NCBI GenBank assembly: GCA_947649615.1
Contig: CANSSG010000019.1
Coordinates: forward strand, 1 to 55,408
Direction of reading: 5' to 3'
Length of the DNA stretch: 55,408 bases
DNA from: an uncultured Clostridia bacterium
GTDB taxonomy: Bacteria > Bacillota > Clostridia > Oscillospirales > Oscillospiraceae
Shown: positions 1-55,408 of the stretch, one piece after another
Layout: every line of letters begins with the position of its first letter
Position numbering within the stretch: the stretch's first letter is position 1
Program-made: the position numbers and the translations under genes
Notes under the pieces: generated by a model
Told to the model about the DNA's origin: nothing
Databases searched by the model: none
The model's input: the letters and a program-made list of their open reading frames with translations, nothing else

Positions 1-630
1 ACTTGAGGGAATCCTCTTTTCCTTGTGTGTCCACTTTATGGGGTACAGTTTAAAATAATGTTATATATGACAGCCAAAAGTTAGAGACTTTAAGCAAATA
101 TAGCAAGAGCAAGAATTCATTGTCTCGCATATGGCGCTCTAGCAAAAGGGACTGCGGTATGTGACGGAATTGCTGCTGCTTTCTGTCTCATTGTACAACT
201 GTTTGGTTATAGCTGCATGATTGTTGGCGGTCGAGCCACTTTTAAAACCATAGGCTTCACGGTGCGCGCATGGACCATAATAAAGATTGGCTCTAAGGAT
301 TACCGCCTTGATGCGACATAGGATATCAAATAATGGTAAAAAACCGGTGATTATTTCTGTGTGGTTGACGGATCAATATATGCCGATCATGATTGGGCGA
401 TAAGTATGACGCCACCTTGCAGCGGTACCAGAACCGGAAGATCAGTATTTAGGAAAACGGCTGGTAAGTGTTGCAGAGTCAACAGGACAAACCACTGGAA
501 TTACTGATGGTGGGAATCGCAACTCCGGATGCTTCTGCGCAAAATTTAATTCATAGCATCACGATTAGAAAATACCGCATGTCTGTTCAGACGGCGTGGA
601 AATTGACGAGATACTCAAAGGGAGGCGGTT
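1..630. other. Gene-poor left edge, no supportable gene
   Basis: No open frame in this stretch shows a recognisable protein, and all frames on both strands are broken by stops. The first 60 bases contain a tgtccac...ggggtacag stretch that reminds me of insertion-sequence ends, but no second end or transposase is present, so I do not call an element. Base composition is lower in G+C than the core further right, which fits accessory or decayed DNA. A good ribosome binding site (gggaggcgg) for the next gene lies at the right end. Confidence 0.5.
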
Positions 631-3243
631 ATGGCTAAATTCAAACGCTCTAACTTCTTTCAGGATAATATACAGTCGATCCTTCCAGGAAGCGCAATAA
701 CTTTGGCTGTTTTCGCTGTGGTATGGTTCCTCTGGGGGCGGAACGCCGGGGAGAATGGCTCCCAGGCCCAGGAAACGGAGGGGGATGTTTACGTCTGTGG
801 CGGCTGCGGGAAGGAGTACATCAACCAATTCCCCTACACTTCTCCTTGGGTGGAATACCCCACTGAACTGCCCGCTCACGAGATCGTAGACATGGAGGAA
901 ACATCATACAATGACGCCATCGACGGAGCGACGCCGGTGGTCATGTTCCAGCGGGTAACTGGGAATCTGTCCAGCAGGGACGATAAGGATTTCTATAGAT
1001 TCACGATAGACGTGGCAGGCAGTGTGCGCTTCTACTTCTCCTTCGACGGTAGCAGCCATGGCTACACGTACCTATGGGATGGAACTGTCTATGGGATCGA
1101 TGGTACAACCGTGCTTAATTCCGGAGTTATCCCTATCAAGGAAGGCGAGGAGGTGACCTTTGGCACGGGCGAGTCCGACTTAGAGCCGGGTACATATTAC
1201 TTGATGATCTCAGTTGCCTCTGGCGGCAACCCATTTATGAACGGATATTCCGATACAGACTACCATATTACTTTCCGTCCCAAGTGTACAGAGCACACCT
1301 CTTTGACACAAACCCTGACAGCGGCGCCTACCTGCTTCCAGGCAGGTGAGTTAATAACGGTGTGTAATATGTGCGGCGAACAGATATCCGTGGAAGTTCT
1401 TGAATCTCTAGACCACATCTGGAGTATATGGAAGCTGGTGGAGGAGAGTTTCTTCAGCTCCATCTGGGGCAACTACAGCCGAGTATGTGCCCTCTGTGGG
1501 GAGGAGGAAATAGATACCTTGTTGCTTCACTTTCTGGACGGAGGTCCGAAGACAGACCCGGATGCTGTGACGGTGATCGAGACCAGGACGGAGCTCGGGA
1601 CTGCGTCTTGTGCGTCAGAGGTGGGCGTGAAAACTGTGTGTTCGGTATGCGGCAATGTGGAGGTGGAGAGTAAGGAGGCCACAGAACACACCTATGGCGA
1701 GTGGGTGACCAGCCACGTCTCCACCTGCTCGGTAGCGGGGCAGAGACGCCGTGTCTGTGCTGCCTGTGGTCATGTGGAGACGGAGACTCTTGAACAAGTC
1801 CCCCACACCTTTGGCAAATCGGTTCCAGTCAGTGGTAGCATCCTGAATGCCCCCATTGTGTCTCAGAAAACTTGCATGGAATGCGGATATGTGAGTACAG
1901 TGGAGATCGGTTGGTCCCGGTGGATCCTTCCAGCAATTGTTGTTTTGAGTATCGCGATATCGGTTGTAGTCCTGGCCCAGGTGCCACGGATAGTTCGCAG
2001 ATTGCACGGAAGGGCCGCTCAAAAGCAGCGGGAAAAGGCCTTCCTGTGCCCCTACTGCTTTAACACCGGTCAGATTGGTAAGGTGGAGTTCCGGTGCTCC
2101 AACAAACTTTGTAAAGATGTCCCAGATTTGCCAATGACAAAGTATGAAAACGGCGATTCTTCAATACCGCTCGTTGGTAAGTTCACATTCAAACCTACGG
2201 AAGCAGCGAGGGGGAAAAAGTTTATACCACGAGCAGCAACTTGTCCAGAATGCCACCAGACAACTCATAAAATAATTTGTCCGTCGTGTCATAATCTACT
2301 ACCCGAAAGTGTGCTGCTGGGCGAGGATATGATTATTTCAATAGTCGGATCACGAGATACTGGAAAGAGTCATTTTGTTGGCGTTATAGTTAATGAGTTG
2401 ATTGAGCGCATAGCTCCTGCATTTGGTGGGTCATTTGAAGGCTTTGATGACACCATGGAACGCTATGAGCAAAGCTTCGGAAGAAAACTCTACGTGGATC
2501 TTCAGAAGTTGGACTTGACACAGAGTTCTCTTCAAAATGTAAATAACGGCGCATATCGTCCCTTGATCTTTTCGCTGAAACTTCAGGTTAAAAAGGGATT
2601 GAAAGAGACCATTAACCGTTATACTTTAGTATTCTTTGATACCGCCGGTGAAGATCTTGAGGATGCGGATACTATGAGTACCGTCAACAAATATATCTGC
2701 AAGTCTGCGGGTATCATTTTCTTGCTTGATCCTATGAAGATTCCTGCAGTTGCAACTCAGCTTGATGAAGATGTTATTAAACGGGCTTCGTCTGTCAATT
2801 GGCAGCGTGCCAGGCGCTCGGATGACATTTTGGTTCGAGTGTCTAACCTAATCAGAAATGATAGGTCCTTGAAGAGTTCGGATAAGATTGATGTTCCTGT
2901 GGCAGTTGTGTTTTCTAAATTTGATGCCATTGAACCAATCATTCCTCAGGGGTGTGCCATTCTTACAAACAGCCCTCACTGTAAGGAAAAAGCATTTGTT
3001 CTCTCTGATTGGCACAATGTCAATTCTGAAGTCCAGGGCTTGCTTCGTACTTGGGGTGCAGAATCGTTCCTGTCTCAGCTCGAAGTAAACTACACAAACT
3101 ATTCTTGCTTTGCAGTTTCTTCCCTGGGCTTGAATAACAATCCGACAAGTGATATGAAAATTAATCGACCGAGACCGCATCGAATTGAAGACCCGTTGCT
3201 TTGGATTTTGATGAAGCTGAAGGTAATTAGATCAAAAAAATAA
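631..3243 (+). CDS. Membrane-spanning GTPase-like protein with extracellular PPC-like and CxxCG repeat region
   Basis: The 870-residue protein appears to cross the membrane twice. Residues 17-36 and 431-453 are hydrophobic segments. Between them lie a region resembling bacterial pre-peptidase C-terminal (PPC) beta-sandwiches (about 95-216, with DKDFYRF and LEPGTYYLMI) and six CxxCG knuckles (about 56, 245, 286, 337, 376, 415), some with HTYGEW-type linkers known from Firmicutes surface proteins. After the second membrane segment come two zinc-ribbon-like CxxC pairs (473/489 and 538/550). A nucleotide-binding domain follows with a P-loop GSRDTGKS (573-580), a DTAGED motif (670-675) and FSKFD (761-765) in the NKxD position. 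This layout resembles the GTPase-like domains named double-GTPase in conflict and signalling proteins. I infer that an outer sensor half controls an inner GTPase. The start has a strong GGAGG at good spacing. The substrate and role are unknown. A broken yccF and a toxin cassette follow on the same strand. Confidence 0.7.
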   Translation: MAKFKRSNFFQDNIQSILPGSAITLAVFAVVWFLWGRNAGENGSQAQETEGDVYVCGGCGKEYINQFPYTSPWVEYPTELPAHEIVDMEETSYNDAIDGATPVVMFQRVTGNLSSRDDKDFYRFTIDVAGSVRFYFSFDGSSHGYTYLWDGTVYGIDGTTVLNSGVIPIKEGEEVTFGTGESDLEPGTYYLMISVASGGNPFMNGYSDTDYHITFRPKCTEHTSLTQTLTAAPTCFQAGELITVCNMCGEQISVEVLESLDHIWSIWKLVEESFFSSIWGNYSRVCALCGEEEIDTLLLHFLDGGPKTDPDAVTVIETRTELGTASCASEVGVKTVCSVCGNVEVESKEATEHTYGEWVTSHVSTCSVAGQRRRVCAACGHVETETLEQVPHTFGKSVPVSGSILNAPIVSQKTCMECGYVSTVEIGWSRWILPAIVVLSIAISVVVLAQVPRIVRRLHGRAAQKQREKAFLCPYCFNTGQIGKVEFRCSNKLCKDVPDLPMTKYENGDSSIPLVGKFTFKPTEAARGKKFIPRAATCPECHQTTHKIICPSCHNLLPESVLLGEDMIISIVGSRDTGKSHFVGVIVNELIERIAPAFGGSFEGFDDTMERYEQSFGRKLYVDLQKLDLTQSSLQNVNNGAYRPLIFSLKLQVKKGLKETINRYTLVFFDTAGEDLEDADTMSTVNKYICKSAGIIFLLDPMKIPAVATQLDEDVIKRASSVNWQRARRSDDILVRVSNLIRNDRSLKSSDKIDVPVAVVFSKFDAIEPIIPQGCAILTNSPHCKEKAFVLSDWHNVNSEVQGLLRTWGAESFLSQLEVNYTNYSCFAVSSLGLNNNPTSDMKINRPRPHRIEDPLLWILMKLKVIRSKK

Positions 3244-3279
3244 GCCGATCACCATTCAAGCAAAAAGGAGATGATAGCA

Positions 3280-3503
3280 GTGAGAACCTTTGGGAATGTA
3301 ATGTGGTTTCTTTTTAAAGGAGCCTTACTTACTCTCTTGTGGTTCCTCGTTGCTCTTGCTTAGTTGGGAAATTGCAGTAACTTCTTTGATTGTTGTGCCT
3401 ATGTAGGTGTGTTACGATAATTGGAATTTCTTTTGGTATTCAAGGCATCAAGTTTGTACAACTTGCAAATACGCCCTTTGGAGCAGAAATTGTTGACTGT
3501 TAA
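3280..3503 (+). pseudogene. Broken yccF-like membrane protein gene
   Basis: A GTG start with a good AAGGAG site opens a 27-codon frame (MRTFGNVMWFLFKGALLTLL and so on) that stops at TAG 3361. Shifted by two bases, a second open stretch (about 3390-3503) reads through TIIGISFGIQGIKF and PFGAEIV to a stop. These two pieces match the start and the signature middle of YccF inner-membrane proteins (usually TIIGIPFG...FK.A...PFG.EI). The gene is therefore a short YccF domain broken by a frameshift plus a stop. YccF function is not well known. It sits directly behind the membrane GTPase gene and was probably in its operon. Confidence 0.75.
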
Positions 3504-3533
3504 CCCAGCACGTGATTGAAACGGAGGTGCGCT

Positions 3534-4466
3534 ATGAGCGAAATTTATGGCAGTGAAGTCAGCGGTTCCGAGGTTAGTTCCAGTTCTGGTGAGGTTAGAG
3601 ACGATAGCTCTACCAGATCTAGTGGTGAAGTAAATACTGGTGAGACAAGCGAAGTTGAAGACACCCCAGAAGTAACAGAAAATGAAGTCGACGATGATTT
3701 TTCCTCAGAATTGGACGACTTGTATTTAACGTACATGGAGGATGAAAAAATAAATGCTTTCGATAAAGAAGAATCCGATGAGGTTAGAGAAAGCGAAGAG
3801 ATGTCTGAATTAGACGAAACCGGAGAAGCAGATGAATCATTTGAACAGGAACTTGACGGCAAATACGCTGACTATCTTAATGGAGAACATACTTCGGAAG
3901 AACTCCAAGAAAACAGCAGAGGAATGGACGCAGTTGAGGATACAAAAGAAGACTCCGACGATATTAACTCTGAGCTAGACAAAAAATATAATGAATATAT
4001 TGATGAAGGAGGCAAACAAGGAGAACTGTCAGACACAGATAGAGCAGAGTTAAAAGAAGAAACCGGCTGGTCTGACGAAGTGGTAGATAGTATTGACACT
4101 TTTGAGCAGGCAGAAATATATAAAAACGCTGATCTTCATGAAGACAACATAAATGGCCGCGAGTGCCTTGTAAAAGAGATCGACTATGATTATGTAGACG
4201 AAAAAACAGGTATGACTAACCGTGAGCGCATGGCAAAAGGTCGTTCCCCGTATGACGCAAAAACGGGAGAGAAAATTGAGCTGCATCATATGGGACAAGA
4301 ATATGATGCTCCTTTTGCGGAACTTACAGAAAATAGTGAGCATGGCGATGGAAATCATTCGATACTACACCCTAGGACTGAGGATAGCTGGAGAAATGAT
4401 AAGACTTTAGAAGCACAGTACAGCAAAGAAAAACGTGAGCATTGGAAAACAAAAAGTAGGGAGTAA
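3534..4466 (+). CDS. Polymorphic toxin with acidic repeat N-terminus and C-terminal LHH (HNH/Endo VII) nuclease domain
   Basis: Predicted product of 310 residues. Residues 1-165 are very acidic and rich in Ser, Glu and Asp, with three copies of an ELDxxYxxY motif (from residues 59, 106 and 147). The last 140 residues match the LHH subfamily of HNH/Endo VII nuclease toxins: ETGWSDEVVD (about 175), TNRERM, the IELHH core (248-252), a GQ...PFAELT stretch, GNHSILHP and a terminal HW. Family knowledge says this domain cuts nucleic acid in target cells and is placed at the C-terminus of secreted toxins. No LXG, WXG, RHS, signal peptide or other known delivery module is visible, which is odd. ATG 3534 has GGAGG just upstream; a TTG six codons earlier lacks one. 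The next gene, 5 bases on, is the expected immunity gene. Confidence 0.8.
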   Translation: MSEIYGSEVSGSEVSSSSGEVRDDSSTRSSGEVNTGETSEVEDTPEVTENEVDDDFSSELDDLYLTYMEDEKINAFDKEESDEVRESEEMSELDETGEADESFEQELDGKYADYLNGEHTSEELQENSRGMDAVEDTKEDSDDINSELDKKYNEYIDEGGKQGELSDTDRAELKEETGWSDEVVDSIDTFEQAEIYKNADLHEDNINGRECLVKEIDYDYVDEKTGMTNRERMAKGRSPYDAKTGEKIELHHMGQEYDAPFAELTENSEHGDGNHSILHPRTEDSWRNDKTLEAQYSKEKREHWKTKSRE

Positions 4467-4471
4467 CAAAC

Positions 4472-4882
4472 ATGGATATTAATGAATTCATCTGTAAAAA
4501 TGATGTTGATTTTGCAACACATTTGATTAAGAAGGTAGACCTGAAGCGTGCAGAAGACGAACTGGAAATTAGATTTGGTCCCCAACTGTCTGAGTATTTG
4601 CTTGATTATGGGTACTTGGGCTTCGAGTCGATTGAATTCTATGGGATGAATTCCAGACAAGGTCTGAACTCTGACATGATTACACAGACTCGTTACCTGC
4701 ATAAATACTACACTGCAACCGTTCCTTATGTTGCTTTCGAGAACTATGGCGAGGGCGACTATATGCTTGTTGATTCAGAAGATAACGTTTTTGGCTTTAT
4801 ATCTGAGGAAAACAGGCTAGTAGAGACTGGCAAGAAGCTATTTGATCATATTCTAGCCAGATTTCAAGCAGAATTGAAGTAA
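4472..4882 (+). CDS. SUKH/SMI1-KNR4-like immunity protein
   Basis: A 136-residue cytoplasmic protein whose gene starts 5 bases after the LHH toxin gene. The pattern of an N-terminal helix pair with AEDELEIRFG, then EYLLDYGYLGFESIEFYG and later YMLVDSEDNVFGF, is typical of SUKH-superfamily (SMI1/KNR4, YobK-like) proteins. These are the commonest immunity proteins for nuclease-type polymorphic toxins. It is expected to bind and block the nuclease domain of the upstream gene. Assignment rests on the fold pattern and on position; the precise SUKH subgroup cannot be settled by eye. Confidence 0.75.
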   Translation: MDINEFICKNDVDFATHLIKKVDLKRAEDELEIRFGPQLSEYLLDYGYLGFESIEFYGMNSRQGLNSDMITQTRYLHKYYTATVPYVAFENYGEGDYMLVDSEDNVFGFISEENRLVETGKKLFDHILARFQAELK

Positions 4883-4960
4883 CAGATGAACTTCGGATTG
4901 TTGTGTGAGTGAGCAAGCTGGGCGTCTGTATATACAGATGCAGAAAATCGGGGATTTCTA

Positions 4961-4993
4961 AAACGAGAGACGCTGAAACAGCGTCTCTCGTTT
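4961..4993. terminator. Perfect 15-bp hairpin terminator
   Basis: AAACGAGAGACGCTG is followed by a 3-base loop and its exact reverse complement ending in TTT. It lies between the + strand toxin/immunity genes and the convergent minus-strand dehydrogenase gene, so it can serve both directions, since the stem ends in A on one side and T on the other. Confidence 0.85.
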
Positions 4994-5075
4994 CTGTGTG
5001 TCAAAAAAGATGCTTCCCATTTTTCGAGATATGAGCCTTTTTTGACGCTCTGCCTGCCTTATGTAGGCATGGGTA

Positions 5076-6035
5076 TTAATAGCCCCGGGTGCGGTCGACC
5101 GTGTGGGTCAGCGGTTTTCCAGCAAGGTAGCGGGTGAGGTTTTCTTTGAATATCTCGTAAATGGACGCCGCGTTGATGGGGTCGTCGTCATGGCCGGAAA
5201 TGTGGGGCGTCAAAATGACGTTTTCCATATCCCACAGCGGATCGTCCGCCGGGATTGGCTCTACGGCGGCTACATCCAGCACCGCCGCAGCAATATGCTT
5301 TTCCCGCAGCGCGCGGGTCAGGGCGTCCTGGTCTATCGTATAGCCGCGCCCGCAGTTGACTACGATGGTCTGCGGCCCCATGGCGGCAATGACCTCCGCT
5401 GAGAGCATTTTCGTAGTTTCCTTGGTTCCCGGCAGGCACATGACTACCGCGTCCACACCGCGTACGGCGTCTATGAGACAATCGGATGCGAATACTTCGT
5501 CAAAATGCTCCGCACTGCCCTGGGGACGGCGGCGTACGCCGCGCACATGAGCGCCTAACGCTTTGGCACGGGCGGCAAATTTAGAGCCGATGTCGCCCAT
5601 GCCCACTACCGTGATCGTACTGCCGCAGATGGAGCGGCACAGGCCCATGGTCTGCCAGATGTGCGAACGCTGGTTGTTCATATAGGCGGGCATATGGCGC
5701 ATGACCATTAAAAGGCCCGTCAGCATATATTCGGATATTGCTACGCCAAACGCGCCGGAACAGTTGGTCAGTATCACGCCGGGGTCCTGGTAGATGTCGC
5801 CGCAGAGCTTCTCCACCCCGGCGGCGGGCGTCTGCACCCACTTCAGCGCAGGCAGACGGCCAATCAGGTCTGGGGGGAAGTAGCCCATCAGGACTTCGCA
5901 GTCCGCCAGGCCTTCCACAGTGGGCGCACTGCCGTCTGCGTACCAGACGGTTTCGTAGCCGGCGTTTCGCGCCAGGGCGTCCAGCGCACCGGCCTGCTGG
6001 GGGGTAAAGGGGACGTGTCGAAAGGCAATTTTCAC
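5076..6035 (-). CDS. D-isomer-specific 2-hydroxyacid dehydrogenase
   Basis: A 319-residue NAD(P)-dependent enzyme of the D-2-hydroxyacid dehydrogenase family, which interconverts 2-oxo acids and D-2-hydroxy acids. The Rossmann glycine motif VVGMGDIG is at about 143-150. The catalytic triad is visible: Arg in NCGRG (about 230), Glu in EPIPADDPLW (about 259) and His in LTPHISGH (about 278). Length is normal. The gene follows the Gfo/Idh/MocA gene on the same strand with a 43-base gap and shares its promoter, which carries the same tandem element as the peptide-transporter operon. I infer that it reduces 2-oxo acids made by the aminotransferase of that operon. The real substrate cannot be read from sequence. 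Confidence 0.9.
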   Translation of the reverse strand: MKIAFRHVPFTPQQAGALDALARNAGYETVWYADGSAPTVEGLADCEVLMGYFPPDLIGRLPALKWVQTPAAGVEKLCGDIYQDPGVILTNCSGAFGVAISEYMLTGLLMVMRHMPAYMNNQRSHIWQTMGLCRSICGSTITVVGMGDIGSKFAARAKALGAHVRGVRRRPQGSAEHFDEVFASDCLIDAVRGVDAVVMCLPGTKETTKMLSAEVIAAMGPQTIVVNCGRGYTIDQDALTRALREKHIAAAVLDVAAVEPIPADDPLWDMENVILTPHISGHDDDPINAASIYEIFKENLTRYLAGKPLTHTVDRTRGY

Positions 6036-6078
6036 GGTTTGTTCTCCTTTTTATGCAATATTAGGCGTACTGGTTCGC

Positions 6079-7290
6079 TTATAGGGGCAGGTGGACCCAC
6101 CGCTCTTCACGATGGGAAAGTTCGGCGGCGTTGATTAACTCCTGAACCCGGGCGCTCTGGGTAAAGTTGCCTTCATTTTTTGCGCCGCCGCTGACGATTT
6201 CTTCCAAGAAATTCTGAATCAGACAGCCATAAAATGCGGTGTCCCAGGCATCGTCCGGACGGTGGCCGGGGTTCCAATACCGGTCAGGAATGGACAAGGG
6301 ACGGAATTTGACGGCTGCGGCGTCGGCATGAGTGAGGATGGCGGGATTCTCAGCGGCGTAGCCGTCTGCGTACTCAAGCTTTTGCATCTCGCCGGTTTCC
6401 GGGTCTGTAATAAGAGTGGCCCGCAGAGCGCCCCGGGAGCCGTATATAATGGCGGTAATGCCGGGGTAGTTGCCTACGGTGACAAAGCTGGTCTGCATGG
6501 AGAATAGCGAGCCGTTTTTGCAGCGGGCGATCCACATGTCTGCGTCGTCCCAATTGATGCGTTCCAGGTGGTCGTCTACGTTATAGCGGCGGCGCTCCGG
6601 GACGAGGTTTGCCATCTCACAGACGATTTTTTCAATGTCGCTGCCGATCAGTTCTAAGCCAATATCAATAGTGGGCGCGCCGTAACCCTCCAGTGAACCG
6701 ACCTCGATCCTGCGGGGATCCAAATCGGAGCCAACCAACGGAATTTCATGGGGGTAACTCTTGAATAGCCGCTTGTCCTGGGGATACCAGGGGTCCAGCC
6801 ATTGACTGTTCTGCTCAAAGCCGTTAAAGAGCCAGGGGGTGCCGATCTTGCCCTCCCGCACGAGGTCGAACATGTATTGGACTGCCGGGGCATAGCGAAA
6901 GGTCAGACCCACTTTGGTTTTCAGGCCCTTGGACTGAGCGAGGGCGTCTAACTGGCGCACCCGGTTGTAATCCTGTGCTACCGGTTTCTCTACCAGGACA
7001 TGCTTGCCTTCCTGGAGGGCTAGGGTGGTGAGCGGTTCGTGGGTTTCCCCGTGTTCGTCACGGGTGCACACGTCGATTACGTCTAAGTCGCCGCGCATGA
7101 TCATTTTTTCCGCGTCTGTGGCGGTTTCAGGGACGCCAAACTGCTTTGCCCGCTGCTCCGCCAACTCTGCATCCTGGTCGCAGATGCATACTAAATCACA
7201 CAGGCTGCTGCGTACCCAGCCGGGGATATGCGCTCTGGAAGACCAGCGGCCCGCGCCGATGATCCCTACCCGAAGTCGTTCCTTTGACAT
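6079..7290 (-). CDS. Gfo/Idh/MocA family NAD(P)-dependent oxidoreductase
   Basis: A 403-residue protein with an N-terminal Rossmann fold (RVGIIGAGRWSSRAH) and the family EKP motif (HVLVEKPVAQD, about residues 96-106), followed by the usual C-terminal beta-sheet domain. Members oxidise or reduce sugars, inositols or related cyclic compounds, so its presence beside peptide-uptake genes is unexpected. The ATG at 7290 is preferred to a GTG one codon earlier, because GGAGG then sits 7 bases away. It is first in a two-gene operon with the D-2-hydroxyacid dehydrogenase, with its own sigma-A-type promoter at 7355-7383. Confidence 0.88.
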   Translation of the reverse strand: MSKERLRVGIIGAGRWSSRAHIPGWVRSSLCDLVCICDQDAELAEQRAKQFGVPETATDAEKMIMRGDLDVIDVCTRDEHGETHEPLTTLALQEGKHVLVEKPVAQDYNRVRQLDALAQSKGLKTKVGLTFRYAPAVQYMFDLVREGKIGTPWLFNGFEQNSQWLDPWYPQDKRLFKSYPHEIPLVGSDLDPRRIEVGSLEGYGAPTIDIGLELIGSDIEKIVCEMANLVPERRRYNVDDHLERINWDDADMWIARCKNGSLFSMQTSFVTVGNYPGITAIIYGSRGALRATLITDPETGEMQKLEYADGYAAENPAILTHADAAAVKFRPLSIPDRYWNPGHRPDDAWDTAFYGCLIQNFLEEIVSGGAKNEGNFTQSARVQELINAAELSHREERWVHLPL

Positions 7291-7354
7291 CACGCTTCCT
7301 CCGTTTCATATGATTTGAATGTGGAAATATATACAGAAAACATTCACTTCATTT

Positions 7355-7383
7355 ATCATATTTCTTCCCACTGGAAAAGTCAA
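7355..7383 (-). promoter_or_regulatory. Sigma-A-type promoter of the oxidoreductase operon
   Basis: Read on the minus strand: TTGACT, a 17-base spacer, TATGAT. It lies 65 bases before the ATG of the Gfo/Idh/MocA gene. The tandem TTCTCATA element is just upstream of the -35 box. Confidence 0.75.
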
Positions 7384-7395
7384 GAGAAACTAAAA

Positions 7396-7414
7396 TTCTC
7401 ATACGATTCTCATA
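7396..7414 (-). promoter_or_regulatory. Tandem TTCTCATA element (copy 1), candidate operator
   Basis: Two exact TTCTCATA octamers at 7396-7403 and 7407-7414 (plus-strand reading) with an 11-base period. Relative to the promoter they read as TATGAGAA and begin 12 bases upstream of the -35 box. The same pair, with a 10-base period, lies upstream of the transporter promoter at 10366-10383. Helical-period direct repeats at two promoters of one locus suggest a shared regulator, with the LacI-type protein encoded between them the obvious candidate. Such proteins usually bind palindromes, so another factor is possible. Confidence 0.55.
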
Positions 7415-7441
7415 AAAGCGAACGTGCCGTAAAGGCGGAAA

Positions 7442-8452
7442 CTACAGGTTGGACAGGCGGAGTACGCTGCTGCGCTCAATGAGCCGGGGGTTGTAAATCA
7501 GCAGGCTGCGAGGGGAGGAGGGCTGGCGGCGGCGTTTGCAGAGGACCTTTACCGCTCCATGAGCCATGGACTTGAAGTCCACACACATGGATGTAAGGGG
7601 GACTTGACAGTGGGTCGCCATTACGCTGTCCTCGCAGTTGCAGATGCTAATGTCCTCCGGCACCCGGATGCCACGACTCGTCAGTTCGTTGAGGATGCCT
7701 ACGGATACGTCGTTGGAGGTGACCAGAGCGGTGGGCAGCTCCCGCAAGGCGAGCAGTTGGTTGGCAATGGAGACGGCGTTTTTATAGATTAGGCGCTTGG
7801 CATGGATGATCCACTCAGGCCGCAGTTCCAGATGGTGGGACCGCATGCAATCCTCGAAGCCGGTGCGCTTGTCTTGGGTGATGGTGGATTCCAGGCTGCC
7901 GCCGATAAAGCCGATACGCCGGTGCCCGTTTTGAATCAAGTGCTCTGCACACTGGAACCCGATGCGATAATAGTCCGCCCGAAGGCAGTCGCAGTCCAAG
8001 GAGGGGAGATACCGCTCCAGCAGGACGAGGGGGCAGTTGTAATTGGCAAGCATGGCCAGAGTTTCCGGCGTTTCGGTGAGGGACATGGCCAGTACGCCAA
8101 AAAAATGGTTATCCGCAGCAAATTGCAGGTAGGAACGTTCCATCTCGGTGGAGAAGCAGCTTACTGCCACAAAGGGGCGCTTTTGCCGGCGGTTAAGTTC
8201 GGCGACAAGGTATTCTACGATTTGGGAAGCTACGGAGCTGCGGATGCCGCCTACCAGGATCATAACAAGGTCCTCGCTGCCCTTGCGCACCTGCGGTAAA
8301 GGCTCGCGGCGGCTGTAGTTTAGACGCTTTACGGCGTCCTCCACCAGGCGGCGGGCTTCGTCGGAGACGTAGCCCTTTCCGGCGGTGACGCGGGATACGG
8401 TGGAGATGGATAAGCCAGTCTCCTCGGCAATTTGCTTTAATGTTGTACCCAT
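7442..8452 (-). CDS. LacI-family transcriptional regulator
   Basis: A 336-residue regulator. The N-terminal helix-turn-helix is canonical for LacI (TLKQIAEETGLSISTVSRV, then GKGYVSDEAR), followed by a periplasmic-binding-protein-like sensor domain (RIGFIGG, LVTSNDVSVGIL, ISICNCEDS). ATG 8452 is chosen because a TTG three codons earlier would leave almost no space after the AGGAG site. The gene start is 5 bases beyond the stop of the preceding DUF885 gene, so the two are translated as one operon. LacI regulators normally answer to sugars or nucleosides, while its neighbours here are peptide-handling genes. The probable targets are the two promoters with TTCTCATA pairs. Confidence 0.92.
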   Translation of the reverse strand: MGTTLKQIAEETGLSISTVSRVTAGKGYVSDEARRLVEDAVKRLNYSRREPLPQVRKGSEDLVMILVGGIRSSVASQIVEYLVAELNRRQKRPFVAVSCFSTEMERSYLQFAADNHFFGVLAMSLTETPETLAMLANYNCPLVLLERYLPSLDCDCLRADYYRIGFQCAEHLIQNGHRRIGFIGGSLESTITQDKRTGFEDCMRSHHLELRPEWIIHAKRLIYKNAVSIANQLLALRELPTALVTSNDVSVGILNELTSRGIRVPEDISICNCEDSVMATHCQVPLTSMCVDFKSMAHGAVKVLCKRRRQPSSPRSLLIYNPRLIERSSVLRLSNL

Positions 8453-8457
8453 GCTTC

Positions 8458-10077
8458 TCAACGCTCCTTTTCCTGTTCCAGATACCAGAGAAAATGCTCC
8501 TCCAAAATATCCAGGGGGATGGCGCCGAATTGGAGCACCGCATCGTGGAACCGCCGCAGGTCAAAGCGGCTGCCCAGTTCGCTTTCGGCCCTGGCGCGCA
8601 TGTTTTGGAAAAACAGGCTGCCCCATTTGTAGGCCAGCGCTTGAGCGGGCATTCCAAAAGAGTAGCGCAGAAGCTCCGTATCGACTTCCGAATCAGTGAG
8701 CATCGTATGCGACAGAAGAAATTCCTTAGCTTCATCCAGTGTCCACCCCAAGGCGTTCAGCCCGGTATCAACAATTAGGCGGCAACAGAGAAAGCAGTCC
8801 CAGGACAGCCTGCCCAGGTCGTCGTATCCGTTATAAAGCCCCAACTCCCGGCAGAAGCCGGAAGCGTACTCCGCCCAGCCGTCCGCAAAAGCCGTGTTGT
8901 AGTGGTGGTGTAGGATGTCCGGCAGAGTGGGGTCCTCCAGAACCAGATTCATTTGGTAGTGATGGCCGGGCAGCAGTTCATGATAGACGACGGCACGGGT
9001 GCGGATCTGGCACCGTTTATCCAACTCTTTGGCGCTGTAATAGTATACGCCTACGGGGGTTTCTACAGGAACGTTGTAATAGCCCCAGCTGGTGGTGGCC
9101 TCGGCGGCGGGATTCAGCCGCGCTACGGCGCAGTCCGCCCTGGGCATACGGGAGAAGTACTGGGGCATGAGAGGGCGGATCTGGTCGAGATAACTGGTCA
9201 TTGCTTCCTGCATTTCTTCCGGCGTACGGAAGCGGCAGCGAGGGTCAGCCTGCACAGCGCGCAAGCTGTCTTGCAGACTGCCTTTATAGCCAAGGGCGCG
9301 GAGGACTTCCAACATGGCGGCTTCGGAATTCGCCAGTTCGGTATAGCCTATCTGCTGGATTTCCCGAGGATCCATGCGCTGCGAGATGTAGGTGTCGACC
9401 TCGTTCATATAGAGGATGCTGCCGCCTGGGTACTGGCACATGCCGGCTGCCTGGGGCGCTTCCTTCATATATGGTCCCCGGATATAAGCGGTTAAGCTTG
9501 CCATCGCCCTGCGGGCCGCTTCAGCCGCCCCGGCGCAGCCGTCAAACCGGTCCAGCGCAGCCAGCCTGCTGCCGCAGCTTTCTAAGCTGGCCAAGGTTAA
9601 ACGGCAGCCCGCCAGCGGCATCCGGATATACCGCCGGGCCTGTTCCTCCAATTTTTGTCGCTGGGAACGAATAAAGGGGGCCAGGCTGCCTAAAATGGTT
9701 TGATAATGCGCCCGCTGACCTGATGTTTCTATGGGGAGGGCCAGCATTTTGTTCAGGAAAGTGGGAATCATATTGTAGTAATGGTTGAGGTCAAAGCGGA
9801 GCCAGTAGTTTTCCTCGTTTTTCCGGATGTAGCGGCAGTAGTAGCAGAGGATTTTCAACATGATTTGGTCATTGTGGGAGGGATAACGGTTCAGCAGCGC
9901 CCGCGCCTGCTTTTCGGTGGATTCGGCTAAGGCGGCGTCAGATACGGCCCGCTCATAGGAGAGGTCTGGAAACGCGCCGCCGGGGAATTGCCATTTTACG
10001 ATGTACACTTCGTTATTTTCCACTGTGGAGCGGTAAAACTGGTTGCAGAGATCGAAGATTTCTTTTGATAAGATCAT
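8458..10077 (-). CDS. DUF885-family metallopeptidase-like protein (long form)
   Basis: A 539-residue protein of the DUF885 family, which has a zinc-metallopeptidase signature. HELLPGHHYQ puts His366, Glu367 and His372 in a HExxPGH motif, and the third-ligand region is DGWAEYA (Glu403). No signal peptide is visible, so a cytoplasmic location is likely. Family members are thought to act as carboxypeptidases or dipeptidases, but few have been tested. It is longer than the two relatives in the divergent operon (392 and 393 residues). Expression is from a TTTACA-N17-TATTAT promoter, and the lacI-type gene follows immediately. Confidence 0.85.
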   Translation of the reverse strand: MILSKEIFDLCNQFYRSTVENNEVYIVKWQFPGGAFPDLSYERAVSDAALAESTEKQARALLNRYPSHNDQIMLKILCYYCRYIRKNEENYWLRFDLNHYYNMIPTFLNKMLALPIETSGQRAHYQTILGSLAPFIRSQRQKLEEQARRYIRMPLAGCRLTLASLESCGSRLAALDRFDGCAGAAEAARRAMASLTAYIRGPYMKEAPQAAGMCQYPGGSILYMNEVDTYISQRMDPREIQQIGYTELANSEAAMLEVLRALGYKGSLQDSLRAVQADPRCRFRTPEEMQEAMTSYLDQIRPLMPQYFSRMPRADCAVARLNPAAEATTSWGYYNVPVETPVGVYYYSAKELDKRCQIRTRAVVYHELLPGHHYQMNLVLEDPTLPDILHHHYNTAFADGWAEYASGFCRELGLYNGYDDLGRLSWDCFLCCRLIVDTGLNALGWTLDEAKEFLLSHTMLTDSEVDTELLRYSFGMPAQALAYKWGSLFFQNMRARAESELGSRFDLRRFHDAVLQFGAIPLDILEEHFLWYLEQEKER

Positions 10078-10365
10078 GATAAAACTCCTTCTGCCAATTT
10101 TTGCAAGTCTTGCTTCTAATAAAATAATACCACACTTTTTTTCGCCTGTAAATTGCAGGGAAGAAAATGGATGGCGGCATATCTGATTCTATTTGAAGTA
10201 TTTTTTTCTTGATATTTATTTCAATTATTTGCAACTATTTTAAAATTTATATACTATTTAATTATAATTCGATGATTGGATTAAAAAATGCTTTTGCTAA
10301 ATTGTATGCGTATCTGTATTTTTATCGGTCATAGAGAGAAATGTCAGCATTTTTGTACTTTGATT
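10078..10365. other. AT-rich intergenic region between divergent operons
   Basis: This part of the 478-base gap between the DUF885 gene and the transporter operon contains no gene. It holds the minus-strand promoter (10124-10152) and then about 200 bases very rich in A+T with many T and A runs (about 10190-10290), which may be curved. The plus-strand promoter and the tandem octamer element follow to its right. Confidence 0.6.
10124..10152 (-). promoter_or_regulatory. Promoter of the DUF885-lacI operon
   Basis: Minus-strand TTTACA, a 17-base spacer and TATTAT, 47 bases before the DUF885 ATG. No TTCTCATA pair is next to it, so this promoter may not be under the same control. Confidence 0.6.
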
Positions 10366-10383
10366 TTCTCATACATTCTCATA
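10366..10383 (+). promoter_or_regulatory. Tandem TTCTCATA element (copy 2), candidate operator
   Basis: Exact TTCTCATA octamers at 10366-10373 and 10376-10383, a 10-base period. They end one base before the TTGACA -35 box. A position upstream of -35 is more usual for activation than for simple repression. It is the partner of the pair at 7396-7414. Confidence 0.55.
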
Positions 10384-10384
10384 A

Positions 10385-10414
10385 TTGACAGCCGGTCATA
10401 TATAAGGATATAAT
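10385..10414 (+). promoter_or_regulatory. Consensus sigma-A promoter of the peptide-transporter operon
   Basis: TTGACA (10385-10390), an 18-base spacer and TATAAT (10409-10414). Both hexamers match consensus exactly. The predicted leader is about 135 bases before the binding-protein ATG. Confidence 0.8.
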
Positions 10415-10555
10415 CATTAAAAATACATTTGCAGTGGATTTTATACAGACAGCCGGATACCAGGACGGTAAGACGGATGTCTCAACCAAAGGCTTGCCTT
10501 TGATGAGAATACAAGTCGGCAGCAGTTTTTGAAAATCCAAAAAGGAGAGAAAGGT

Positions 10556-12235
10556 ATGAAAAAGAAAGTATTTGCATTGCTTCTGGCGTTGATGCTCGCC
10601 GTCTGTACTGCTTGCGGAACAGACAACAATCCATCCAGCGGCAGCCCCTCTGACGGCGATGGCAGCGGCGCCAATGTTTCCGAACCTAACACACCGTCTC
10701 CGGCGGGAGACGAGACCCCCAGAAAAGGTGGGGATATCGTTGTAGGCCTTTCCTATGAGCCGGATACCATGAACGTGTACTCCACGCACCTGCTGGGCGA
10801 TGTTCAGGCGATGATGGTGGAAGGTTTATTGGTGCCTAACAGTGAAATGGAATATGTTCCTGTTTTAGCGAAAGAGGTTCCTACAGTGGAAAATGGCGGT
10901 ATTGTCATGGATGAAGCCGCCGGTACGATGGATATTACCTATCACCTGCGGGACGACGTCCAATGGCACTGCGGCGAGAAGTTTACCGCCGCCGATGTGG
11001 TGGCCACCTGGGAAGCCCTCTGCAATCCTGACTGGGAGGCGGAATCCAAGGACGGCGCGTCTGACATTGATTCCATTGATGTCATTAACGACTATACCGT
11101 GGTCTGCCACTATAATGTCATTTCTCCCGACTATGCACAGACCCTTTTTACCTTCGGGATTATGCCCGCACATGATATTGTAGGCAAGGATATGAATGAT
11201 CCGAACAACGGCTACAATAACGCGCCCTGCGGAACTGGGCCGTTCGTCTTTTCGGAATGGGTTTCCGGAGAATATATCAAGCTGACCCGCAATGACAACT
11301 ATTATGGGGACAATGGTCCGTACCTGGATTCCGTTACCGTCCGGTTTGTTACCGATGAAAATACCCGCATCAATATGCTGAAGTCTGGTGAGATCGATTT
11401 CACTTACGGCATCAGCTTTGCTAACTACGACCAGGTTAAGGACCTTGCTGGCTGCACCGCTATCGTACACGGGCTTAACTCTTGGCGCTACTTTGACATG
11501 AACCACAACGTTCCGGGCCTGGACGATGTGAATGTCCGCCGCGCGATTGCCTGCGCTATTGACAAGGACGCTCTGGTCAACCAACTCTTTTCCGGCATTC
11601 CGCAGGCTTGGGACCAGCCCTGGATGCCCAGCGACCCCTTCCATGTGGAAGGCTTTACATCCGAGTGGAGTTTCGACATGGACAAAGCTAATCAGTTGTT
11701 AGACGATGCAGGCTGGGTGAAGGGTTCCGACGGTGTGCGCGCCAAGGATGGGATTCGTCTGGACTTTACCGTTATTTGCCGTTCCGGCACTGCCACAGAC
11801 GGGTTTATCGCGCAGGTTATTACGTCCTATCTCAGTCAGATCGGCATTAAACTCAGCACAGAGGAATACGCCTCCTCTACCTGGAGCGCCAAGATGTATG
11901 ACGGCGACTATCAGCTCGGCATTGGCGGATACATTACCAGCCCCGGCGCGACCCGGAGCAAGATGTACGCGATTGGCGGCGCGTTGAACCGCGGTGGGTG
12001 GGAAAACCAGGCGTTTACCGATCTGTGCGAGAAGATTGACAAAGAACTGGACGCCGAAGCCCGTAAGGCGCAGGTGGCTGAAGCACTGACCTATTTTGAC
12101 AGTGAACTGCCGCAGATTGTCATTTATGCCACTAATGAAATTCTTGTGGTCAATGAAAAGTTGCGGGGCTTTGAGCCAAATCCCACTAACATGACGAACT
12201 TCTGCCAGTCTGCCGGCTGGTGGCTGGCTGAATAA
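10556..12235 (+). CDS. Peptide ABC transporter substrate-binding lipoprotein (family 5)
   Basis: A 559-residue extracellular solute-binding protein of the OppA/DppA family. It has a lipoprotein signal: MKKK, a hydrophobic core, and the lipobox VCTAC with Cys20. A Ser/Gly/Asp-rich linker follows. The mature part shows family features such as GGDIVVGLSYEPDTMN, DDVQWHCGEKFTAADVV and YGDNGPYLDSVTVRF. ATG 10556 follows AAAAGGAGAGAAAGGT. It is the first gene of the operon that also encodes both permeases and both ATPases. A hairpin after the gene probably lets this protein be made in excess over the rest. Related proteins bind di- or oligopeptides, opines, nickel or glycosides, and the exact ligand is unknown. 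Confidence 0.92.
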   Translation: MKKKVFALLLALMLAVCTACGTDNNPSSGSPSDGDGSGANVSEPNTPSPAGDETPRKGGDIVVGLSYEPDTMNVYSTHLLGDVQAMMVEGLLVPNSEMEYVPVLAKEVPTVENGGIVMDEAAGTMDITYHLRDDVQWHCGEKFTAADVVATWEALCNPDWEAESKDGASDIDSIDVINDYTVVCHYNVISPDYAQTLFTFGIMPAHDIVGKDMNDPNNGYNNAPCGTGPFVFSEWVSGEYIKLTRNDNYYGDNGPYLDSVTVRFVTDENTRINMLKSGEIDFTYGISFANYDQVKDLAGCTAIVHGLNSWRYFDMNHNVPGLDDVNVRRAIACAIDKDALVNQLFSGIPQAWDQPWMPSDPFHVEGFTSEWSFDMDKANQLLDDAGWVKGSDGVRAKDGIRLDFTVICRSGTATDGFIAQVITSYLSQIGIKLSTEEYASSTWSAKMYDGDYQLGIGGYITSPGATRSKMYAIGGALNRGGWENQAFTDLCEKIDKELDAEARKAQVAEALTYFDSELPQIVIYATNEILVVNEKLRGFEPNPTNMTNFCQSAGWWLAE

Positions 12236-12270
12236 CAGCGCAGACGGCTTTTAAGAAAAACGGAAGGTGA

Positions 12271-12311
12271 CGCCGCCGGTACGCGGGGCTGCCGTGCCGG
12301 CGGCGCGTTTT
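12271..12311 (+). terminator. Intra-operon hairpin (partial terminator) after the binding-protein gene
   Basis: CGCCGCCGGTACG (12271-12283) pairs with CGTGCCGGCGGCG (12293-12305) with one G-T wobble and a 9-base loop, then CGTTTTCTT. Its place between the binding-protein and permease genes fits a leaky terminator that lowers downstream expression or protects the upstream mRNA. Confidence 0.65.
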
Positions 12312-12372
12312 CTTCCCGGCTTTAGCCCGCCAGAGCGGGATGGCCGTTGGCTGCATAAAGGAGGAGACTTCC

Positions 12373-13329
12373 TTGCTAAAATATATTATAAAACGGGTAT
12401 TAAAGGCCATTCCTATGCTGCTTGCCGTGTCTGTCGTCATTTATGCGCTCCTTCAGGCGATGCCCGGCGACCCCATTGATATGTATCTGGAAAACCCCAG
12501 CGCCACGCCGGAAGCCATCGAGGCCATTAAAAAGGCGTATGGCTTGGATCAGCCGGTACATATTCAATACCTTAACTGGCTGAAAGGAATCGTTACCGGT
12601 GACTGGGGACGCAGCTTTATGACCCGCCGCCCGGTGCTGGAGCTGATTGGCGAGAAGCTGGCGCCTACTCTCCAGTTGTCCGGCACGGCATTTTTGATTG
12701 CGCTGGTGATTGCCATACCGCTTGGCATTTCAGGCGCGATACATAAGGGGAAATTTTTTGACAATGCCACTTCTACTATGACGTTTTTGGGCATTTCCAT
12801 GCCGGCCTTCTGGTTTGGTACGATGCTCCAACTGCTATTTGCCGTTAAATTGGAGTGGCTGCCCACGGCGGGAAGGACCTCCCTCACTGGAGGCGGCGCG
12901 GGCAGCTTTGCGGATGTGCTGCGGCATCTTATCATGCCCGCTATCGTGCTGTCCCTGATTTATATCGCCAGTTGGGCCAGGTACGCCCGCTCCAATTTTA
13001 TCGAGGTTCTTAATCAAGATTATATCCGTACCGCCCGGGCCAAGGGGCTGCGGGAAAAGACGGTATATACCGTCCATGCCCTGCGCAACGCCCTCATCCC
13101 GCTGGTCACCGTAGTCATGTTGGACATTCCTGCTATTTTTTCCGGCGCAGTGGTTACAGAGACCGTGTTCGCATGGCCTGGTATGGGTTCGTTTTTCAAC
13201 GATGCCCTGAACAAACAGGACTTCCCGGTTCTAATGGGAATTTTGATGATTAACGCTGTGCTGGTGATCATCAGCAATTTGGTTGCGGATATTCTCTATG
13301 CGATCCTCGACCCGCGCATTAAATATTGA
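12373..13329 (+). CDS. Peptide ABC transporter permease, DppB/OppB type
   Basis: A 318-residue inner-membrane permease. The start LKYIIKRVLKAIPML...ALLQAMPGDP is characteristic of the DppB/OppB family. The later stretch RTARAKGLREKTVYTVHALRNALIPLVT is the EAA loop that contacts the ATPases. The TTG at 12373 is taken as the start, since AGGAGG lies 8 bases before it and the homologous N-terminus begins there; an ATG 33 bases upstream has no such site. It forms a membrane heterodimer with the next gene product. Confidence 0.92.
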   Translation: MLKYIIKRVLKAIPMLLAVSVVIYALLQAMPGDPIDMYLENPSATPEAIEAIKKAYGLDQPVHIQYLNWLKGIVTGDWGRSFMTRRPVLELIGEKLAPTLQLSGTAFLIALVIAIPLGISGAIHKGKFFDNATSTMTFLGISMPAFWFGTMLQLLFAVKLEWLPTAGRTSLTGGGAGSFADVLRHLIMPAIVLSLIYIASWARYARSNFIEVLNQDYIRTARAKGLREKTVYTVHALRNALIPLVTVVMLDIPAIFSGAVVTETVFAWPGMGSFFNDALNKQDFPVLMGILMINAVLVIISNLVADILYAILDPRIKY

Positions 13330-13342
13330 GGAGGGCCGGTAA

Positions 13343-14245
13343 ATGTCTCTGTTTATGAGCCGCAAAAAGAAGGCGGAGAATATGGGGCCGGCGGAACCAT
13401 TGGTCCGTACGCCGTCCCAGCAGGCATGGCTCCGGTTCCGTAAAAACAAGCTGGCTATAACGGGAGCGGGTATGCTCATTGTGCTGGTGCTGTTCGTTCT
13501 GGTTGGCTGCCTGGTAACGCCTTATGATCCGGATATGGTGGATTTGATGGCGATCCGGGGCAAGCCGTCGGCAAGCCATTGGCTGGGATGCGACGACTTA
13601 GGGCGGGACCTTCTCACGCGCCTGCTCTTTGGGGGCAGGATTTCTCTGGCAGTGGGACTGGCCAGCGCATTGCTCTCCATGACGTTGGGGGCCTTTATTG
13701 GCGCGATCTCCGGTTTCTTCGGCGGGTGGATCGATTCACTGATGATGCAGCTGACGGACCTTGTGCTTACGATTCCCGCCCTGCCGCTGCTGATGGTGAT
13801 GGGCGCGGTGTTCAAGCCGTCCCCCATGTTTCTGGTGGTAATGATCAGCGCCCTCAACTGGACTAAGACTGCCCGCTTGGTGCGCAGCCGGTTTTTGACC
13901 CTGCGTACGCTGGATTATACCAAGGCTGCCCGGGCTATTGGCGCGAAGGATGGCAGGATCATCCTGCACCATCTTCTGCCTAACTCCCTGGGTGCAATCA
14001 TTGTTACTGCCACGCTGTCGGTTGGGCGATCCATTATTATGGAATCTACTTTGTCTTATTTGGGCTGCGGCATCAATCCGCCTACTGCCAGCTGGGGCAA
14101 TATGCTGCAAGGAGCGCAGAGCACGATGACCACCGCGCCGCTGACTGCTATCGCGCCCGGCGCGATGATCCTCTTGACCGTGCTGGCTTTTAACTTCCTG
14201 GGGGATGGCCTGGATGACGCCATCGACCCCAAACGCAGCCGTTAG
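13343..14245 (+). CDS. Peptide ABC transporter permease, DppC/OppC type
   Basis: A 300-residue permease. Features: a cytoplasmic N-terminus ending in QAWLRFRKNKLAITGAGML, the family motif HWLGCDDLGRDLLTRLLFGGRISL (with the DxxGRD core), and an EAA loop (YTKAARAIGAKDGRIILHHLLPNSLG). The end FNFLGDGLDDAIDPKRSR is typical. It starts 13 bases after the DppB-type gene with GAGGAGG, so the two are co-translated. Confidence 0.93.
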   Translation: MSLFMSRKKKAENMGPAEPLVRTPSQQAWLRFRKNKLAITGAGMLIVLVLFVLVGCLVTPYDPDMVDLMAIRGKPSASHWLGCDDLGRDLLTRLLFGGRISLAVGLASALLSMTLGAFIGAISGFFGGWIDSLMMQLTDLVLTIPALPLLMVMGAVFKPSPMFLVVMISALNWTKTARLVRSRFLTLRTLDYTKAARAIGAKDGRIILHHLLPNSLGAIIVTATLSVGRSIIMESTLSYLGCGINPPTASWGNMLQGAQSTMTTAPLTAIAPGAMILLTVLAFNFLGDGLDDAIDPKRSR

Positions 14246-14256
14246 GAGGGGAAATT

Positions 14257-15435
14257 ATGGAGCTTCATTTAAGCGATCAAACCATTGCTTTTTCTGTGCG
14301 TGTAGCGCGGGCTACGATGGGCGTGGATGCCCTCTACCGCAAAGAAACTGGCTTAACAGACCTGCACGATGGCCTAGTAGTGCTCAATATGTCCGGTGTG
14401 CGTCCGGAGGCCTATGAAAACTATCAGGCGGCCCAGGCGCATTTGGCGGAGTTGGCCCAGGCGGCCCTTGCGCTGCCGGAACCGGACCGTCGGCTGTACT
14501 ACGCCCAGGCGTGTACCTCCCTCTGGTCCTTCTGCCAATGGAGACGGGGCGGACTGGATGCGATGGACAGCCAGATCGGCACGTTTCTGCATGTTGACCC
14601 CGCCCCCGCTGCACAGGCGGAACTGGACGCCTATCAGGCGGAATTGTACCGTATGCTGGGAGAAGCTGGGTATGATGGGGATTTGAAGCAGCGCATTGAC
14701 GCGTGGGAACAGAAAAATTTGGCGCCTGCGGATGAAGTGCAGGGGAGGATGGACGAGTTGATGGCGGAGGCCCGTCAACGCACCGGAGAGATACTCCCGC
14801 TGCCAGAGGGGGATGAGTACCACTGTGAGACGGTTGCGTCTGGTCCGTTCAACGCTAGCAGCGACTACGGAAACCGGCGGGTCATCATCAATACCGCACC
14901 GGTCCTGACGGTACAGAAGTTGAAGCATCTGGTGTGCCATGAGGTCTATCCCGGCCACTTTATGCAGTTTACGCTGCGCCGCCAGGCATGGGAGCAAGGA
15001 ACCGGCGGCTTGGACGGAACCCTCTCCGTCTGCAATCATTCTTCCTCGTCAACCTTTGAGGGAATCGCTGACTGCGGCATCCGCTTTTTGGATTGGGATG
15101 AGGGCGTCGACGACCGCATCAGCGCCCTGATTTCCGTTATCCAATCCGCCCTGGGTACGGCGGCGTCCTACCGGATGCACACATTGGGCTGGGAAAGCGG
15201 AAGGGTGGAAGATTTCCTGCGGCAGAATGCCCCCGGCGGAGGGCAGGGCTGGGTGGACAACCGGATGCGGTTTATCAGCGATCCGGCCCGCTCGGCGTTG
15301 ATTTGGTCGTACTGGCGGGGGGACGGGGGTGTGTTCCCAGTCTGGGAGCGGGTGGAGAAAAACGACCGCCCCCGGTTCTATACATATATCTACAACCGTC
15401 TGCATACGGTCCAAAGCCTACAGCTTTTCAGATGA
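14257..15435 (+). CDS. DUF885-family metallopeptidase-like protein (short form 1)
   Basis: A 392-residue relative of DUF885 proteins. The zinc-type motif is CHEVYPGHFMQF (His228, Glu229, His234), with a downstream Glu in STFEGIAD as a likely third ligand. No signal peptide. It lies between the permease and ATPase genes of the transporter, a place that argues for action on the imported peptide. It is similar along its whole length to the 393-residue protein at 18633-19814; shared stretches include LPEPDRRLYY, KLKHLVCHE-YPGH-MQF (KLKH vs ALKH) and ALIWSYWRGD. The reaction is unknown; carboxypeptidase- or dipeptidase-like hydrolysis is the likely type. Confidence 0.82.
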   Translation: MELHLSDQTIAFSVRVARATMGVDALYRKETGLTDLHDGLVVLNMSGVRPEAYENYQAAQAHLAELAQAALALPEPDRRLYYAQACTSLWSFCQWRRGGLDAMDSQIGTFLHVDPAPAAQAELDAYQAELYRMLGEAGYDGDLKQRIDAWEQKNLAPADEVQGRMDELMAEARQRTGEILPLPEGDEYHCETVASGPFNASSDYGNRRVIINTAPVLTVQKLKHLVCHEVYPGHFMQFTLRRQAWEQGTGGLDGTLSVCNHSSSSTFEGIADCGIRFLDWDEGVDDRISALISVIQSALGTAASYRMHTLGWESGRVEDFLRQNAPGGGQGWVDNRMRFISDPARSALIWSYWRGDGGVFPVWERVEKNDRPRFYTYIYNRLHTVQSLQLFR

Positions 15436-15453
15436 AAGGGGGACGGGAGGAGC

Positions 15454-16437
15454 ATGCAGGACAAATTACTGGAAGTAACCAACCTGGTGACCCGGTTTCA
15501 TACCGATGACGGTGTGGTAACAGCGGTCAACAATCTGTGCTTCGATGTGAAGCAGGGCGAGAGCGTTTGCATTGTCGGGGAGTCTGGCTGCGGCAAGAGC
15601 GTGACGAGCATGTCCATTATGCGCCTGCTGAACGAGCGGCAGGCGGAAGTCAGCGGCTCTATCCGCTTCGATGGGAAAGAACTGCTGGAACTGTCCATGG
15701 AGGAGATGCGCAAGATTCGCGGCAAAGAGATCGCCATGATCTTTCAGGAGCCAATGACGGCGCTGAATCCGGTGTTTACCTGCGGCTATCAAATTTCCGA
15801 GGTTCTCCAATTGGGCAAGGCGGAAGCGAGGGCCAGGGCGATTGAACTGATGAAGCTGGTGGGAATTCCTCTGCCGGAAAAGCGGGTGGACGAATATCCC
15901 CACCAACTCTCCGGCGGAATGCGCCAGAGGGTGATGATTGCCATGGCATTGGCCTGCCAGCCGAAGCTGCTGATTGCGGACGAGCCGACCACGGCCCTGG
16001 ACGTGACCATTCAGGCCCAGATTATGGAACTGATCCGGGAATTGAAGGAGCGGCTGAATATGGCGCTGGTGCTTATCACCCACGATATGGGCGTGGTGGC
16101 AGAGATGGCGGAACGGGTGGTGGTCATGTATGCCGGCGATGCGGTGGAGGAAGCGGATGTACGCACTCTGTTTCGGGAGCCGATGCACCCGTATACCCGA
16201 GGGCTGCTGGCATCCATCCCCAGGCTGGATACCAACACCGAGGAACTGAGCGCCATTGAGGGTACGGTGCCGGGATTGTTTGAGATGCCTAAGGGATGCC
16301 GCTTTGCGCCCCGTTGCGCCCAGTGTACGGCCCAGTGTGAAATGGAAGACCCTCCTCTGGTGGACATCGGGGGAAATCATATGGTGCGCTGCTTCAACGT
16401 ATGCGACCGGGAGGGAGCGGATCATGCGCAAGCTTGA
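15454..16437 (+). CDS. Peptide ABC transporter ATP-binding protein, OppD/DppD type
   Basis: A 327-residue ATPase. Walker A is GESGCGKS, the signature LSGGMRQRV, Walker [15 protein letters not shown], and the switch His is in [10 protein letters not shown]. The C-terminal oligopeptide/dipeptide extension with clustered cysteines ([14 protein letters not shown]) is the iron-sulfur-like or zinc motif typical of OppD/DppD. The stop overlaps the start of the next ATPase gene, so they are coupled. Confidence 0.94.
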
Positions 16438-17416
16438 TGAAGTGAAGGCCGGTGATGAACTGCTCCGGCTGGAAAACGTAAAAAAGTACTATCCTGCCAA
16501 CAAGGCGGTTTTCAAAAAGGACCGGAAATACGTCAAGGCGGTGGACGGCATTTCCTTGTCGTTGCGCTGCGGGGAGACGATGGGCCTGGTGGGGGAGTCC
16601 GGCTGTGGAAAGTCCACGCTGGGCCAGACGATCCTGTGCCTGGAAAAAGCTACGGCTGGAAAAATTATTTACCGGGGGGTGGATATTACCACCTTAAAAA
16701 AAGAAGAGCTGCGGGAGCTGCGCAAGGAAATCCAGATTATTTTTCAGGACCCCTACTCATCGCTGAACCCGAAAATGACGGTGGGCAGCATCATTGCCGA
16801 GCCAATGGTGATTCACCACATGGGTTCCGCTGCACAGCGGGACAAACGGGTGGGCGAGCTGCTGGAACTGGTGGGCCTGAGGCCTGAACACGCGAAAAGG
16901 TATCCGCATGAGTTCTCCGGCGGGCAGCGCCAGCGCGTTGGCATTGCCCGGGCCTTGGCAATGGACCCCAAGCTAATCATCTGCGATGAGGCTGTATCTG
17001 CGCTGGACGTTTCCATCCAGGCCCAGGTGCTTAACTTGCTGCGCAAGCTGCAAAAGGAATTGGGGTTGACCTACATTTTTATTGCCCACGGCCTGTCCAT
17101 CGTGAAGCATATCTCCAACCGGGTGGGCGTCATGTATTTAGGCAAGCTGGTAGAACTGGCGGAGGGAGACAGCGTATACAAAAACGCCCTGCATCCATAC
17201 ACCAGGGCGCTGATTTCCGCCATCCCTGAGCCGGACCCGGAGAAGGTCAGGCAACGGGAAATCCTTGTGGGCGATGTTCCCAGTCCGGTGGATCCGCCTG
17301 GTGGGTGCCGGTTTCACACACGCTGTCCCCACGCTTCAGAAAGATGCCGGCAGAGCGCGCCGGAATTCCGGGATGTGGGCGGCGGGCATTTTGCGGCCTG
17401 CCATCTGATTAAGTAG
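16424..17416 (+). CDS. Peptide ABC transporter ATP-binding protein, OppF/DppF type
   Basis: A 330-residue partner ATPase. Walker A is GESGCGKST, the signature [15 protein letters not shown], and Walker [15 protein letters not shown] (Asp-Glu-Ala instead of the commoner Asp-Glu-Pro). The C-terminal cysteine extension reads [17 protein letters not shown] 16424 overlaps the preceding gene by 14 bases and is preceded by GGAGGGAG. With the other four transporter proteins it completes a full Opp/Dpp importer. Confidence 0.94.
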
Positions 17417-17429
17417 GAGGATGCACACG

Positions 17430-18608
17430 ATGGTCGTTATGGAAAAGTATGAGCAGGCAGCCAGGATCTTGCAGGAAAAGGATATCGGCCTATGGCTGCT
17501 GATGGGACGGGAAACGGTGGATATCTGCGATCCCGGCCTGCGGCTGGTGATGCCGTCCAATATTATGGGGGTGTCTGCGTTCTTCTTCACACCGGACGGA
17601 CGCCGCCGGGCGTTGGTGCGGCGGCAGGATGTGAGTGGGGTGGAGTCCACGGGTGTGTTCAGCGAGGTGCGCGGGTATGATGCGGACTTTGACCAGCAGC
17701 TCCGGGAGATGATCATAGAAATTGACCCTAATGTGATTGATTTGGACGTAGACCTCTATGACGCGATGGCGGACGGCCTGACTACCGGGCTTTACCTGCG
17801 CCTTCTGCGGTGCCTTGAGGGGACGGCCTATGCCGGCCGCATCAGCTTCGGACAGGCCGTCCGCTCTATTCGCGGCCGCAAAACACCGGAAGAAATCGAC
17901 CGGCAGAGGGATGTGCTGAAGCTGCTTAATCAGGTGTGTGAGGAACTGCAAAGCTGGGCCGGCGTTGGCGTCACGGAAGCGGAGGTGTACCGGTACTGCC
18001 AGGCGTTTATGAGAAAAAACGGCTTGACGGGGTCTTGGGAAAATAGCTGCTGCCCGCTGGTCCATGCGGGAGCCAGAAGCAGGCAGGGGCTTGTCCCACC
18101 GTCAGAAAATCCAATTCGCCCCGGCGATGTTTTTCATCTCAGTTTTGGCGCTAAAAAGAATGGATATGCAACGGACTTCCAACGAACCTGGTATGTTTTT
18201 GAGGAAGGGGAGAAATCGGTTCCTCAGGAGGTGCAGAACGCTTTTGACGCCATCCGTAAAACAATTGAGGTGGTACGCACCGCGATGCGGCCCGGCATGG
18301 AGGGGCGGCAGGTGGACGAGATGGCCAGGGAAATCATGGGGCAGGCGGGCTTTGCCTACTCCCGTGGCAGCGGACACGCTGTGGGCATGGCCCTCCACGA
18401 CGGCTGCTTCCAACTGTGTCCAGATACGCCGGTGCTGGGCGACCTGCCGGGACGCAGGCTGGAAGCGGGTAATGTGTTTACGTTGGAGTTTTTCTGCAAC
18501 ACGTCCCGGGGCGTGGTGGCTATGGAGGAGATGATTGAACTGACGGAGCACGGCGGCGAGTATATCTACTATCCCCAAACGCAGCTCTGGACGTTGAATC
18601 AGCAATAA
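17430..18608 (+). CDS. M24-family (Xaa-Pro peptidase-like) protein with one metal-ligand Asp replaced by Ser
   Basis: A 392-residue protein with the two-domain layout of prolidases and aminopeptidase P: an N-terminal creatinase-like domain and a C-terminal pita-bread domain. Four of the five usual metal ligands are visible: Asp249 in ATDFQRT, His316 in GSGHAVG, Glu353 in FTLEFF and Glu366 in AMEEMIEL. The first Asp, 11 residues before Asp249, is Ser238 (HLSFGAKKNGY). The substrate-side His322 (ALHD) is kept. It may be a peptidase with altered metal binding or a non-hydrolytic relative such as creatinase. ATG 17430 gives GGAGG a 9-base spacing; the ATG 9 bases earlier touches the site. The gene follows oppF by 13 bases. 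Confidence 0.85.
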   Translation: MVVMEKYEQAARILQEKDIGLWLLMGRETVDICDPGLRLVMPSNIMGVSAFFFTPDGRRRALVRRQDVSGVESTGVFSEVRGYDADFDQQLREMIIEIDPNVIDLDVDLYDAMADGLTTGLYLRLLRCLEGTAYAGRISFGQAVRSIRGRKTPEEIDRQRDVLKLLNQVCEELQSWAGVGVTEAEVYRYCQAFMRKNGLTGSWENSCCPLVHAGARSRQGLVPPSENPIRPGDVFHLSFGAKKNGYATDFQRTWYVFEEGEKSVPQEVQNAFDAIRKTIEVVRTAMRPGMEGRQVDEMAREIMGQAGFAYSRGSGHAVGMALHDGCFQLCPDTPVLGDLPGRRLEAGNVFTLEFFCNTSRGVVAMEEMIELTEHGGEYIYYPQTQLWTLNQQ

Positions 18609-18632
18609 AATTATAGGAAGGAGACGGCATAT

Positions 18633-19814
18633 ATGTTACATATGACCAGACTTAGCGATGAAGCCCTGCGGTTTGGCGAGGAACTTGCTTCCGTTACGCT
18701 GGGTATTGATGCGTTGGACCGCCGTCTGCATAACCTCGCGGAGCCGGCAGACGGGCTTGTAGTCATTAACATGGGCTGGAAGAAGGTTCGGGAATTTGAG
18801 AACTTTGCGGAAGCCCGCAGTACGCTGGGAGAGTTGGCGAAAAAGAGTTTTTCCCTGCCGGAGCCAGACCGCCGGTTGTACTATTTGCAGGCATGCGTCT
18901 CTTTGGACGGTTTCTGCGCTTTCCGCCAGGGAGAAATGCCGGAATTGATGGATCAGGTGGGTCTGTTTCTTCATGCGGACTGCGCTCCGGTGAGCGAGAC
19001 GCATCTGACAGAGTGCTGCGCCCGTTTGCAGGACGTCCTTGCCCGTATGGGTTACGCGGGGACCTTGCAAGGGATGACCGCGAAGTGGGAACAGGAAAAC
19101 CGTGTGCCGGCGGACCGGGTACAAGAGACGATGCTTGCTCTGATGGCTCAGGCGCGGAAGAAAACCGGGGGGATTTTGCCCTTGCCGGAAGCGGAGTATA
19201 CCTGTGTGGTGGAAAAAGGCGGGCCTTTTAGCGCCCGCAGCGATTATGACCATTTACGGGTCGTGGTCAACATTGAGCCGGATTATACGGTGCAGGCGTT
19301 GAAACATCTGGTGTGCCATGAGGCCTATCCGGGACATTACATGCAGTTTGCCCTGCGGCGGATGTATTACGAGCAGGGGTATGGTGCTGCGGACGGTCTC
19401 CTATCCGTCTGTAACCATGCGTCCTCCTGCGCTTTTGAAGGGATTGCGGATATGGGAAGCAGGCTGTTGGGCTGGACCAAGGACGATAACGATCGGGTTT
19501 TTGAGATTCTCAGTGAGATCAAGTCCGCAATGGGTACGGCTTCGTCCTATCAGAAGAATGTGCTTCATTGGACGGATGATGCAATCCGCGCCTATATGCA
19601 GAAATGGCCCCTGCTGGGGGGTGATGGTGCGGTGAGGAGCCGCCTGCGCTTTGTCGGAGAATCCTCGAGGGCGGCGCTGATCTGGTCCTACTGGCGGGGA
19701 GATCAGGCGGTTTCCAATGTGATGGACCGTGTGGAGACGAAGGATATGGACCGCTTTATGGATTACAGCTACGGCAGGCTGCATACGCCGGCCAGTTTAC
19801 AGATGTTCCATTAA
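18633..19814 (+). CDS. DUF885-family metallopeptidase-like protein (short form 2)
   Basis: A 393-residue paralogue of the gene at 14257-15435, with the same length and order of motifs: LPEPDRRLYY, GILPLPE, ALKHLVCHEAYPGHYMQF (HExxPGH), SCAFEGIAD and ALIWSYWRGDQAVSNV. The two probably arose by duplication and may handle different peptides or act as a heteromer. Start ATG 18633 has AGGAAGGAG upstream; an ATG three codons later is also possible. Cytoplasmic by lack of a signal peptide. Confidence 0.82.
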   Translation: MLHMTRLSDEALRFGEELASVTLGIDALDRRLHNLAEPADGLVVINMGWKKVREFENFAEARSTLGELAKKSFSLPEPDRRLYYLQACVSLDGFCAFRQGEMPELMDQVGLFLHADCAPVSETHLTECCARLQDVLARMGYAGTLQGMTAKWEQENRVPADRVQETMLALMAQARKKTGGILPLPEAEYTCVVEKGGPFSARSDYDHLRVVVNIEPDYTVQALKHLVCHEAYPGHYMQFALRRMYYEQGYGAADGLLSVCNHASSCAFEGIADMGSRLLGWTKDDNDRVFEILSEIKSAMGTASSYQKNVLHWTDDAIRAYMQKWPLLGGDGAVRSRLRFVGESSRAALIWSYWRGDQAVSNVMDRVETKDMDRFMDYSYGRLHTPASLQMFH

Positions 19815-19836
19815 TGCCTGCGGGAGGATTATTGCT

Positions 19837-21051
19837 ATGATTACAATTGAGGAAAAGTTTGCAAAACTGGGCGTGGACAACGCGCCGGGGCAGGAAGTGC
19901 GGCTCAAAAGCGTGGACGCCGGGTTGGCCGGCGGACCGGTCCCTGGGGTGCGGGTGGATTTTTCTCATGGCGACGTAAACGCTTTTCCACCCCTGCCATG
20001 CACGATCGACCTTTTCTGCGAAGGCTTCCGCTTAGGCGCAGAGCAGGCGTACACAGAGTACCGGGGCAAACGGAGCCTGTGCGACGCCCTCGCACAAAAG
20101 CTGGCGGCGTTTACCGGTGCGCCGGTTTCGGCGGACAGTGAACTGATTCTTACGCCCGGCACCCAGGGGGCGCTGTTCTTGGCTATGGGGGCCAATATCG
20201 TCCGGGGGGACAAGGTGGCGATTGTTGAGCCGGATTATTTTGCCAACCGCAAGTTGGTGGAGTTTTTTGAGGGCGAATTGTGTCCTGTTCCTATGAACTA
20301 TTTTGAGGCCGGAGAAGGCGCCGGTTTGAACCTAGAAAGACTGGAGGAAACGTTCCGGGACGGCGTCAAGTTGTTCCTGTTTTCCACACCAAACAATCCC
20401 ACCGGTGCGGTTTATTCGGAGAGGGAGCTGCGGGCTATTGCCGGACTGGCGAATAAGTACGGGGTAAAGATCATCTGCGATGAACTGTACGCCCGGCAGA
20501 TTTTTGACGGGCGGCCGTATGTACATTTACGGTCTCTGGGACTGATGGACCCGGAAAATTTGATGACCATTATGGGACCGTCTAAGACAGAGTCCGCCAG
20601 CGGTTTCCGCCTGGGGGCGGCTTTTGGCTCCGCCGCCATGATCTCACGGATGGAAAAGCTGCAAGCAGTCGTTTCACTGCGGGCGGCGGGTTATTGCCAA
20701 GCGGTGCTGGGCAGTTGGTTTTCCGAACCAGAGGAGTGGATGCGGCAGCGGGTAGCCGCACACCAGCAGATTCGCGATGATTTGGTCGGTGAGTTTCGCA
20801 GGATTCCGGGCTGCATGGTCCGGCCCACCGAGGGGGGAAGCTACCTGTTCCCGCGTATGCCGAAGCTGAAGGTGGAGATGCAGGATTTTGTATCCGCCTT
20901 GCGGATACAAGCTAATGTAACGGTAACGCCGGGGACGGAATTTGGGCCGTATACGGATAGTTTCCGGATCAACTTCTCACAGGACCGTCAAGCGGCTGTG
21001 GACGCGGTGCGGCGTATCGCTCAGATGGTAGAGCGGTACCGGGCGGAGTAG
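19837..21051 (+). CDS. Pyridoxal-phosphate aminotransferase, class I/II
   Basis: A 404-residue fold-type I aminotransferase. Visible landmarks are the cofactor-binding LTPGTQGAL loop, STPNNPTGAVYSERELRAI with the Asn contacting the ring, ICDELYARQ with the Asp, and the Schiff-base Lys in GPSKTESASGFRLG. A C-terminal Arg (DSFRINFS) would bind the substrate carboxylate. It should move the amino group of an amino acid released from the imported peptide to 2-oxoglutarate or a similar acceptor. ATG 19837 has GGGAGGATT upstream; the gene starts 22 bases after the DUF885 gene. Confidence 0.88.
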   Translation: MITIEEKFAKLGVDNAPGQEVRLKSVDAGLAGGPVPGVRVDFSHGDVNAFPPLPCTIDLFCEGFRLGAEQAYTEYRGKRSLCDALAQKLAAFTGAPVSADSELILTPGTQGALFLAMGANIVRGDKVAIVEPDYFANRKLVEFFEGELCPVPMNYFEAGEGAGLNLERLEETFRDGVKLFLFSTPNNPTGAVYSERELRAIAGLANKYGVKIICDELYARQIFDGRPYVHLRSLGLMDPENLMTIMGPSKTESASGFRLGAAFGSAAMISRMEKLQAVVSLRAAGYCQAVLGSWFSEPEEWMRQRVAAHQQIRDDLVGEFRRIPGCMVRPTEGGSYLFPRMPKLKVEMQDFVSALRIQANVTVTPGTEFGPYTDSFRINFSQDRQAAVDAVRRIAQMVERYRAE

Positions 21052-21118
21052 TCCCGGTTCATTTTAAGAGAAAGGCGGCGGGCGGCTTGGCTTCAGCCTG
21101 CTGGGTGGTTGCGGTATT

Positions 21119-21865
21119 ATGAAAAGAGTTGGATTTCTTGGCTGCGGCAAAATTGGGCGCGCACTCCTGAACCGCGTTCGGGAGACGGGGAATGAAGCTG
21201 CTTTCGTACAAGACATCTTTTATAAGGAAGCGGCGGACTTTCCTGTAGTGGAAACGGCTGATCCTGCTGTTTTGCAGCATGTCGATTTAATTGTGGAGTG
21301 TGCCACGGCGGATGCACTGGTGGAAAATTTTGATGCAATGATTGCTGCTGCGGATATGCTGGTTTTCTCCCTTACCGCTTTCAGTGATGAGGAGTTTCTG
21401 TGCCACGCCAAGTCAAAAGCGATGGAATGCGGCCACAGAATTTACTTTCCTCATGGCGCGATCTTAGGGCTGGACGGTATTTCGGATGCGCGGGCGATTA
21501 TGAGCGGCGCTTCCATTGAAACTGTCAAAAGCCCCAAAAGCCTTGGGCTGGATCTGGCAGAGCGCACGGTCGTCTATGAGGGCAGTACCAGAGGGGCGTG
21601 TAGAGCGTTTCCCAGGAATGTGAATGTTCACGCGGCGGTGGCGCTGGCTGGGATCGGCTTTGACAGGACGGCATCCCGTATTGTGGCGGACCCGGCGGCG
21701 TCAACCAACAGCCATATTATCTCTATTGAAGGGGAAGGCATACAGTTTACGATTCATGTTTCTTCCTTCACAACGGGCGGTGTGACCGGTGTTTATACGC
21801 CTATGTCCGCTTGCGGCAGTTTGGACCGCGTCCTGGATAACCGGGGCGAATATTGTTTTGTTTGA
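21119..21865 (+). CDS. L-aspartate dehydrogenase-like protein (NadX family)
   Basis: A 248-residue oxidoreductase resembling aspartate dehydrogenase (formerly DUF108). It has a Rossmann start RVGFLGCGKIGRALL, a central IYFPHGAILGLDGI stretch and the family region NVNVHAAVALAGIGFDRT...VADPAASTNSHIISIEG. The family converts L-aspartate to iminoaspartate/oxaloacetate with NAD(P). In an operon with an aminotransferase it could release ammonia from aspartate or act on another amino acid. It is last in the operon; a strong terminator follows. The ribosome binding site is weak (GGGTGGTTGCGG). Confidence 0.82.
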   Translation: MKRVGFLGCGKIGRALLNRVRETGNEAAFVQDIFYKEAADFPVVETADPAVLQHVDLIVECATADALVENFDAMIAAADMLVFSLTAFSDEEFLCHAKSKAMECGHRIYFPHGAILGLDGISDARAIMSGASIETVKSPKSLGLDLAERTVVYEGSTRGACRAFPRNVNVHAAVALAGIGFDRTASRIVADPAASTNSHIISIEGEGIQFTIHVSSFTTGGVTGVYTPMSACGSLDRVLDNRGEYCFV

Positions 21866-21898
21866 TAGTAATGAAATTTACCCTTTCATACTATGATA

Positions 21899-21944
21899 GA
21901 AAATCTGGGTCCGCCCGATTGGGCAGGCCCAGATTTTCTTTTGC
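21899..21944. terminator. Strong hairpin terminator closing the transporter operon
   Basis: GAAAATCTGGG (21899-21909) pairs exactly with CCCAGATTTTC (21928-21938), with a partly paired interior, followed by TTTTG. Confidence 0.88.
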
Positions 21945-22066
21945 CTCCTGCTTCCGCCCAAAGAGATGCTTCTATGGCGAGACGGCGGCCGGCTATGCCG
22001 GATTTGAAAAAATGTCCTCTTTTTGCTGAATACGTCATATGCCGTGCCGGTCTAAATCCGTCCGGA

Positions 22067-22103
22067 TTCGACAAAATAGGGAAATCCTTCCAGAACTGTC
22101 GAA
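22067..22103 (+). promoter_or_regulatory. Two Spo0A boxes upstream of spo0A
   Basis: TTCGACAAAA at 22067-22076 is the reverse complement of a strong 0A box (TTTTGTCGAA), and TGTCGAA at 22097-22103 is a second core in the other orientation. A weaker TTCGAC lies at 22139-22144. Spo0A is known to control its own gene through such boxes. The promoter itself cannot be assigned firmly, though AGGGAAAT at about 22078 could be a sigma-H -35. The rest of the 404-base gap (21866-22269) shows no gene. Confidence 0.65.
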
Positions 22104-22269
22104 CGAAAATGTGCGATTTTTATACTGAATTTGCAAGTTTCGACTTGTGTTTTCTGTCTGTTTATGGTAATTTGTAAGCAAGGCACAACGAAGCTTCGAT
22201 TTCTCGTCTAATCAGACGGATGGCCCTCTATTCATGTCGACATGCAAATTTTTGAAAGGATCTATGCGT

Positions 22270-23019
22270 ATGGACAACAGAATAAAAATCATGTTGGCGG
22301 ACGTCGATTCCGATGGGCGCAGCATGTTGCAAGACGCTTTGGAAGCTACCGGGCGTTTCACTGTCGTCGCGTCTACCGGCGATGGCTGTGAAGTGCTGTC
22401 TTTGGTGGAAGAGAAAAAGCCCGATCTACTGGTCCTTGACCTGGTGCTGCCGGGCCTGGACGGGCTGAGCATCTTGCAGCGGATGGGAGGAGACAGCCAG
22501 CCGTTGGTTCTGGCAACGTCCTCTTTCGTGACCCAGGAGACCATTGCGCAGGCCGGCGATTTGGGCGCAACCATGTTCATCCCTAAGCCCTACAACGAGG
22601 ATGCCATGGTGGGCAGCCTGCTCCGTTTGGCAGAAAAGGCCGACCCCAAAGTCCATGCTCCCGGCTTAGAGGAGTTAGTGACTTCTATCATCCATGAGGT
22701 GGGCGTTCCGGCACATATCAAGGGCTATCAGTATGTCCGAGAGGCGATTATGATTACCGTAGAGAATATGGATGTCATCAATTCCGTGACCAAGGTGCTC
22801 TATCCCGAGGTTGCGAAGCGGTACCATACGACCCCCAGCCGGGTGGAACGGGCAATCCGCCATGCGATCGAAGTCGCCTGGGACCGCGGGGATTTGGAGA
22901 CGCTGCAAAAATTCTTCGGCTACACCGTCAGCAACGCCAAGGGCAAGCCAACTAACTCCGAGTTTATTGCCATGATTAGCGACAGAATACGGCTCAAGCT
23001 GAAAACCGCTACGGCGTAA
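22270..23019 (+). CDS. spo0A: Sporulation master regulator Spo0A
   Basis: A 249-residue response regulator. The receiver domain has the phospho-acceptor Asp57 ([13 protein letters not shown]) and the conserved Lys in IPKPYN. In the acidic pocket Asp11 is followed by Val and then Asp (LADVD) instead of the usual Asp-Asp. The C-terminal DNA-binding domain is unmistakable: [19 protein letters not shown], the recognition region with [20 protein letters not shown], and [10 protein letters not shown]. It is controlled by the sporulation phosphorelay and switches on early sporulation genes. ATG 22270 is set by AAAGGA 9 bases upstream; earlier ATGs at 22234 and 22264 are worse placed. The usual spoIVB neighbour is missing. 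Confidence 0.96.
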
Positions 23020-23098
23020 TGCGCTTCCCGCCGCGCAGGAAAGCGTTGCAGTAAAGCATTTTGGAGTAGAGAAGAATATAGTATGCGATGCATAAATT

Positions 23099-23144
23099 GA
23101 CCACTCTCCCTCGCCGGGCGCGGCGGCGGGGGAGTGGTCTTTTT
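23099..23144 (+). terminator. Terminator after spo0A
   Basis: GACCACTC (23099-23106) pairs with GAGTGGTC (23132-23139), with further CCC/GGGG pairing inside, then TTTTT. It lies 80 bases after the spo0A stop. Confidence 0.82.
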
Positions 23145-23171
23145 GGGGCAGTTTGCGCCAAGCAAAAGAGT

Positions 23172-23195
23172 AAGCCGCTGGTATGCCAGCGGCTT
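23172..23195. repeat. Perfect 10-bp inverted repeat without T-run
   Basis: AAGCCGCTGG, loop TATG, CCAGCGGCTT. No run of T follows on either strand, so it is not a normal terminator. It lies between the spo0A terminator and the trigger factor gene; the rest of this 395-base gap (23020-23414) shows no gene. Confidence 0.6.
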
Positions 23196-23359
23196 GTCCG
23201 GTGTGCCAAAAAAGATGAGATGGTTATAATCGATAAATTTATTGCAGGGAACAGCGCGAAAATTGTCAGGAACAACCAATATTTTCCGCTGGCTGCCGTT
23301 ACTCAAAAAAAACCGGAGAAAAGTGTGGATTTGTACTGGATTTTTTTATAAACCTGGGG

Positions 23360-23365
23360 TATAAT
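23360..23365 (+). promoter_or_regulatory. Probable -10 box of the trigger factor gene
   Basis: TATAAT preceded by TGGGG, about 50 bases before the start codon. No good -35 hexamer lies 17 bases upstream; a TTGTAC at 23331 is 23 bases away. Confidence 0.4.
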
Positions 23366-23414
23366 ACCTAGTTGGCTGACTGTATACGGCCACAGTAAAC
23401 GGAGGAAATATAAT

Positions 23415-24794
23415 ATGAGTGTTAAAAGCTGTGAAAAATTGGAAAAAAGCATGGTCTCGCTGACCGTGGAAGTGAGCGCCGCCGATTTCGAGGCTGCCGT
23501 TGAGAAGGCTTACAGGAAGCAGCGCGGGAGCATTCGGGTACCCGGCTTCCGTCCCGGTAAGGCCCCCCGCAAAATGATTGAAAGTATGTACGGCGCGGGC
23601 GTTTTCTATGAAGAGGCCGTCAATGAAGCCCTGCCGAAGGCTTACGAGGATGCCGTCAAGGAGCAGGAGTTGGACGTAGTGGGCTATCCCCAGGTGGAAC
23701 TGTTGGACGTGAGCAAGGACGGCTTTTCCTTTAAGGCCGATGTGGCCGTGTATCCCGAGGTCACCCTGGGCCAGTATAAAGGCGTGGAAGCGCCTAAGGC
23801 CGAGGTCAATGTGACCGAGGAGGACGTTGACAACCGTCTTAAGCAGATGGCTGACCGCAACAGCCGTATGGTCTCCGTGGAGGACCGGGCCGTACAGCAG
23901 GGCGATGTGGCGAATATCGACTTTGAGGGATTCTTGGAGGGCGTCCCCTTTGACGGGGGCAAGAGCGATAATTTCGACCTGGAAATTGGGTCCGGAAGCT
24001 TCGTACCCGGGTTTGAGGATCAGGTGGCCGGCATGAGCATCAGCGAGGAGAAGGATATTAACATCACCTTCCCCGAGGACTACCACGCCGATCTGGCCGG
24101 GAAGGCTGTGGTGTTCCATGTAAAGGTCAATTCTATTAAAATGAAGGACGTACCCGCCTTGGACGATGAGTTCGCCAAGGATGTGTCCGAGTTCGATACC
24201 TTGGACGAGCTGAAAAAGGACCTGCTGGAAAAAATAACCGCCGAGCGGGAAGAAGCCGCCAAGCATGCTTTTGAAGAAGCCGCTATGGCCAAGGTGGCCG
24301 GCAGCATCCAGGCCGACATTCCCGACGCTATGATTGAGAACCAGGCCCGCCGGTTTGTGGACAGCTTCCGGATGCAGATTCAGTCCCAGGGAATTCCCTA
24401 TGAAGAGTACATGAAGATGACCAACGTGGACGAGGCAAAGCTGTTGGAGGACGCCAGAGATCCTGCTGTGGGTCAGGTGCGGATGGATTTGGCCATCGCG
24501 GCTATCGTCAAGGCCGAGAACCTGGAAGCCAGCGATGAGGACGTGGAAGCTGAGTTCGAGAAGATGGCCGGCCAGTACGGCATGGACGTGGAGAATGTGA
24601 AGAAGTATCTGGACGCCGCCGTTATTAAAGAGCAGGTAGTCCGGGCCAAGGCTGTCGAGCTGGTGGCCGCCAACGCTGTGGCTGTGAAGCCCGAGGCGGC
24701 TCCCGAGGCAGAGGAAGCGCCGAAGGAGGAAAAGCCTAAGCGCACCCGCAAGAAGAAGGCCGAAAAAACGGAAGACGCCCCTGCGGCAGAGTAA
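23415..24794 (+). CDS. tig: Trigger factor, ribosome-bound chaperone/prolyl isomerase
   Basis: A 459-residue protein. The N-terminal ribosome-binding domain carries the signature GFRPGKAPRKMIE (the usual GFRxGKxP loop), followed by an FKBP-type isomerase domain (GDVANIDFEGFLEGVPFDGG...FVPGFEDQVAGM) and the helical C-terminal domain. A short charged tail rich in Lys, Glu and Ala (about 430-459) extends the end. Trigger factor meets nascent chains at the exit tunnel. It precedes clpP, clpX and lon, a gene order kept in many Firmicutes. GGAGG lies 9 bases before the ATG. Confidence 0.97.
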   Translation: MSVKSCEKLEKSMVSLTVEVSAADFEAAVEKAYRKQRGSIRVPGFRPGKAPRKMIESMYGAGVFYEEAVNEALPKAYEDAVKEQELDVVGYPQVELLDVSKDGFSFKADVAVYPEVTLGQYKGVEAPKAEVNVTEEDVDNRLKQMADRNSRMVSVEDRAVQQGDVANIDFEGFLEGVPFDGGKSDNFDLEIGSGSFVPGFEDQVAGMSISEEKDINITFPEDYHADLAGKAVVFHVKVNSIKMKDVPALDDEFAKDVSEFDTLDELKKDLLEKITAEREEAAKHAFEEAAMAKVAGSIQADIPDAMIENQARRFVDSFRMQIQSQGIPYEEYMKMTNVDEAKLLEDARDPAVGQVRMDLAIAAIVKAENLEASDEDVEAEFEKMAGQYGMDVENVKKYLDAAVIKEQVVRAKAVELVAANAVAVKPEAAPEAEEAPKEEKPKRTRKKKAEKTEDAPAAE

Positions 24795-24887
24795 AAATCC
24801 GGTTTTTGTACTAAATCCTGCCGGAACTGGGTATCATAGTGTGCGTACTGGGAGGACAGGAGCATCTTTCTGGAGGTAATTATAATT

Positions 24888-25469
24888 ATGAGTTTAGTCC
24901 CTTATGTAGTGGAGCAGACCAACCGGGGGGAACGGTCCTATGACATCTTTTCCCGGCTGCTCAACGACCGCATCATCTTCCTGGGGGAAGAGGTGAACGC
25001 TACGACCGCAAGCTTGGTGGTGGCCCAACTGCTGTATCTGGAGGCCCAGGACCCTGATAAGGAAATCCAATTGTATATCAACAGCCCCGGCGGCTCCGTT
25101 ACCGACGGCATGGCGATTTATGACACCATGCAGTATATCAAGTGCGACGTGTCCACAATCTGCGTGGGCATGGCCGCCAGCATGGGCGCGTTCCTGCTGT
25201 CCTCCGGGACGAAAGGGAAGCGGTTGGCCCTGCCTAACGCGGAGATCATGATACACCAGCCCTCCGCAGGAACGCAGGGGCAGGTCACCGACATGGCCAT
25301 CCACCTCAAGCGGATGGAGCTGATTAAGAAACGGCTGAATAATATTCTGGCCGAAAATACCGGCAAGAGCGTGGAGGCCATCACCGCCGACTGCGAGCGG
25401 GATAACTTCATGACCGCTGAGGAAGCCAAGGAATACGGCTTGGTGGATAAGGTGATCTACGCCAGATAA
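24888..25469 (+). CDS. clpP: ATP-dependent Clp protease proteolytic subunit
   Basis: A 193-residue serine protease subunit. The catalytic triad is visible: Ser98 in GMAASMGAF, His123 in MIHQPSAG and the Asp in [11 protein letters not shown]. It forms the double heptamer that degrades substrates unfolded by ClpX, which is encoded next. The TGGAGGTAATT site is well placed. An extended -10 (TGGGTATCAT, about 24827-24836) may provide an own promoter after tig. Confidence 0.98.
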
Positions 25470-25512
25470 GGCCGGAGCAGACTTTTATAGAACGGGGGAA
25501 GGGAATTTGCCC

Positions 25513-26781
25513 ATGAATGACGAACCGAAAAAGCCCCTTCGCTGCTCCTTCTGCGGCAAGCGGGAGAGCGAGGTCAGGCGGATGCTGCAAGGTCCCGCCG
25601 CCCGCATCTGCGACCAGTGCGTCCAACTCTGCATGGGGCTGCTGGAGGACGAACTTGGCCCGCAGGCCGGCGCCCACGCCGTGGAGCTGCCGGAACGGCT
25701 GCCTGCGCCGAAGGAAATACGGGAGGTCCTGGACCAGTACGTCATCGGACAGGACAATACCAAGGTGGCCCTGGCAGTGGCGGTCTATAACCACTATAAG
25801 CGTATCCAGTTCGGTGATGGCGATACCGGCGATGTGGAGTTGCAAAAGAGCAATATCCTCATGATCGGGCCTACCGGCAGCGGAAAAACCCATATCGCCC
25901 AAACCCTGGCCCGGATTTTGCAGGTACCCTTCGCTATCGCCGACGCTACCACCCTCACCGAGGCGGGCTACGTGGGCGACGACGTGGAGAATATCCTTCT
26001 GCGTCTGTTACAGGCGGCGGACTACGATGTGGATTTGGCCGAACACGGCATTATCTATGTGGACGAGATTGATAAAATTGCCCGGAAAAGTGAGAACACC
26101 TCTATTACCCGGGACGTTTCCGGCGAGGGTGTACAGCAGGCGTTGCTGAAAATCCTGGAAGGCACCGTGGCGAACGTGCCGCCCCAGGGCGGGCGCAAGC
26201 ACCCCCAGCAGGAGTTCATCCAGGTCAACACCAAGAACATCCTGTTTATCTGTGGCGGCGCTTTCGACGGCCTGGAAAAGATCATCGAGCGGCGCTCCGA
26301 TAAGCGGGGGCTGGGCTTTGACGCGCCCATCCAGAGCAAGAAAGACCGGGATGTGGGATTGATCCTCAAGGAAGTGCAGCCCCATGACCTGCTGAAGTTC
26401 GGCATTATCCCGGAACTGGTGGGGCGGCTGCCCATTATTGCGCCGCTGGATTCTCTGAAGCGGGACGATTTGGTGCGTATCCTCACCGAGCCTAAAAACG
26501 CGCTGGTCAAGCAGTATGAAAAGCTGTTTTCTTATGACAATGTGGAACTGACGTTTGCTGACGGCGCACTGGAAGCCGTGGCCGATAAGGCCATTGAACG
26601 CAATATCGGCGCGCGCGGCCTGCGGGCAGTGATGGAAGGGCTTTTGACGGATATTATGTACGACATCCCCTCTGACCCCACGGTGCGGCGGGTGGTCGTC
26701 ACCCCCGGCTGCGTGGCGGGGGAGTGCGGCCCCACCCTGGTCCGGGGCGGAGAGGCGGAGACGGCGGAGCACGCCTCCTGA
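25513..26781 (+). CDS. clpX: ClpX ATPase, specificity subunit of ClpXP
   Basis: A 422-residue AAA+ unfoldase. The N-terminal zinc domain has Cys11, Cys14, Cys33 and Cys36. Walker A is GPTGSGKTH, Walker [12 protein letters not shown], with sensor and [10 protein letters not shown] motifs in the C-terminal domain. An [10 protein letters not shown] stretch lies in the large domain. It recognises tagged or adaptor-bound proteins and feeds them to ClpP. ATG 25513 follows a weak GGGAA site; a TTG two codons earlier is less likely. Confidence 0.97.
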
Positions 26782-26815
26782 CGGCTTGCGCCGCGTACGT
26801 TTGAGCGAACGATCG

Positions 26816-26846
26816 AAGGGGGCGGGGAACTGCCCCCTTTTTCTTT
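26816..26846 (+). terminator. Hairpin terminator between clpX and lon
   Basis: AAGGGGGC (26816-26823), an 8-base loop, GCCCCCTT (26832-26839), then TTTCTTTC. lon therefore may be partly separate from the clp transcript, although no clear promoter is seen in the short gap. Confidence 0.65.
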
Positions 26847-26877
26847 CCCGGCTGCCTGCCGGGGAAAGGAGACGGTA

Positions 26878-29289
26878 ATGGAAATCACGGAAAATACAAG
26901 TATGAATATGCCGGTGCTGGCCCTGCGGGGGCTGACCATCTTCCCGGGCTGTGTGCTTAGCTTCGATGTGGAACGGGAAATCTCCATCCGCGCGCTGGAG
27001 CGGGCTATGGAACGGGATCAGCACGTCTTCTTGGTGGCCCAGCGGGAGACCGGCACCGACCAGCCCGAGGAGAAGGATTTGTACGCTGTGGGTACAATGT
27101 CCGTTATCCGGCAGATTTTGCGGATTGGGGACGCCTCCGTACGGGTCATCATGGAGGGCAAGGCCCGGGCAAGGCTGCGGCGGCTATGGCAGACCGAGCC
27201 TTATTTGCAGGGCAATGTGGAGCCGCTGCGGGAGGGGAAAAGCCGCCTTTCCGAGTCCCAGTTGGAGGCCATCCTGCGGCAGACTTATGGCAATTTTTCG
27301 GAGTATGCCGCCCTAATGCCCAGGATGGGGGACGATATAGCCGCCGTCATTATGGATGACCGGGAACCTGGACATCTGGCGGACTTCATCGCCCAGAATA
27401 TTATGCTGCGCCACCAGGATAAGCAGAGCGTCCTGGAGGAGCTGCGGCCCCTGCCCCGGCTGCGGAAGGTCAACGAACTGCTGGCTCGGGAGGTGGAGGT
27501 CCTCTCCTATGAGCATGAGTTGGAGGGGCAGATTCGCCGGGAGATGGGTGAGGTTCAGAAAGACCATATCATCCGGGAGCAAATCCGGCTGCTTCAGCAG
27601 GAGTTGGGAGAGGACGAGGACAACGAACTTACCGAATACCGGCTTAAGATTGAGCATCTGCATCTGCCGGAGGAAATCCGGGCCAAAATGTTCAAGGAGC
27701 TGGACCGGCTGGCGAAGCAGCCCTATTCCAGCGCCGAGGCGTCCGTGATCCGCAATTACCTGGACGTGTGCCTGGAAATGCCATGGGGAAAGGAAACCAA
27801 GGAGCGGGCCAGCGTATCTGCTGCCCGGAAGCTGCTGGACCGGGATCACTTCGGATTGGAGAAGGTCAAGGAGCGGATTTTGGAGTTTATCGCCGTGCGG
27901 CAGATGAATCCCGGGGCCAAGGGGCAGATCATCTGCCTGGTTGGCCCGCCGGGGGTGGGCAAGACCTCCATCGCCATCTCCGTGGCGGCGGCGCTGAACC
28001 GGAAGCTGGCGCGGCTGAGCCTGGGCGGCGTCCGGGATGAGGCGGACATCCGGGGCCACCGCAAGACCTACATAGGGGCTATGCCGGGGCGGATTGTTAA
28101 CGCGATTTCCCAGTCCGGAAGCATGAATCCTCTGCTGCTGCTGGATGAGATCGACAAGATGGGCAGCGATTACCGGGGAGACCCCTCGGCGGCGCTGTTG
28201 GAGGTGCTGGACGGTGAGCAGAATTATGCCTTCCGGGATCACTTTTTGGAAATGCCTTTGGACTTGAGCCGGGTGCTGTTTATTACCACCGCCAATACCA
28301 CCTCCACAATCCCGCGGCCCCTGCTGGACCGGATGGAGGTTATTGAACTGACCAGCTATACAGATGAAGAAAAGCTGGAAATCGCCCGGCGGTATCTGCT
28401 GCCTAAGCAGATGAAAGAGCATGGGCTGAAGAAATCCGCCCTGCGGGTGGGGGACGACGCCATCCGGGGCATCATTACCGGGTATACCCGGGAATCCGGC
28501 GTCCGGTCCCTGGAACGGATGATGGGGAAGCTTTGCCGGAAGGCCGCTATGCGTTTGGTTGACGGCGGTGTAAAGCGGTGTGCCATTACACCGGAAAACC
28601 TGGAAGAATACCTGGGGGTGCGGCGGTATCAGCCCCCGGTGCTGGATAAAGACCCGGTGGGCGTGGTCAATGGACTGGCCTGGACGGAAGCCGGAGGCGA
28701 ACTGCTGGAAGTGGAAGTCAATGTGATGGAGGGTACCGGAAAGCTGGAACTGACCGGCAACCTGGGGGATGTGATGAAGGAGTCCGCCCATGCGGCCGTG
28801 AGCTGCATCCGCAGCCGCGCCGCCCAGTTGGGCATCGACCCGGAGTTTTACAAGAATCGGGACATCCATATCCATTTCCCCGAGGGCGCGGTACCTAAGG
28901 ACGGGCCATCCGCCGGGATTGCGATTACCACTGCCGTTGTGTCCGCGCTGACAGGGCGGAAGGTGCGTTCCAGCGTGGCTATGACCGGGGAGGTTACGCT
29001 TCGGGGCCGGGTGCTGGCGATTGGCGGGCTGAAGGAAAAAACGATGGCCGCAAAGCGCAATGGCATTACAACCGTGCTGATTCCCAAGGAAAACCTGCGG
29101 GATTTGGTGGAGATCGACCCGGTGGTGCGGGACGCGCTCCGGTTCGTGCCGGCGGAAATCATCGACACCGTACTGGCGGAGGCGCTGTATCCCGCTGGGC
29201 CGGCTGGGGAACGGCAGCAGGCCGCGCCGGTTATTACCGCCTTTGTGCCGATGGAGCAGGCGGTGCAGGAGACGGCGCTGCGGCAATGA
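26878..29289 (+). CDS. lon: ATP-dependent Lon protease
   Basis: An 803-residue single-chain AAA+ protease. The N-terminal substrate-binding domain begins MPVLALRGLTIFPG. Walker A is GPPGVGKTS (about 356-364), Walker B PLLLLDEIDKM. The catalytic dyad is Ser678 in PKDGPSAGIA and Lys in KEKTMAAKRNG. It removes misfolded and regulatory proteins. A 1,019-codon open frame runs antisense through lon and engB but has no protein signature and is a by-product of GC-rich codon use. Confidence 0.97.
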   Translation: MEITENTSMNMPVLALRGLTIFPGCVLSFDVEREISIRALERAMERDQHVFLVAQRETGTDQPEEKDLYAVGTMSVIRQILRIGDASVRVIMEGKARARLRRLWQTEPYLQGNVEPLREGKSRLSESQLEAILRQTYGNFSEYAALMPRMGDDIAAVIMDDREPGHLADFIAQNIMLRHQDKQSVLEELRPLPRLRKVNELLAREVEVLSYEHELEGQIRREMGEVQKDHIIREQIRLLQQELGEDEDNELTEYRLKIEHLHLPEEIRAKMFKELDRLAKQPYSSAEASVIRNYLDVCLEMPWGKETKERASVSAARKLLDRDHFGLEKVKERILEFIAVRQMNPGAKGQIICLVGPPGVGKTSIAISVAAALNRKLARLSLGGVRDEADIRGHRKTYIGAMPGRIVNAISQSGSMNPLLLLDEIDKMGSDYRGDPSAALLEVLDGEQNYAFRDHFLEMPLDLSRVLFITTANTTSTIPRPLLDRMEVIELTSYTDEEKLEIARRYLLPKQMKEHGLKKSALRVGDDAIRGIITGYTRESGVRSLERMMGKLCRKAAMRLVDGGVKRCAITPENLEEYLGVRRYQPPVLDKDPVGVVNGLAWTEAGGELLEVEVNVMEGTGKLELTGNLGDVMKESAHAAVSCIRSRAAQLGIDPEFYKNRDIHIHFPEGAVPKDGPSAGIAITTAVVSALTGRKVRSSVAMTGEVTLRGRVLAIGGLKEKTMAAKRNGITTVLIPKENLRDLVEIDPVVRDALRFVPAEIIDTVLAEALYPAGPAGERQQAAPVITAFVPMEQAVQETALRQ

Positions 29290-29310
29290 GGCCGCGAAAG
29301 GAGGAAGCGG

Positions 29311-29901
29311 ATGGGACTGAATTTTAATAAGGTGGAATTTATCCGCTCCGCTGTGAAGCCGGCGGACTTTCTCCGGGACGGGCTGCCCCAGATGGCGTTC
29401 GCGGGGCGCTCCAACGTGGGAAAAAGCTCCGTCATTAACCGCCTGGTGAACCGGAAGAATTACGCCCGGGTGGGGGCGTCCCCGGGGAAAACCAGCCAGA
29501 TCAACTATTTCCGGATTGAGGAAAGGGCGTATCTGGTAGACCTCCCAGGCTATGGCTACGCCAAGGTGTCCAAGGCGGAAAGAGACCGCTGGGGGCGGCT
29601 GATGGAAGCGTATTTTGCTTCCGGGCTGATCTTCCTGGGGGTGATGATCGTGGACGCGCGGCATAAGCCTACGGCGGACGATGTGACGATGGCAAACTGG
29701 TTTTTTGACGCGGGCTGCCCGGTGGTAGTGGTGGCTAACAAGCTGGATAAACTGAAAAAATCGGAGGTCGAGCCGAATATGCGGCAAATTCGGGAGGTTT
29801 TGGCGCTCCGGGAATGTGACGCGCTCATTCCTTTCTCTGCCGAGCGGGGAGATGGGAAGGATGCGCTGGAGGCTGCGCTCTGCGCGGCGCTGGAGGGATG
29901 A
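29311..29901 (+). CDS. engB: Ribosome-biogenesis GTPase EngB (YsxC/YihA)
   Basis: A 196-residue GTPase. G1 is GRSNVGKSS, the G2 region SPGKTSQINYF, G3 DLPGYGYAKV, G4 NKLDK and G5 in PFSAERG. It acts in late assembly of the 50S subunit. It lies 21 bases after lon, a common arrangement in Firmicutes, with AAAGGAGG upstream. Confidence 0.95.
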   Translation: MGLNFNKVEFIRSAVKPADFLRDGLPQMAFAGRSNVGKSSVINRLVNRKNYARVGASPGKTSQINYFRIEERAYLVDLPGYGYAKVSKAERDRWGRLMEAYFASGLIFLGVMIVDARHKPTADDVTMANWFFDAGCPVVVVANKLDKLKKSEVEPNMRQIREVLALRECDALIPFSAERGDGKDALEAALCAALEG

Positions 29902-29904
29902 ATT

Positions 29905-30417
29905 ATGACGTTGGAACAGCCTTTGATGGGCAGGCGGATTACCATCCGCAGTTACCGGCGGGAGGATTTGGACTTCTGCACTGGCATGTGGTTTGACCCG
30001 GAAAACGGGAAGTATATGAGCGACCCTGAGGCGGCGTTTGTGGATGAACGGTTTCAACGGGCGCTGGACGGCTTGCAGGATGCGAAGGACGGATACTACT
30101 TGATCGTTGAGGAGCAGGGGGAGCGGATTGGCACCTGCTGCGCCTTCCCGGATGAAGCGGGGAAGGTCTGGGACATCGGATACTGCGTCCGGAAGGACTT
30201 GTGGCGGCAGGGGTTCGGACGGGAAATTGTGGAGACCCTGTCGGACTGGATCCGGGGGCGGGGCGGCGCAGCCATTACCGCCGAAGCGGCCCGGGAGAAC
30301 GCCGCGTCCTGCGGGCTGCTGGAGCGGTGCGGGTTCCGGGTGAAGGAAGAAAGCGTATTTCAGAAGTATCATATGGATGTGCGCTTTGACGCGTTTATTT
30401 TTGAGAAAAAGCTTTGA
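29905..30417 (+). CDS. GNAT-family N-acetyltransferase
   Basis: A 170-residue GNAT protein. The pattern IRSYRREDLDF at the N-terminus, DIGYCVRKDLWRQGFGREIV (the acetyl-CoA-binding RQGFG) and AAREN..SCGLLERCGFRV at the C-terminus is typical of the RimJ/RimL-like branch that acetylates proteins or small amines. It starts 3 bases after engB. The substrate is unknown. Confidence 0.85.
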   Translation: MTLEQPLMGRRITIRSYRREDLDFCTGMWFDPENGKYMSDPEAAFVDERFQRALDGLQDAKDGYYLIVEEQGERIGTCCAFPDEAGKVWDIGYCVRKDLWRQGFGREIVETLSDWIRGRGGAAITAEAARENAASCGLLERCGFRVKEESVFQKYHMDVRFDAFIFEKKL

Positions 30418-30424
30418 GGAAAAG

Positions 30425-30459
30425 GCCCCTGCGGTTCACAGCAACCGCAGGGGCTTTTT
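30425..30459 (+). terminator. Terminator after the engB-GNAT pair
   Basis: GCCCCTGCGGTT, a 6-base loop, AACCGCAGGGGC, then TTTTT: a perfect 12-bp stem. Confidence 0.92.
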
Positions 30460-30473
30460 GCCAGGCAAATTAC

Positions 30474-30502
30474 TTGACATTGTCATGTAATTGTGGTAAC
30501 AT
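30474..30502 (+). promoter_or_regulatory. Promoter of the BlaI/M56 operon
   Basis: TTGACA (30474-30479), a 17-base spacer and TAACAT (30497-30502). The operator arms overlap both the -35 box and the transcription start, as expected for repression. Confidence 0.8.
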
Positions 30503-30520
30503 TTTTTACATGACAATGTC
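30476..30520 (+). promoter_or_regulatory. BlaI-type double operator
   Basis: Two perfect 15-base arms, GACATTGTCATGTAA (30476-30490) and TTACATGACAATGTC (30506-30520), are inverted around a 15-base centre. Each arm contains its own dyad ACAT-N4-ATGT, so two repressor dimers can bind. BlaI/MecI repressors bind sites of the TACA...TGTA kind, and the repressor gene follows directly. Confidence 0.78.
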
Positions 30521-30543
30521 GGGTGAAAGGAGAGGTGGGCATA

Positions 30544-30930
30544 ATGGATGAAAAGAAGAGACTGACCAGTACCGAATGGGAGGTCTGCGAGTGCCTGTGG
30601 GAGCGGGCGCCGCTGACCATGACGCAAATTGCTGCCCGGCTGACGGAACGCACTGGATGGACACGCAGCACGGGGGAGACTTTGGTGCGGCGGATGACGG
30701 AAAAGGGGCTGTTACGGTGGGAGCAGGGGGCGAAGGCGAAGATGTATTATCCCACTGTGGCCCGGGAGGACGCGGTGGCCCGGGAAACGAAAGGTTTTTT
30801 ACAGAAGGTGTTTGGCGGCAGCGTGGGGCTGCTGGTGAACTCTATGGCGGAGCGGGAGGAGCTGAGCCGGGAGGAGATCGGACAGCTCTATGAGACGCTG
30901 CGGAAGCTGGAGGAAAAGGGACATGATTGA
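30544..30930 (+). CDS. BlaI/MecI-family transcriptional repressor
   Basis: A 128-residue winged-helix repressor. The stretches LTSTEWEVCECLWERAPLTMTQIAARL, GWTRSTGETLVRRMTEKGLL and YYPTVAREDAVARETKGFLQKVFGGS are characteristic of the family. In known systems the partner M56 sensor causes cleavage of the repressor. ATG 30544 lies after GAAAGGAGAGG. The gene overlaps the M56 gene by 8 bases and is preceded by a matching double operator, so it represses itself. Confidence 0.93.
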   Translation: MDEKKRLTSTEWEVCECLWERAPLTMTQIAARLTERTGWTRSTGETLVRRMTEKGLLRWEQGAKAKMYYPTVAREDAVARETKGFLQKVFGGSVGLLVNSMAEREELSREEIGQLYETLRKLEEKGHD

Positions 30931-33900
30931 TTGGATGGTTACGTCCTCCGCGCTGATTTTGCTGGTTGCCGCGCTGCGCGCCGTGGTTAAGGGGCGGGTC
31001 AGCCCCAGACTGCGGTATGCCCTGTGGCTGGTCGTGCTGGCGCGGCTGCTGGTTCCTGGGACGTTCTGGGAGAGCAGGGCCAGCGTTATGACCCCTGTGG
31101 CCGGACAGGAAGCCTATCAGGCGGTGGAACGGATTCCCCAGGCTGTGCGGACCAGGCCCGACGGCTGGGTGGATATTGTAACCCCGGGCGTCATGACCTC
31201 CGTCAGGGAGGAGACGGCGCTGTCCGGCGAGACGGTTTTTTACGGCAAGGATCACACAAAAGCTACCATAGAATCCCTGCGGCGGCAGGTGGGCGTCCGA
31301 AACGCGTTTTTGATGGCGTGGGCGGCGGGGGCCTTTGGTGTGGGCCTGTTTTTGCTGGCGGTGAACCTGCGTTTTGCGGGGCGGCTGGGGAAAAACAGAC
31401 GGACGCTGGAAAAGTACCGGGGACAGTGGGTGTTTGAAATGGAGGGGCTGGCTTCGCCGTGCCTGTTCGGGCTGTTCCGGCCTGGGATTTACCTTACGCC
31501 CCAGGTGGCGGCGGACGAAGCTGCTAAGGCCCACGTTTTGGCCCATGAGTATGCCCATTTCCGGCAGGGAGACCATATTTGGGCCGCGCTGCGCGGGGCA
31601 TGCCTGGCAGTACACTGGTATAATCCATTGGTATGGCTGGCGGCGTACCTCAGCCGCCGGGATTGCGAGCTGAGCTGCGATGAGGGAGCCGTCCGGCTCC
31701 TGGGCGAGGAACATCGGGCGGATTATGGCCGGACGCTGGTGGGATTGGTAGCCCGCGGGACTACGCCTGCCGACCTGGCCCGGTGCGCTACGACTATGAC
31801 CGGGGGGAAATCCGCGCTGAAGGAGCGGGTGGCCCTGCTGGTGAAGCGGCCCAGGACAACCGCCGTGATGGCGGTGCTGGTGGCGGCGGCTTGCGTGGTG
31901 TTTGCGGCGTGTACGTTTACTGGGGCGGCGGAAGTGGAGGAGCCGGAAGGCGGTCTCCCTGATAATCAAGCGGAGCAGGCAGAGCCGCTTGAACGTTCCC
32001 ACATAGAGGAGCAGGTTTCGGGGGCTTTGACTGACTGGATTCTGTCCCGGGATGGTAAACAGGTGGAGGACTACCGTATTAACAGGCTGGCGCTGCGGGA
32101 GTGGCAGTTTGACCCGGACGGCGGCATACAAGCGGTGTTTGAATCGGAATTGATGATTTTAGTTCCTCAGGAGGAACGCCAGCTCTGGTGGGCCGGGAAT
32201 ACCGTGGAAGCGGAGGAATTGGAAGATGAATTTTACCGGGACTACGATGGTTGGCTGGTGTTCTGGCGGGAAGGATATGTGGTGCTGAACCCCGGGACGG
32301 GCGAGTGGTCTATTCCTGATATCGGAACCGGAGGGTATGACCTGGATGACCTGCTTCGCGTGATGGAAATTGATACAGCAGGGGGGACGTACCCACGTTT
32401 CCGCGCCCTGCCGGAGGATTTGCCCACGGAAGCCGGCATGGAGGGAGACTGGTGGCTCCTGCTCGCGGAACTGCCGGGGGAGGATATCGGGCTTTACTGC
32501 GGCAAATATGATGCGGAAACCGTATATTTGCGTTACGGCGAAACCTTCCAGGTGTTTCAGCAGGATTTGTCCGGCGGCAGCCGTTTGCCGGAGATGGAGC
32601 GGGTGGAGGATAGTACCATCGCTGTCCAGTATTACCAGGCGGGCGGTGAAATGGGAGAAAGGGTCACGTACCGCTGGACGGGGACATATTGGGTGGATGC
32701 ACATGTTGGCCCGCTGTCTGAGCAGGGGTGGCTCCCGGCGCTGGAAGACCTGCCGGAGGCGTTGATCGACGTTCCCGGCGCGTATCAGGACCCCGTCTGG
32801 AAGGTGGCGGAACTGCCGGAGGATGATATCGCGGCGTACTATGCGCCGGAGACCGGCGGTAGCTGGATTCGGTATGGAACGACAATGCAAGCAGTGGATT
32901 TTACCCAAAATCTGGTCATAATGCCCCAAACGCTGGTGCCTGAGCTGTATTTTGAGGACTTAGATGGCGATGGGGAAAGGGAACTGGCGGTGATATACAA
33001 CACCGGCCATGGTACCGGCGTGTCCATCTGGAGCCTGACGGTACTGGAGTGGGACGGGAAAGCCTGGACCGCCCATACGGCCCATTTGGAAGATAACATT
33101 ATCCGCGATTTTGAGACCAGCCGCACTGTTGCGCTATACCCGGAGGAGAACTACGCAACGGTTGGGTTCCGGGGGCATACGGTGGACGTGGATATGGACG
33201 AAATGTTTATCGGTGGAACGGAGTGGAAGGAGGAACCGCTGGCTTGTGAAATGACCGGGATGGTTTCGAGGTACAGTATGGAGAACCACGGCCTGTCCCT
33301 GACGCTGGCCGGGGAGCTGCGGCCGGAGAGCTTTGCCCCGACGAGCAGTTATGGGTTCGAATACGTATGCACCGTCTACTATGAGGAAGACGGCACGTTC
33401 CGCTCTGCGATGGATTATCTGGATACGTATTTCCGATGGACGCCCAAGGCGGACGGGAGTCTCTTGACCCCTGTTTTCCGTGACATTCTCCAAGGGTTTA
33501 TCAGGGAATGCCGGGCCGGTGGGCTGGAAGACATTTCTTTTGCGTGTTTTGCCGTCCGCGATGTGGACGGAGACGGCGAGAACGAACTGATTACCCAGCG
33601 GAACACCCCGCACCTGGCGCAGTTGGAGCAGGTCTATGACGCTTACGGAAACAAACTGCTGGAGGTATTCCCTATGGTTACCTACTACGATAATGGCTAT
33701 GTTACCGCTGGCTGGAGCCACAACCAAGGTAAGGCGGGGGATAAGCTGTGGCCGTACACCCTCTACCGTACTACCGGGACGGGCCAGAACCGCCGCTATA
33801 TCAAGGTGGCGGCGGTGGATGGCTGGGACAAGAGCTTGGGAGAGCAGGAATTGTCCTATACTGGGGAGTACATCCCTTTCCCGGACGAGGTGGACAAGGA

Positions 33901-33934
33901 CGGGGATGGGTTTGTGTACTTACATTATCACTGA
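30923..33934 (+). CDS. M56 (BlaR1-like) membrane metallopeptidase sensor, frameshifted near the C-terminus
   Basis: A 1,003-residue protein. It has N-terminal membrane helices (about 5-25, 32-46, 128-148, 313-331) and a cytosolic zinc protease loop with HEYAH (208-212), typical of BlaR1/MecR1. The extracellular part is not a penicillin-binding domain. It is about 670 residues of beta-rich repeats with Asp-rich stretches (DLDGDGERE, DVDGDGENE, DKDGDG) like VCBS or EF-hand-type loops. The frame stops at 33934 inside the third such stretch, whereas the +1 frame continues directly with YIITEDGGYAPEYGTPMDYA to a stop at 34080-34082 just before the terminator. One inserted base has probably removed about 50 residues, or the assembly has an error. 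The signal sensed is unknown. Confidence 0.85.
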   Translation: MIDWMVTSSALILLVAALRAVVKGRVSPRLRYALWLVVLARLLVPGTFWESRASVMTPVAGQEAYQAVERIPQAVRTRPDGWVDIVTPGVMTSVREETALSGETVFYGKDHTKATIESLRRQVGVRNAFLMAWAAGAFGVGLFLLAVNLRFAGRLGKNRRTLEKYRGQWVFEMEGLASPCLFGLFRPGIYLTPQVAADEAAKAHVLAHEYAHFRQGDHIWAALRGACLAVHWYNPLVWLAAYLSRRDCELSCDEGAVRLLGEEHRADYGRTLVGLVARGTTPADLARCATTMTGGKSALKERVALLVKRPRTTAVMAVLVAAACVVFAACTFTGAAEVEEPEGGLPDNQAEQAEPLERSHIEEQVSGALTDWILSRDGKQVEDYRINRLALREWQFDPDGGIQAVFESELMILVPQEERQLWWAGNTVEAEELEDEFYRDYDGWLVFWREGYVVLNPGTGEWSIPDIGTGGYDLDDLLRVMEIDTAGGTYPRFRALPEDLPTEAGMEGDWWLLLAELPGEDIGLYCGKYDAETVYLRYGETFQVFQQDLSGGSRLPEMERVEDSTIAVQYYQAGGEMGERVTYRWTGTYWVDAHVGPLSEQGWLPALEDLPEALIDVPGAYQDPVWKVAELPEDDIAAYYAPETGGSWIRYGTTMQAVDFTQNLVIMPQTLVPELYFEDLDGDGERELAVIYNTGHGTGVSIWSLTVLEWDGKAWTAHTAHLEDNIIRDFETSRTVALYPEENYATVGFRGHTVDVDMDEMFIGGTEWKEEPLACEMTGMVSRYSMENHGLSLTLAGELRPESFAPTSSYGFEYVCTVYYEEDGTFRSAMDYLDTYFRWTPKADGSLLTPVFRDILQGFIRECRAGGLEDISFACFAVRDVDGDGENELITQRNTPHLAQLEQVYDAYGNKLLEVFPMVTYYDNGYVTAGWSHNQGKAGDKLWPYTLYRTTGTGQNRRYIKVAAVDGWDKSLGEQELSYTGEYIPFPDEVDKDGDGFVYLHYH

Positions 33935-34082
33935 GGACGGCGGCTACGCGCCGGAGTACGGTACGCCGATGGATTACGCCGGGTACGCCAAGTGGGTGGC
34001 GGTTTTCCAGGGGGCGAATGTGGTGGAACCGGCGTATATGCCGCTGACAGAGGAGAATATTGCGCTGATTGAGCAGGAGTAA
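33910..34082 (+). pseudogene. Detached C-terminal coding part of the M56 sensor gene
   Basis: In the +1 frame relative to the M56 gene, codons run without a stop from the DGDG region to TAA 34080-34082. They give YIITEDGGYAPEYG, then a hydrophobic/acidic tail ending ENIALIEQE. The stop overlaps the terminator stem, as expected for the original gene end. It has no start codon or ribosome site of its own. Confidence 0.7.
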
Positions 34083-34113
34083 AGGCCCAGGGGTTTACAC
34101 CCCTGGGCCTTTG
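34082..34113. terminator. Bidirectional hairpin terminator
   Basis: AAAGGCCCAGGGGT (34082-34095), loop TTAC, and the exact complement ending CCTTT (34100-34113). It serves the M56 gene and the convergent hemolysin III gene. Confidence 0.92.
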
Positions 34114-34133
34114 TTATGCGCACAGCCAATGCA

Positions 34134-34781
34134 TCAAGGCAGGCAGTAAAGCGCAATGCAGAAGAATTGCAGAATGCTTCCGGCAAGCACAAACAAATGC
34201 CAGACAAAGTGCATATACCTGCCCTGGGATTTGTAAAAAATAATGCCTGCCGTATACGCTACGCCGCCAGCAATCAGAAGCCCCAGCCCTAATGGCGGCA
34301 GCGTGGCTACGATGGCCCGCATGGCAAGGACTACCAGCCAGCCCATCAGTGCATACAACACCAGTGACAGCTTGTCAAACCGCTTTAAGTCAATGGTGTT
34401 CAGCGTAATGCCGATCACCGCCAGGGTGGTGTTGGTCAAAAACAGCATCCAGCCCGTTGTGCCGCCTACTACCAGCAGGGACATGGGTACATATGTGCCT
34501 AGAATCAGCACAAAAATGGAGCAGTGGTCCATGACGCGCAAGGCCCGCTTGACCTCCGGTTTCCGGACGGCGTGGTACACGGCCGATGCGGTATACAGCA
34601 GTACCAGGCTGACAGCGTAGGCGGTCAGGCTGAACCCTGCTTTTGCCGACCCGGATATGATGCCCCGCACCGCCAGCGGCGCGGCTCCAGCCAGCGCAAG
34701 GACGGCCCCTAGCCCATGGGATATCGTGTTGGCGAGCTCCTCGCCCCGGCTCTGCGGCCGTTTTACTTTTTCAGATGCCAT
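34134..34781 (-). CDS. Hemolysin III / PAQR-type membrane protein (TrhA-like)
   Basis: A 215-residue integral membrane protein with about seven hydrophobic helices. The family motifs are GEELANTISHGLGAVLALAG near the N-terminus, DHCSIFVLILGTYVPMSLL in the middle and HFVWHLFVLAGSILQFF at the end; their His, Asp and Ser residues are the presumed metal site. In Bacillus TrhA affects membrane lipid homeostasis; haemolysis is not established for most members. It is a single gene with its own promoter and AAAGGAG. Confidence 0.92.
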   Translation of the reverse strand: MASEKVKRPQSRGEELANTISHGLGAVLALAGAAPLAVRGIISGSAKAGFSLTAYAVSLVLLYTASAVYHAVRKPEVKRALRVMDHCSIFVLILGTYVPMSLLVVGGTTGWMLFLTNTTLAVIGITLNTIDLKRFDKLSLVLYALMGWLVVLAMRAIVATLPPLGLGLLIAGGVAYTAGIIFYKSQGRYMHFVWHLFVLAGSILQFFCIALYCLP

Positions 34782-34797
34782 ACTGAACTCCTTTCCA

Positions 34798-34812
34798 CGA
34801 TTCTCAGAATCG
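34798..34812. repeat. Perfect palindrome in the leader of the hemolysin III gene
   Basis: CGATTCT-C-AGAATCG, 7-bp arms around one base, lies between the promoter and the ribosome site. It could be an operator or a small mRNA hairpin. A second 10-base palindrome, CTAATATTAG (34826-34835), touches the -10 box. Confidence 0.5.
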
Positions 34813-34833
34813 GTTTATCTAATATCTAATATT

Positions 34834-34862
34834 AGTATATCCGGTTGTTGACGATATGTCAA
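34834..34862 (-). promoter_or_regulatory. Promoter of the hemolysin III gene
   Basis: Minus-strand TTGACA, a 17-base spacer, TATACT. The start point would lie about 45-50 bases before the ATG. Confidence 0.78.
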
Positions 34863-34895
34863 GTGGTCTGATGGAATTATTTTTGGTTTTTTATA

Positions 34896-34924
34896 TTGCA
34901 TTATGCGTCAAAATCCGTTATACT
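34896..34924 (+). promoter_or_regulatory. Promoter of the DUF1836 gene
   Basis: TTGCAT, a 17-base spacer, TATACT, 31 bases before the ATG and divergent from the hemolysin III promoter. Confidence 0.7.
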
Positions 34925-34955
34925 ATAAAAAATGTGAGAAAGGAGCGGATGCGGT

Positions 34956-35546
34956 ATGCCCGCAGGAAGAAACGACCCTGCCCAGCGCTTGGCGCAATGG
35001 CTGAACCGGTTGGAAAAATTTGACTTGCCGGACTGGGATGATTTGCCCCAGTTGGATTTATATATGGACCAGGTGATTTTGCTGCTCACCCGGTACTTGG
35101 CGCCCTTAGACCGCTGTGGGGAGGAAAAGGCCATTACCGCCAGCATTATCAATAATTACGTGCGCATGAAGGTGATGCCCCCGCCGGTGAAAAAGCGGTA
35201 TTCCCGGGTGCATCTGGCCTATCTGGTGATGATTTGTACGCTCAAGCAGAGCTTGAGCATCTCCTGCATCCAGCGGATGCTCCCGGAGGAGCACGGCGAG
35301 GAGGCCGCCCGCGCCCTATATGGCAGCTTCGTGCGGCAGTACCGGGCGGCGGTGAAATTCCTGTGCAGCCTGCCCTTCCGGTGCGGGGAAGTGGTGGTGG
35401 AAAGCGGCGCGCGCCTGGATTTGGAGGGGGGCGCCGGTATGGTGACCACCGCTGCGATTTTTACTACGCTGTCAAAGTCCTTGACGGAATCACTCCTTCA
35501 AGAGGAGTGCGGCGGGGAACCGGAGGATGACGACGACGAGGAATAA
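34956..35546 (+). CDS. DUF1836 domain protein
   Basis: A 196-residue soluble protein. The stretch LPQLDLYMDQVILLLTRYLAPL, then ASIINNYVRMKVMPPPVKKRYSRVHLAYL and TLKQSLSI, is the hallmark of DUF1836. That family is common in Firmicutes and has a helix-turn-helix-like core (MerR-like KYSRxHLA), so DNA binding is plausible but untested. The tail is a run of Glu and Asp. It is a single gene with its own promoter and terminator. An ATG at 34956 follows AAAGGAGCGG. Confidence 0.85.
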   Translation: MPAGRNDPAQRLAQWLNRLEKFDLPDWDDLPQLDLYMDQVILLLTRYLAPLDRCGEEKAITASIINNYVRMKVMPPPVKKRYSRVHLAYLVMICTLKQSLSISCIQRMLPEEHGEEAARALYGSFVRQYRAAVKFLCSLPFRCGEVVVESGARLDLEGGAGMVTTAAIFTTLSKSLTESLLQEECGGEPEDDDDEE

Positions 35547-35566
35547 GCCTGCATACTAAAATAAAC

Positions 35567-35596
35567 CAGGAGGACGGGCTGCGGCCCGTCCTCCTG
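35567..35596. terminator. Bidirectional hairpin between DUF1836 and macro-like genes
   Basis: CAGGAGGACGGGC, loop TGCG, GCCCGTCCTCCTG: a perfect 13-bp stem between convergent genes. T-runs are weak on both sides. Confidence 0.75.
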
Positions 35597-35604
35597 ATTG
35601 CTTT

Positions 35605-35949
35605 TCAGTGCTCGTGCTCCGGCTTGTGTTCCGCATACCAGAGGTTCCAGCAGAACTGATAGGCCCGGAAACAGGCTTCGCCTGCGCAGAGAACCGTCAG
35701 GCTTTCCGCTTCCGGGTGATCGTAGAGGATGCAGGTTGCGGCCCGCAAGACCGATTCTGCTGCGCGATTTACCGGAAAGCCGAAAGCCGGTCCCGTATCG
35801 AAGCAGGAAATGGACAGCGCCCGCTCCCCGTGCTCCAGGCTCCAAAGCAGGCCGCTGGCGTACCACCGGGCCAAGTCCTCCGGAGATGCCAGGTAAATCA
35901 GCGGCATGGGCATCTCGTCCTGGCGCAGGATGGTCACTTTTTCAATCAT
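35605..35949 (-). CDS. Short protein resembling the C-terminal half of a macro domain
   Basis: A 114-residue protein. The stretch from DLARWYASGLLWSLEHGERA through ALSISCFDTGPAFGFPVNRA to AAESVLRAAT, then a strand and CFRAYQF, follows the second half of macro (ADP-ribose-binding) domains, where a helix, the ...IS-TG-xFGFP.. loop and a final strand-helix occur in this order. The N-terminal half with the NAAN adenosine/ribose site is missing, and no upstream frame supplies it. It may be a degenerate binder or a repurposed fold. The ATG overlaps the stop of the MATE gene (ATGA), with AAAGGAGG upstream. Confidence 0.55.
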   Translation of the reverse strand: MIEKVTILRQDEMPMPLIYLASPEDLARWYASGLLWSLEHGERALSISCFDTGPAFGFPVNRAAESVLRAATCILYDHPEAESLTVLCAGEACFRAYQFCWNLWYAEHKPEHEH

Positions 35950-37352
35950 GGCAGGTCCTCCTTTTCCTTGTGCCGCCGGATGCGGCGGGTGACGTAAAAA
36001 TAGCTGGGGACCAGAATCAAGTCCGCGCCAAACCACGCCAGCACCTCCGCCCACATAACGCCCCTATCGCCCATTACCGCCGGGAGCAGCAGCGCGCCGC
36101 CGGTGCGCATGATGAACTCCGATATGCCGGATGCCATGGGCAGGAGCGTATTGCCTAAGCCCTGGATGCAGCTTCGGGTGACATGCAGCACGTAGAGCAC
36201 CGGCAGGCAATAGGCCATCAGGCGGAGGTAGCGGAAGGCTGTGTCCAAGGCCTGGGCGCTCTCCGCTTCTCCGGCGGCAATGAAGCAGGAGAGAAACCAG
36301 CGCCCGCAAATCAGCATCGCCGCTGAAATAACTGCGGAGGTGGCCAGGGCGATGGTCAGCCCGGCCTTCATGCCGTGGGAAATCCGGTCCAGCTTGCCTG
36401 CACCGAGGTTTTGCCCGGCGTAGGTGGTCATGGCGTAGCCGTAAGAGGTGGCGGCAATTTCTAAAACGCCGTAGAGCTTGTTGGTGGCGGTGAAGCCCGC
36501 GATGAAGGCCACGCCGAAGCCGTTGACGATGGTTTGAATAATCATGCCGCCTACGGCGATGATGCCGTTTTGCAGCGCCATGGGCAGCCCCAGCACCATC
36601 AGCCGCCCGCATAGCGAGCCGCTGCATTTCCAGTCCTCGCGGGACAGATGCAGTTCCTCCACCCGGCATAGCCGCCAGATGCAGCAGCCTGCCGCGAGAC
36701 ATTGGGCGATGATGGTGGCAATGGCCGCGCCCTGGACGCCCCATTGGAAGCCCAGGACGAACAAAAAGTCCAGGCCGATGTTTACGATAGACGCCGCCGC
36801 CATAGCAATCAGCGGCGTACGGCCATCGCCTAAAGCCCGCAGCATGGACGCCGCCAGGTTGTACGCCATTACCACAGGCAGCCCGGCGAACAGCAGGCGA
36901 AGGTAGGACATGGCGATGTGCCGGATTTCCACCGGGGTTTTCAGAAGGACGACCACAGGTTCCGCAATTGCCTCGCTGCCCACTGTCAGAACAACAGCGC
37001 AGACGGCGGACAAAATGACGGCGTTGGCCGCCGCCTGGCGGAGTTTGCCGTAGTCCTTCGCGCCAAACCGCTGGGCCAGAAGGATGGAGAAGCCTTGGGT
37101 AAATCCCTGGATGGTGCCGAGGGTCAGCCAGTTGAGCCAGTCTACCGTTCCCAGCGCCGCCAGGGCTTCCACCCCCAGCGCCTTGCCCACTACGGCGGTG
37201 TCCACCACGGTGTAGAGCTGCTGGAAGATATTTCCCGCCATCAGGGGCAGGGAGAAGAGGAGGAGCAGCCGCCATGGGCTGCCCTCCGTGTGGATGATTG
37301 TGCCAGACCGCTTTCGTTCCGGCTGGCGGTTCTTAGCAGTTCCTTCGTTCAT
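35946..37352 (-). CDS. MATE-family multidrug/toxin exporter
   Basis: A 468-residue exporter with 12 predicted membrane helices. The family motifs are PLMAGNIFQQLYTVVDTAVVGKALG in the first two helices and a duplicated six-helix layout; AMTTYAGQNLGAGK begins the second half. It exports drugs or metabolites against H+ or Na+. The start shares one base with the stop of the M16C gene (TAATG), so translation is coupled. Substrate unknown. Confidence 0.93.
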   Translation of the reverse strand: MNEGTAKNRQPERKRSGTIIHTEGSPWRLLLLFSLPLMAGNIFQQLYTVVDTAVVGKALGVEALAALGTVDWLNWLTLGTIQGFTQGFSILLAQRFGAKDYGKLRQAAANAVILSAVCAVVLTVGSEAIAEPVVVLLKTPVEIRHIAMSYLRLLFAGLPVVMAYNLAASMLRALGDGRTPLIAMAAASIVNIGLDFLFVLGFQWGVQGAAIATIIAQCLAAGCCIWRLCRVEELHLSREDWKCSGSLCGRLMVLGLPMALQNGIIAVGGMIIQTIVNGFGVAFIAGFTATNKLYGVLEIAATSYGYAMTTYAGQNLGAGKLDRISHGMKAGLTIALATSAVISAAMLICGRWFLSCFIAAGEAESAQALDTAFRYLRLMAYCLPVLYVLHVTRSCIQGLGNTLLPMASGISEFIMRTGGALLLPAVMGDRGVMWAEVLAWFGADLILVPSYFYVTRRIRRHKEKEDLP

Positions 37353-40261
37353 TACAGCGTGATGATTTTATCCAGCTCCCCGCCGCAGGCTTCCACCAGC
37401 TTCCGGGAGCCGATGATGCAGACGCCGCCGCTGTTTGCCAGCTTTTCAACCGGCTCTGCCAGGGCGGCAAGGCCTGCCGGGGAAGCGGCGAGGATTTCTT
37501 TACGACGCAGGCAGCGGTCTGCGTGGGTTACGCCGGACCAGTAGAAGCGGTCGGATGCCTTCCCTTTCTTCCCAGGGGACAGAAGCGGGTCGGAGTCCGC
37601 CACGGTACCGATAATCAGGCCGGTGAGGTCCGGAGACGCGGCGGTGAATTGCCGGAGGAAGTCCGCCGCCTGGCGGTAGCAGCCCAGCGTCCGGTCCGCA
37701 GTAGGGTCACGGAAAGACCAGAAGCAGGCGGTTCCATCGCTGGCGGGCAGCATGCCTACGCCGTAGGCCCCGCCTTGGACGCGGACCGCGTTCCAGAGAT
37801 AGGCCAGATGGATGGCCTTGCTGGCGACCAGTAGCTTGCCGTCGTAGGCCGCGCCGTTTTCCCGCAGGCTGCCGCCCAGGGCGGCGTAGGATACATCGGC
37901 GGGAACCACTACGCCCTCTTTCCGAAGCCCCCAGGGCTTGACTGCGCAGGGGAGGGCCTGCCGCTCCGTCTGGGGCAGCTTGGAGAGCAGTTCCTTTTCC
38001 AGGGCCTTGCAGGCTGCTTCTTCCGCGCCGGTGACGCTGATGGTGAGACGGCCGGTGGTGAACAGCTTTTTGCTGAGGGATTGCAGTGCTGCGGCAAGGC
38101 CGTCCGCGCGGTCCTCGAAGTGCTTTTCTGTGTCCTTGAGCCATTGGCAACAGGCAATGCCGCCGCAATACTCCTTGGCCGCGCCGGACGCGGTCAGGGC
38201 GGCGTTTACGCGGTACCTGGAAAAGGTGTGTCCGGAGTTTGCCACGTCGGCTTCCATGTCGTTGACGCACCGGCGCAGCAGTTCACGAAGACGCTGCTTG
38301 TTTTCAAATTTGCTGCCGGTGAGGATTTCCGCCACCAGGGCCGACGCCTTTTCCAGCTTTGTCTCCACCGCGCTGAAGGACGCGCACAGGAAGGTGCGGC
38401 AGAAGTCCGGGTTGTTGATGCCGCCGTAAGACTCCATCTCGAAACGCATGGCGCCGGTCAGGGAGCGGCGGAACTTCAAAAGCTGTGCGCCGTTATACGC
38501 TTCGGTATCCATCTCGCCCAGCAGGACGCCCAGCAGGGACGCGCAGGGCAGTTCCTCCGCGGTCAGGTCGTTGGCGTCAAAGTAGAGGTTCACATATCCA
38601 ATGCCGCCGGTGGGAACGGTGTGGCGCAGCAGGGGGACGCCCCCAATTGCATCCTCCGCAATGGGCAGCTCCTCCGGCTCGGCGGGAATGTCGCTGAGTT
38701 GCAGCATAGGCAGCTTGGCCAGGTTTTCCGGGGTGTCCGATTCGGCTTGCCATGCTTCCAGCTTTTTCTGCTGGCTGCGAAGCTCGTCTTCCTGTTCTTG
38801 AGACCAGCTTGCCTTGGCGGCTTGGAGACGGGCGGCTTCAGCGGCGCGCTCCTCCTCGCCCAGGGTGGCGGAGGGAGTCAGCAGGATCCGGCAGAAATGG
38901 TCGTTTTTGAGGAAAACCTTTTCCAGCAGTTCCTCAAACCAGCCTTCCTCCAGCTTTTTATTCAGGCTCTCAAACAGCGGGCCGGCCGCCAGCGGGGCCA
39001 CAGGGTCGCCGCCGTAGAGCCAGCTTGACATGACATACATCCCCATGGCAAGCCCTTGGGGTACGCCGCCGTAGTCCCACTCCCGGCGCTTGAACTCCAT
39101 GTTGGCCAGGGTTGCGGCAAGCTGTTCGTGATCCAATCCCTCCCGGACCAGGCGGGACAACTCGTCCCGGATAGCATCTTCTACCTCGTCCACCCGTTTT
39201 TCGTCCATGTTCTGGACGTACAGCCATGCGTAAGGCTGGTATATCTCGTCTATAGGGCGCAGGGAGACATCCTGGGCCAATCCGCCGGATACCAGACGGC
39301 GTTTCAGCGGCGCGTCGCTGCCGCCGCACAGGGCGTCTCCGATGGCTTCCAGGGCGGCGCCCTCTTCCAGGCTGTCGTAGCGTCCATAGACGCAGCCCCA
39401 TGCCAATTGGGCTTTGTTTTCCGTCGGCTCCTCCGGGGAAACCTCGTAGCTGGCCCGGACAAGCCCGCTCTTGACGGGGGCCTGGGCGGTGAACTGGGGC
39501 TGGTCGTCCCGGCGGGTGTAGGCGTTCAGGTATTCGCCATCCAACACGGCCAGCACCGCGTCGATATCCATCTGGCCGTCCAGATAGATGTAGGAGTTGG
39601 AGGGGTCATAGAACCGCTGGTGGGACTGGATGAACTGTTCATAGGTCAGTTCAGGGATGTGGGCGGGGTGTCCGCCGGACTCAAACCGGTAGGCGTTGTC
39701 CGGGAACAAAGCCAGGTCAAGCTGGCGCATCATTCGGGCTTCCTTGTCGCCGTAGGCGCCCTTCATCTCGTTGAACACCACGCCCTTATAGGTTGGCGCG
39801 CCCTGTTCCTCCGGCAGCTCGTAGTGCCAGCCCTCCTGGCGGAGGATTTCCGGCTTATGGCAAATCTGGGGGTGGAGGACGGCGTCCATATAGACCCGGA
39901 CCAGATTCATGAAATCCTTATCATTCCGGCTGGAAACCGGATACATGGTCTTGTCGGGGTAGGTCATGGCGTTGAGGAAGGTTTTCAGGGAACTTTTCAT
40001 CAACTCCACGAATGGCTCCTTTACCGGATACCGGTCCGAGCCGCACAGCACCGAGTGCTCCAGGATATGGAACACACCGGTGTCATCCTCCGGCAGGGTG
40101 CGGAAGGAGATGGCAAAGGTCTTGTTCTCATCCTTGCGGTCCAGCCAGACCAGGCGCGCGCCGCTTTTATCATGCTCCATGCGGACCATGCGGGCTTCCA
40201 GCTCCGGCAGGTCCCGGGTTTCCATCAGGGTGAAGCCGTGGGTGTGTTTTTCTAATTTCAT
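37352..40261 (-). CDS. M16C-family metallopeptidase (presequence-protease type)
   Basis: A 969-residue insulinase-type peptidase. The inverted zinc motif HILEH (residues 65-69) is followed by SVLCGSDRYPVKEPFVELMKSSLKTFLNAMTYPDKTMYP, which is diagnostic of the M16C (PreP-like) group, and by the downstream Glu region NEMKGAYGD. The length matches the family of one-chain, two-half enzymes that enclose unfolded peptides. No signal peptide; it is probably a cytosolic peptide-degrading enzyme. A TATAAT -10 box lies just upstream, and AAAGGAGG precedes the ATG. Confidence 0.95.
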   Translation of the reverse strand: MKLEKHTHGFTLMETRDLPELEARMVRMEHDKSGARLVWLDRKDENKTFAISFRTLPEDDTGVFHILEHSVLCGSDRYPVKEPFVELMKSSLKTFLNAMTYPDKTMYPVSSRNDKDFMNLVRVYMDAVLHPQICHKPEILRQEGWHYELPEEQGAPTYKGVVFNEMKGAYGDKEARMMRQLDLALFPDNAYRFESGGHPAHIPELTYEQFIQSHQRFYDPSNSYIYLDGQMDIDAVLAVLDGEYLNAYTRRDDQPQFTAQAPVKSGLVRASYEVSPEEPTENKAQLAWGCVYGRYDSLEEGAALEAIGDALCGGSDAPLKRRLVSGGLAQDVSLRPIDEIYQPYAWLYVQNMDEKRVDEVEDAIRDELSRLVREGLDHEQLAATLANMEFKRREWDYGGVPQGLAMGMYVMSSWLYGGDPVAPLAAGPLFESLNKKLEEGWFEELLEKVFLKNDHFCRILLTPSATLGEEERAAEAARLQAAKASWSQEQEDELRSQQKKLEAWQAESDTPENLAKLPMLQLSDIPAEPEELPIAEDAIGGVPLLRHTVPTGGIGYVNLYFDANDLTAEELPCASLLGVLLGEMDTEAYNGAQLLKFRRSLTGAMRFEMESYGGINNPDFCRTFLCASFSAVETKLEKASALVAEILTGSKFENKQRLRELLRRCVNDMEADVANSGHTFSRYRVNAALTASGAAKEYCGGIACCQWLKDTEKHFEDRADGLAAALQSLSKKLFTTGRLTISVTGAEEAACKALEKELLSKLPQTERQALPCAVKPWGLRKEGVVVPADVSYAALGGSLRENGAAYDGKLLVASKAIHLAYLWNAVRVQGGAYGVGMLPASDGTACFWSFRDPTADRTLGCYRQAADFLRQFTAASPDLTGLIIGTVADSDPLLSPGKKGKASDRFYWSGVTHADRCLRRKEILAASPAGLAALAEPVEKLANSGGVCIIGSRKLVEACGGELDKIITL

Positions 40262-40290
40262 GAGGTGCCTCCTTTTGTGTATGTGGTTTG

Positions 40291-40296
40291 ATTATA
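40291..40296 (-). promoter_or_regulatory. Probable -10 box of the M16C-MATE operon
   Basis: Minus-strand TATAAT about 30 bases before the M16C ATG. No clear -35 box is seen at the right distance. Confidence 0.4.
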
Positions 40297-40353
40297 ACAG
40301 ATGCTCCCACATAATGATAGGTCTCTTTTGGTGAAATTCAAAAAATTTCCCAC

Positions 40354-40836
40354 TCATATCCGTACCCGTTCCACCAGCAGCCCTCCCGCCGCGCCGATGG
40401 CGGCTCCCGCCAGGGTGCCGGAGACCAGCAGCCCCGGCAGGTACCATCCCAGTTCCGTTGTTTCCAGCACGGCCATAGCGACAAGAAGCTGCCCTATATT
40501 ATGGCAGGCCCCGCCCGCAATGCTGACGCCCAAAGGGGAAAAGCGGTCCAGCTTTTTCAGCCCTGCCATGGCCCCAAGGCTCAACCCCGCCCCGGCCAGG
40601 GAGTAAGCGAAGCTGTAGGCGTTGCCGAAGGTCATGGATACCAGCGCAACCCGGACGGCGGAAATGCCCGCCGCTTCCCTCGGGGACAGGCGGTAGAGGG
40701 CGAAGACCACAACAAGGTTCGTCAATCCCACTTTCATTCCCGGCAGCATCCCAGGGAGGAGAAGCAGGCTTTCCAGCCAGGAGAGAACCATGGATAAGGC
40801 GACCAGAAGCGCATACCGCGCGATTTTCCTGCTCAT
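40354..40836 (-). CDS. Gx transporter family membrane protein (heptaprenyl diphosphate synthase component I-like)
   Basis: A 160-residue membrane protein with about five hydrophobic helices. The stretches LVALSMVLSWLESLLLL, PGMKVGLTNLVVVFALYRLSPREA, ALVSMTFGNAYSFAYSLAGAGLSLGAM and GVSIAGGACHNIGQLLVA are the signature of this family, which shares the fold of ECF-type substrate-binding subunits. Earlier naming as a prenyl-synthase subunit is doubtful. It follows the NusG-II gene by 10 bases; the pair occurs together in many Clostridia. ATG 40836 has TAGGAGG upstream. Confidence 0.88.
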   Translation of the reverse strand: MSRKIARYALLVALSMVLSWLESLLLLPGMLPGMKVGLTNLVVVFALYRLSPREAAGISAVRVALVSMTFGNAYSFAYSLAGAGLSLGAMAGLKKLDRFSPLGVSIAGGACHNIGQLLVAMAVLETTELGWYLPGLLVSGTLAGAAIGAAGGLLVERVRI

Positions 40837-40846
40837 AGCGAACCTC

Positions 40847-41212
40847 CTAACCCGTGCTGGCATCAAAAGGAGACGATTGGCCACCTTCGATACGCACAAT
40901 CAGGCGGTGGGGCAGGCAGACGATGGTTTCCCCTTCCAGGCGGACGGCCCCGGTGCGGACACAGGTGTGGTCGCCGCAGTTGGCATCCGTAACGGATGCC
41001 GCGCCGCCGGAAATTTCCAGGATGTTGTAGTCTTCCCCGCCCAGGGGCACCGTCTGATCCTGGGAGAGGGCATAGCGGGCGGTTTCCGCGCCGTCTATGG
41101 TCACAACAGCCCATGCGCCGTCTCCCGCCGGACGGGACAGCAGGTACAAAAGGCCCGCCAGCAATAATATGCCCACGGCCAGCAGCAGGTCCCATAATCG
41201 TTTCTTTTTCAT
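40847..41212 (-). CDS. NusG domain II-containing protein, membrane-anchored
   Basis: A 121-residue protein with an N-terminal anchor (about 7-27) and an outward-facing domain with VVTIDGAETARYALSQD, CGDHTCVRTG and ICLPHRLIV-like (IVCLPHRL). The cysteine pattern and order match the NusG_II family (PF07009). These are usually found with the Gx transporter and sometimes with Rnf or ApbE flavin-transfer genes, so a role in redox or cofactor uptake at the membrane is possible. ATG 41212 has AGGAG at 8 bases. Confidence 0.88.
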   Translation of the reverse strand: MKKKRLWDLLLAVGILLLAGLLYLLSRPAGDGAWAVVTIDGAETARYALSQDQTVPLGGEDYNILEISGGAASVTDANCGDHTCVRTGAVRLEGETIVCLPHRLIVRIEGGQSSPFDASTG

Positions 41213-41292
41213 CAAGATTTCTCCTGTTTTGCGGTTGGTATACCTTCGTTTTTTTTGGACAAAGTAAGAAAAAAGGGGAGGGGAGGATTATC

Positions 41293-41844
41293 ATGCTGGA
41301 TTTTCGCGTATCGTCCGGGGAGGAGGCGTTGGAGGACTGGCTGCTGCTCTTTTTCCTCTTTTCTGCTGCGGGCTGGGCGTGGGAAGTGCTGCTCACCGTT
41401 TGCACGACCGGCCAATGGGTAAACCGGGGGATGCTCCATGGGCCGTGGCTGCCGGTATACGGCGTGGGGGGCGTCCTGCTGGCGGCGGTACTGGGCCGGA
41501 TAGGAGGAAAGGGCGCGGCGCTCCTTGCCGGGGCGGCCATCGGCGGCGGGGTGGAGTATGGCACGGCCTGGGTGCTGGAAAGGCTTTACCGGCAACGGTG
41601 GTGGAATTATACCGGCTGGGTGGGCAGCATCCATGGACGGGTCTGTCTGGCCAGCCTGACAGGGTTTGCCGCCGCAGGGTGGCTGGCGGCATGGGCATCG
41701 CCGGCGGTGCTGGAGTGGTTAAGGAAGCGGCGGGGCGGCGTCCGGACGGCGGTCTGCCGGAGCGTCAGCGTTGTGTATGCCTGGGACTGGGCGGCATCCC
41801 TGATTTCGCCCAATGGGGGCGCAGGGATTTCCTGCCCGCTGTAG
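41293..41844 (+). CDS. Putative ABC-type permease-like membrane protein (DUF1113)
   Basis: A 183-residue membrane protein. The order LFFLFSAAGWAWEVLL, NRGMLHGPWLPVYGVGGV, GGGVEYGTAWVLERLYRQRWWNY and GWVGSIHGRVCLASLTGF is the clear signature of PF06541 (DUF1113), a Firmicutes family annotated as putative ABC transporter permease, function untested. The GGGGAGGATTATC site fixes ATG 41293. Divergent from the NusG-II gene. Confidence 0.85.
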   Translation: MLDFRVSSGEEALEDWLLLFFLFSAAGWAWEVLLTVCTTGQWVNRGMLHGPWLPVYGVGGVLLAAVLGRIGGKGAALLAGAAIGGGVEYGTAWVLERLYRQRWWNYTGWVGSIHGRVCLASLTGFAAAGWLAAWASPAVLEWLRKRRGGVRTAVCRSVSVVYAWDWAASLISPNGGAGISCPL

Positions 41845-41993
41845 GCAGATCACGGCGGCACTTACCGGCAAAAAGCCTTGACATGCCTGTATCTATTATA
41901 GCATATGCGGGGCTTCTTTTCACTATCTTTTTCACTAAGCGGCGTCCGGCGCATATTGTGGATAGAGAATCTAATGCGTTGGGAGGATGACCC

Positions 41994-43079
41994 ATGAATC
42001 GCACCACTCACTTTTTTCTGGGCGCAAACAGCGGCCAGGGCTTCCAGAACCTATTCCCCCGCTTCTGCGCGCCGGAGGACCACTATGACCTAATCGTTCT
42101 CAAAGGCGGTCCCGGTGTGGGAAAATCTACCCTCATGCGCTCTATTGGCAAGGCTATGGAGCAGCGGGGGGAAGCAGTAGAGTACCTCTATTGTTCCGGC
42201 GACCCAGGGTCTTTAGACGGCGTACATATTCCCAGAATCCGGACGGCGTTTGTGGATGGTACCGCGCCCCACGTCGTCGAACCCCAATACCCCGCCGCTG
42301 TGGACCGATATGTGAATTTGGGCCGGTTTTACGATGTTGCTGCGCTGAAAGCGGCCCGCCCGGAGATTGTGCGCTGCACCAAGGCAGTCTCCGCCGCCTA
42401 CCAGAGGGCCTACCGCGCCCTCGGCGCGGCGCGTCAGATGTCCGACAGCGCTTCCGCCCTGATGCTGGAGGGCCTGGATGGCGCCAAGCTGCTGCGCCGC
42501 ACCGACGGTATCATCGGTCGGGAACTGCGGGGCAAAGGCTCCGGCGGGCCGGATGCTTACCGCTTCCTGGGCAGTCTCACCTGCCAGGGCGCAGTTTGGC
42601 GGTTCGATTCCGTGCAGGCCCTATGCCCCAAGGTTTATCAGTTCCAGGACGCCTACGGCCTTGCCGCGCCGGTGATGCAAAGGCTCCACGCCGCCGCGTC
42701 CGCCCGGGGGTATGGCGCGGTGGTCTGCCCTGATCCGGAGCATGTAGACCGCATCCAGCACCTCCTTCTGCCGGAACTGGGGCTGGCCTTCGTTACCAGC
42801 CGGGAGGGCATGGCCTATACCGGTCCGGCATACCGCCGGGTGCGGCTGGACGCTATGATCGACCCCGCCTGTTATAAGCGGTGCAAGGCCCGGCTGAAAT
42901 TCACAGCCCGGGTAGCGGACGCCCTGCGGACGGAAGGCCTGGACGCCCTGCGGGAAGCAAAGGCCGCACACGACAAGCTGGAAGCCGTGTACCATCCCCA
43001 TGTGGACTTTGCGGGCGTGAACTGCTGCGCGGCGGAGGAACTGGCGCGTGTGGAAGAGACCCTGTCAAAGACGGCCTGA
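41994..43079 (+). CDS. P-loop ATPase of the PRK06851 family
   Basis: A 361-residue protein with two P-loop-like halves. The first has KGGPGVGKSTLMRSIG (about 37-52) and the sequence ...YCSGDPGSLDGVHIP typical of the PRK06851 group, found mainly in spore-forming Firmicutes and of unknown function. The second half (ACPDPEHVDRIQHLLLPELGLAF-type region) lacks an intact second Walker A. Cysteine-rich C-terminal stretch. Single gene with GGGAGG upstream and a strong terminator behind. Confidence 0.82.
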   Translation: MNRTTHFFLGANSGQGFQNLFPRFCAPEDHYDLIVLKGGPGVGKSTLMRSIGKAMEQRGEAVEYLYCSGDPGSLDGVHIPRIRTAFVDGTAPHVVEPQYPAAVDRYVNLGRFYDVAALKAARPEIVRCTKAVSAAYQRAYRALGAARQMSDSASALMLEGLDGAKLLRRTDGIIGRELRGKGSGGPDAYRFLGSLTCQGAVWRFDSVQALCPKVYQFQDAYGLAAPVMQRLHAAASARGYGAVVCPDPEHVDRIQHLLLPELGLAFVTSREGMAYTGPAYRRVRLDAMIDPACYKRCKARLKFTARVADALRTEGLDALREAKAAHDKLEAVYHPHVDFAGVNCCAAEELARVEETLSKTA

Positions 43080-43111
43080 AGCTGCCCCAAAGTATCTTTT
43101 TTGACACGCAG

Positions 43112-43148
43112 AAAAACGTGCTGTCCGGTCTCCGGACAGCACGTTTTT
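43112..43148. terminator. Bidirectional 17-bp hairpin terminator
   Basis: AAAAACGTGCTGTCCGG, loop TCT, and the exact complement ending CGTTTTT. It separates the PRK06851-type gene from the convergent lipoprotein gene. Confidence 0.93.
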
Positions 43149-43162
43149 GGAGAGGGAGGAGG

Positions 43163-43606
43163 TTATGCCGCCAGCTCCCGCAGGTACGCCGCAGCGCTCT
43201 CAGGAAGCTTGAAGGTAAACGTGATATCCATCACCCCGGCGTCTATGGTCAGGTAATCCTGGTCATAGATGATGAAGGTACAGACTTCCAGGCTTCTGGT
43301 TTCGCCCTTCCCGATAAAAGCTTTTACGGTCTCATTCTGCCAAAGGGCGAAAGAACCCTGTTTCTCCAATCCCTCCGGCAGTTCTGCGAGTTTCCATCCA
43401 TCTATGTTGATAGCATTCACAAAGGCGTCTATATCCGCTTCCGTGTCCAGCACGGCCTTTTCTGTTCCGGACGCGTCCGCTACAACGATCTTCTGGGCCT
43501 TGGCGACATCTTCTATGTCGAAGCTATCCTCCACCACCGTCTTACATCCCGCCAGGGACAGCAGGCACAGCAGTGCGGCAAGAACTGTAAATACCTGTTT
43601 TTTCAT
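43163..43606 (-). CDS. Small lipoprotein of the YtrA-like operon
   Basis: A 147-residue predicted lipoprotein: KKQVFTVLAALLCLLSLAGC with the lipobox LAGC, then a beta-rich domain. I do not recognise the family. The stop-to-start order GntR, ATPase, permease, lipoprotein on one strand suggests that it works with the ABC system, perhaps as an outside sensor. ATG 43606 follows GAGGTG at 6 bases; a longer start three codons earlier lacks a site. Confidence 0.7.
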   Translation of the reverse strand: MKKQVFTVLAALLCLLSLAGCKTVVEDSFDIEDVAKAQKIVVADASGTEKAVLDTEADIDAFVNAINIDGWKLAELPEGLEKQGSFALWQNETVKAFIGKGETRSLEVCTFIIYDQDYLTIDAGVMDITFTFKLPESAAAYLRELAA

Positions 43607-43616
43607 AGAAAACACC

Positions 43617-44405
43617 TCATTCCAGATTCAGCTTCTTCCGCAGGATGAACTCCGTCCCGATAAAGTAGACGGCGGAGTGAACCAGTTCCGTCCCAATGGC
43701 GATCCAGATGGCCCGCTGGAACAGATCCATGCCGCGCAGGCCGGACGCAAAGGGGTCGAAAGCGTCCCATGACGGCAGGAAGCTCAACAGGGTGCCTGAC
43801 AGCGCGTTAATGACGATAAAAGCGATGACGCTCATGGCCACCCGGTTCTTGTTGAACAGATGCCCGATGCTCATGGACAGGTAAAGCTGGAGGTATCCGG
43901 TGGCGAGGGAGACCAGCATAAACAGCAGCACTTCCAGGAGACAGAACACCGCCCTCGTCATCTCCTCGTTCCAGTGGGAGAACAGGTAGTCCAATCCCTG
44001 GAATACCTGCCGGAAAGCCTCTGCATCCCATGGGAGAATCAGGAAGATGGACACGATGGCAACGATTACGCTGAGCATAGTCGTGACTACCGCACACAGC
44101 AGCTTGGAGGTGATAAGCTGCCAGGGCTTAACCGGCAGGGTGTGCATGAGGTAGCCCTCGTCCCCCAGCAGGCCCTTGAAGAACCGCTGGATGGTGAAGA
44201 TAAGGGCAATGATGAACATGGCCATGAGGATCGCCACATAAATCATCATTACGATACCGGCGGTGGTTTCCCCCACGCTGCTGGAACCTTCTATGCCGTC
44301 GATGGTGAAATGGTTCACCAGGGCCAGCGCCAGGGCGGCGGGCCAGACAAACGCGAACTGCTTGAACATGGAGCGGAAATCGTACTTTAAGAGTTTCCCG
44401 AACAT
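43617..44405 (-). CDS. ABC transporter permease
   Basis: A 262-residue membrane protein with six hydrophobic helices. The start MFGKLLKYDFRSMFKQF and GYLMHTLPVKPWQLITSKLL are typical of ABC-2-type permeases in GntR-controlled systems. Its stop is 10 bases before the lipoprotein ATG, and its start shares one base with the stop of the ATPase gene (coordinate 44405). Confidence 0.87.
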   Translation of the reverse strand: MFGKLLKYDFRSMFKQFAFVWPAALALALVNHFTIDGIEGSSSVGETTAGIVMMIYVAILMAMFIIALIFTIQRFFKGLLGDEGYLMHTLPVKPWQLITSKLLCAVVTTMLSVIVAIVSIFLILPWDAEAFRQVFQGLDYLFSHWNEEMTRAVFCLLEVLLFMLVSLATGYLQLYLSMSIGHLFNKNRVAMSVIAFIVINALSGTLLSFLPSWDAFDPFASGLRGMDLFQRAIWIAIGTELVHSAVYFIGTEFILRKKLNLE

Positions 44406-45130
44406 TAGAACGCACCTCCTTCGATATTGTGGGCGCGGAAGATTTCACGGAACAGAGCGTCTACGCTCTTGCCCTCCCGCTCGCGGATGTTGTCCACTGT
44501 GTCGTGGAGGGTGATTTGGCCGTCCTTGAGGAATATGGCTTCGTCCAGCACTTGTTCGATGTCGCTGATGAGGTGGGTGGAGATCATGACGGTACCCTCC
44601 TCATTGTAGTTGGTGAGGATAGTGTTGAGGATGAAGTCCCGGGCGGCGGGGTCTACGCCGGCGATGGGTTCATCCAGCAGGTAAAGCTGGGCTTTCCGGG
44701 CCATGACCAGCACAAGCTGGACTTTTTCCTTGGTACCCTTGGACATGGTTTTCAGGCGGTCGCTGGGCGTCACGCCCAGGCTGGCGCACATGCTCATAGC
44801 CTTGGTGCGGTCGAAGTCCCGGTAGAAATCCGCGAACAGGTCGAACAGGTCGGTGGCCTTCATCCAGTCAGAAAAGTACATCCGGTCCGGCAGGTAGCTG
44901 ATGATGGACTTGGTATACGGGCCGATGCCCTGGCCATCCACCAGCACCGCGCCCTCGGTGGGCTGGAGCAGGCCGCAGAGAATCTTAATCAAGGTCGTTT
45001 TGCCGCTGCCGTTGGGGCCAAGCAGGCCCACGATGCGGCCCCGGCCCAGCTCCAGGCTCACGCCGGACAGGGCGGTTTTCCCTCCGTAACGCTTGGTCAG
45101 CGCCGTACAGGTGACAAGCAGTTCATTCAT
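44405..45130 (-). CDS. ABC transporter ATP-binding protein
   Basis: A 241-residue ATPase. Walker A is GPNGSGKTT, the signature region MSKGTKEKVQLVLV (LSGG-type loop read as MSKGT, as in YtrB/YhcH-like proteins), Walker B LYLLDEPIAGVDP and the switch His in ISTHLISD. Pairs with the next permease. It overlaps the GntR gene by 8 bases. Confidence 0.92.
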   Translation of the reverse strand: MNELLVTCTALTKRYGGKTALSGVSLELGRGRIVGLLGPNGSGKTTLIKILCGLLQPTEGAVLVDGQGIGPYTKSIISYLPDRMYFSDWMKATDLFDLFADFYRDFDRTKAMSMCASLGVTPSDRLKTMSKGTKEKVQLVLVMARKAQLYLLDEPIAGVDPAARDFILNTILTNYNEEGTVMISTHLISDIEQVLDEAIFLKDGQITLHDTVDNIREREGKSVDALFREIFRAHNIEGGAF

Positions 45131-45488
45131 GGTTCAATTCCTCCTTCACAAACAACAGTGCGTCGCTGGGGCTGTAGCCCAGCTCCGACAAAATCTTCAG
45201 GCAGTCCGCCACGGCGGCGCGCGCCCGTTCCTTCGTGGCGGCTTCGATGACGGCGGTGTTTTCTGTAACCGTCCGTCCGGCTGTGCGGCTTCCTACGGCG
45301 AGGCTGCCGGTCTCCAATTGGGCCATGGCCCGCTGCATCGTGTTCGGGTTTACCCCCGCCTGGGCGGCAAGCTCCCGTACGCCTGGAAGCCGCTCCCCGG
45401 GGGGGTACTCCCCCTTTAATATTCGCAGGGTCAACTGCTCCGTAAGCTGCTGCCAGATCGGGCGGTTATCGGTAAGTTTCCAGTCCAT
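45123..45488 (-). CDS. GntR-family regulator, YtrA type
   Basis: A 121-residue short GntR protein. The winged helix DNRPIWQQLTEQLTLRILKGEYPPGERLPGVRELAAQAGVNPNTMQRAM is typical of the YtrA subgroup, which lacks a large effector domain and controls ABC exporters induced by cell-wall-active peptides. ATG 45488 has AAGGAGG. A matching inverted repeat overlaps the start point, so it represses its own operon. Confidence 0.92.
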   Translation of the reverse strand: MDWKLTDNRPIWQQLTEQLTLRILKGEYPPGERLPGVRELAAQAGVNPNTMQRAMAQLETGSLAVGSRTAGRTVTENTAVIEAATKERARAAVADCLKILSELGYSPSDALLFVKEELNHE

Positions 45489-45529
45489 AACGTCCTCCTT
45501 CCAGGATGGAATGCTTTTGCGTTGTTTTA

Positions 45530-45551
45530 TTGTACTATGCGAGTAATACAA
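45530..45551. promoter_or_regulatory. YtrA-type operator
   Basis: TTGTACTA-N6-TAATACAA, arms equal at 7 of 8 positions. The core GTACTA...TAATAC resembles the known YtrA site. It overlaps the -10 box and start point of the promoter below. Confidence 0.7.
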
Positions 45552-45576
45552 TAATACACTTTGGCCGGTTTGTCAA
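45548..45576 (-). promoter_or_regulatory. Promoter of the GntR/ABC operon
   Basis: Minus-strand TTGACA, a 17-base spacer, TATTGT, about 60 bases before the GntR ATG. Confidence 0.7.
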
Positions 45577-45603
45577 GGGGTTTTCTAAAATTTTTTCCTC
45601 GTG

Positions 45604-45611
45604 CATAGAGT
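45604..45611 (+). promoter_or_regulatory. Possible sigma-E -10 element before yqfC
   Basis: CATAGAGT, compared with the sigma-E -10 form CATACAnT, lies 68 bases before yqfC, with an AAATT about 12 bases upstream. In Bacillus yqfC-yqfD are made under mother-cell control. The match is loose. Confidence 0.3.
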
Positions 45612-45678
45612 ATGAGAGACGGCCCTCCGTCAGCACCAGGGCGGCGGGGCGCTTTAAAAATCTGCTTTTTGGAGGAAA

Positions 45679-45966
45679 ATGATGGGACTGTTAAAGGTGG
45701 ACAAAAATCTTTTGGAGGGGGCGGCGGAGCTGTTCGACCTGCCGCCGGACACGGTGGAACGCCTGCCGCATATCGAGGTGGTGGGCAGCAGCCACTTCTA
45801 TATGGAGCACCATAAGGGCATCCTCTCCTACAGCGGCGAGGAAATTGACATCAACGGAGAATCCTGCATCATCCGGGTTTACGGCGAGGGGATGGAGCTG
45901 AAAAGCATGACCGGCGATCAGCTCCGCATCAAGGGGACGATTTCAAAGGTGGAATGGGTGAAATAA
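45679..45966 (+). CDS. yqfC: Sporulation protein YqfC (YabP/YqfC family)
   Basis: A 95-residue protein of the YabP/YqfC fold. The segment VERLPHIEVVGSSHFYMEHHKGILSYSGEEIDINGESCIIRVYGEGMELKSMTGDQLRIKG follows the family pattern almost completely. It is made in the mother cell during sporulation. GGAGGAAA precedes two adjacent ATG codons (45679, 45682). One base separates its stop from the yqfD start. Confidence 0.93.
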   Translation: MMGLLKVDKNLLEGAAELFDLPPDTVERLPHIEVVGSSHFYMEHHKGILSYSGEEIDINGESCIIRVYGEGMELKSMTGDQLRIKGTISKVEWVK

Positions 45967-45967
45967 T

Positions 45968-47149
45968 ATGCTCAAGCATCTGGTAAACCTGCTGAAGGGG
46001 GAGGTAACGGGACGTGTGGAGAGCGGTTTTCCGGAGCGCGTCCTCAACCTCTGCGCGGAATACGGCGTATCCTTCTGGAACCTGAACTGGGAATCTCCCG
46101 TGGCATTTACCTTCACCATGACCCGCCAGGACTGGAAGCGCCTGCGGCGGCTGAGCAAGCGCATTGACTGCGATATGACTGCCGTGGGATGGAAAGGGAC
46201 GCCGTTTTTTTTAGGCCGGGTCCGTTACCGCTACGGGCTGTGGGTCACTTTTGCGGTCTGTGCGTTGGCCTTGTTTTGCAGCTCCTTTTTCGTATGGGAT
46301 ATTGAAATTGAAGGAAACGAGACCATTTCCCGGCAGGAAATCCTTCGTGCTTTGGAGAAGTACGGGGTTGGCTTTGGCACGTATGGTTTTTCGGTGGATT
46401 CATCGGAGCTTCGCAACTATATGCTGCTGGAGATTCCCAGCCTGAGCTATATTGCGGTAAATGTAAAGGGCTGCCGGGCCTATGTGCAAGTCCGGGAGCG
46501 CGTCCCCGCGCCGGAAATCATTGATAAAAAGAAGCCTGGCAACACGATTTCCAAAAAGGATGCGCTGGTTACCGCCGTCCAGCCCTGGGACGGGGAAAAG
46601 CAAGTCCTGCCGGGGACTACGGTGAAGGAGGGGCAGCTTCTCATATCCGGCGTAGTGCAGAATAATTACAGCGGCGTACGTTATTTGCGGGGGATGGGGA
46701 AGATTTATGGGCGGACATGGTACCAGTTGGAGTGCAAAGTATCCCTGGCGGCGCAGAGGAAGGTATACACGGGGGAGGAGAAGACGAGACGGGCGCTTCT
46801 GATTGGAAAAAAACGGGTAAATCTCTATTTTAGCAGTAGCATTTTAGGGGATACTTGTGATAAAATAGTAAACTGGGATAAGTGGGAGCTTCCAGGGGGC
46901 GTGGCGCTGCCGGTTACGATGGTAACGGAGCGGCTGCGTTATTACACGGTAGAGGAGGCGCCCCGCCGGAAGGAAGAAGCGTTGGCTTTAGCGAAGGAGA
47001 CATTGGAGGAGCGGTTAGCGGGGTATGTTACGGAGGGTGAGATAATAAGTCAGGAAATCACCAGCAAAAAAGAGGGAGATATATTAGTGGTGACATTGTC
47101 GGCGGAATGCGAGGAGCAGATTGGCAGATTTGTAGACGCCCCGGATTGA
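45968..47149 (+). CDS. yqfD: Sporulation protein YqfD
   Basis: A 393-residue membrane-bound protein. A cytosolic N-terminal part (about 1-90) precedes a membrane segment (about 90-112, YGLWVTFAVCALALFCSSFFVW). The outside domain starts IEIEGNETISRQEILRAL, a POTRA-like sequence. These features match YqfD, known from spore-formers and partnered with YqfC. The exact task is poorly known; a role at the forespore envelope is likely. Confidence 0.93.
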   Translation: MLKHLVNLLKGEVTGRVESGFPERVLNLCAEYGVSFWNLNWESPVAFTFTMTRQDWKRLRRLSKRIDCDMTAVGWKGTPFFLGRVRYRYGLWVTFAVCALALFCSSFFVWDIEIEGNETISRQEILRALEKYGVGFGTYGFSVDSSELRNYMLLEIPSLSYIAVNVKGCRAYVQVRERVPAPEIIDKKKPGNTISKKDALVTAVQPWDGEKQVLPGTTVKEGQLLISGVVQNNYSGVRYLRGMGKIYGRTWYQLECKVSLAAQRKVYTGEEKTRRALLIGKKRVNLYFSSSILGDTCDKIVNWDKWELPGGVALPVTMVTERLRYYTVEEAPRRKEEALALAKETLEERLAGYVTEGEIISQEITSKKEGDILVVTLSAECEEQIGRFVDAPD

Positions 47150-47217
47150 GCTGCGCCGGCAGGCCGCGTCAGAAACCATACACCCCGCGCCAGAACGGCG
47201 CGAAAAGGAGCATTGCA

Positions 47218-48195
47218 ATGGAACAAAGGATAGAAATTGAAAGACTAGAAGAAGCTGCCAGCATTTTTGGCTCGTTTGACGAGAATATCCGGCTGATTGA
47301 AGCCGAATTCCATGTGGTTGTCACCAACCGGGAGGGGGAATTGCGGATCGCCGGGGAGCCGGAGGACACGATGCTGGCGTCCAAGGCCATCGGCGCTTTG
47401 CTGACCCTCTCCAGCAAGGGCGAAGCCATCGGAGAGCAGACCGTCCGCTATGTAATCGGGCTGGCCCGCAGCGGACAGGCAGACAAGGCCGCCGAACTGA
47501 CGGCGGACGTGATCTGCATTACCTCCAAGGGCAGGCCGGTGAAAGCGAAAACTATTGGCCAGAAGCGCTATATGGAATCGGTAATGAAAAATACCGTCAC
47601 CATCGGCGTAGGCCCCGCCGGTACAGGCAAGACCTACCTGGCGGTGGCCGCCGCCGTGGCGGCCTTCCGGGACAAGCAGGTCAACCGCATCATCCTGACC
47701 CGCCCCGCCGTGGAAGCGGGGGAGCGGCTGGGGTTTTTGCCTGGGGACTTGCAGTCCAAGGTGGACCCGTACCTGCGGCCGCTGTACGACGCCCTGTTCG
47801 ACATGCTGGGGGCGGAGACGTACCAGAAATACCTGGAACGGGGCAATATCGAGGTGGCCCCCCTGGCTTACATGCGGGGCCGGACGCTGGACGACAGCTT
47901 TATCATTCTGGATGAGGCACAGAATACCAGCCGGGAGCAGATGAAAATGTTTTTGACCCGCATGGGGTTCGGCTCCAAGGTGGTCATTACCGGCGACGTG
48001 ACCCAGATCGACCTGCCCGCCGACAAGACCTCCGGGCTGAAGGAAGCCGTCCGGGTGCTGAAAAACGTGGAGGGCATCGGGATTTGCGAGCTGACCGACC
48101 AGGACGTGGTGCGCCATGTGATGGTACAGCGGATCATCAAGGCGTACGACGACTACTACAACTATAACAACAATACCAAGGGGAAGAAGAGATAA
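47218..48195 (+). CDS. PhoH-family ATPase/helicase-like protein
   Basis: A 325-residue protein. The N-terminal part has a KH-like region, then the PhoH ATPase core: TVTIGVGPAGTGKTYLAVAAAVAA (Walker A), LTRPAVEAGERLGFLPGDLQSKVDPYLRPLYDAL and SFIILDEAQNTSREQMKMFLTRMG (Walker B). Conserved PhoH neighbours of ybeY are thought to act in RNA metabolism. GGAGCATTGCA fixes ATG 47218. Confidence 0.95.
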   Translation: MEQRIEIERLEEAASIFGSFDENIRLIEAEFHVVVTNREGELRIAGEPEDTMLASKAIGALLTLSSKGEAIGEQTVRYVIGLARSGQADKAAELTADVICITSKGRPVKAKTIGQKRYMESVMKNTVTIGVGPAGTGKTYLAVAAAVAAFRDKQVNRIILTRPAVEAGERLGFLPGDLQSKVDPYLRPLYDALFDMLGAETYQKYLERGNIEVAPLAYMRGRTLDDSFIILDEAQNTSREQMKMFLTRMGFGSKVVITGDVTQIDLPADKTSGLKEAVRVLKNVEGIGICELTDQDVVRHVMVQRIIKAYDDYYNYNNNTKGKKR

Positions 48196-48196
48196 C

Positions 48197-48688
48197 ATGG
48201 CGAAACGGCACTATATCCCCGTTACGGCGGACGTGCCGGGGATCAGCGACAGCCTGCGGGCCTTTGTCCGCAAGGCTATCCGGACCGCCCTGGCGGCGGA
48301 AGGGGTGGACTTCCCATGCGAGATCGACGTCTGCATCACTAACGATGTAAAAATCCATGAGGTCAATTTGGCGATGCGGCAGGTGGACAGGCCTACGGAT
48401 GTGCTCAGCTTTCCGGCCTTTGACCTGATGCCGGGGGAGCTGCCCGGGGAGGAGGACGCGGATCCCGCCACGGGTCTGGTGCCACTGGGGGATATGATGA
48501 TCTCCATGGAGCATGTCCAGGCCCAGGCCAAGGCGTACGGACACTCCAACCGGCGGGAACTGGCATATCTGACGGTTCACTCTGTTCTGCATCTGCTGGG
48601 ATATGACCATCTGGATGAGGGGCCGCAGAAGGCCCAAATGCGGGCGCGGGAAGACGCCATTATGGCGGAGCTGGGGATAGAACGGTGA
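48197..48688 (+). CDS. ybeY: Endoribonuclease YbeY, 16S rRNA maturation
   Basis: A 163-residue metalloenzyme. The zinc motif HSVLHLLGYDHLDEG carries the three His ligands (HxxxHxxxxxH), and the Arg of RELAYLTVH precedes it. DRPTDVLSFPAF is also conserved. It works in 16S rRNA 3' processing and ribosome quality control. The start is 1 base after the phoH-type gene. Confidence 0.96.
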   Translation: MAKRHYIPVTADVPGISDSLRAFVRKAIRTALAAEGVDFPCEIDVCITNDVKIHEVNLAMRQVDRPTDVLSFPAFDLMPGELPGEEDADPATGLVPLGDMMISMEHVQAQAKAYGHSNRRELAYLTVHSVLHLLGYDHLDEGPQKAQMRAREDAIMAELGIER

Positions 48689-49476
48689 AAAAATGGATTT
48701 TGCTGCTGTTTTCCCTGCTGCTCCTGAGCGGCTGCGGAGCGCCGGAACCGGAGCCTGCTCCCGAACCGGAGCCTGAGCCGGCCGAGAAAAACGCTCCCGG
48801 CCTGGAGACGCGGGATATCGTGCAATGGCTGACGGACCCATCCCATTTCCTGTTTTACGTCAACCACTGGCCGGACGGCCACATCATTACCGCAGAACGG
48901 ACGGCGGAAGGGCTGGCGCTGTCCGTTTGGACGGGGGACGGGCCTGCCGCGCTGTTACAGACGATTCTCATGGAGGACTGCGAATACTTCGACCAGAGGG
49001 TGGGCGTAAACGGACGTGCCTACGAACCCAACGCCGAGACGTTGGTGACAGTCCAGGATTTCAATTTTGACGGGCAGGAGGATTTCGGCTTCTGCTACCG
49101 CCGGGGGATGCAGCCGCTTTTTTACCACGTCTGGCTGTGGGACGAAGAGGCGGGGCAGTATACGCCGGAACCAGCCTTTGACGAGATGCCCTCGCCTTAT
49201 GTGGACTGGGTAGAAGAAAAGATCGAGTGCTATATCCGGGGCGGCGCGGCAGGGGCGCAGGGAGACTACTCCTTTTACAAGTGGATTGACGGGGCGCTGG
49301 CCGAAGTGCGGCATATCAAGCTGGACTTTGAGGATTGGGAAGGCCTAGACAGCCATTACATCTCCGTTACCGATCTGATTGACGGCGGGATGCAGGAGGT
49401 TTTCCGGTACAAGGGTGACGGCTGGTTTGAGATTGTAGACCGCTGGCGCAATTTGTGGTACACCGGAGAAAATTGA
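48685..49476 (+). CDS. Lipoprotein with XAC2610-like or Asp-rich beta domain
   Basis: A 263-residue predicted lipoprotein. GTG start overlapping the ybeY stop (GTGA). Signal KKWILLLFSLLLLSGC with lipobox LSGC, then a Glu-Pro repeat linker (PEPEPAPEPEPEP). The mature part holds VQDFNFDGQEDFGF followed by VWLWDEEAGQY, a pattern seen in extracellular domains of the XAC2610 type and also in the outside half of the M56 sensor of this window. Function unknown; its place between ybeY and era is not the conserved order. Confidence 0.7.
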   Translation: MKKWILLLFSLLLLSGCGAPEPEPAPEPEPEPAEKNAPGLETRDIVQWLTDPSHFLFYVNHWPDGHIITAERTAEGLALSVWTGDGPAALLQTILMEDCEYFDQRVGVNGRAYEPNAETLVTVQDFNFDGQEDFGFCYRRGMQPLFYHVWLWDEEAGQYTPEPAFDEMPSPYVDWVEEKIECYIRGGAAGAQGDYSFYKWIDGALAEVRHIKLDFEDWEGLDSHYISVTDLIDGGMQEVFRYKGDGWFEIVDRWRNLWYTGEN

Positions 49477-49484
49477 GGAGAGCG

Positions 49485-50156
49485 ATGAAAATACAAATCA
49501 GCAGCAATTTGCTGAAACACTATTTGCGAAACGTATACTTTATCAACGGACACAGCTATGCCGGGAAATCCACCATGGTGGATATGCTCGCCAAACGTTT
49601 CGGCATGATACCCTGCGGTGAAAATTATCACGACGCGTTTCCTCGGGAAAAACTGTCGCGCTGGAAACAGCCCGGGCTGTGCTATTTTGACACCATGAGC
49701 GGGTGGGAAGAGTGGCTGAGTATGACGCCCGAGGAGCATTGGAACTGGACGGAGCAGGTATCCCAGGAGTGCGCCGAAATCGAGATACTAGAACTGGTTA
49801 CATTATCTGCGGGTGGGAAAAAGGTGATTGCCGATACCAATATCCCCCCGGACGTCCTGCGGGAAATTTCTGATTACCGCCATGTCGCCATCATGCTCTG
49901 CGACCCTCCCGATATCTGCGCGGACCGCTTCTTTGACCGTGACGACCCGGAGAAAAAGTTTATGCTGGAGCAGATCGGGCTTTGCATGGACCCGGAAGCC
50001 GCGCTTAAGAATTTCCGCTCATGGGCGTTCTACCACCCGCCGGAGGAAACCCTCTGGCAGCACACAGGCTTTTTCACCTACACCCGCTCGGATTTTGAAA
50101 ACGACACCCGAGAAGAGGCTTTACACGCTTTGGCGGCACATTTTGGATTATTGTAA
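49485..50156 (+). CDS. P-loop kinase-like protein
   Basis: A 223-residue protein. Walker A is GHSYAGKST (about 21-29), with a later nucleoside-kinase-like pattern: VIADTNIPPDVL, and VAIMLCDPPDICADRFFDRDD, where Arg and Asp residues could form a lid. It is probably a small-molecule kinase or ATPase of unknown substrate. GAGGAGAGCG lies before ATG 49485. It is placed between the lipoprotein and era. Confidence 0.65.
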   Translation: MKIQISSNLLKHYLRNVYFINGHSYAGKSTMVDMLAKRFGMIPCGENYHDAFPREKLSRWKQPGLCYFDTMSGWEEWLSMTPEEHWNWTEQVSQECAEIEILELVTLSAGGKKVIADTNIPPDVLREISDYRHVAIMLCDPPDICADRFFDRDDPEKKFMLEQIGLCMDPEAALKNFRSWAFYHPPEETLWQHTGFFTYTRSDFENDTREEALHALAAHFGLL

Positions 50157-50209
50157 TAAAACCCGGCAAGCTCAATGCCGGAAAAATAAGAAAGTTGAGG
50201 ATGACCTGA

Positions 50210-51124
50210 ATGAGCGAAATCAAAAAAACCGCAATGATTACGATTGCCGGACGGCCTAATGTGGGCAAGTCCACCCTGACTAACGCCCTGGTGGGGGAAA
50301 AAATCGCCATCGTATCGCCCAAGCCCCAGACTACCCGCAACCGGATCTGCGGCGTGGTCAACCAGGGGGATACCCAGTATGTTTTCCTGGATACGCCGGG
50401 GTTCCACAAGGCCCGGACAAGGCTGGGGGACTATATGGTGAAGGTGGTGCGGGAATCCGTGGCGGACGTGGACGCGGTGTGCCTGCTGGTAGAGCCTATC
50501 GCTAAAGTGGGCGGGGCGGAACAGGCCTTGATCGACCGCATCCGGGGGGAGAAGCTGCCCGCCGTGCTGGTCATCAACAAGATCGACACGATTGAAAAGG
50601 CCCAATTGCTGGAGGTCATGGCGGCCTACAGCGAAGCGTATGCCTTTGACGCCATTATCCCCATCTCCGCCCAGGAGAAGGATGGCCTGGACGTACTCAT
50701 GGAGCAGCTTGCCAAGTACGCCGCCAAGGGACCCCAATTGTTCCCGGACGGCATGACCACCGACCAGCCGGAACGGCAGGTGGTGGCGGAGATCGTGCGG
50801 GAAAAGCTGCTGCGCAACCTGGACAAGGAGGTACCCCATGGCACCGCCATCGAGGTGACAAAGTTCTCGGAGCGGGACAGCGGCGGAAGCGCCGCCCCCG
50901 GGGTCATTGACCTGGATGTGACGATTTACTGTGAAAAAGCCAGCCATAAGGGGATTATTATTGGCAAAAACGGCGCGATGCTGAAAAAAATCGCGTCCCA
51001 CGCCCGGGAAGATATCGAGCGGTTCATGGGAGCGAAGGTTTATATGGAGACCTGGGTAAAGGTCAAGGAAAATTGGCGGGATAACGCGAATTATATCCGT
51101 TCCTTCGGCTACGATGAGCAGTAA
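50210..51124 (+). CDS. era: GTPase Era, 30S assembly
   Basis: A 304-residue protein. The GTPase domain carries G1 GRPNVGKST, G2 in SPKPQTTRNRI, G3 DTPGFH, G4 NKID and G5 in PISAQEKDG. The C-terminal KH domain has GIIIGKNGAMLKKI, which binds the 16S rRNA 3' end. Era works together with YbeY, encoded three genes upstream. Confidence 0.97.
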   Translation: MSEIKKTAMITIAGRPNVGKSTLTNALVGEKIAIVSPKPQTTRNRICGVVNQGDTQYVFLDTPGFHKARTRLGDYMVKVVRESVADVDAVCLLVEPIAKVGGAEQALIDRIRGEKLPAVLVINKIDTIEKAQLLEVMAAYSEAYAFDAIIPISAQEKDGLDVLMEQLAKYAAKGPQLFPDGMTTDQPERQVVAEIVREKLLRNLDKEVPHGTAIEVTKFSERDSGGSAAPGVIDLDVTIYCEKASHKGIIIGKNGAMLKKIASHAREDIERFMGAKVYMETWVKVKENWRDNANYIRSFGYDEQ

Positions 51125-51133
51125 GGAGGGCGC

Positions 51134-51685
51134 ATGGAGTTTTTGAGCAAAACAACGGTGCTGAAAAGCGGCGAGATCTGCGCCGTCCGCCGCCCGGAAG
51201 CATCGGACGCGGAGCGCTTGCTGCGCTATCAGAAGGAATCCAGCGGGGAAACGCCCTATCTGGTGGCTGGGCCAGAGGATATCGGCTGGACGGTGGAGGA
51301 GCAGGCGGCGCGGATTGTCCGCTGGAACGATTCACCCAGCCGCCTGCGGCTGATCGCGGAGGTGGACGGCGGACTGGCGGGGGCGGCAGTCCTGTACCCT
51401 GTCGGGACGCTGGACCGGCTGCGCCATAGGTGCTGTGTAGATATTACGCTTTACAAGAGATTTTGCGGCAAGGGGATTGGGACGCTGCTGCTGCGGGAGC
51501 TGCTGTCCGCCGCGAAAGCCGCCGGGTACGAGCAGGCGGAGCTGGAGGTGGTTTCCACCAACGCCCCGGCTGTCGCGCTGTACCGGAAGCTGGGATTTGA
51601 GGCGGTGGGGACGCTGCCCCAGGCCATGAAATATAAGGATGGGACGTATGCCAGCTTCCTGCTGATGGTCAGGCGGCTGGCCTAG
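51134..51685 (+). CDS. GNAT-family acetyltransferase (tandem copy 1)
   Basis: A 183-residue acetyltransferase. The core reads CVDITLYKRFCGKGIGTLLLRELLSAAKAAGYEQAELEVVSTNAPAVALYRKLGFEAVG: beta4, the acetyl-CoA P-loop KGIGT and the C-terminal ALYRKLGFE. It is followed at once by a second, similar gene. The start of both proteins reads MxFLSKTxxLKxGxxCxxRxPExxDAExLLxY. Substrate unknown. Confidence 0.88.
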   Translation: MEFLSKTTVLKSGEICAVRRPEASDAERLLRYQKESSGETPYLVAGPEDIGWTVEEQAARIVRWNDSPSRLRLIAEVDGGLAGAAVLYPVGTLDRLRHRCCVDITLYKRFCGKGIGTLLLRELLSAAKAAGYEQAELEVVSTNAPAVALYRKLGFEAVGTLPQAMKYKDGTYASFLLMVRRLA

Positions 51686-51701
51686 CCGCAGGGAGGGAAA
51701 G

Positions 51702-52253
51702 ATGGACTTTTTAAGCAAAACTGTAACATTGAAAAACGGCAGGCAGTGTCTCCTCCGGCATCCGGAGGAACCGGATGCGGAGATGCTGCTCCATTATCTG
51801 CGGACTACCTCCGGAGAAACCCCCTACATGATCCGGGAACCGGAAGAGGTTAGAACCAGCATAGCGGAAGAAATTGAATTTATCCGGAAAAACCGGGAAG
51901 CCCCCAGGGCCTTGATGCTGCTGGCGTTTGTGGAGGGGAAATATGCGGGAAGCTGCTCTTTTGGCGGCGTCTCAGAACGAAACCGGATGCGGCACCGGTG
52001 TACGGTGGGCATCTCCCTGTACCGGGATTTCTGGGGCCAGGGGATTGGGACGGTGCTGATGCGCGAAATCCTCTCCACCGCAAGGGCCGCTGGCTTTGAA
52101 CAGGCGGAACTGGAGGTGGTTTCCGCCAATACCCCGGCCATCGCACTCTACCGGAAGCTGGGCTTTGAGACAACGGGAACAATCCCCCGCGCCTTCAAAT
52201 ACCGGGACGGGAGCTGCGCGGACTTCCTTTTTATGGTGAAAAATCTGGTATAG
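51702..52253 (+). CDS. GNAT-family acetyltransferase (tandem copy 2)
   Basis: A 183-residue near-twin of the preceding gene, same length and the same motif order (QGIGTVLMREILSTARAAGFEQAELEVVSANTPAIALYRKLGFETTG). It is clearly a tandem duplication that has diverged mostly in the middle third, where the acceptor substrate would bind. The gene follows 16 bases after copy 1 with AGGGAGGG upstream. Confidence 0.88.
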   Translation: MDFLSKTVTLKNGRQCLLRHPEEPDAEMLLHYLRTTSGETPYMIREPEEVRTSIAEEIEFIRKNREAPRALMLLAFVEGKYAGSCSFGGVSERNRMRHRCTVGISLYRDFWGQGIGTVLMREILSTARAAGFEQAELEVVSANTPAIALYRKLGFETTGTIPRAFKYRDGSCADFLFMVKNLV

Positions 52254-52315
52254 CCACATCTTTCCACGAATACTGGCGACTTTCCTGCCCACCATAAGGG
52301 CGGGAGGAGATTGAT

Positions 52316-52432
52316 ATGGAGGATGGCTATTGGGACCTGTTCTGGCAGACCGGGGAACCGACGTTTTACCTTCTGCGCAAGCATGAGGACGAAAACGAGC
52401 CGGGACGCCAAGGGCCGGAGGGGCGGCAGTAA
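52316..52432 (+). CDS. yqzL: YqzL-family small protein
   Basis: A 38-codon gene. MEDGYWDLFWQTGEPTFYLL fits the YqzL pattern (W.LF..TG....YLL) and lies directly upstream of recO, where yqzL also lies in Bacillus. GGGAGGAG at 9 bases before the ATG is a strong site. Function is unknown. The tail is charged and probably flexible. Confidence 0.8.
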   Translation: MEDGYWDLFWQTGEPTFYLLRKHEDENEPGRQGPEGRQ

Positions 52433-52456
52433 TGCCGCCTACATAGAGGAGTGGCT

Positions 52457-53209
52457 ATGGCGCGTGAACGAACCGTGGTGAGGGGCATCGTCCTGCGGGC
52501 GGTGGATACCAAGGAAAGCGATAAGATACTAACCGTACTGACCCCCAACGGGAAGCTGCCCATTGTAGCGAAGGGGGCGAGAGGCCGGAAAAGCCGGGTG
52601 ACGGCCTGCACCCAACTGCTGGCCTACGCCGAATTGACCCTTACGGAAGCCCATGGCTGGCAGTACCTTAGCGAGGGCAGTTCCATCGAGCTGTTTGAGG
52701 GTGTCCGGCAGGATATCGAATTGTTGAGCCTTGCCAGCTATTTCGCGGAACTGACGGAATCGGCGGCCCTGGAAGAGGTGGAGGGCGGTGGGATTTTATC
52801 CCTGCTGCTCAACGCCTTGTATGCCCTGGGGAATCTGAAAAAGCCGCCCCGGCTGGTGAAAGCGGCCTTTGAACTGAAACTCATGAGCTTGATCGGGTTT
52901 GAGCCGTTGGCGGACGCCTGCGCTTACTGCGGCAGGCCAGAGCCGGAGGCCCCCATGTTGGATATCCAGGGTGGTGTGATCTGCTGCCGGGCCTGCGGGA
53001 AAGGCGAACGGGGCTTGGCAATGCCCTTGGCCCCCGGTACGCTGGCGGCAATGCGGCGGATTTTGTACGGGGATGTGAAACGGCTTTACAGCTTTTCCCT
53101 GGCGGACGAGGATTTGAGAAAACTAGGCGACGCCAGCGAAGCCTACGTCCACGCCATGCTGGAACGGGGCTTCCGGACGCTGGATTTTTACAAGAGTCTC
53201 CTGCCGTGA
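52457..53209 (+). CDS. recO: DNA repair protein RecO
   Basis: A 250-residue protein. It has an N-terminal OB fold (VVRGIVLRAVDTKESDKILTVLTPNGKLPIVAKGARGRKSR) and a helical domain with a zinc site CAYCG...CCRACG. It promotes loading of RecA on single-stranded DNA together with RecR. GAGGAG precedes ATG 52457. Confidence 0.95.
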   Translation: MARERTVVRGIVLRAVDTKESDKILTVLTPNGKLPIVAKGARGRKSRVTACTQLLAYAELTLTEAHGWQYLSEGSSIELFEGVRQDIELLSLASYFAELTESAALEEVEGGGILSLLLNALYALGNLKKPPRLVKAAFELKLMSLIGFEPLADACAYCGRPEPEAPMLDIQGGVICCRACGKGERGLAMPLAPGTLAAMRRILYGDVKRLYSFSLADEDLRKLGDASEAYVHAMLERGFRTLDFYKSLLP

Positions 53210-53233
53210 GGGCGCTGGGATTGGGGGAGAGAA

Positions 53234-53695
53234 ATGAAACGGGAATTCACCTTTGACGGCTACCGCCTGTCGGTAGACGTGGAGCGGACGAGGGCTTGGT
53301 ATGCCGCGCAGACGATGCCTGGGGTGACGTGTACCTGCGCCGGGTGTAGGAATTTCGTCCAGGCAGTAAAGCTGCTGCCGGAAGAGGTGAATGTATTTTT
53401 CGCCCGGTTTGGCATAGACCCGGCACATCCCGCCGAAACAAGCTGGTTTCCCAGCACCCGGGAGGAAGCCAGCGGGGACGCGTGGTATCATATCTGTGGG
53501 GAAATCCTGGAAATGGTGAAAGCGGAGCCGGAGCAGCGGTGCGGGGATATCATCCATGCGGCGGAGAAATTTGACGCCTGCTTTCATACAGAGTGCTATC
53601 TTCTGCCGGAGGACTTCCCGCAGCCCTGTTTTCAGATGGACGTCATATTTGGCCTGCCGTGGGTGCTGGATGAGGAAAACCCGGATTTGCTATAA
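53234..53695 (+). CDS. Uncharacterised conserved protein with Cys motif
   Basis: A 153-residue soluble protein. GVTCTCAGCRNFVQAV (Cys pattern CxCxxC) followed by FARFGIDPAHPAE and WYHICGEIL is a pattern I have seen in unannotated Firmicutes proteins, often a metal or immunity-like context, but I cannot name the family. It is the last gene before the terminator and follows recO by 24 bases. Confidence 0.75.
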   Translation: MKREFTFDGYRLSVDVERTRAWYAAQTMPGVTCTCAGCRNFVQAVKLLPEEVNVFFARFGIDPAHPAETSWFPSTREEASGDAWYHICGEILEMVKAEPEQRCGDIIHAAEKFDACFHTECYLLPEDFPQPCFQMDVIFGLPWVLDEENPDLL

Positions 53696-53698
53696 GGG

Positions 53699-53729
53699 AA
53701 GGGAGGGGGAGATTCCCCCTCCCTTATTT
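53699..53729 (+). terminator. Terminator after the recO operon
   Basis: AAGGGAGGGGGA, loop GAT, TCCCCCTCCCTT, then ATTTC: a perfect 12-bp stem that begins just after the stop codon. Confidence 0.85.
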
Positions 53730-54009
53730 CTCCGAGCCAACGCTGTGATCTCCTGCTGGCCCACATTTTGGACTATTTCAGTCAATAACCTCCAAAAATC
53801 CTTTATACAGGTCTTTTTGGCTTTGTTCTTTTTGATCCGTATTGAGGTGTCTCTCTACAAAGTCCTGTTCTCCCTTAGAGACGATAGCCGTCGTTACATA
53901 GACAAAAATTTTCTCCAACAGCTCATATGCCTTCTTTCTGTGGAATGATATTGGTCAGCTTTTTGAGATAGTATTTATCGACCCGTCTGTCGGCGCCAGC
54001 AGCAGGCGG
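53730..54009. other. Decayed intergenic DNA
   Basis: No intact gene. On the minus strand codons ending at 53778 read AYELLEKIFVYVTTAIVSKG, then about 30 further residues to a stop, preceded in another frame by VDKYYLKKLTNIIPQ. This could be the tail of a broken gene, but I do not recognise it. G+C drops sharply compared with the recO operon. Confidence 0.35.
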
Positions 54010-54411
54010 GCCAAGGCAGTTGGATACAGCGCAAGCGGCATTCGAGACGCATTGCAGCGATATAAGATTACAAGGAAAAAAGACAACCAGCTATCAGGAG
54101 CAGGACCGGCAAAAAGTAGCGGCATATCGGGAAGAGATACAAGATATTATAGCGCTGGAAAAGATCGCCTATGTGGATGAAAGCGGTATAGGTACATACT
54201 TGTATCGGGAATATAGGTATGCGTCTCCAAAGAGCGGCTGCTTTTTGCTGCCCCAAATACCGGGCACAGACTTCTCTTTCTTCCACCCTACTCCCCAGAA
54301 CTCAATCCTATTGAACGTTTCTGTGCCTGGCTGAAGCGCTTTTTGAGAAAAACCCTTCCCTCCGTCTCTTCCTTTGATGATGCCCTTTCTACCGTTTTTC
54401 AACTGTGGTGA
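54010..54411 (+). pseudogene. IS630-family transposase remnant
   Basis: Several frames together give recognisable IS630 pieces: SASGIRDALQRYKITRKK, then after a frameshift TSYQEQDRQKVAAYREEI and IAYVDESGIGTYLYREY (the second catalytic Asp), and in another frame LLFLPPYSPELNPIERFCAWLKR (catalytic Glu region) to a TGA at 54409. About 90 internal residues and the start are missing. It is a dead element with at least two frameshifts. Confidence 0.8.
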
Positions 54412-54747
54412 CTATACAACAAGAACCGGACTTATATCTATTTCTGGCGGGCTCGCTGGGATGGAAGCATAGAATCCCTGGCCTGTCAGTCCCGCCGTCC
54501 TCATAGCCATCCGAATCAGCATACCGCAGCGGAACTGAAGCTGATCCGTCCTTACACGTCCAGACATAATGGCAAGGTGGAACGCAGCCACCGGGAAGAC
54601 CAGAAACGCTTTTATTCTGTCCGCTCTTTCTTCTCTTTGGATGACTTTCAGAAACAGCTCGCTGTTCATAACCGCCGCTCCAACAACTTGCCGATGCGGC
54701 CACTCCGTCGGCTTTCTCCTATTGACTTCCTTGACCTATTTGGTTAA
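54412..54747 (+). pseudogene. Internally deleted integrase-core (IS481/IS3-like) transposase
   Basis: An open frame of 111 codons without a start, joined directly to the IS630 stop. Its first part (TYIYFWRARWDGSIESLACQ, SRRPHSHPNQHTAAELKLI) is the N-terminal DNA-binding region. It then jumps to RPYTSRHNGKVERSHREDQK and the C-terminal end ...RSNNLPMRPLRRLSPIDFL of an rve-type transposase. The central catalytic Asp residues are deleted in frame, while the Glu in GKVER remains. Confidence 0.78.
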
Positions 54748-54844
54748 TAAGTTTACACGAGACATACGCAAACTATAATTGGGGGATTGAAATTTGTGGA
54801 TGGTTCTGGTAAAATATATCTCCCGTCATCAAAGGAGAGTGTCT

Positions 54845-55288
54845 ATGTACCAATTCAGAGATCTGATCCATGGATTCATTGATGTTTCTGAAGATGAATT
54901 AAAGATTATTGACTTAGCTCCCTTTTAGCGATTACGCAATATATATCAATTAGCTACCACGTATTTGGTTTATCATGGTGCGGAACATACACGGTTTGGA
55001 CATTCTATAGGTGCAATGCATTTGACCTCCCGATCATTTGATTCTGTGATGCAAAAAGCACCAAATCTCTGTTCAGACGATATGGAAGAAAATCGGTGTG
55101 AGACGGCGTGGTACCGACAATTAATCCGGATTATTGGATTGCTCCATGATTTGGGATATGCTCCGTTTTCTCATGCATCTGAGGATCTTTTTGAAAATGG
55201 GCAAAAGCATGAAGATTTTATCTTGAAAATGGTTGATTATCTCAAAAAAGCCTTGATTTACGGGCATACAAGCAGGATTTCAAGCTGA
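54845..55288 (+). pseudogene. HD-domain phosphohydrolase gene with an amber codon and lost C-terminus
   Basis: From ATG 54845 (site AAAGGAGAG) the frame reads MYQFRDLIHGFIDVSEDELKI to LAPF, then TAG (54926-54928) where the family has Gln (FQRLR). It then continues in frame: RLRNIYQLATTYLVYHGAEHTRFGHS, and the HD pair in IIGLLHDLGYAPFSHASEDLF. It is a member of the HD/dGTPase-like COG1078 group. These are usually about 400 residues, whereas this copy runs only to codon 147, with a foreign-looking end. Read-through at TAG or a sequencing error cannot be excluded. Confidence 0.8.
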
Positions 55289-55308
55289 ATTTACTACCAA
55301 TTTACTAC
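55288..55308. repeat. Tandem 10-base direct repeat
   Basis: AATTTACTAC twice (55288-55297 and 55299-55308) one base apart, at the point where the HD gene loses similarity to its family. The remaining 100 bases to the window end show no gene. It may be part of an element end. Confidence 0.4.
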
Positions 55309-55408
55309 TTTTGAGGGAAAGAGCCTTGATATGCCGCCCGGAACCCTGCCAGCCCAGCCACCAGCACACAGCATTGAGAAAGAATAAATGAAAACTGAAT
55401 ACGACGCA

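Follow-up and report, generated by a model that had tools for sequence, protein, structure and literature searches.

An open reading frame of an uncultured Clostridia bacterium (Oscillospiraceae) encodes a protein which, at about an even chance in our judgment, works as a sensor: a two-pass membrane protein joining a surface module to a DO-GTPase switch. The ORF lies at positions 631..3243 on the + strand of contig CANSSG010000019.1, which was analyzed over 55,408 nucleotides, here called the window. It is a single open frame of 870 amino acids that begins with ATG, has a Shine-Dalgarno-like stretch (GGGAGG) directly 5′ of the start, and encodes, in this order, a transmembrane (TM) segment, an ectodomain, a second TM segment, zinc ribbons, and a DO-GTPase. 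An original prediction made from the sequence had listed two hydrophobic segments, a PPC-like domain, six CxxCG motifs, zinc ribbons, and P-loop, DTAGED and SKFD motifs, and all of these are present in the ORF. The features of the gene given below are all on the + strand.

A Kyte-Doolittle scan (19-residue window, threshold 1.6) detected exactly two TM-like segments in the protein, TM1 at residues 16 to 34 (676..732) and TM2 at residues 431 to 449 (1921..1977), the latter followed by a basic linker. Lysines and arginines together number three in residues 1 to 16 and seven in residues 450 to 475, with one in each outer flank. This distribution fits an N-in, loop-out, C-in arrangement. Hydropathy and charges thus predict a protein with its N terminus inside, its ectodomain outside and its GTPase half inside, in agreement with the outside and inside halves originally proposed, and nothing in them places the P-loop half outside the cell.

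The predicted cytosolic half, residues 468 to 870 (2032..3240), is homologous to free-standing DO-GTPases, with 62 to 63% identity. It starts with two zinc ribbons recognized by their cysteine pattern (2047..2289), C473/C476/C489/C494 and C538/C541/C550/C553. The CxxC pairs are CPYC at 473, CPEC at 538 and CPSC at 550, as the earlier zinc-ribbon call had implied; C489 and C494 were assigned by eye from the translation. N-terminal zinc ribbons are a trait of DO-GTPases, 60% of which carry one or two of them according to the freely readable text of Kaur et al. 2020 (PMC7159879). The ribbons are followed by the P-loop GSRDTGKS at residue 573 (2347..2370), by DTAGED at residue 670 (2638..2655), identified by motif search and alignment as a Walker B/G3 motif with the DO-GTPase glutamate, and by a G4-like SKFD at residue 762 (2914..2925). 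In an alignment of 16 sequences, the first G and the GK of the P-loop, the G and E of DTAGED, and the K and D of SKFD are invariant; the residues common to all rows, in the numbering of the half, are C6, C9, C83, G106, G111, K112, D203, G206, E207, K296, D298 and five more.

The Pfam profile DO-GTPase2 (PF19993) matches the protein with an E value of 3.4e-4 and 20.8 bits, and the gene with 24.1 bits in a six-frame search, both below the cut-off of 27 bits. Two related GTPases encoded beside GAP1 (L032 and L031) also score below it, at 18.1 and 18.6 bits, and another relative, L072, passes it with 30.8 bits and matches the window half at an E value of 4.6e-76. When an AF2 model from the alignment of the GTPase half (pLDDT 81.5, pTM 0.85) was submitted to Foldseek, the matches were EF1A, YcjX, Arl13B, Ras and MglA (E values of 1.5e-5 to 2.7e-4), with low TM-scores by query length for those listed (0.23 to 0.34). 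This predicted fold, together with the P-loop and the K-x-D of G4, points to a TRAFAC GTPase. Against viral models, the best-ranked matches were in the main giant-virus GTPases of the Ras-like and translation types, which tell no more than the fold does. The second-ranked fold match, YcjX (PDB 6nz4; 12% identity, TM-score by query 0.29), is what we take to be a TRAFAC-type, stress-linked GTPase, presumably without zinc ribbons or an ectodomain, unlike the window protein. The predicted fold, the motifs and the related proteins identify the inside half as a DO-GTPase, even though its Pfam score does not reach the cut-off. The original prediction had assigned it to the double-GTPases and suggested an HMM search and a structure prediction as checks; the kin, motifs and fold matches bear out the assignment, and both checks returned GTPases, the HMM match being under its cut-off.

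L032 and L031, the two relatives found in the genome-contig collection, match residues 468 to 870 only, with 63 and 62% identity, and are proteins of 405 residues. In a third relative, from a genome of the same family, 242 of 393 residues are identical to the window half. All three are free-standing, and GAP1 is a close downstream gene in each. Their sources are Ruminococcus flavefaciens and the same-family genome, both with HSP70/FN3/GAP1 operons, and a Clostridiales MAG, in which the gene lies beside FN3 and GAP1 genes. The R. flavefaciens operon encodes an HSP70-vWA protein, YidD, a zinc-ribbon/FN3 protein, two DO-GTPases, a GAP1 that scores above the cut-offs of both PF20013 and PF20014, and a putative ATPase labeled HerA-like from its sequence only; the operon of the same-family genome is laid out similarly and encodes three DO-GTPases. 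In a tree of 23 sequences, built before the same-family relative was fetched, the window GTPase groups with those of L032 and L031 (support 99/97).

These operon layouts match the GAP1-N2 systems of Kaur et al., whose freely readable text describes DO-GTPases in GAP1-type conflict systems, places such systems near the membrane and proposes a GTP switch for them (PMC7159879). As far as that text goes, the DO-GTPases of GAP1-N2 systems resemble the window half in having two N-terminal zinc ribbons, a P-loop, the Walker B glutamate and K-x-D; the window protein differs by its N-terminal TM-PPC-CxxCG-TM fusion and by the lack of a detected GAP1 in its genome. The accessible part of a PSP survey also mentions a DO-GTPase near pspFABC (PMC11237479). 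Of the three DO-GTPases in the GAP1 operon at L156 (1529-17492), two have an N-terminal TM segment, and a GAP1 operon at L076 contains a DO-GTPase (10312-11428) split over two overlapping frames.

The ectodomain between TM1 and TM2 comprises about 395 residues and contains six CxxCG motifs. The first, at residues 56 to 60 (796..810), precedes a PPC-like beta-sandwich at residues 85 to 215 (883..1275), and the other five, at residues 245, 286, 337, 376 and 415, form a repeat region (1279..1905). A phmmer search with the protein matched collagenase chains (5iku, E value of 0.0013) in the PPC-like stretch; the PPC profile of Pfam did not appear among the matches of the 870-residue protein at E values up to 1, and the NCBIfam FDP_fam match was under cut-off (17.5 of 29 bits). 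Modeling was limited to the PPC part because the whole-ectodomain alignment misplaced the PPC rows. With the AF2 model of residues 80 to 220 (pLDDT 74.7, six-row alignment), the collagen-binding/PPC domains of collagenases ranked first in Foldseek, with 1nqj at E values of 3.8e-7 and 2.1e-6 and TM-scores by query of 0.59 and 0.57. The PPC-like call made earlier is thus upheld by a fold match, with weak support at the sequence level. Residues within 85 to 215 also align with L080 and with the PPC repeats of L081, an SLH surface protein with a Pfam PPC match (E value of 4.8e-13).

With a full-length query, 94 of 300 genomes of the family had matches, and among the matches listed nearly all covered CxxCG repeats only, indicating that it is the repeat that is common in the family, not the whole protein. 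In the CxxCG-repeat proteins L083 and L085, Pfam detects LRR and SLH domains, with an additional transglutaminase-like match under cut-off in L083. L014, without a Pfam match, is a protein of 368 residues in which two TM segments enclose CxxCG repeats and a short basic tail follows. L081, L083, L085 and L014 share with the window protein a PPC domain or CxxCG repeats after an N-terminal hydrophobic segment, but all four lack a P-loop. L014 has the same TM-CxxCG-TM order, differing in that it ends in its short basic tail, and possibly pictures the ectodomain before fusion. The outer half is built from modules that are commonplace in the surface proteins of this bacterial family.

We surveyed 158 sequence sources with a profile (E ≤ 1e-10), obtaining 107 ORF rows and, after removal of near-copies, 42 distinct DO-GTPase ORFs including that of the window; two of these are pieces of one broken gene, and no fewer than three others are truncated or short. 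TM-like segments precede the P-loop in 10 of the 42, and 32 have none. The earlier description of such GTPases as mostly soluble is right only in part: TM-anchored DO-GTPases, some with extracellular domains, were already described in the freely readable text of Kaur et al. (PMC7159879). The nine TM-bearing ORFs other than the window's (L067, L074 twice, L075, L076, L135, L138, L156 twice) carry no large ectodomain. Eight have hydrophobic stretches between residues 48 and 112 only, and the ninth, L075 (17895-19535), has segments at 8 to 26 and 132 to 150, with about 105 partly hydrophobic residues in between. A large ectodomain between two widely spaced TM segments occurs in the window ORF alone (1 of 42), and the order TM-PPC-CxxCG-TM-zinc ribbons-GTPase in none of the others, so that the unusual order claimed by the original prediction holds within this survey.

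The fusion was found nowhere else in the genome-contig, viral, phage, plasmid or whole-genome searches and thus stands as one example. The viral-contig collection gave one pattern match and no relative, phages gave no match, and plasmids gave only two Rhodococcus records, distant and limited to the GTPase part. In whole-genome searches (E ≤ 0.001, own genome counted, overlapping draws), matches occurred in 2 of 25 genomes of the genus, 10 of 400 of the family (two weak), 7 of 394 of the order, 14 of 391 of the class (about five weak and partial) and 30 of 398 of the phylum (19 weak and partial). PADLOC returned a chance-level match only (E value of 0.036). We found no report of this order in the text of the freely readable papers searched.

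The 631-3243 product is therefore a variant of the TM-anchored DO-GTPases already reported, and the ectodomain between its two TM segments is unusual. As described in the freely readable text of Kaur et al. (PMC7159879), the extracellular domains of their DO-GTPases sit after a C-terminal TM segment; the TM-containing DO-GTPases reported there and the nine found here share with the window protein a placement at the membrane by N-terminal TM segments. Such placement is open to another reading, in which TM segments and ectodomain fix the GTPase at the membrane or wall and a partner runs the switch from inside. The nine TM-bearing ORFs that make do without a large ectodomain speak for this reading, as does the generic nature of PPC and CxxCG modules as surface parts; about 395 residues seem to us large for a bare anchor, and we regard it as rather improbable.

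No GAP1 was found encoded with the window GTPase, on a contig that starts 630 bp upstream of the gene. The profile PF20013 (GAP1-N2) had no match at E values up to 1 in the host genome, which is 95.8% complete, so that a GAP1 could lie in the roughly 4% that is missing. The same search was positive in six of nine genomes, the negatives being the host genome, G768 and G829; in G829 a GAP1 was seen by phmmer, and PF20014 (GAP1-M) gave 23.2 bits, just under its cut-off. The PF20014 search was weak (over cut-off in four of the nine genomes) and returned from the host genome a single 14.1-bit stretch containing a stop. The host genome gave no second match to the protein and no DO-GTPase2 match above cut-off, that of the window gene (24.1 bits) included; the four other places are short stretches of the P-loop end with 13 to 18 bits. 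Among six downstream neighbors put to Pfam, none was an FNIII, tubulin, HSP70 or kinase gene. GAP1-less DO-GTPases do occur elsewhere, as shown by G768, a genome in one contig with no GAP1-N2 or GAP1-M match, where a lone DO-GTPase (L072, 8902-10080) lies among housekeeping genes, next to an rlmL-like gene (Pfam) and putative serine dehydratase genes. We consider it probable that gene fusion moved the window GTPase out of a GAP1 operon and that it now acts independently of GAP1. That a conflict switch once internal and dependent on GAP1 was thereby rewired into a transmembrane receptor-GTPase acting autonomously, with direct reading of the surface and signaling without GAP1, is a tentative proposal that we hold to be on the unlikely side.

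The GC content at third codon positions (GC3) falls from 0.63 to 0.40 at codon 491 (2101..2101; support interval, codons 487 to 497), a change whose likelihood gain of 22.1 was reached by 0 of 2000 permutations. Among 13 other window ORFs taken for genes, 11 had p > 0.05, one 0.037 and one 0/300. The last, at 47107-48195, shows a sharp GC3 change at codon 71, and its start is perhaps annotated too early. The low-GC stretch of the window (2101-5000, about 0.38 to 0.45 between DNA of 0.5 to 0.6) looks acquired. It spans a YccF gene broken into two frames (3280-3500; the halves match positions 1 to 23 and 29 to 51 of the 51-position model, with E values of 0.0034 and 0.0064, both under cut-off), an LHH nuclease toxin gene (PF14411, E value of 2.4e-21) and a SUKH_5 immunity gene (E value of 7.1e-11), the latter two at 3516-4882 on the same strand as the GTPase gene. 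A weak transglutaminase-like remnant that ends at a stop lies on the other side of the gene (127-318, E value of 0.011). As the YccF gene and the transglutaminase-like piece are degraded, the locus may be decaying.

The break suggests a recombinational mosaic. The protein could even be a leftover of recombination, a low-GC foreign GTPase-YccF-LHH-SUKH segment lodged in a surface-protein gene of the host, with little or no expression and decaying, a reading favored by the sharp break, the low GC up to about 5.0 kb, one broken gene on each side and the absence of a detected GAP1. An intact 870-codon frame and the conserved motifs speak against it, and we give it a low probability. Moreover, GTPase homology begins at residue 468, so that 24 GC-rich codons upstream of the break belong to it (11 and 12 of these 24 residues are identical in L032 and L031); the GTPase may have been fused earlier, or the break may not be the fusion point. 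Homology that crosses the break is not accounted for by a simple chimera joined at the fusion point; it might be by a recombination event within the first zinc ribbon. The same homology argues against an assembly chimera of two genes, as do the continuous frame, the complete N terminus of the GTPase and TM2 with its basic inner flank just before it; the composition break, the occurrence in one genome only and an assembly in 70 contigs are in its favor, and we think it very unlikely. A 31-base piece from the junction, searched against the viral-contig collection, matched nothing.

The LHH and SUKH_5 genes look like a polymorphic toxin pair from their profile matches, and their location downstream on the same strand raises the idea that the protein helps to deliver or sense the nuclease. 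They are, however, separated from it by a 272-bp gap with the broken YccF gene, and phmmer searches with toxin and immunity proteins matched no ORF of at least 100 aa in L031, L032, L064 to L079, L156 and L157 (L132 to L138 lay outside this search). A role in a toxin system therefore seems to us the most improbable of all.

A sensor joining surface module and GTPase switch draws on the domain order and motifs, on kin of 62 to 63% identity in GAP1 operons and the grouping in the tree, on the AF2 model with its GTPase fold matches, on relatives of the PPC and CxxCG parts in SLH or LRR proteins, on the lack of a GAP1-N2 match in the host genome, and on the membrane-near setting and GTP switch put forward by Kaur et al. 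Against it stand the single example, the absence of a visible partner or output, the incomplete host genome, the degraded flanking genes, the GC3 break, the Pfam score under cut-off and the low TM-scores. In the mechanism that we infer, from topology and GTP binding to dimer, ligand and output, TM1 would lead out from an internal N terminus, PPC domain and CxxCG repeats would lie outside in the wall zone, and TM2 would lead back to two zinc ribbons just under the membrane, ahead of the TRAFAC-class GTPase. The ectodomain would bind a wall polymer or protein; clustering or a shift transmitted via TM2 would change GTPase dimerization or nucleotide state, and the GTP form would recruit a partner.

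To our knowledge, the input sensed by DO-GTPase/GAP1 systems has been proposed, not demonstrated. A natural fusion that sets a surface module and the GTPase in one chain makes the state of the surface a plausible input for them and provides a single-gene object in which input and GTPase output would be measurable together. In this single case, one protein may thus carry a signal across the membrane, by combining a surface module with a GTPase that usually lies within the cell and belongs to a predicted defense system.
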